Shown here in pieces: positions 1 to 22,728 of a stretch of 22,728 nt of DNA. The stretch is from a virus: IMG/VR virus record IMGVR_UViG_3300044619_000420, positions 1 to 22,728 of that record; one strand, 5' to 3'. The notes below the pieces were generated by a model, which was not told where the DNA came from, searched no databases, and saw only the letters and a list, made by a program, of their open reading frames with translations. The position numbers were made by a program, and so were the translations under genes. Numbering within the stretch: position 1 is the first letter of the stretch; every line of letters begins with the position of its first letter.

Positions 1-257
1 GGCACTTCGCTTTGAGTGCCGATGACGTACACGAAATCGCCCGTCGGGCCAAGCGTCTGAATACGCTCCCCAGCGGGCCAGAAATAGGTCTGGTCTTGCG
101 TACAGAACACGGCGAGACGCTCGGTGTTCCAGCTATCGACCATTTGGTCAAACGCCGACAGGGCGTCTTGGGCCATCGCAGCCGAAGGCGTCTCGCCTTC
201 AGCCAGGATACCGAGCAGACGCAAAGCTCCGTTAATCTGATCGCCTGCGGTTGCCAT
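1..257 (-). CDS. P22 gp4-like head-completion (packaged-DNA stabilisation) protein, partial
   Basis: The reading frame is open from the ATG at 255-257 to the left window edge, so only about the first 85 residues are present and the C-terminus is missing. The protein starts MATAGDQINGALRLLG and continues with LAEGETPSAA, ALSAFDQMVDSWNTERL and an aromatic stretch with FWPAGERIQTLGPTG. This N-terminal pattern is typical of the P22 gp4 tail-accessory family, which binds below the portal ring after DNA packaging, closes the channel and forms the platform for the tail. Its place directly downstream of the coat-protein genes matches the P22 order (coat, gp4). The start is 3 bases downstream of the stop of the preceding small gene, so translation is probably coupled. 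The family call rests on the N-terminal pattern and gene order only. Confidence 0.8.
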   Translation of the reverse strand, partial: MATAGDQINGALRLLGILAEGETPSAAMAQDALSAFDQMVDSWNTERLAVFCTQDQTYFWPAGERIQTLGPTGDFVYVIGTQSEV

Positions 258-260
258 AAC

Positions 261-458
261 TTACTCTTTCCTCTTGCGCCGCGCCCTTAACTCGTTACTG
301 GCCGCAACAGGTTCCGGCGACGCAGCAGGTTCATCCTGCCGCGCCGCCGGTTCCAAAGGATCATACTCCTCCCAACCGTGCTCGTAGTCCATAGCCGCCT
401 CTACATCCGAGATGGCGATTTTCAGTCCGTGAACCGGGTGGCGAAGATATATGTTCAT
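261..458 (-). CDS. Small hypothetical phage protein, 65 aa
   Basis: This short protein begins MNIYLRHPVHGLKIAISD. An acidic middle (DYEHGWEEYDPLEP) follows, and the end is basic (ELRARRKRKE). Small proteins of the pattern 'lRHPxHGxKiA ... YExGWExYdP' are familiar between coat and gp4-like genes of related phages, but I know of no function. The gene is separated by two bases from the upstream frame and by three from the gp4-like start, so it is part of the head operon. An accessory role in head completion is possible but unsupported by any motif. Confidence 0.7.
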   Translation of the reverse strand: MNIYLRHPVHGLKIAISDVEAAMDYEHGWEEYDPLEPAARQDEPAASPEPVAASNELRARRKRKE

Positions 459-460
459 AG

Positions 461-781
461 TTACGGCAACAGTCCGTAAGCCTGCAAACGAGCCTCAAGC
501 TGGCTCACGCGATCCTGAAGGTTCTTGATGACAGAAAGCACCGTGTTGCCTTCGTTCTTCGTAACGAAGCCAAACGGAGTCGTCTGCGTCAAGTCTTGGA
601 TTGCGAAGTCAGCCGGGCTCGGCGCCGTAAACGTAATCGTCGTCGATTGCGTCGTAAGCGCTGCGCCCTTGGCTACCGGAGTCGTGCCGTAAAAGCCGAC
701 CGTACCACCAGAGGTGCCAATGACGGCACCATCAAGCTCGGGGTCGGAGAAGGCAACACCAACTGCCTGTGTATTTGGCAT
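461..781 (-). CDS. Small virion-associated protein with C-terminal coiled coil, 106 aa
   Basis: The first part is rich in Gly, Thr and Ser, with GTSGGTVGFYGTTPVAKGAA and TTITFTAPSPADFAIQDLT. The last 30 residues (VLSVIKNLQDRVSQLEARLQ) form a heptad-like amphipathic helix that could trimerise. This 'GFYGTTPVAKG ... ADFAIQDL ... VLSVIxNLQxRVxxLE' layout recurs in phage proteins often annotated as head-fibre or structural proteins. Such a protein might decorate the capsid as a short trimeric fibre, but this is inference. A good ribosome site (AAGAGG) lies upstream. A hairpin with terminator-like shape (803-830) separates it from the gene before it. Confidence 0.7.
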   Translation of the reverse strand: MPNTQAVGVAFSDPELDGAVIGTSGGTVGFYGTTPVAKGAALTTQSTTITFTAPSPADFAIQDLTQTTPFGFVTKNEGNTVLSVIKNLQDRVSQLEARLQAYGLLP

Positions 782-802
782 AGATAAGTCCTCTTAAAGA
801 GT

Positions 803-830
803 GCCCCCTACGGTGTGACCCGTAGGGGGC
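803..830 (-). terminator. Terminator-like hairpin downstream of the 135-aa head gene
   Basis: A perfect 10-bp stem (GCCCCCTACG / CGTAGGGGGC) with an 8-base loop starts 7 bases after the stop at 838-840. On the minus strand it is followed by ACTCTTT, a weak U-tract. It could be an intrinsic or partial terminator that lowers expression of the genes toward the left edge relative to the coat protein. The short U-tract means read-through is likely. Confidence 0.6.
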
Positions 831-837
831 GTTGCCA

Positions 838-1245
838 TTACGAGATGCGGTAGCAAGTCCAAGTAGCATCGCCAGTCTTGCGAGCGCGGAAGTGGGCCGA
901 CGTACCGTCAGCAACCACCGCAGCGCCCACAATCGTCCAGCCCGTGCCCGAGAACGTCACGTCGTTTGCTGCGTCGTCACCAAGGTTAACGCAGAAAAAG
1001 TCGATCGTGCTGCCCACGCGGGCGCTGGCCACTGCTGCGTCCAGCAGCGAAGCCGCTGCGAACGAGTAGGTGCCGGCGCTGGTGCTGCCTGAGTCTACCG
1101 AGAACACGCCGTTCACAAGGTCGGCAACGGCGATGGTGCCCGTCGCACCAGCATACGCCGTCACCGGACCAAGAACGCCCATAAGCGGCTCGGCAGCATT
1201 GCCGACGCCAACCTGATAACCACTAGTACCGTTAGGAAGTGCCAT
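838..1245 (-). CDS. Putative capsid-associated / decoration protein, 135 aa
   Basis: The protein is Gly/Ala/Ser/Thr/Val-rich, apparently all beta, and contains only a few charged residues until the end (FRARKTGDATWTCYRIS). It starts MALPNGTSGYQVGVGN. The ending 'SAHFRARKTGDATWTCYR' and the pattern of short beta segments suit a virion surface or decoration protein. Position immediately after the coat gene (30-base gap) is where decoration or cement proteins are often encoded. A GGAG ribosome site is present upstream. No catalytic motif is visible, and the role is inferred from context and composition. Confidence 0.7.
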   Translation of the reverse strand: MALPNGTSGYQVGVGNAAEPLMGVLGPVTAYAGATGTIAVADLVNGVFSVDSGSTSAGTYSFAAASLLDAAVASARVGSTIDFFCVNLGDDAANDVTFSGTGWTIVGAAVVADGTSAHFRARKTGDATWTCYRIS

Positions 1246-1275
1246 GTTTAGTTACTCCGTGAATAAGGTTAAGAA

Positions 1276-2487
1276 TTAGCCCCAGATGCGGCAGGCCATC
1301 TGCGGGCGGATCACCGAGTAGCCATACAGCACGTCGATACGGCAGGGCATACGGTCGTTGTTGATGTCGTACTGACGGACAACGCGCATGGAGATGCCGT
1401 TGTGAACCTGACGCGACGCCATGTCAACGCCCTGCGGGAGCAGGAGGTCGGCGGTGGCAAACGTAATCGCATCCTTGTGGTACACAAGGTTCTGAGCGTA
1501 CTGGCCAGAAGCGGCACCCACGTAGGTCACGACATCACCGGCGGTCGGCAGCTTGCTGACCGTGGCGAGGGCGTGCGTCGGGCCGTACACAGCCGGCAGG
1601 AACTGAACATCGACGAACTCGGTCGAGGCCGAGGTCACGCTGTTCTGCACCACGAACTGCTGGAGCGCACCAGTGGACTCGCGGGTCTGCGGGTTGACCG
1701 CATACACGCCAGCAATGGTGAACACGTCGCCGGGGACGAGGGTAAGACCATCGGTCACGTTGTCGAGCGTCAGCTTGTTGGCACCGTTGGTCAGCGTGGT
1801 CTTCACGATCGGGGTGTCCGCGCGCGAGGCCGAGCCGTTGGTGTGCTGCTTAATCGACTGAGACATGTTGATCTCGTCGTAGCCAAGGATGCCTTCGCCC
1901 ATCATGCCGTTCTTGAACTGGCGGCTGATCGAATCAACCGGGTTGAACAAGCCCTTCATGCCTTCGACAAGGCCAGCGTTGGCCGCCGGGTTGACGGTGG
2001 CGTAGCGCGGAGCCATACCAGCGGCAGCTTCGTTCAGCTTCTGCTGCGCCTGCAACAGAACGAGCGAGGTGCCGGGGGTGACGCCAGGCGTACCGACCGA
2101 CTGAAACACGTTCTTGTACGAGCTTGCCACGTCGGCGTCGATGCTGGAGGCGAGCTGGCTGATACGCGGCTTGAGCACGCGCTCGGCAAAGTCGTCCAAC
2201 TGGAGGGCCATTTCGGCGCTGGTGAAGTTGACGCCGATGTGCTTCTGGGAGGCGACGGTGAGCGTGGTGAACTGCTCGTTGTCGTCCTGAACCTGAAGCG
2301 CAGCGCCGTCGGTCACAAGAGCGCGATCCGGCAGACGGATGCGGAGGGTCGAACCAATCTTGGCACCTTCGACAGCGAAGCTGTCGTCGTACTGACGGTT
2401 CACGTTGCGGGTAATTACGAGGTTGTTCTCCAGGATTTCCAGAGCCTTCCGCGTAATCATGTCAATAGTAAGAAGTGTATTAGCCAC
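1276..2487 (-). CDS. Major capsid (coat) protein, P22 gp5 family
   Basis: This 403-aa protein starts MANTLLTIDMITRKALEILENN, closely matching the conserved beginning of P22-family coat proteins (MANxLLT...ALxxLENNLV). It continues with RNVNRQYDDSF, GSTLRIRLPDR and SQKHIGVNFTSAEMALQLDDFAERV split across the N-terminal third, as expected for the HK97-fold coat. P22 gp5 itself is 430 aa. The start codon is GTG (2485-2487), preceded by GGAG at suitable distance; no ATG would preserve the conserved N-terminus. The scaffold gene lies 21 bases upstream, and a promoter candidate sits before the scaffold, so the two are probably co-expressed. Coat molecules co-assemble with scaffold and portal into the procapsid. 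Confidence 0.93.
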   Translation of the reverse strand: MANTLLTIDMITRKALEILENNLVITRNVNRQYDDSFAVEGAKIGSTLRIRLPDRALVTDGAALQVQDDNEQFTTLTVASQKHIGVNFTSAEMALQLDDFAERVLKPRISQLASSIDADVASSYKNVFQSVGTPGVTPGTSLVLLQAQQKLNEAAAGMAPRYATVNPAANAGLVEGMKGLFNPVDSISRQFKNGMMGEGILGYDEINMSQSIKQHTNGSASRADTPIVKTTLTNGANKLTLDNVTDGLTLVPGDVFTIAGVYAVNPQTRESTGALQQFVVQNSVTSASTEFVDVQFLPAVYGPTHALATVSKLPTAGDVVTYVGAASGQYAQNLVYHKDAITFATADLLLPQGVDMASRQVHNGISMRVVRQYDINNDRMPCRIDVLYGYSVIRPQMACRIWG

Positions 2488-2508
2488 AATAAATCTCCAA
2501 AAAAGAAG

Positions 2509-3285
2509 TTAGCGGGTACGTCGCGCTTCCCACTGCTTAATCTGCCTCAGACGCTCGGCTTCGATCCACTCCGACGTGCTCATGTCCTTGACTGAGCGTG
2601 GGTCCGTCGTGTCTCGGGCCGGCGCGCCTACGGTTTTAGCCGTCACAGGCTTAATCGGCGGGGGCGCGTTGGTTGTTCGTTTAACTGGCGGATTGTCGGT
2701 CAATTTGACCTCAATCTTACCAATCTCCTTGGCTTGTAGGTAGGGCGCCAAACGGGAAATACGTTCAGCTTCGCGGGGGTTAGAACCTAAATAGTATGCT
2801 ACATCGGGGCCAACATCCGAAGCCTGAATCGTCTCGGCCATAACGTTCGTGATTGGCAGCGATCGGTTGTACACAACCTGTTCAAAGTCGTCGTACTTGT
2901 CAAAAGCCGCTTCTTCACGTTCCTTATAGGCCATCAACAGCTCGCGCTGCTGCCGGTCTGCCTCCCGTTTGGCCAGCAACTCCTCGGCCTTGCGGGTTGC
3001 CAAAGCATCCGCGTAGGCGTCGGGGTCGATGTCCCGGTCAGGCAGCGTGGCGGGCGTCTGAGCTTGGGACTCAGGCGCTTTTAGCGCTTGCTCTCGTTCC
3101 CACTTGCGACGTTCCCGTGCAAGCCTCTTGCCTACCAGCGCGTCGAGCTCCTCTTGGGAGAACGTCTTGGCAGGCTTTTCCTCCGGCTGAGTTGCCTCTT
3201 GGGCAACAACTTCGGGTTCCGGTGCAGCCGTAGCAACCGGTTCCGGCGCGGGTACTTGTTCCGCTACTACTTCATTTTCAGACAT
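2509..3285 (-). CDS. Capsid scaffolding protein
   Basis: A 258-aa, highly charged protein. An acidic, Pro/Glu-rich N-terminus is followed by FSQEELDALVGKRLARERRK and a long Glu/Arg/Lys/Gln-rich helical stretch (roughly residues 55-130) with strong coiled-coil character. It ends in a basic tail (RQIKQWEARRTR), as is typical for a scaffold that binds the coat. The EELDALVGKRLARERRKWE motif recurs in phage capsid assembly scaffolds. I chose the ATG at 3283-3285 because AGGA lies 7 bases upstream; the frame remains open for 11 further codons but without a ribosome site. Its place directly before the coat gene agrees with P22 (scaffold, then coat). It would shape the procapsid and leave before or during packaging. 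Confidence 0.85.
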   Translation of the reverse strand: MSENEVVAEQVPAPEPVATAAPEPEVVAQEATQPEEKPAKTFSQEELDALVGKRLARERRKWEREQALKAPESQAQTPATLPDRDIDPDAYADALATRKAEELLAKREADRQQRELLMAYKEREEAAFDKYDDFEQVVYNRSLPITNVMAETIQASDVGPDVAYYLGSNPREAERISRLAPYLQAKEIGKIEVKLTDNPPVKRTTNAPPPIKPVTAKTVGAPARDTTDPRSVKDMSTSEWIEAERLRQIKQWEARRTR

Positions 3286-3330
3286 TTTGATTCCTAATGA
3301 ATCCCTGGTGAGCCGCACCAGTACGGTTAA

Positions 3331-3358
3331 ATCGTACGCTGTTGCGCAAAAGAGTCAA
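3331..3358 (-). promoter_or_regulatory. Sigma70-type promoter for scaffold and coat
   Basis: On the minus strand TTGACT (3353-3358) and TACGAT (3331-3336) are separated by 16 bp, matching 5/6 and 4/6 of the consensus hexamers. The scaffold ATG lies 46 bases downstream of the -10. It sits in the only sizeable gap (76 bp) in the head module, directly after the 450-aa spike gene. This would give scaffold and coat, needed in large amounts, their own promoter. The -10 overlaps a small inverted repeat (GTACG...CGTAC, 3321-3337). Confidence 0.5.
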
Positions 3359-3361
3359 GCG

Positions 3362-4714
3362 TTAGAACGATCCGTGCTTCAGGACACGAATAGCCACTGT
3401 GCCGTTAAACGAATTATTAGAGCCAGATACGTTTAAAAATGTCAGCCGGATAGTATCAACGCCTTTCAAAACGGCGCTTACAACCCAATCGCTGCCCGCG
3501 TTAATTGGGGTTGCCAGCACCGTGCAGTAGCGATCAAGGGGCACTCCAGCCATAGCCACATCAACTTGGTAGTTATTGCCCGTTGTTACGGTTCCGGTGT
3601 TGACGGAAGCTAACAGCGGCACATCCAATTCAATCAGCGAAGCCGTCATTTTGGCCATAATGTTGGCGTAAGTTACGAGTGGCGTGCCAAACGCGTCGTA
3701 ATAGTTACGCTCTACTTTGCAGATAGAATTACCATCAGCAACGTAAACATAGTTAGAAACGGGGTCTTGAAATTCGTTGTCTTTAATGACAACACCATAA
3801 GTGTTGTCTGAAATACCGATTAGGTTTTTAGATATAGCAACGCCGCCAAGCGCCCCAGCAAAAATGTTGCCGCTGACGTTTACGCCCCGGCAACTTCTAA
3901 GCCGCAACACACTGTCATCGGTGTTGGTTCCCGTACGGTTAAACTCTATGTAGTTGCCCGTAAACTCAACGCTGCTCCATTTGCGAAGTTCAATTGTGTC
4001 GTAAGGCGTAGGGGCGCCAACACCAGTGGCTCCGTTGCCTTCAAAGTAACACCCGTTAATAACCAACGAGTATTTTTGTGCGACATTGCTGCTGCCAATC
4101 GCCACGTTATTGCCGCCAAATCGACAATCACGTAGACGAACCGCATTTACAGGCTGCCCAAAAGACACTGCAACAGCATTGGTTAAGCCCGTACCGCCAT
4201 TTGACGTAGAGTTATCAATGTTAAAAAACCGGCAGTTGGTAAGACTGACGTAATAGACCTCTACCTCAAAAGCGATTCCAGCAATCTGAAATCCTTCAAT
4301 GTAGACCTTATCTAGAATAATTTCTGTTACTGGGCCAGACACGCCATTACATCGGATAGCGCCCGTGTTTTGCGACCCGCCGCCAATTAAACAGTTAAGC
4401 GACAAGTTAGACAGATATATGTTGTCTTGATTGTTAAACGTAAACAGATAGTTTGTCGTTGTTGCCGTTGTTCTGTAGTAGATGTTCGTAGACATCGGAG
4501 TATCGCCGCAAATGCTAGTGCGGTTAGATACTGTTAAAGGCGCAGTAACTTTGTAGTTCCCCGCCGGAATATAAAGCGTTTTACCGGCAGCCGCCGTAAT
4601 AGCGGCTTGCAGCGCCGCCGTATCGTCAGCGTTGTTATCGCCAACAGCGCCGTAGTCTTTTGCGTTGACTACAGCGCCATTAACCATGGCAAACGATGCG
4701 CGAGTTAAGGCCAT
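3362..4714 (-). CDS. Beta-helix tailspike-like protein without adaptor, 450 aa
   Basis: Residues about 14-75 carry the pectate-lyase superfamily entry signature: VNAKDYGAVGDNNADDTAAL, then IPAGNYKVTAPLTVSNRTSICG. A run of NxxxF/I and V-x-N-x-F repeats follows (for example SNRTSICGDTP, NNVAIG, VVIKDNEFQD, SGNIFAGA), typical of a right-handed parallel beta-helix to about residue 340. The last 100 residues form a separate Gly/Thr/Val-rich module. Such proteins form trimers and bind or cleave surface polysaccharide. Unlike the two genes before it, it lacks the N-terminal KIS...GT...VVQ leader and enters the helix almost at once, so it may dock on another spike rather than on the tail itself (inference). 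No catalytic residues can be assigned from sequence alone. Confidence 0.8.
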   Translation of the reverse strand: MALTRASFAMVNGAVVNAKDYGAVGDNNADDTAALQAAITAAAGKTLYIPAGNYKVTAPLTVSNRTSICGDTPMSTNIYYRTTATTTNYLFTFNNQDNIYLSNLSLNCLIGGGSQNTGAIRCNGVSGPVTEIILDKVYIEGFQIAGIAFEVEVYYVSLTNCRFFNIDNSTSNGGTGLTNAVAVSFGQPVNAVRLRDCRFGGNNVAIGSSNVAQKYSLVINGCYFEGNGATGVGAPTPYDTIELRKWSSVEFTGNYIEFNRTGTNTDDSVLRLRSCRGVNVSGNIFAGALGGVAISKNLIGISDNTYGVVIKDNEFQDPVSNYVYVADGNSICKVERNYYDAFGTPLVTYANIMAKMTASLIELDVPLLASVNTGTVTTGNNYQVDVAMAGVPLDRYCTVLATPINAGSDWVVSAVLKGVDTIRLTFLNVSGSNNSFNGTVAIRVLKHGSF

Positions 4715-4723
4715 AACGATCTC

Positions 4724-5668
4724 TTAAACTTGGTAAGTCAAGCTAAAGTAGTCAATGTTGGCGCTGCCAGACGTAACATCGCTTACCAACAAGCTACGGG
4801 TTGACGTACCGCTGCCATACGCCCGGAAAATGGCGCGTGCTTGAGATGCAAGCGCCGCTGGGATGACATTAGTGCGACCAGCGCCAAAACCAAAGTTTTC
4901 GCAAGCAAACGATCCTGTACCGCCGCCGCTAGCCCCAGGAGTAAACGGCAAAGAAATGTACAGCGTGTTGCCGGCGGTCATGCCAGCCGTGCTGATGCTG
5001 TTTAACCCCGAAAATCTACAATGCACGATGTTGCCGACGCGAGAGTAACGGCCAGTTACTGTCGTTGCCGAAGCGTTACCGCCTGCGTTATCGTCAAATA
5101 GCGTGACGGTGTATGTACCTTCCTCGTACCAGTTGAGCAGCGCGCTTGTCTCTCCCGCCGCGCCGGTGTTCGCAGAGAAGTCGATGCCTTTGCCGGCGGT
5201 GTTGACAACGAGGTTGCCCAAATTTTCCATCGTAAAGCGCGGAGTGCCTTCAGTTTGGAAAATAAACTGTCCGGCACCGCCGCCACGCGCATTAAGAACA
5301 GAGCTTCCTTCGTTAGTGCCGCCGTTTAGCGCGGTAGCAATTTGAAGCCCTCGCCCGGCGGTAAAACCAAACTCAGCTTGAACGCCGTTAAACGTCGCAG
5401 CAACTGTTTGAATACCGGAAAAAGTCTGTGCCGAGTCAGTACGAGCAACTGTAAAGTTGCTGTTCGGAACGGTCATTACGCGAGTCGTACTAGCGCCGGG
5501 GCCAGCAACCTGAAGGATGCCGGTCGTCGCGTTGGATCGGACGTTTTTAACCGTCAAATCGTCGGAGGATACTTTTACCGTGCTGTTGCTTTGAACAATA
5601 GGCAGAACTTCCGTTCCGGCCAGCGGGGTCGTTGCGGCGGTAAGCTGGGAAATCTTTTTGTCAGCCAT
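4724..5668 (-). CDS. Tail fibre protein with shared virion-attachment leader, 314 aa
   Basis: The N-terminus (MADKKISQLTAATTPLAGTE, then VLPIVQSNSTVKVSSDDL) resembles that of the neighbouring 777-aa spike (KISDLPLVDSPVEGTDL, VVVQDNVTKKA), which suggests a common attachment module. The middle is Gly/Ala/Thr-rich with fibre-like repeats (GGTNEGSSVLNARGGGAG). From about residue 180, LLNWYEEGTYTVTLFDD and TGRYSRVGNIVHCRFSGL match a widespread C-terminal fibre domain of phages ('YEEGTWTP ... YxrvGnlV'). No beta-helix signature is present. It probably contributes to receptor binding alongside the two spikes. It starts 22 bases after the upstream stop with an AGAGG ribosome site. Confidence 0.78.
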   Translation of the reverse strand: MADKKISQLTAATTPLAGTEVLPIVQSNSTVKVSSDDLTVKNVRSNATTGILQVAGPGASTTRVMTVPNSNFTVARTDSAQTFSGIQTVAATFNGVQAEFGFTAGRGLQIATALNGGTNEGSSVLNARGGGAGQFIFQTEGTPRFTMENLGNLVVNTAGKGIDFSANTGAAGETSALLNWYEEGTYTVTLFDDNAGGNASATTVTGRYSRVGNIVHCRFSGLNSISTAGMTAGNTLYISLPFTPGASGGGTGSFACENFGFGAGRTNVIPAALASQARAIFRAYGSGTSTRSLLVSDVTSGSANIDYFSLTYQV

Positions 5669-5690
5669 GTTGAAAAACCTCTTAAGCTAA

Positions 5691-8024
5691 TTATGGGGCG
5701 TTTCCTAACGCCGTCAACGACTCATAGTAAACCAGGGCGCGGATCGTTCCTTGTGCCGTAAACGTACCGCCGCCGTTTTTAGTAATCTGCACGAACAACG
5801 TATTGGTCGTAATGTCAGACGCGGCGTTAGCGTTATATAGCGTATTGACCTTAGTGTTTTTGGCCACGGCTTGCGCAGTCGCAATTACGCTAGAACTGCC
5901 GCCGCCATACGCGGCATCCCACGTATTTCCAGCGGCCAAAGCCGAGTCAACGCGCAACTGACAGCCAACGATGCGCGATCCAACGGGAACTTCCATTGCA
6001 AGGCTGACCGTTGCCGATGCAGTGATGTTAGCAATGGTTTCTGCCGTGCTCAACGCGACTGGATAGCCTAGCGTATCGTCGTTTAAATTGCGGTCGCCTA
6101 CGTTGCGATACGTTGCATTAATGCTCCACGGATTTACGCTGCGTGAAGCATAAGTGCTGTGCAGAATGTTGCCAGAAACAATGTTGTCTGTGTCTGACGC
6201 TGCGGCAAAGTTACACCCGATAGACAACAGCGGCGTGTTTTGATCGTCACGCACCGTGTTCTTTGTAATTTCGTTAAACGTAGAGTTGCTAACAAAATGA
6301 AAGCCTCTCCAACCAGTATAAGTACCGTTTTTAACGATGTTACTTGTAATTTTAAAGTAGCGTACCTGATCAAACAGCATACCGTATACGCCAACTTGCG
6401 AGGCGATTACGTTGTTGCCAATCAAGAACGTATCCATAAAGTACGACGTATTGCTGTGGAACACGGCAATCGGCGATTCCGTTGACCCAGCGGGGTCACC
6501 ACACCCAACAATCGTATTGTCTACAATCTTATTTCCAACGCAGTTAGCCGTCGTATACGTTGCATCGCCACGGAAGTAAATTCCGTAGGCTTTGGAGGAC
6601 GCGGCGGCTTTTAGCGTGTTGTTAGAAATTGTGATGTAATTCAATCCATCAGCATTTGGCGCAACTAAATCTGTAACAGCAATGCCTTTGTCCGAAAATG
6701 CGTAGATTGAATTTCCGCTAATCGTTGAATAGGAGCCTTGCTCTAGGAGAATTCCACCTAAAGAATTTTGGATGTTATTGTTGCTGATGTTGTTGTAAAC
6801 ACCGTGCACCTTCAACGATCCGCCAATTCTTTCCGTAAGCGCGACTAGAGTTGAAAACGAAATGTTATTGCAAATCGTGTTGTAGTTGTTCTGGCCGGCG
6901 GTTGTTCCCGCTGGATGGTACATATACAGATCGTGGTCAACAACATTCTTGAAGAAGTTGTTAGATACTTCAGAATGATTTGTCAGCCACATAAAGATGC
7001 CTTCGGCAAACGTGTTGCCGCTGGCGTCATCCACAATCCTATTTCCCGTAATTAAACTGTAGTCGCTGCTATAGCAAAAAATGCCGTAATAGTTAATGCC
7101 GCCTAAGTTGCCCGGCGAGTCTTGGCAGTTGGCGATTGTATCGCCGCCCACAAACGTATTGTTAACGATTTTGATGTAGTCGGAGTCAATGTAGATGACG
7201 CCCGCTTGCGGAACATCAATGAACGTCAAGTTTTGGATTGTTACGTTGTCAGCCGAGTTGACCTTAATCAAGCTCGGAATGTGCTGAATGTTCGTAATGA
7301 CCGCGTGCGTAAAGATGCCGGGGCCGAGTAGCGTTCCGCTACCCTCAATCGTGACGTTATCAGCCGTAACCAAAAAAATGGACGGCGGATTGGCTTGGTA
7401 TTGATATCCGGTAGTCTGAATCGTACCGTCAACGCGGATCGTCATCGCCTTATTGACGGCAATGCTTGATGTGACCTTGTACGTGCCTTCTGGCACCCAG
7501 ACGTTATCGCTGGCATTGACAGCCGCTTGAATGGCTGCCGTGTCATCCGTTACGCCATCACCAAAAGCGCCAAAGTCTTTGACGCTAACGATGTCGCGTT
7601 CTTTAGACTGCACGCTACGAGCAACCGCGCCCGTACCCGCCGCCGTAAAACTTACCGCGCCCGCGCTATTAACCAGCGAGGTCTGCGTCTGTACGGTCGA
7701 GAACTTAACGACCGCGCCAACGTGCAGCCCTTGCGTAAATGTAACGGTGTTGTTGTCCGTCTCAACGTAGGACAGACCTTCGTACTGGTTCACGCCATCG
7801 ACGAACACCATAAGGTTGTTCGCGCCAGCCGCATAGGTCATCGTCGTCAGATTAAAGACAGTCTGACCGGCGGTTGCGTACTGGATTTCTTCAAAGCCCA
7901 CATACGTCTGAATGTCGCTGGCAAACGCCTTTTTAGTCACGTTGTCCTGAACGACAACGAACAGATCGGTGCCTTCGACCGGCGAGTCTACGAGCGGAAG
8001 GTCTGAAATCTTAACGATTGCCAT
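5691..8024 (-). CDS. Tailspike with adaptor and pectate-lyase-like beta-helix, 777 aa
   Basis: Four parts can be seen. Residues 1-40 are a short leader (MAIVKISDLPLVDSPVEGTD). About 45-115 form a beta module with AGQTVFNL, LMVFVDGVNQYEGLSY and VTFTQGLHVGAVV, common at the base of phage fibres. About 145-640 form a right-handed beta-helix, entered by VSVKDFGAFGDGVTDDTAAI and WVPEGTYKVTSS and continued by dense NNxI/SxNxI rungs rich in Asn, Ile and Val. About 655-777 form a C-terminal module (VPVGSRIVGCQLRVDSAL, AKNTKVN, TAQGTIRALVYYE), probably for trimerisation or receptor contact. Function: adsorption spike, possibly a glycan lyase or hydrolase acting at the cell surface. It is the longest gene in the window and first of three host-recognition genes. 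The active site cannot be assigned without structure. Confidence 0.85.
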   Translation of the reverse strand: MAIVKISDLPLVDSPVEGTDLFVVVQDNVTKKAFASDIQTYVGFEEIQYATAGQTVFNLTTMTYAAGANNLMVFVDGVNQYEGLSYVETDNNTVTFTQGLHVGAVVKFSTVQTQTSLVNSAGAVSFTAAGTGAVARSVQSKERDIVSVKDFGAFGDGVTDDTAAIQAAVNASDNVWVPEGTYKVTSSIAVNKAMTIRVDGTIQTTGYQYQANPPSIFLVTADNVTIEGSGTLLGPGIFTHAVITNIQHIPSLIKVNSADNVTIQNLTFIDVPQAGVIYIDSDYIKIVNNTFVGGDTIANCQDSPGNLGGINYYGIFCYSSDYSLITGNRIVDDASGNTFAEGIFMWLTNHSEVSNNFFKNVVDHDLYMYHPAGTTAGQNNYNTICNNISFSTLVALTERIGGSLKVHGVYNNISNNNIQNSLGGILLEQGSYSTISGNSIYAFSDKGIAVTDLVAPNADGLNYITISNNTLKAAASSKAYGIYFRGDATYTTANCVGNKIVDNTIVGCGDPAGSTESPIAVFHSNTSYFMDTFLIGNNVIASQVGVYGMLFDQVRYFKITSNIVKNGTYTGWRGFHFVSNSTFNEITKNTVRDDQNTPLLSIGCNFAAASDTDNIVSGNILHSTYASRSVNPWSINATYRNVGDRNLNDDTLGYPVALSTAETIANITASATVSLAMEVPVGSRIVGCQLRVDSALAAGNTWDAAYGGGSSSVIATAQAVAKNTKVNTLYNANAASDITTNTLFVQITKNGGGTFTAQGTIRALVYYESLTALGNAP

Positions 8025-8027
8025 TCA

Positions 8028-8189
8028 TCACTCCAACAGCAGCAAGCCGCCGTTCTCTTGCACCAAGTTTTCGCCGGTTTCGGTTTCCAAATTGCCAAAT
8101 ATCACGTCGCTTGCGTAGCCCGTCAGAAACGAAGCAATGCCGCCAAGCCCTAGCCCGACCGCATTTCGCAAACCAACTCCGAAGCTCAT
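8028..8189 (-). CDS. Tiny hypothetical protein, 53 aa
   Basis: A small frame beginning MSFGVGLRNAVGLGLGG and ending in two similar acidic segments (GNLETETG and NLVQENGGLLLLE). The start overlaps the stop of the upstream 100-aa gene as ATGA, and its own stop is three bases from the spike start, where its last codons also supply GGAG for the spike. That tight fit on both sides argues that it is real. The NLxxENGxxLLLE ending resembles small tail-region proteins in other phages. A Gly/Leu-rich N-terminal half could be weakly membrane- or assembly-associated. Function unknown. Confidence 0.65.
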   Translation of the reverse strand: MSFGVGLRNAVGLGLGGIASFLTGYASDVIFGNLETETGENLVQENGGLLLLE

Positions 8190-8488
8190 CGGATGTTAAT
8201 GGGCTTGGCGTACAAGTCGCCGTCAGCCGTTACGCGAATGGCACTCACTCGCCAGGGCGCGCCAGTGCCTTGCGGCACGATGAACGGAATTGGCGTGTTG
8301 GCCGGGATCGGAGTGCTGGAAGTCGTTGCCGTCACGCCCTCACCCACGACCACGTACGCAGCTGACGTACACCATACCACTACGCCCTGCGGGCCGGACT
8401 GCCAAGTCGCCGTAGAGCCTGCGGTGCCCGTGTACGCTACCGTACGACCGGGGTATACGGCATCGGCCATCGGATTAAGAAGTTCCAT
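8186..8488 (-). CDS. Small structural-region protein, 100 aa
   Basis: Begins MELLNPMADAVYPGRTVAYTG and has a beta-rich core: WQSGPQGVVVWCTSAAYVVV, GEGVTATT and TPIPFIVPQGTGAPWRVSA. The end reads GDLYAKPIN. The 'GPQGVxVWCTSxAYVxVGEGVTATT ... PxFxVPQGTGAPWRVSAIxV' pattern is familiar among small phage proteins near tail genes, although I know of no demonstrated function. A single compact beta-sandwich is plausible. Its stop overlaps the start of the 53-aa gene by ATGA, indicating translational coupling. It may be a minor virion component. Confidence 0.7.
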   Translation of the reverse strand: MELLNPMADAVYPGRTVAYTGTAGSTATWQSGPQGVVVWCTSAAYVVVGEGVTATTSSTPIPANTPIPFIVPQGTGAPWRVSAIRVTADGDLYAKPINIR

Positions 8489-8497
8489 GTTCTACCC

Positions 8498-8860
8498 TCA
8501 CGCTAAGAAGCGCAGTTTATAAATGGTCGTAAGATACAACGTCAGTATCTCATCAATCAAATTTTGTAGAGGGCTATCCTCTTTACTACAAACCGTGTAA
8601 CGCATTTCCTCAAGCGTCTTTAGTTCGTCCTGCAAAAAGTCGAGCACATTGTTCGTCTTTTTAGCCGACTGTAGCGCGACTGGGCCAATTAGCCCATACC
8701 GGCCTTGATACGCTTCAGCAAATGCGTCCGATAGCTCGATAACCCCCTCGTAAAACTTCTGCAAAGTTTTATGTTTTGCGTAGTTACGGGTGTTTAGGTG
8801 CGTTGAATGGGCAACATCCCGAGCTAGAAAAATGTGCCCGATAAAGACTTCACAGCTCAT
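8498..8860 (-). CDS. Helical protein resembling DUF5856, 120 aa
   Basis: Nearly all alpha-helical, with the sequence features HSTHLNTRNYAKHKTLQKFY, LSDAFAEAYQGRYGLIGP and a final hydrophobic helix (LIDEILTLYLTTIYKLRF). The HLxTxxYxxHxxLxxFYxxxxxLxDxxAExYQGxYGLI pattern resembles a family I recall as DUF5856, found in many phages; its layout suggests a ferritin/Dps-like helical bundle, but metal-binding residues cannot be confirmed. The start overlaps the portal stop as ATGA. It is unlike the beta-rich structural proteins beside it and may be a non-virion or accessory protein carried in the late operon. Confidence 0.7.
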   Translation of the reverse strand: MSCEVFIGHIFLARDVAHSTHLNTRNYAKHKTLQKFYEGVIELSDAFAEAYQGRYGLIGPVALQSAKKTNNVLDFLQDELKTLEEMRYTVCSKEDSPLQNLIDEILTLYLTTIYKLRFLA

Positions 8861-11070
8861 TGTGGCGGCGCTCCCATGCCCATGTCAGGTGGCATCGGCG
8901 GCGGGGCTTCCATGCCCATCTCAGGCTGCATAGGCATCTCGCGCTCGGCGCTAGGCGACACAAGCTCGCCATTATTCATCATGCCGGCCAAAGTGCCCAT
9001 TATGATGTCCTGAATCTGTTCCTCACTCAAACCGCTTTCAACCGCCTTGATGCGATCGGTCTCAGCGCTATACGCCTTGACCTCAGCTTCAAACTCCTTG
9101 ATCTGCACCTCGCGGGCTTCCATGGACTGCTGCACGCGCTGGAGCATCTCTTGCATCATCTGCATTTCTTGCCCCATAGCCTCCATTTGCTGCTGAGCAG
9201 CCTGAAGCGCCGGGTCGTCCTCGTCCGCCATTAGCTTCGGATCAATCGTCTTAGCCAGCCGTTTAGCAATCTCTTGAGCACCTGGCCAGTCCATGTTCTT
9301 GACGAACAAGTCGCCTGCAACCTGCCACAAGTTCGGGTTGGCCTGCAAAATCTGCCCCATCGCGTCCATCGCCTCTTGGCGCTTGGTCGCGTAGGACGGA
9401 CCGGTCGTGACCGCAACGTCGTACTTACCGACAGACGGGTTGTAAATCTTCTCAATCACGATGCCCGTCTCGTTCATCAACCGACGGACAGGCTCAGCCT
9501 GCATCGGGTTGATTTTGACCGTTGCGGTCTCTCCGTCGATGCCGACGATTCGCGCGATACGCTGGGTATCGTAAATCTTCGGAATCAAATCAACGAGTTG
9601 GCGCGTCCCATAGCGAATAGCACGAGCTAGGTTGTCTACAAAATGATAAGTGCCTGTGTCGCCTTGCCGTTCACGCGCCAAGATGGCCCGACCCGTGCGC
9701 TCATTGGACCGCATACCGAGGCTGGCATCGTACTGGCCGGTCGCGGCCTTGATGTCGTCGGCAGCGCCCATCTTCGCCTGGATCAAGCCCGTCTGGGCAA
9801 GCGGCGGCGGGGCACGTTGTGGCAGCGGCAGGACTGCGCCCTGACCGTCTGTCACGTCGGGATTAACTTCTAGGTACGGCCAGTTTGTCGTGTTGGCCGT
9901 CTTCCATTGCTGTTCGTAGCCTTCAAACTGACCGCCGTAGCCGATAAACGGCGCCTTGGGCGCCAAGGCCAGCATCTCTGCTTCCTGCGACACCCAGTAG
10001 TTGTACATGCGCTGGGCGTCCTTGGCGTTACGCACAAGCCCCGACACGTACATGCGGCCTTCAACTTCAAACTCGTTACCAATTACACGAATGACCGGAA
10101 TCCATTTACCCAGCCATTCTTGTTCCTCAAGAATTTCGTAGCCGTTAGTCTTGACCCATTTGACGCGTTTTACGTCAACTTCGCGCTTGCGGATCGGCTG
10201 AAGGCCAAGCATCTCCAGCTCTTGCGCTTCGGGCGACCCGTCAAACGCCGTTTGGTTGCCGGCGTACAGATTCAGCGTCTCGCGGGTGTGTTCTTTGTAG
10301 AAATACTCCGCAATACGGACCGTATTCTCGTTAATCCACTGCGACAGCGCCTGATCGCCTACACCGCGCTGCAAAACCGACGAAATCGGCTCTGAATCGG
10401 GGTACATACGCTCAAAATCGGCTTTCGGGATGTCCTCGGTGATGAAACACCACTCCGCATCCGCGCCACAAGGGTCTTGGATGGTCGGGTCCATGTACAC
10501 ACTGAAGCTATTTCGGATGCGGCCTATGCGAAGGTCTTGATCAAACGTATTTTCGTCGCAGTATTCCGTCAAAATGCGGAAATACCCTTCGCCGTAGGTG
10601 ACCTGGTTGTCGCACGCGGTGTCGTAGGCCACATCCGCATCCGAAATGTACTCAATATGACGGACAATTCCGTCAAAAATCTCAGCGACCTCAATGTCCG
10701 CCTTGTCATCAACGGGGATGACCTTGCCAGATGGCCGGTTCTGACGCTGATCGTTGGTCACTTGCCGCACGTGCTGCGGCAGCTTGTTGATGGTCAGGCA
10801 CGGACGCGCATTGACCGTCTGTCCTTGCACCGAGCCGCGCGTCGCCAACACGTCTTGGGGCCACTGCCACTGATTGTCCGGCGAGCCTGCCATGAAACGC
10901 AGGTCATCCAGCTCGTCTTCGCGGCTATCAGAGTACGCCGAGAGGGCCATAGTAAGGCGCGAGCGCGCCGTGGCCAGTACATCGGCTGGGTCGCGGGAGG
11001 CTTTGCCCCGGTTGGTCGGCGTGTTGGCGACGCGAGCGGCGCCCCTAAGCCCTGTTGGGTCTTTTGCCAT
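8857..11070 (-). CDS. Portal protein, P22 gp1-like
   Basis: At 737 aa it is close to the 725 aa of P22 portal. Diagnostic stretches include ELDDLRFMAGSPDNQWQW, PCLTINKLPQHVRQVTNDQR, QNRPSGKVIPVDD, DNQVTYGEGYFRILTEY, and NSFSVYMDPTIQDPCGADAE. The motif GQYDASLGMRSNERTGRAI lies near residue 450. The region from about 615 to 690 is a Gln/Met/Glu-rich long helix, matching the helical barrel of P22-type portals, and the last 35 residues are Met/Pro/Gly-rich and probably disordered. The protein forms a dodecameric ring at one capsid vertex, through which the terminase pumps DNA and to which gp4-like proteins bind. It follows the terminase genes through four tiny genes, and its ATG overlaps the stop of the last of these by one base. 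Confidence 0.93.
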   Translation of the reverse strand: MAKDPTGLRGAARVANTPTNRGKASRDPADVLATARSRLTMALSAYSDSREDELDDLRFMAGSPDNQWQWPQDVLATRGSVQGQTVNARPCLTINKLPQHVRQVTNDQRQNRPSGKVIPVDDKADIEVAEIFDGIVRHIEYISDADVAYDTACDNQVTYGEGYFRILTEYCDENTFDQDLRIGRIRNSFSVYMDPTIQDPCGADAEWCFITEDIPKADFERMYPDSEPISSVLQRGVGDQALSQWINENTVRIAEYFYKEHTRETLNLYAGNQTAFDGSPEAQELEMLGLQPIRKREVDVKRVKWVKTNGYEILEEQEWLGKWIPVIRVIGNEFEVEGRMYVSGLVRNAKDAQRMYNYWVSQEAEMLALAPKAPFIGYGGQFEGYEQQWKTANTTNWPYLEVNPDVTDGQGAVLPLPQRAPPPLAQTGLIQAKMGAADDIKAATGQYDASLGMRSNERTGRAILARERQGDTGTYHFVDNLARAIRYGTRQLVDLIPKIYDTQRIARIVGIDGETATVKINPMQAEPVRRLMNETGIVIEKIYNPSVGKYDVAVTTGPSYATKRQEAMDAMGQILQANPNLWQVAGDLFVKNMDWPGAQEIAKRLAKTIDPKLMADEDDPALQAAQQQMEAMGQEMQMMQEMLQRVQQSMEAREVQIKEFEAEVKAYSAETDRIKAVESGLSEEQIQDIIMGTLAGMMNNGELVSPSAEREMPMQPEMGMEAPPPMPPDMGMGAPPQ

Positions 11071-11210
11071 TATTTGCGCTTCTTACCTTGTGCCTTACGC
11101 TTGACCGCATACGCGATCGCCACGGCCTGCTTGACAGGCTTACCCGCATTCACTTCGGCGCGGATGTTCTTGCGGAACGCACCTTTGGTTGCGGACTTAA
11201 CGAGCGGCAT
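11070..11210 (-). CDS. Tiny basic protein, DUF6496-like, 46 aa
   Basis: Begins MPLVKSATKGAFRKNIRAEV, then NAGKPVKQAVAIAYAVKRKA and a lysine/arginine tail. The 'F.kNi..E...GKP.KQA.AIAY.v.rkA' pattern matches small phage proteins I recall as DUF6496. About a third of its residues are Lys or Arg, so nucleic-acid binding is possible. Stop and portal start share one base (TAATG), and its own start shares one base with the stop before it. Function unknown. Confidence 0.75.
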   Translation of the reverse strand: MPLVKSATKGAFRKNIRAEVNAGKPVKQAVAIAYAVKRKAQGKKRK

Positions 11211-11404
11211 TAGCGGGGTCTCCCCCGGTCGCGCATCGGCATGGGCGAGGGGCGAAAGTTCGTCGTCGTGCGGATGATGTCCTCAGACACTCGCCGACGC
11301 GGCGTCGGCATGCGAGGCTGCTGGGCAGCCGGCGCGCCTGACGGCTGAGCCAACATGTTGCCAATAGTAGCGCGTCGAGAAACGCCAACAGGGCCGTATG
11401 CCAT
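11210..11404 (-). CDS. Tiny Pro/Arg-rich protein, 64 aa
   Basis: Reads MAYGPVGVSRRATIGNMLAQ and then a Pro/Ala/Arg-rich, probably disordered stretch (GAPAAQQPRMPTPRRRVSED, MPMRDRGRPR). No domain is recognised. It is included because it fits the frame chain exactly: its stop shares one base with the next start and its ATG is two bases after the previous stop. Composition suggests a flexible, basic protein, perhaps binding DNA or terminase; that is inference. Confidence 0.6.
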   Translation of the reverse strand: MAYGPVGVSRRATIGNMLAQPSGAPAAQQPRMPTPRRRVSEDIIRTTTNFRPSPMPMRDRGRPR

Positions 11405-11406
11405 GA

Positions 11407-11562
11407 TTACTTCCTCTTTTTGGCCGTCTTGGCCGATTGACGGAACGCCTTATTGGTCGGCGCCCCCTTACTACCCGGTGCGCGCATCTTCTCACCACTA
11501 CCGGCTGCAATGCGAGCCCGCTTAGCGTTAATGTTCGCGTAAAGACCTTTATTACTAGCCAT
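11407..11562 (-). CDS. Tiny lysine-rich protein, 51 aa
   Basis: Reads MASNKGLYANINAKRARIAA, then GSGEKMRAPGSKGAPTNKAF and ends in RQSAKTAKKRK. The 'NKGLYANINAKRARIxAGSGEKMRxPGxxGAPTxxAFxxSAKTAK' pattern is very common in small genes beside phage terminase and portal genes, and no function is known to me. It is strongly basic and probably DNA- or RNA-binding or a virion-core component. Its ATG shares one base with the stop of the upstream gene. Confidence 0.75.
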   Translation of the reverse strand: MASNKGLYANINAKRARIAAGSGEKMRAPGSKGAPTNKAFRQSAKTAKKRK

Positions 11563-11825
11563 TAGCCACACTTCCAGCGTCTAAGCGACGCCTTTGCTCG
11601 TTCAGCCGGCCCCTTGGCCTTAGCCACCACGCCCTTCATGCGCGCACAGAACGACTTTTTACGTCCCGCGTCCGCCTTAGTCTTCGGACTCGGGGCCGGA
11701 GCCTTCAAGTTGCTGCCCGTCTCGCGGTTGTACTTTGCTCGGCCCTTGGCCGTCAAGCCCGCGCCCTTAGAAACAGGCTGTTTCTCTCCCCGACCCACCG
11801 ACAGACTGACCGACTTGCGTGCCAT
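11562..11825 (-). CDS. Small basic protein, DUF6321-like, 87 aa
   Basis: Starts MARKSVSLSVGRGEKQPVSK, followed by GAGLTAKGRAKYNRETGSNL, KTKADAGRKKSFCARMKGVV and a C-terminal SLRRWKCG. The combination GLTAKGRxKYNRETGSNL, SFCARM and RRWKC is characteristic of a small phage family I recall as DUF6321. It is highly basic with two conserved cysteines. I chose the ATG at 11823-11825 because it shares one base with the terminase stop (TGATG); an in-frame ATG five codons earlier lies inside the terminase gene. Function unknown; position between the terminase and portal suggests a role near packaging. Confidence 0.8.
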   Translation of the reverse strand: MARKSVSLSVGRGEKQPVSKGAGLTAKGRAKYNRETGSNLKAPAPSPKTKADAGRKKSFCARMKGVVAKAKGPAERAKASLRRWKCG

Positions 11826-13354
11826 CAGGCTCCCATCCAACTGCTTGCCATGCCGTTGCCACCCTGGCGGGAGACGACTCGTCTTGGCGCGTCGCGTGCC
11901 TCACGGCTTGCGAGCGGGTAGGCGAAGGTGACGGCGAGCGCGTCTGCCGCATCCGGCGACGCTTGACCTCTGGCCTTCATCTCCTTCTTGCCCTCCAAGA
12001 AGATCGTCCCCGACGAGTTAGGCTTGACGTGTGGCCCGCACAGGTCCGACTTGAGTAGCCGATCAGACGGGATGCTCGCCGTGCGTAGCCATTCCCGCAT
12101 GTCGCCCCACATCTCGGCGCGCTTGTTGCCCCACATCACGGGGTTCTTGGCCTTCCAGCCAAAGTTTACCCCACGAACCTTATACCTCTGCTCTTTCAAT
12201 CGGTCAAGTATGCCATAGCCGAGCCCGCCCTCGTCAATGACCGTGAGCGCCGGGTTGTACTCCTCGATTGCGTCGATGACGCGCCCGACGGTGGCCATAG
12301 TGTCCTCGCCCCGGTAGCGCTTGATTGCTACGATGTCGCGCCCTTGTCGGACGACGATGACGGTGCTGTCGGCGCCGGATCGTGCGGGGTCCACCCCAAT
12401 GACTCGCGGAGCTGTTTCATCCTTGTAGCGGGCGCGCGCCACAGCCTCGTCCACAATTCGCGGAGCAATGAACTGGTCGTCTCCGTCGGAAGGGAACTCT
12501 CCGTAGACCTCGACTTTAGCTTGGCTACTATCTGCTCCATACTCGGCGATGATTTGCTCGTAAACGGCTTTGTCGGTGTCTTCGACTTGGCGCGCGTCGA
12601 TGTTTTGCGTTTGCCAGAATTGCCTTTTTGCGTTGAAACACTCATAAAAATACCCCTCGTTGCGTCGTGGGTTACTGAAGGCGAGCCAGAAGCGATTAGG
12701 CGTGTTTTCCGTAAAGAAGCCCGCCGTCACCGCCCAGATGGGGTCCGGTATACCCGACGCTTCGTCGAATATGACCATCACACCGTCGAAGTTGTGGACA
12801 CCGGCGTACGCGTCGGGGTTCTCCTCCGACCACAGCCGCCCCTCAACCGACCAGTACCGCGTGCCTTTCTTCAGGTCGCGCTCGACGATCTCCGCGAGCC
12901 ACTTGGCCGGCATGACGCGCGTTGCCGACACCTCAAACCAATGACTGTTGAGCAGCAGCGAGAGCCACTTAGTCACCTCGGCCCAGGTGACCGAGCGTAG
13001 CTGGGCTTCCGAGTTAGCCGACACGATGATAGTCGAGCCGATGCGCGTTGATAGCATCCACAGGATCAGCCAGGACACCAAGGCCGACTTACCGATACCG
13101 CGCCCCGAGGCCGTCGCCATGCGCAGCACGTCGTACCCCGTCGCGTTCTTGTTGCGGGCGATGTGAGCGGCCACCTTGCGCAGCACCTCGCGCTGCCACT
13201 TGCGCGGCCCTTGGAAGTTCTCCAGCGGCGTGCCCTTCTGCCCCCACGGGAACGCAAACAGCACGAACGCCTCGGGGTCGTCCTTGACGCTCGGCGACCA
13301 GAGCCGAGTCATCAGTAGCTGCTCGTCCTCGGGGCTATATATCGGAAGTTGCAT
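11825..13354 (-). CDS. terL: Terminase large subunit (DNA-packaging ATPase-nuclease)
   Basis: A 509-aa protein, about the length of P22 gp2 (499 aa). The ATPase half has an adenine-side stretch (GPRKWQREVLRKV, about 49-61), a Walker A loop ASGRGIGKSAL (about 82-92) and Walker B VMVIFDEA (192-199; Asp-Glu at 197-198), followed by a coupling segment LAFSNPRRNEGYF. The nuclease half has the RNase H-like acidic residues in GVDPARSGADST (Asp322), VIDEGGLGYG (Asp374) and SPDAADALA (Asp468 or Asp471). The enzyme cuts concatemeric DNA and translocates it into the procapsid through the portal. It overlaps the small subunit gene by 20 bases, so the two are translationally coupled. All key residues appear intact. 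Confidence 0.95.
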   Translation of the reverse strand: MQLPIYSPEDEQLLMTRLWSPSVKDDPEAFVLFAFPWGQKGTPLENFQGPRKWQREVLRKVAAHIARNKNATGYDVLRMATASGRGIGKSALVSWLILWMLSTRIGSTIIVSANSEAQLRSVTWAEVTKWLSLLLNSHWFEVSATRVMPAKWLAEIVERDLKKGTRYWSVEGRLWSEENPDAYAGVHNFDGVMVIFDEASGIPDPIWAVTAGFFTENTPNRFWLAFSNPRRNEGYFYECFNAKRQFWQTQNIDARQVEDTDKAVYEQIIAEYGADSSQAKVEVYGEFPSDGDDQFIAPRIVDEAVARARYKDETAPRVIGVDPARSGADSTVIVVRQGRDIVAIKRYRGEDTMATVGRVIDAIEEYNPALTVIDEGGLGYGILDRLKEQRYKVRGVNFGWKAKNPVMWGNKRAEMWGDMREWLRTASIPSDRLLKSDLCGPHVKPNSSGTIFLEGKKEMKARGQASPDAADALAVTFAYPLASREARDAPRRVVSRQGGNGMASSWMGA

Positions 13355-13811
13355 ATTCTGCCGTCAGGGCTCGGGTAGCGAGCGTGGTGGGCGCGCGGGT
13401 CAATGCAGCCGGTTCATCCGGCAATACTCGGCCTTCAATGACGCGAGATTCTGCCTCTTGCAGCGCGGCGATGACGCTGATCTGCTGCTTGACATCGACC
13501 TGTACCTGCTGCTTCGCCACCCAACCGTGCACATGCTGGAGGATTGCCAAAGAAGCCTTTGAATCGCCATTGCGAGCCGCGTCACGCAGTTGGTTCGCGG
13601 CCTCAAACTCACTATCTGCACGCCCTTTGGCCTCCGCCATCTCAGCGAGCGGGTCCATCTGACACAGCCGCCGGTACTCCGCCGGCAACAGCCCCGCCGC
13701 CAGGGCAAGGCTATCACCTCTTAGCCCGAGGGCCGCTGCGTCATAAATAGCCTGTAGCCGCGCCTCAGTAGCGTTCAGTTGCCGTGGCGCGTGCGGAAGC
13801 GATTTGAACAT
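13335..13811 (-). CDS. terS: Terminase small subunit (probable)
   Basis: A 158-aa mostly helical protein. Residues about 14-50 (TEARLQAIYDAAALGLRGDS, LALAAGLLPAEYRRL) look like a helix-turn-helix. A central helical region (EAKGRADSEFEAANQLRDAA, KASLAILQHVHGW) could form the oligomer core. A segment VQVDVKQQISVIAALQEAES and a Pro/Thr-rich tail follow. The order HTH, oligomerisation helices and tail, and the place directly upstream of and overlapping the large subunit, are those of small terminases, which recognise the packaging start site (pac or cos) and load the large subunit. Sequence identity to a named family is not obvious, so the call depends largely on context. It is the first gene of the leftward operon. 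Confidence 0.75.
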   Translation of the reverse strand: MFKSLPHAPRQLNATEARLQAIYDAAALGLRGDSLALAAGLLPAEYRRLCQMDPLAEMAEAKGRADSEFEAANQLRDAARNGDSKASLAILQHVHGWVAKQQVQVDVKQQISVIAALQEAESRVIEGRVLPDEPAALTRAPTTLATRALTAEYATSDI

Positions 13812-14036
13812 GTTGCAACACTACCTTTCATGTAAGCAAAAGACAAGCGATGTGCAGGATTGTCCTGCCGGGAGGCCGCGATCCACAACAACCGTGTGGC
13901 CTGTGTGCCGGGGCGGAGATTGCCTTAGATGGTGGGGCTCATAACCCCTTCAGCTACCTCCCGGTCGCTACGTGCGCATCACGTCAGACATCGCCACGCA
14001 AGATTAGCATAAGGTTTTGGCTTACGGGCTAGCGGG

Positions 14037-14055
14037 TAAAAAAATAAAAAAATTT
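14037..14055. other. A/T-only tract, possible DNA-unwinding element
   Basis: Nineteen consecutive A/T bases made of two A7 runs separated by a T. It lies in an otherwise GC-rich surrounding and about 90 bp left of the repeat array. Origins with iterons usually have such an easily melted stretch next to them. It could equally be an UP element or bend for a leftward promoter. Confidence 0.4.
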
Positions 14056-14112
14056 GTGCAACCCCTCCGTACCAGGTACAGCCCACGCGCGGGCCGGCCC
14101 ACCCCCTCAGTT

Positions 14113-14131
14113 GCAAATGATTCTCGTTCGC
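14113..14131. promoter_or_regulatory. Fur-box-like palindrome
   Basis: GCAAATGATTCTCGTTCGC matches 12 of 19 positions of the classical Fur consensus and is an imperfect palindrome (6 of 8 arm positions paired). It ends 17 bp before the first 9-bp repeat. Fur is the iron-responsive repressor of many proteobacteria. A chance match cannot be excluded, and no promoter overlapping it was confirmed. Confidence 0.35.
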
Positions 14132-14242
14132 ATTCAGCCTGGGCGCGGTGGGCAGCGTGGGCAATGTGGGCAACGGCTACGCGCCCCCCGACTGCTAGCC
14201 GTCAAGCGTTGTGGGTCATGTGGGCAATTCTTTGGCCGTTGC

Positions 14243-14295
14243 ATTTGTGGGCAATGTGGGCAATTTGTTTTCGGTTGCCCACATTGCCCACAAAT
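14243..14295. repeat. Perfect 21-bp inverted repeat inside the array
   Basis: The arms 14243-14263 and 14275-14295 are exact reverse complements, separated by an 11-base loop (TTTGTTTTCGG). Each arm contains two complete 9-bp repeat units plus ATTT/AAAT ends. In single-stranded DNA or RNA it would fold into a very stable hairpin. There is no U-tract on either side, so it is not a normal intrinsic terminator. A primase-recognition hairpin, a cruciform or a dimer binding site are the main alternatives. Confidence 0.8.
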
Positions 14296-14390
14296 CGGAG
14301 GGCGTGGGCGATTTGTGGGTCATGTGGGTCAAATGGTCACGGAAAAAAAATCGGAGCGGCTCCAACGGAATGCGCGTCACACGCTCCAGG

Positions 14391-14406
14391 CTGTATGTTT
14401 ATACAG
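14391..14406. promoter_or_regulatory. LexA-type SOS operator
   Basis: CTGTATGTTTATACAG has the CTG-N10-CAG form of the E. coli-type LexA box, with perfectly paired CTGTAT and ATACAG arms, and is followed by TA as in the 20-bp consensus. It lies between two groups of 9-bp repeats. Weak promoter hexamers overlap or adjoin it in both directions: rightward TTTATA (14398-14403) - 17 bp - TAGATT (14421-14426), and leftward TTTACT (minus strand of 14430-14435) - 16 bp - AATACT (minus strand of 14408-14413). Host LexA could therefore repress either one until DNA damage. Which promoter is real cannot be decided from sequence. Confidence 0.7.
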
Positions 14407-14410
14407 TAGT

Positions 14411-14440
14411 ATTTCTTTACTAGATTAGAAGTAAAGAGAT
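14411..14440. repeat. 10-bp inverted repeat beside the LexA box
   Basis: ATTTCTTTAC (14411-14420) and GTAAAGAGAT (14431-14440) pair at 9 of 10 positions across a 10-base A/T-rich spacer. The size and symmetry fit a repressor operator. Its right arm touches the minus-strand repeat unit at 14439. No encoded repressor is visible in the window. Confidence 0.45.
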
Positions 14441-14597
14441 GACCCACAATGCCCACAAGTCATATCCCGCGCTGTAAATATAGGCTCTAGCGCGTGGGCA
14501 ATTCGTCCGCAAAACATGACCCACAATCTGACCCACATGACCCACACCTTGCCCGAAAATGCCTTGCACTTTGAAAGGCGTCTATGTAAAAAAATGC

Positions 14598-14626
14598 TTG
14601 ACAGCCTACGCGCACGCGTCTAATCT
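14598..14626 (+). promoter_or_regulatory. Sigma70-type promoter for the rightward small-gene operon
   Basis: A perfect -35 TTGACA (14598-14603) follows an A-rich stretch that could act as an UP element. The -10 is either TCTAAT (14619-14624, 5/6 matches but only 15 bp spacing) or TAATCT (14621-14626, 17 bp spacing but 3/6 matches). The first gene starts 32-34 bases further right with a GGAG ribosome site. The last 9-bp repeat ends about 50 bp upstream, close enough for a bound protein to influence it. Confidence 0.55.
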
Positions 14627-14657
14627 GCACACATCAACAACGCTTGGAGTTACTGAC

Positions 14658-14882
14658 ATGAAAAACCCCGCCGAAACTCTCGCATGGATTACCGATGCGC
14701 TGGCATCTGGTAAGACTATCTATGTTGCTACCGCGTGGCGCGTTACTAAAGTAACCCCGAAAACTGCTCAGCAGTTTGCTGACGCTGGCCGTCCGATTTT
14801 TAAAGCGTCCGAAAAGTCTTTATATATGTCTGTCGGTCGCCGTTATGACTGCATCGACTATTGCCAGATTACCGCCCAGTAA
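14658..14882 (+). CDS. Small hypothetical early protein, 74 aa
   Basis: Starts MKNPAETLAWITDALASGKT and ends SVGRRYDCIDYCQITAQ. A mixed alpha/beta fold is likely: an N-terminal helix followed by strands (TIYVATAWRVTKV) and a helix ending in ADAGRPIFKASEKSLYM. The closing 'xxxCIDYCxIT' pattern occurs in small phage proteins of unknown function. I chose the ATG at 14658 because TTGGAG lies at good distance before it. An upstream in-frame ATG at 14559 would place the start before the promoter. First gene of the rightward operon. Confidence 0.75.
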   Translation: MKNPAETLAWITDALASGKTIYVATAWRVTKVTPKTAQQFADAGRPIFKASEKSLYMSVGRRYDCIDYCQITAQ

Positions 14883-14903
14883 CCACACCGGAGACAACAC
14901 GCC

Positions 14904-15035
14904 ATGAAATTTTCTAACCTTCTATTTTGCTGCTCCGCGATTCTCACATTCGGCGCATGGATGGGAGCCGCTACTATCGGCCTCGCATTGTTCGCGCAAG
15001 TGAGTGCAATCATCTGCCTTGCATTGAACGACTGA
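14904..15035 (+). CDS. Small membrane protein, 43 aa
   Basis: Begins MKFSNLLFCCSAILTFGAWM and is hydrophobic almost throughout, with a second hydrophobic stretch ATIGLALFAQVSAIICLAL. It could cross the inner membrane once or twice, or act as a signal-anchored peptide with a Cys pair near the lipobox position (not a good lipobox). A strong GGAGACAA ribosome site precedes it, the same one found before the exported protein at 16530. Function unknown; small early phage membrane proteins sometimes act in exclusion or lysis timing, but nothing here proves that. Confidence 0.6.
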   Translation: MKFSNLLFCCSAILTFGAWMGAATIGLALFAQVSAIICLALND

Positions 15036-15082
15036 CCTGCTGTAACCTAATCTCGTACACTCTACTAAAGGAAACTAACACC

Positions 15083-15367
15083 ATGACGACCGACACCAAG
15101 TACAACGGATGGACTAACTACGCCACATGGCGCGTTGCGCTAGAGATATTCGACTGTCTGGACATCCGCGACCTGTACCCGACCGAAGTTGCCGACGACG
15201 ACGCCTATGGCCTTGGCCAACTGTTGGAAGAATACGCCGATAGCGTGGTCACGCAGGACGGCTCGTTAGAAGGCCTCGCCGTCGACTACGCGCGCGCCTT
15301 CCTAAAGGATGTCAACTGGCACGAAATTGCCGAGCACATGCTTGACGATATCAAGGCGGAGGGCTGA
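15083..15367 (+). CDS. NGWTNYATW-type phage protein, 94 aa
   Basis: Starts MTTDTKYNGWTNYATWRVAL. The NGWTNYxTW signature is widespread in small phage and plasmid proteins (a family of unknown function, possibly the one recalled as DUF7249). The rest is acidic and helical (EIFDCLDIRDLYPTEVADDD, QLLEEYADSVVTQ, FLKDVNWHEIAEHMLDDIK). I chose the ATG at 15083 because AAAGGA lies just upstream and the signature starts here; the frame is open further left but overlaps the membrane-protein gene. Its last codons and intergenic bases (15346-15370) are nearly identical to those ending the next gene. Confidence 0.8.
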   Translation: MTTDTKYNGWTNYATWRVALEIFDCLDIRDLYPTEVADDDAYGLGQLLEEYADSVVTQDGSLEGLAVDYARAFLKDVNWHEIAEHMLDDIKAEG

Positions 15368-15370
15368 ACC
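15346..15370 (+). repeat. Gene-junction repeat, copy 1 (24/25 identical to 15679-15703)
   Basis: This 25-bp stretch covers the last codons (DIKAEG), the GGAGGG ribosome site, the stop and AACC just before the next start. The second copy has the same role one gene further on and differs at one base (C/A). It therefore behaves like a reusable stop-plus-initiation cassette. Confidence 0.75.
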
Positions 15371-15700
15371 GTGACCATGCAACTGCAAGTAACCCAGAAA
15401 GGCGCGCTCTACACCGCCGAATGCGCCCGGTGCGGCGCGACGCTATATAGCCACGAGTGGGCAACATTCGACCATAACGACCGGCGCGATGCGATGCAGG
15501 ACGGGACGCTGCGGTGTGATGAATGCAGCACCGGCACGGCTGACCCGGAGAGCTTCGGCGCGATGCCGGGGCGGTACTATGCGGCGCGGTATTCGATGCC
15601 GGGTTATCTCGATTGCACGGATTGGCAATATGGGAAGAACCGCCGCGCCTTGGTGCGGGATGTTCGGGACATGTTCGGCGATATCAAGGAGGAGGGCTGA
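15371..15700 (+). CDS. Putative zinc-ribbon protein, 109 aa
   Basis: Two CxxC pairs, ECARCGATLY (Cys18, Cys21) and LRCDECSTG (Cys49, Cys52), are spaced like a small zinc ribbon. The second half reads AMPGRYYAARYSMPGYLDCT, DWQYGKNRRALVRDVRDMFG. I prefer the GTG start at 15371: the duplicated junction before it is identical to the one before the next gene, where the codon in this position is ATG, and the GGAGGG spacing (7 bases) is right. An ATG two codons later is the alternative. Role unknown; zinc ribbons of this size often bind nucleic acids or proteins. The DWxYGxNxRxLxRxxRDMFGD end occurs in other small phage proteins. Confidence 0.75.
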   Translation: MTMQLQVTQKGALYTAECARCGATLYSHEWATFDHNDRRDAMQDGTLRCDECSTGTADPESFGAMPGRYYAARYSMPGYLDCTDWQYGKNRRALVRDVRDMFGDIKEEG

Positions 15701-15703
15701 ACC
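15679..15703 (+). repeat. Gene-junction repeat, copy 2
   Basis: Counterpart of 15346-15370. It encodes DIKEEG, the stop, the GGAGGAGGG ribosome site and AACC before the ATG at 15704. The single base difference from copy 1 makes the ribosome site longer here. Confidence 0.75.
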
Positions 15704-16063
15704 ATGGCTCACAAGAAGTACGCTCGCATTTGTTCGGAGTGCGGCAAGGGCATGAACGAGGGCTACTGTTTCGACGGTGGTAGGGCTTACTACTGCAGCG
15801 ACGAGTGCTTGCATAAGCACTTCACTCCCGAGGAATGGGAGGACTGGTGCGATGACTGCGAGGGCGATTCTTACTATACAGAGTGGGAGGACGAAGACGA
15901 GGACGAAGTATCCGACAGCGAAAAACTGACCCGCATCGCTATCGCTTTGCGTGCGGCGTATGAGCTAGTCGAAGAAGGCAGCGAGGCGCATGGCTACATT
16001 GCGGAGGCGTTGGCCTACGCCGACGGTGACTTGTCTAGTTTCGATGGGGAGGATAAGGCATGA
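15704..16063 (+). CDS. Cys-rich putative zinc-binding protein, 119 aa
   Basis: Cysteines occur as CSECGKGMNEGYC (10, 13, 22), YYCSDECLHKH (31, 35) and WCDDCEG (49, 52). The 'CSECGKxMxEGYCxxxGxxYYCSDECLHKHxTxEEW' pattern is familiar from many phage proteins and looks like a treble-clef or MYND-like zinc fold. A very acidic stretch (WEDEDEDEVSDSE, about 61-73) and a helical C-terminus (RIAIALRAAYELVEEGSEAH) follow. It probably binds a host or phage protein or DNA; no enzymatic motif is seen. The stop overlaps the next start as ATGA. Confidence 0.8.
   Translation: MAHKKYARICSECGKGMNEGYCFDGGRAYYCSDECLHKHFTPEEWEDWCDDCEGDSYYTEWEDEDEDEVSDSEKLTRIAIALRAAYELVEEGSEAHGYIAEALAYADGDLSSFDGEDKA
16048..16063 (+). 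repeat. Coupled stop-start repeat, copy 1 (identical to 16260-16275)
   Basis: GGAGGATAAGGCATGA encodes the last residues (EDKA), the ribosome site and the overlapping ATGA. The same 16 bases end the next gene, with the same function, so two successive gene joints are identical. Confidence 0.7.
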
Positions 16064-16275
16064 GCGAGACACCATTACAGGATGGGGATTATTTGCTCTC
16101 CGAGGGTGCTGCGTGGTTCACCTTGAAAGGATTCTCCATCCGCCTTGTAGGTACCGACGACGGGGTGGTTGTGAATATCTACGCGAACGGACGCGAAATG
16201 GACGACGCATTAGCCACCGCTCAGGCGTTCGATTCTGAAGTCGAAGAGGCCGTCGCAACGGAGGATAAGGCATGA
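16060..16275 (+). CDS. Small acidic hypothetical protein, 71 aa
   Basis: Starts MSETPLQDGDYLLSEGAAWF. Alternating hydrophobic residues (WFTLKGFSIRLVGTDDGVVV, NIYANGREMDD) suggest a small beta-sheet, followed by an acidic helix. The 'DGxYxLxEGAAWFTVxGFSVRIxxTDDGVxVxIY' pattern is common in small phage proteins of unknown function. Both ends use ATGA overlaps, so it is translationally coupled to its neighbours. No further function can be given. Confidence 0.75.
   Translation: MSETPLQDGDYLLSEGAAWFTLKGFSIRLVGTDDGVVVNIYANGREMDDALATAQAFDSEVEEAVATEDKA
16260..16275 (+). repeat. Coupled stop-start repeat, copy 2
   Basis: Exact repeat of 16048-16063. It again codes for EDKA followed by a ribosome site and ATGA overlap, here joining the 71-aa and 76-aa genes. 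Confidence 0.7.
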
Positions 16276-16502
16276 CCGCGCAGCAATGGGTAGTGCTCAC
16301 CCTTACCGGCAACCATTGGGAAAATGTGTGGAGCCTAGACGGTGACCCCGAAACCTTCGACAGTTACGGCGACGCCGACGCCGCATTGGCGGAGCACCTG
16401 CGGGAGTGTCAATGGGCGGTAGCCGCCGGACACCTTGACGACATGCCGACGCGTGACGCGTTCCACATTGCGCCTTGTGTTGATACTTTTTTGACTGCGT
16501 AA
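16272..16502 (+). CDS. Small hypothetical protein, 76 aa
   Basis: Starts MTAQQWVVLTLTGNHWENVW and continues with SLDGDPETFDSYGDADAALA and EHLRECQWAVAAGHLDD. The layout, a short strand pair (WVVLTLTGNHWENVW) and then an Ala/Asp-rich helix, is common in small phage proteins of unknown role. It carries several Trp residues and two Cys. Start overlaps the previous stop as ATGA. The next gene begins 27 bases later with its own ribosome site. Confidence 0.7.
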   Translation: MTAQQWVVLTLTGNHWENVWSLDGDPETFDSYGDADAALAEHLRECQWAVAAGHLDDMPTRDAFHIAPCVDTFLTA

Positions 16503-16529
16503 ACTAAAACCAACTGGAGACAATAGACT

Positions 16530-16886
16530 ATGAAAACCGCAACAATCGCCGCCGCTTTGGTGGCTACCTTGGCTCTGCCCGCCTATGCTGAAATTTTCGC
16601 CACGGCGGGCGTTAAAGGTGACCGTGACGGGCGCACGGTGCTCACGACTGACCCGTGTGAGATTAAATTCGACCTGTTACAAATCGGGCTGAATAAAACC
16701 ACGACCGATGAGATGCGCCGCGCCTTTTACTACACGAGCGACGGTAAAACAAACGAGGGCTGCTGGAAACACGATGCCGGGACGGTGGTGCTGGTGTGGT
16801 CTGTCGAGCAGATTGCGCGCCGGTGGCCGGTGGATAACTTCAAGGTCACCGACAAGAAGGCGAGCGCATGGGACGCGCTCCGATGA
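16530..16886 (+). CDS. Exported (signal-peptide) protein, 118 aa
   Basis: A clear Sec signal peptide starts MKTATIAAALVATLAL and ends in PAYA, with probable cleavage after AYA (about residue 20). The mature part (EIFATAGVKGDRDGRTVLTT, DPCEIKF, GCWKHDAGTVVLVWSVEQIA) has two cysteines that could form a disulphide bond in the periplasm. No enzyme motif is visible. An exported product in an early, non-lysis gene group is noteworthy: superinfection exclusion, envelope modification or a lysogenic conversion factor are possible, all inference. The GGAGACAA ribosome site is the same as before the 43-aa membrane protein. Its stop overlaps the next start as ATGA. Confidence 0.75.
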   Translation: MKTATIAAALVATLALPAYAEIFATAGVKGDRDGRTVLTTDPCEIKFDLLQIGLNKTTTDEMRRAFYYTSDGKTNEGCWKHDAGTVVLVWSVEQIARRWPVDNFKVTDKKASAWDALR

Positions 16887-17008
16887 TGCGCTGGCTATCG
16901 TGGGTGTATCGGCTAGTGCGTCAACTTCGGAAAGCACGCGCCGACGACTGGCGCCGCGTGCCGCCGCCTAACTGGGCGTGCCGGCGCGGTGGCCGTGAGT
17001 ATCTTTAA
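16883..17008 (+). CDS. Tiny Arg/Trp-rich protein, 41 aa
   Basis: Reads MMRWLSWVYRLVRQLRKARA, then DDWRRVPPPNWACRRGGREY and a final Leu. The N-terminus is an amphipathic, strongly basic helix with Trp and Tyr, as seen in membrane-interacting peptides. It overlaps the exported-protein stop as ATGA; this coupling is the main argument that it is translated. No family is recognised. Confidence 0.45.
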   Translation: MMRWLSWVYRLVRQLRKARADDWRRVPPPNWACRRGGREYL

Positions 17009-17025
17009 CAGTATGAGGTGACAGT

Positions 17026-17388
17026 ATGCACAAGCCGTCAGATGACCCGTTCATCGACCCGGAGACCATGTACAAGGGGCTGGCCCCGCCTGGGCCTGTC
17101 CTCTCGCCGGATGAGCTGCGCGCCCTTTTGAGCGAGTACCGCGCGGGGCATAGTACGCCCGCGCCCGCAGTAGGCGACGCCATCGACCCCGACCATTACA
17201 AGGTTGGCGGGATCGAGACCATCGACTACATGAAAGCCAAGAGTACGCCGGAGGAATTTGAGGGATACTTGCGCCTGTCATCGCTCAAGTACCTATCAAG
17301 AGCCGGGCATAAAGGCGAGGCGCTGGAGGATTACCGTAAGGCGCTCTGGTTCGTTACACGGCTCGTTGAGGAGGGCGAGCGTGAGTAA
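17026..17388 (+). CDS. DUF3310-domain protein (possible nucleotide kinase)
   Basis: The second half holds the whole signature: DPDHYKVGGIETIDYMKAKS, then TPEEFEGYLRLSSLKYLSRA and GHKGEALEDYRKALWFVTRL. This is DUF3310, the family to which I recall T7 gp1.7 belongs. gp1.7 phosphorylates dTMP and dGMP and makes T7 sensitive to dideoxythymidine. A role in nucleotide supply for DNA replication would suit the polymerase and primase in this window, but activity in this protein is not shown. The first 50 residues are a Pro-rich linker (LAPPGPVLSPDELRALLSEY). Ribosome site GAGGTG precedes the ATG; the next gene overlaps by 8 bases. Confidence 0.85.
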   Translation: MHKPSDDPFIDPETMYKGLAPPGPVLSPDELRALLSEYRAGHSTPAPAVGDAIDPDHYKVGGIETIDYMKAKSTPEEFEGYLRLSSLKYLSRAGHKGEALEDYRKALWFVTRLVEEGERE

Positions 17389-17554
17389 CCTACACACCGC
17401 CGCCGAGCGCGCGTTGGAGGCGCTCGACAATCTGATACTGGCGTGCGAGCCGCCGACCGACCCTAGCGCGTTAGAGTCGGCGGTAGTGGAGGCGGTGCGG
17501 GCTGCGTCCGTACTAGCCGCCGCTATCCGCTACCCGGATAGGGGGACAGTATGA
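17381..17554 (+). CDS. Small helical hypothetical protein, 57 aa, GTG start
   Basis: Translates as MSNLHTAAERALEALDNLIL, then ACEPPTDPSALESAVVEAVR and ends YPDRGTV. It is almost entirely helical, with Ala/Leu/Glu repeats and a CEPP kink. The GTG start (17381) lies within the last codons of the previous gene behind a GAGGGCGAG stretch. The stop overlaps the next ATG. Small helical proteins of this kind are typical early phage proteins of unknown role. Confidence 0.6.
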   Translation: MSNLHTAAERALEALDNLILACEPPTDPSALESAVVEAVRAASVLAAAIRYPDRGTV

Positions 17555-17730
17555 CCACACAGTACGAGCCTGACCCGTTGGATGATGAGTGGGACAAGAT
17601 GTCGCACACCGCGACAGAGTACCGCGCTGAGATACGGCAACTGCGTGAGCGGTGCTGGCGGTACGCAAAGGAACTGGAAAAACTGCGCGAGGCGTTAGCC
17701 GTGACCCATGCCAAAGCTGACGACCGCTGA
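17551..17730 (+). CDS. Small coiled-coil protein, 59 aa
   Basis: Begins MTTQYEPDPLDDEWDKMSHT and continues with TEYRAEIRQLRERCWRYAKE and LEKLREALAVTHAKADDR. An acidic N-terminus precedes a strong heptad pattern from about residue 20 to 50, so a dimeric coiled coil is likely. The ATG overlaps the previous stop. The preceding GACAGTATG is also found at the start of the DUF3310 gene. Function unknown. Confidence 0.65.
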   Translation: MTTQYEPDPLDDEWDKMSHTATEYRAEIRQLRERCWRYAKELEKLREALAVTHAKADDR

Positions 17731-17911
17731 CTGGTGGACGCGGCGCATCTGCCGATGGATTGACGTAGCGCGCAAGGAGGCGCGCAAGGGGCTTAGGCGG
17801 CGTTATAAGCCGCCCAGTGACCGCCAATTCGTCGCCATTCGATACAATCAACTACAGGCAAAACAGCGTGATGTACTTACTCTTGACTATTGCCGCCGCC
17901 GTCCTCGTTGA
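17708..17911 (+). CDS. Small basic hypothetical protein, 67 aa
   Basis: Starts MPKLTTADWWTRRICRWIDV, followed by ARKEARKGLRRRYKPPSDRQ and ends LDYCRRRPR. It is strongly basic with three Trp residues near the N-terminus, so nucleic-acid binding is plausible. It overlaps the coiled-coil gene by 23 bases, which is longer than other overlaps in this operon, and has only a weak ribosome site (GAGGCG about 13 bases upstream). The stop lies 4 bases before the end of the convergent primase-helicase gene. Confidence 0.5.
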   Translation: MPKLTTADWWTRRICRWIDVARKEARKGLRRRYKPPSDRQFVAIRYNQLQAKQRDVLTLDYCRRRPR

Positions 17912-17936
17912 GTGGCTATTTCCCGACGATAGATAA
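17871..17936 (+). CDS. Possible 21-aa single-span membrane peptide
   Basis: A frame reading MYLLLTIAAAVLVEWLFPDD plus Arg. Residues 2-17 are hydrophobic enough to cross a membrane once, with an acidic C-terminal end. It overlaps both the 67-aa gene and, tail to tail, the primase-helicase. No strong ribosome site is seen (AGG is about 14 bases away), so this is only a possibility. Confidence 0.25.
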   Translation: MYLLLTIAAAVLVEWLFPDDR

Positions 17937-20210
17937 CGCAGGTTCGGCACCCTCCGCCATCCGCCGCAGCTCTGACCGCGCAAGGGTTGCAAACTGAGGG
18001 TGGGCGTATACATGCTTCTTGGTTGGGAACTCACGAGAGTGCAGCCGACCACAATCAACCCACCCAGCATCCCGTAGCGCGTGCATGAGCGCGGCAGGGA
18101 CGACCTTGACGCCGGAGGGTGCCACGCCTTGCAGCCGGTCGCAGATGGCGTAGAACGGCGAGGCAATGACGCCACGGGCAAAGTCGCCCTGGCGTTGACG
18201 GATCATCTCGACAAGGAACGACTCGGCGGTGCTCATCGCCGACTCGATCATGATGATTTTAGCCTCGGTCATGGGCGGCGCAGCGCCGGGGTTGAAGGCC
18301 GACACATCGCGGGCGTCGAGCCACGCGGTGACAGCTTGGAAGCCGCCCGCGTAGTACCAATTCCAGAGCGCGCGCGCCTCAGCGGGCGGCATACGGTCGG
18401 CCTCGCTCCACACGACGAACCAGCGGCGGTCATCCGAAGGGAGGCTGATAGCCGCGCGTTCGTTGCTGAATGACACCACCAGTACGCGGTTCAAAGCATC
18501 GTAAGGGTGCAAGCCCTTGCGGTTGACCGTCAGCAGCTCGGGCGGCGCGGCGATCACGGGCTTGAGGCTGTTTTCAAGCGCGCGGCGGTCTTTAGCCTCG
18601 GCCTGACGCAACTCGTTGATAACGATAACCTCAGATTCCAGCGCGTAGCCCCACTGAGAATTCAGCTCCTCGTTACGCACCGTCGTGACATTGACGCGCT
18701 GGTCGCCGCCGATTGCCCAGAAGAAGGGTGCCCAAAGCGTGTCCTTACCGGAGCCTGGCTTGCCCGCGTGCAGCACGGCATGGTTAATTTTCTGGTTGGC
18801 GTGCTGGCGCTTGTAGGCCATCACATCAAGCACATGCTCGCGTTCGGCGGGGTCGGGAATCATGCGCTCGGCGTGAGCGAGCCACGGACTGACATCGCCC
18901 GCGCTCACCGCAGGCCGCGCGTCGCGCCAGCGGTTGCCGTAGACGACGCCGTTACGGCTGACAAGAATGGACTCGCCAGCGGCGAATGTGACGCCCGCGA
19001 GCACACGCGCGCCCATCGCCTGGCGGTTCTCGTCAAAGCAGACGGACGCTTCGATGCGTCGGTTGTTGTGGATAGAATGGCAGGTCACATGCCGGTACAG
19101 CGCGTTGAACACTCCGCGCGCGATCTCGTGACGCTCGCCTAAGTCGAAATACGCGTCATCGCTGAGAACATACGCGAAACGCTCGTACCACTTGGACTTC
19201 TCGACGCGACCTAGCTCGCGGCGCTCGACTTGGGCGATGACCTCGGCGGCGGTGTCGGGAAACTCCTCGGTTGGGGTGATTTTCGACAAAGCGGCCTCCA
19301 TCTTCTTCGCAAGCAGGTCATCACGCAGGCCGTAGCCCGTCTTAGGGCCGCCCTCGGCCTCGACCCAGCGCAGGAACTTCTCGCTGTTCCAATCGCCGCA
19401 ATGGCCGTGAAAGCAAGTATAACTGCGCGTGACGGGGTGATACCGCCCTTGCGTGTCGGCAGTGGTGTGCTCGGCGTGGTTCGGGCACACGACGCCGTAC
19501 CAGCCCTCGGGGTTGGCCTTGGCGAGCAGCAGCCCGCGCTCCTGTACCCACTCCAACACGCTATCAAGGCCGTCATCTTCGATGGCGATGCCTTGGATAT
19601 GCGCCGTGTCAACCTCGCCAGGCGTAACGCCACAGGCTGTAACAATCTGCGTTACGGTAAACTCGCGGTCGGGGTGGAACTCGGTGAGTACGGCGGCGAA
19701 ATTGTCGCGGCCTTCCTTCAGGTTGACGCTGCCTTCGATGCGGAAATTACGCACCGGATTCACCGCGCCGGGGTCGGTGAACCCAGCCTCGGCCATAGCC
19801 TTAATCGCTGCGCTGAACTCGCCCTTGGTCGGCTGATCGTCAAGCGCGAAGGTGTAGCCCCATTGGAAGTTGCCGGGGCTGGTTTCGAGCTTCCATGTCG
19901 GCTCGATCGGCGGTACCTTGGACTTGGTGCCGATGTCATCCAACACCATAAACGCCACGCGCTCGACGTTGGGCGCCGACGCCGACAGTTTGTCCGTCAT
20001 GCGGTCAACGATGAACGAGCCGGTGTTGGCGTACCACGCCCCCTCGGGGTTGCGCATGTACTTGCCATAAAGACCTGGCGGCCACGTGTAGCGCGGCGTG
20101 CCGTCCTTGTGCTTCAGATGCTCGCCCTTGCGGACGATTGGCACCTGGCGTACAAAAAGAATCACTTCCCCTTCTGGGGCGGTGTTGTTAAGATACTCCG
20201 CGAACTTCAT
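17916..20210 (-). CDS. Primase-helicase fusion: RepB-like AEP primase, zinc finger, SF3 helicase
   Basis: A 764-aa replication protein. The N-terminal part resembles RepB-type archaeo-eukaryotic primases: VAFMVLDDIGTK (Asp91, Asp92), the ETSPGNFQWGYTF stretch (109-121) and RNFRIEGSVNLKEG (154-167), equivalent to the 'R-PGS-N-K' motif. A zinc-finger-like region follows (VCPNHAEH, 241-248, and YTCFHGHCGDW, 264-274). The C-terminal part is a DUF5906-like SF3 helicase with Walker A GKPGSGKD (483-490), Walker B EVIVINEL (527-534), sensor-type SFSNERAAISLPSDDRRWFV (580-599) and a trailing helical domain. It would prime and unwind DNA at the phage origin and probably recognises it, perhaps via the 9-bp repeats (inference). 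The ribosome site is AGGGG. The gene end overlaps the rightward operon and no terminator separates them. Confidence 0.88.
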   Translation of the reverse strand: MKFAEYLNNTAPEGEVILFVRQVPIVRKGEHLKHKDGTPRYTWPPGLYGKYMRNPEGAWYANTGSFIVDRMTDKLSASAPNVERVAFMVLDDIGTKSKVPPIEPTWKLETSPGNFQWGYTFALDDQPTKGEFSAAIKAMAEAGFTDPGAVNPVRNFRIEGSVNLKEGRDNFAAVLTEFHPDREFTVTQIVTACGVTPGEVDTAHIQGIAIEDDGLDSVLEWVQERGLLLAKANPEGWYGVVCPNHAEHTTADTQGRYHPVTRSYTCFHGHCGDWNSEKFLRWVEAEGGPKTGYGLRDDLLAKKMEAALSKITPTEEFPDTAAEVIAQVERRELGRVEKSKWYERFAYVLSDDAYFDLGERHEIARGVFNALYRHVTCHSIHNNRRIEASVCFDENRQAMGARVLAGVTFAAGESILVSRNGVVYGNRWRDARPAVSAGDVSPWLAHAERMIPDPAEREHVLDVMAYKRQHANQKINHAVLHAGKPGSGKDTLWAPFFWAIGGDQRVNVTTVRNEELNSQWGYALESEVIVINELRQAEAKDRRALENSLKPVIAAPPELLTVNRKGLHPYDALNRVLVVSFSNERAAISLPSDDRRWFVVWSEADRMPPAEARALWNWYYAGGFQAVTAWLDARDVSAFNPGAAPPMTEAKIIMIESAMSTAESFLVEMIRQRQGDFARGVIASPFYAICDRLQGVAPSGVKVVPAALMHALRDAGWVDCGRLHSREFPTKKHVYAHPQFATLARSELRRMAEGAEPALSIVGK

Positions 20211-20234
20211 TTTGACCCCTATAGTTGTGTGTTT

Positions 20235-20263
20235 AAGCCCGGCCTAACCCGCCGGGCTTTTTT
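20235..20263 (+). terminator. Strong intrinsic terminator pointing along the plus strand
   Basis: A perfect 9-bp GC-rich stem (AAGCCCGGC / GCCGGGCTT) with a 7-base loop is followed on the plus strand by six T (20258-20263). Read on the minus strand, the stem is followed only by AAAC, so that direction lacks a U-tract. Both flanking genes run on the minus strand. The last T residues overlap the polymerase stop codon. Confidence 0.8.
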
Positions 20264-22217
20264 ATTTACCGTATCGGCTCATAATCTTGACGCCGGTCTT
20301 GAGCGGGAACCCTTTAGCCCACTCGGGCGCGGTACACATCACTGTATCCAGCACCTCGGCGACAGCCTCGCCGGCCTCGTTCGCACATTCGATAACGATT
20401 TCATCATGCACGTGCAGCACCGTTTGTAAGCCTTGGTTATCTAACTCGCGCAGGCTATGCCTTAGCAGATCGTTAGCCGTGGCCTGTGTGATGTTCTCGC
20501 AGGCAAGCCCTTTCCAAAGCCGCGCGCGGGGCCACTCTTTAGCGTCCTGCGCAGGCTTCCATGCTGCCTTGAGATAACTCACACCGTCCGACTCCAGACG
20601 GGCGAACGGGTAACATAACACGCGCCCTGATGGCAGCGCGTACCAAAGATGTTGACCGTCAAACATGTACACCACGCGGCCAATTGCGAATTCATGGTTG
20701 ACATTTCGCATGGCGCGGGTGTAAGTGTCTTCAAGCTTTTGCCAATAGCGCACGGCCCACGGGTTAGCCCGCCGCCAACGATCCACAATGCGCTGCGCCT
20801 CGGGCTCGCTCATGTGTACGCCATACGCCCGGCCCATAGCACTGAACGCGCCGACGCCGCCCGCAAAACCAAGGGAGAGGATGGCGACCTTGCCAATCTG
20901 GCGCTGGTCGTCCGTCACGGCGTCCGATGTGGTGTTGTAGATACCCGCCGCTTCACGCTTGTAGATGTCGCCGCCAGCGCGGAACACATCCAGCACCGAC
21001 TCTGCAAGCGGGTCGGCGGAGAGCCAGGGTGTCGCGCGCGCCTCTATAGCTGCCCAGTCGGCCACGACGAAAACGTTACCTCGGGCGGGGACGAGAGCTG
21101 GGCGGAGCATTGATTTAAGAACGTCCGTAACGCGCTTGCCGTATCGGGGCACGATACTGTGACCTCGCACCAAGGCTTGACGGGTTGCGTCAGGTTCGGT
21201 GCTGCACTTACGCGTAAAGTTATGGACTTGTGCCCCGTAGCTTGAAGCACGCCCGGTGGCACTTCCACCAGCAAAAATAAAGGCTCCTCGGACACGGGCG
21301 TCCCCTCCTGCTAGCTGCTTCAAGCGGTTGAACTTAGCCACCGACGATGCCCACAAGTCATCCGCGCACTGCACTACGTCAGCCACGTCTGGCGGCAACT
21401 CATCGGGGTTGTCCATAGCAAGCAGGTTCGCCCGCACGGTTTTGTCAATACTAAACTTCTTCTCGCCGTCTTTATAGACGGTCATCAACTTCTTGGCCTC
21501 AGGCCCGACGCGCTCCAGCACCCACTCGCGCATCTTGGGACTGCGAACGGTCGTAATCTCGCCCTGCGTCACCTCGGCGACCAGCCGTTCAATGTCCTGC
21601 AATTCAGCTTCCGCGTGACGGATCGCCGCCTCGCAAAGCGGTACATCAACGCCGACACCACGGTCGTTAATGCGCTCGTTGACGTGGTAATCGGCTAGCT
21701 CGGTGTCCGACAGGTCGCGCATGGCCTTGCTGATTTCGCGCATGGCGCGCACGTCCTGCTCGCAGTAGGCCACCATCTCGGCGAGCAGGTCAGGGTCGTT
21801 GTTGAACGTCCCGTCAGCGCGGGGGATGGACAACTGCCGGATAAGCTGCGCGCCTCGGTAGTCCTTCTTCATCTTGGATGACAGGGCGCGGCCGATGTCC
21901 TCAAGGCTACCAGGCAGGCAGTTGGCCCGCGCCTGTGCAGATGTACAGTAAAACTGCTCTAGCGCAAACGGCATGTCAAGCACATGCCAGAAGATAAGCC
22001 GCTCAAACGCGGCGTTATGCGCGCGGATTGGCCCCATCCAGCGCGCCACGCGCTCAGGGAACGGGTACTTGGGCAGCCATGTCTCAACCTCGCCATCGTC
22101 AAAGGCGTAGGACATACAAAGCACCTCGGTGCTCGGGTGCTTGGCGTAGTTGTACGCGCCCGCTGCCGGTAGGTCGCAGCGGCTGCGGGTCTCGAAATCT
22201 AACCAAAGAGTTGCCAT
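20262..22217 (-). CDS. DNA polymerase family A with 3'-5' exonuclease domain
   Basis: 651 aa from the ATG at 22217. Exonuclease motifs: LWLDFETRS (Asp7, Glu9), AHNAAFERLIF (Asn68) and YCEQDVRAM (Tyr151, Asp155). Polymerase motifs: A, VVADWAAIEARATPW (Asp387, Glu392); B, RQIGKVAILSLGFAGG (Arg439, Lys443); C, LHVHDEIVIE (His604, Asp605, Glu606). It replicates phage DNA with proofreading. The position equivalent to E. coli F762 is leucine (Leu447). A GTG 13 codons upstream (22256), overlapping the previous stop as GTGA, is an alternative start; I prefer the ATG because the conserved exonuclease begins there, although neither has a clear ribosome site and the GTG would place a terminator-like hairpin (22226-22246) inside the coding sequence. 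Confidence 0.93.
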   Translation of the reverse strand: MATLWLDFETRSRCDLPAAGAYNYAKHPSTEVLCMSYAFDDGEVETWLPKYPFPERVARWMGPIRAHNAAFERLIFWHVLDMPFALEQFYCTSAQARANCLPGSLEDIGRALSSKMKKDYRGAQLIRQLSIPRADGTFNNDPDLLAEMVAYCEQDVRAMREISKAMRDLSDTELADYHVNERINDRGVGVDVPLCEAAIRHAEAELQDIERLVAEVTQGEITTVRSPKMREWVLERVGPEAKKLMTVYKDGEKKFSIDKTVRANLLAMDNPDELPPDVADVVQCADDLWASSVAKFNRLKQLAGGDARVRGAFIFAGGSATGRASSYGAQVHNFTRKCSTEPDATRQALVRGHSIVPRYGKRVTDVLKSMLRPALVPARGNVFVVADWAAIEARATPWLSADPLAESVLDVFRAGGDIYKREAAGIYNTTSDAVTDDQRQIGKVAILSLGFAGGVGAFSAMGRAYGVHMSEPEAQRIVDRWRRANPWAVRYWQKLEDTYTRAMRNVNHEFAIGRVVYMFDGQHLWYALPSGRVLCYPFARLESDGVSYLKAAWKPAQDAKEWPRARLWKGLACENITQATANDLLRHSLRELDNQGLQTVLHVHDEIVIECANEAGEAVAEVLDTVMCTAPEWAKGFPLKTGVKIMSRYGK

Positions 22218-22225
22218 AGAAAAGT

Positions 22226-22246
22226 CGGGGGCCGAGGGCGCCCCCG
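22226..22246 (-). terminator. Terminator-like hairpin between the partial gene and polymerase
   Basis: On the minus strand a 7-bp stem (CGGGGGC / GCCCCCG) with a 7-base loop is followed by ACTTTTCT. It begins 7 bases after the stop of the upstream gene and ends 9 bases before the polymerase ATG. It could be an attenuator that lowers polymerase expression or an RNA-stabilising hairpin. Confidence 0.5.
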
Positions 22247-22252
22247 TCTCCG

Positions 22253-22728
22253 TCACGCAGCGCGACGCCGGCGGGTCGCAGCGGCTGGCGGCGGAGTGTC
22301 ATCCCCACCGTCCGGCTCGTTAGCAACTTCGCCTTCCATGGACACCCACTCGACGATCTCAAAGACCGGCGTGAAGATGCGGCCATAGCTCTTGTGCTGG
22401 TAGTGCTCCTTCTTCAGATGCACGACCGGCACCGGCTTGCTCTGGTCACGCTCGACCTGCGCGGCAATGGCTGCTGCCAAAGCCTGCACGGCACGCTTGC
22501 CGCCCACCGACGTGGTGCTGTAGCGGGCCTCAAGGCCCACATCCTCACCCGAGATGCACTTCAAGCTCATGCCGACCTGCGTCTCCCAGCCCTTCTTGCT
22601 CTGCGGCGGTGCCGGGTCGAGCTCAGGCAGCGGCTGTGACACCGACACCATCTTCTCGCCCAAGACCTCGCCGTCGCCCCAGGCAATGAAGCCGTGGACG
22701 AACGAGAAAGGATTGATTGCCCACTTGC
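22253..22728 (-). CDS. Conserved phage replication-region protein, partial
   Basis: The frame is open to the right window edge (two bases plus whole codons), so the N-terminus is missing; at least 157 residues are present. Readable stretches are KWAINPFSFVHGFIAWGDGE, SKKGWETQVGMSLKCISGED, ARYSTTSVGGKRAVQALAAA, HYQHKSYGRIFTPVFEIVEW and a Pro/Ala-rich basic tail (PPPAAATRRRRAA). The pattern 'P-FSF-HG-xxWGxGEVLGE ... SxGGKRAVQAL ... YKHKSYGRIxTPxFxIxEW' recurs in phage proteins encoded beside family A polymerases. I know of no proven function. A small OB-like protein, such as a single-stranded DNA-binding protein, is one possibility (inference). Its stop overlaps the alternative polymerase start. 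Confidence 0.7.
   Translation of the reverse strand, partial: KWAINPFSFVHGFIAWGDGEVLGEKMVSVSQPLPELDPAPPQSKKGWETQVGMSLKCISGEDVGLEARYSTTSVGGKRAVQALAAAIAAQVERDQSKPVPVVHLKKEHYQHKSYGRIFTPVFEIVEWVSMEGEVANEPDGGDDTPPPAAATRRRRAA

Follow-up and report, generated by a model that had tools for sequence, protein, structure and literature searches.

The window analysed here is the whole of IMG/VR virus record IMGVR_UViG_3300044619_000420 (positions 1-22,728; 22,728 bases). In one short intergenic stretch of it a nine-base unit, GTGGGYMAT, is repeated many times, and among the papers listed by a literature search for the unit itself there were only unrelated sequences. What does this array do, and which protein reads it? 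A preliminary description of the DNA had considered an initiator-bound iteron origin to be reasonable. This is the best-supported reading, judging from two features of the sequences: a covariation between the unit and the wing of the phage primase-helicase, and units that face each other around an AT-rich core. Very probably the array serves a podovirus as its origin of replication, the units being recognised by the C-terminal winged helix of the primase-helicase, with wing residue 726 reading base 1.

The array and its neighborhood

The window opens with minus-strand genes, namely structural genes, terL (large terminase subunit, 11825-13354) and terS (small terminase subunit, named by position, 13335-13811). 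The gap with the array and a group of small plus-strand genes (from 14658) come next, followed, again on the minus strand, by a 764-residue primase-helicase with a DUF5906/D5-type helicase (17916-20210), which is the proposed initiator, and a family A DNA polymerase (PolA, 20262-22256). This map bears out the preliminary description, which had placed the array in the only divergent gap of the window and had recognised both replication enzymes. Portal, terminase and further structural genes are present, unlike in a satellite without a full virion gene set. A relative record of 37,547 bases (G001; loci L204 and L205) holds the entire window at 100% identity; its ends overlap by 127 bases, inside the array, and the complete map is therefore circular. 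Close relatives in the genome collection (L371-L377) come mostly from freshwater-type metagenome bins (Rhodoferax, betaproteobacteria), a faint hint that the host may be among freshwater Burkholderiales.

Exact matches to GTGGGYMAT number 12 in the window against 0.49 expected from shuffles (the largest shuffle had 4). Eleven of them lie within 14157-14545, and the twelfth is an isolated site in a coding gene, at 22716. If one or two mismatches are tolerated, the array comprises 18 nine-base units at 14148-14545, in both orientations. Most are paired in tandem at an exact 9-bp spacing, and one group, at 14148-14174, is a triplet, so that the count and arrangement first reported are confirmed. 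The units start at 14148, 14157, 14166, 14211, 14220, 14247, 14256, 14274(-), 14283(-), 14304, 14315, 14324, 14439(-), 14448(-), 14494, 14516(-), 14528(-) and 14537(-), where (-) marks the minus strand. They form a left set of 12 (14148-14332), 10 of them on the plus strand and mostly pointing right toward an AT-rich core, and a right set of six (14439-14545), five of them on the minus strand and mostly pointing left toward it. The core (14391-14440, GC 0.26) is the lowest-GC 50 bp within 2 kb on either side, and lies inside the array. The preliminary description had put the array next to a pure A/T tract; such a tract does exist, at about 14037-14055, but 90 bp separate it from the array, and it belongs to a terS-proximal block (14037-14109) that also has a G/C-rich stretch. 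The likely melting region is the core rather than this tract.

The units are of two subtypes, ..GCAAT and ..GTCAT, which had been thought possibly to serve two proteins. That reading is ruled out, because in re-coded relatives base 1 changes jointly in both (TTGGGCAA and TTGGGTCA in L149). The subtypes look like tolerated variation at unit bases 6-7.

The core also contains a LexA-type SOS box, CTGTATGTTTATACAG (14391-14406), with the CTGT-N8-ACAG palindrome of a LexA operator. This palindrome is found in 15 of 53 arrays; these make up 15 of its 24 occurrences in 3.5% of the bases, versus 1 of 14 for two rearranged palindromes. LexA binding here is put forward as a suggestion from the sequence, since AT-richness somewhat favours such a box.

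The array in related genomes

A pattern scan for the unit recovered 120 viral stretches, of which 94 have four or more units within 500 bp, and scans drawn by the primase added several hundred further loci that were not selected for any unit. In many relatives the array is found once per genome, in the gap that lies upstream of the terminase genes. It sits beside terS, at a distance that rarely exceeds a few hundred bp. This answers the check proposed earlier, that arrays should be single, and clustered short direct repeats present once per replicon are a feature of iteron origins. The layout around the core is also general. Among 49 non-redundant arrays, 39 contain the 50 bp of lowest GC content for 2 kb around (6.2 expected), 504 units point toward the AT-rich core versus 130 away from it, and by locus the units face the core in 45 cases versus 2. 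In most of these arrays iteron sets thus flank an AT-rich region. The other check that had been proposed, GC skew, was uninformative and does not settle the position of the origin: in only three of eight full-length relatives was the minimum no more than about 2.5 kb from the array, a result confounded by gene direction, and over ten full-length relatives there was no consistent switch at the array.

More distant primases are accompanied by altered units (TTGGGCAAT, ATAGGTCAT, GTGGACAAT, GTAGGCAAT, ATTGTCAT and others). In L224 (MW202483), where the primase is 52% identical and the wing residue is Pro, TGTTTACAT-type repeats and a second TTGGTAGTG/CACTACCAA set occupy 28.2-29.0 kb. One clade (L007, L010, L018, L022, L030 and L077) has a second, palindromic repeat family, about TTAGTGnnCACTAACTTAG, in 5-7 copies between the array and terS. 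Four of these loci (L007, L010, L018 and L077) retain the pair TTGCCCACATGACCCACA (GTGGGTCAT plus GTGGGCAAT) just upstream of terS, even with an altered array unit; in L077 that unit is ATGGACAAT and the wing residue is Ser.

The array goes with the replication genes and not with the packaging genes. Fourteen loci have an unrelated small terminase, a portal that is barely alignable, and a TerL so divergent that it matches weakly at best. The array-bearing members of this group nevertheless retain a homologous primase and polymerase (where the contig extends that far) and the original unit; the array therefore follows the replication module. In the phage DSL-LC05 (OR003940; L225) terL and portal are homologous, the replication module is unrelated, and TerS matches at its C-terminal end only. 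Its gap beside terS, at 33.4-34.0 kb, has array-like CCCAGTGGGTCAG repeats (GTGGGTCA core). These may be the array of its own initiator; the primase-based explanation of the origin does not cover them.

Covariation of the primase-helicase wing with the unit

Structure predictions give the primase-helicase a C-terminal winged-helix domain (residues 640-764; 17919-18293, minus strand), which is the proposed iteron reader. Within it, the wing region (residues 719-735; 18006-18056, minus strand) includes Arg726 (codon 18033-18035), and this position covaries with base 1 of the unit. Among the primase-drawn loci, all 74 with Arg726 have G at base 1, and none of the 38 with another residue does. When reduced to 53 non-redundant loci, the data divide into 36 with Arg726 and G versus 17 others, with zero exceptions. 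Residue 726 is the sole perfect column of the primase-helicase in this set; the next column reaches 81%, and the best columns elsewhere reach 88% (TerS), 87% (TerL) and 83% (PolA). A further association concerns residue 724, where Lys or His goes with G at base 3 in 24 of 24 cases. The primase-helicase had been named as a protein to test for binding to the array, and the base-1 covariation supports it as the binder; that its C-terminal winged helix reads the units appears to be the best explanation of these sequences.

Because the calling of units matters here, the procedure should be noted. The first de novo motif caller took a second palindromic repeat or A/T runs in many loci, and was replaced by a tandem-unit caller. 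This was tuned on the first locus set and hence frozen before the held-out test. With the frozen caller and 135 new loci, which belong to the same wide family as the first set and so are held out yet related, 50 of the 51 callable loci fit the rule linking residue 726 to base 1. The lone exception was a mixed GTAGTCA/TTAGTCA array. Shared descent was addressed with a tree built from primase residues outside the wing, of which only supported branches were used. Nine independent pairs that differ at residue 726 changed the same way in the unit in 8.7 cases on average, with 0 opposed (median p 0.004); the first set alone gave 6 of 6 (p 0.03).

The loci L245, L248 and L259 are near-isogenic, with TerS 97-99% and TerL 99% identical and primase residues 1-340 almost identical; PolA is 99% identical between L245 and L248. 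Their units are GTAGTCA, ATTGTCA and GTAGGCAA, and their wings differ too. The counterpart of the terS-proximal block is nearly unchanged in all three, and since it is constant despite the change of unit it probably has a separate function. The G-rich part beside the A/T tract is possibly a packaging or promoter element. Elsewhere, the combination of wing VASGD and unit TTGGGTCA recurs in distant primase clades (L278 versus L509 and L512; L230 and L234), in one case next to a near-identical phage with KSREF/GTGGACAA, and it is possible that wing and array are exchanged as a cassette.

Could the array be bound for some other purpose, or by some other protein? Covariation reveals a reader and not the purpose of reading, and binding alone could serve regulation. 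The array might then be only an operator at which the primase-helicase controls divergent early and late promoters, with replication starting elsewhere; its place in the divergent gap is as such a role would have it, and there are relatives in which promoter-like sequence close to terS or to the early genes is overlapped by single units or by pairs of them. However, 18 units that face each other across an AT-rich core, a layout shared by the relatives, have the architecture of an origin and not of a promoter switch. The proposed reader is a helicase-primase, and a sigma-70-type promoter scan of positions 13700-14800 found none. A purely regulatory array is accordingly unlikely.

The proximity to terS raises instead the idea of a pac or cos packaging site bound by the adjoining TerS, and it would agree with the observation that contigs end at many different positions, as those of circularly permuted genomes with headful packaging do. 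Yet the sequence of the site does not track TerS: the unit differs between phages whose TerS is 97-99% identical, the lineage with an unrelated TerS still carries the array, no TerS column predicts the unit (88% at best), and what stays constant is the separate G-rich block near terS. TerS was thus rejected as the array reader, and we hold a packaging site to be very unlikely. As for an unrelated repressor or a partition protein, the complete genome (L204/L205) does encode a protein in which a Fis-type HTH part is joined to an exonuclease-like domain. Against such a binder, only the primase wing gives a perfect prediction of the unit in the 53 non-redundant loci, conservation of the small genes next to the array is poor among the loci that have one, and the genes scanned included no recognisable partition gene; we give it hardly any credence. 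An origin read by the primase-helicase is the reading adopted below.

Known initiators, a model of initiation, and its meaning

The helicase part of the protein matches the fold of the C-terminal region of NrS-1 polymerase (6k9c, E 9e-18) and of the SaPI5 primase-helicase (7ola, E 3e-9). A fold search with the C-terminal domain gave no significant match (best E 0.15). The protein would nonetheless be of the type of initiator that combines a helicase with a C-terminal DNA-binding domain, the domain being taken from the predicted structure. NrS-1 primase-polymerase, the best fold match, itself synthesises DNA, whereas the phage described here has a separate family A polymerase. The P4 origin, with its ori and crr, has short repeats in both orientations, as does the phage array. 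In the satellite phage P4 the alpha protein fuses primase and helicase in one initiator (PMC7145576), which is a second likeness; the solved DNA-binding domain of alpha was absent among the best 50 fold matches listed for the phage C-terminal domain. SCCmec Cch2 is a probable self-loading helicase of the Primase_Cterm/D5 type whose isolated C-terminal domain binds repeats (PMC7581432). It resembles the proposed phage system in pairing this kind of helicase with an iteron origin, and differs in having three AAGTG repeats and a separate primase subunit where the phage has 18 nine-base units.

The staphylococcal islands and their relatives (SaPI/PICI with Rep or Pri-Rep) are similar in two respects, the fold match to the SaPI5 protein and the origin itself: PMC6092414 describes PICI origins as two iteron sets that flank an AT-rich region, which is the layout of the phage array. 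Their initiator helicase recognises iterons through its C-terminal domain, according to PMC7581432, citing Ubeda 2007. There are also clear differences. The phage is a podovirus in its own right, complete with virion genes and a PolA of its own, its unit and wing are not those of the islands, and its array lies not directly 3' of the initiator gene but about 3.4 kb past the 3' end of that gene, across the small-gene cluster and next to terS.

With these systems in mind, initiation may be pictured as follows. The primase-helicase would bind units of the two iteron sets, which face each other across the AT-rich core, directly via its C-terminal winged helix, wing residue 726 reading base 1 and Arg at this position contacting G. 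Tandem and facing binding would assemble two helicase rings, the core at 14391-14440 would melt, the primase-helicase would prime, and synthesis would be handed over to the phage's own family A polymerase to replicate the genome. We infer melting, ring loading, priming and the hand-over to PolA from SaPI/PICI-type and NrS-1-type systems.

A tentative interpretation is that the origin is re-targetable, wing and array changing or being swapped together where the rest of the genome is nearly the same, so that co-circulating phages may have mutually blind replication systems, and that origin firing or early transcription responds to the SOS state of the host through the LexA box in the core; we regard this as possible but doubtful. 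On the reading preferred here, what was an unnamed repeat of uncultured freshwater phages becomes an origin whose reader can be named and which obeys a rule of one residue for one base. The relatives would provide a series of initiators matched in nature to their origins, in which to study how replication specificity switches, and a route to locating the origin in hundreds of metagenomic phages.
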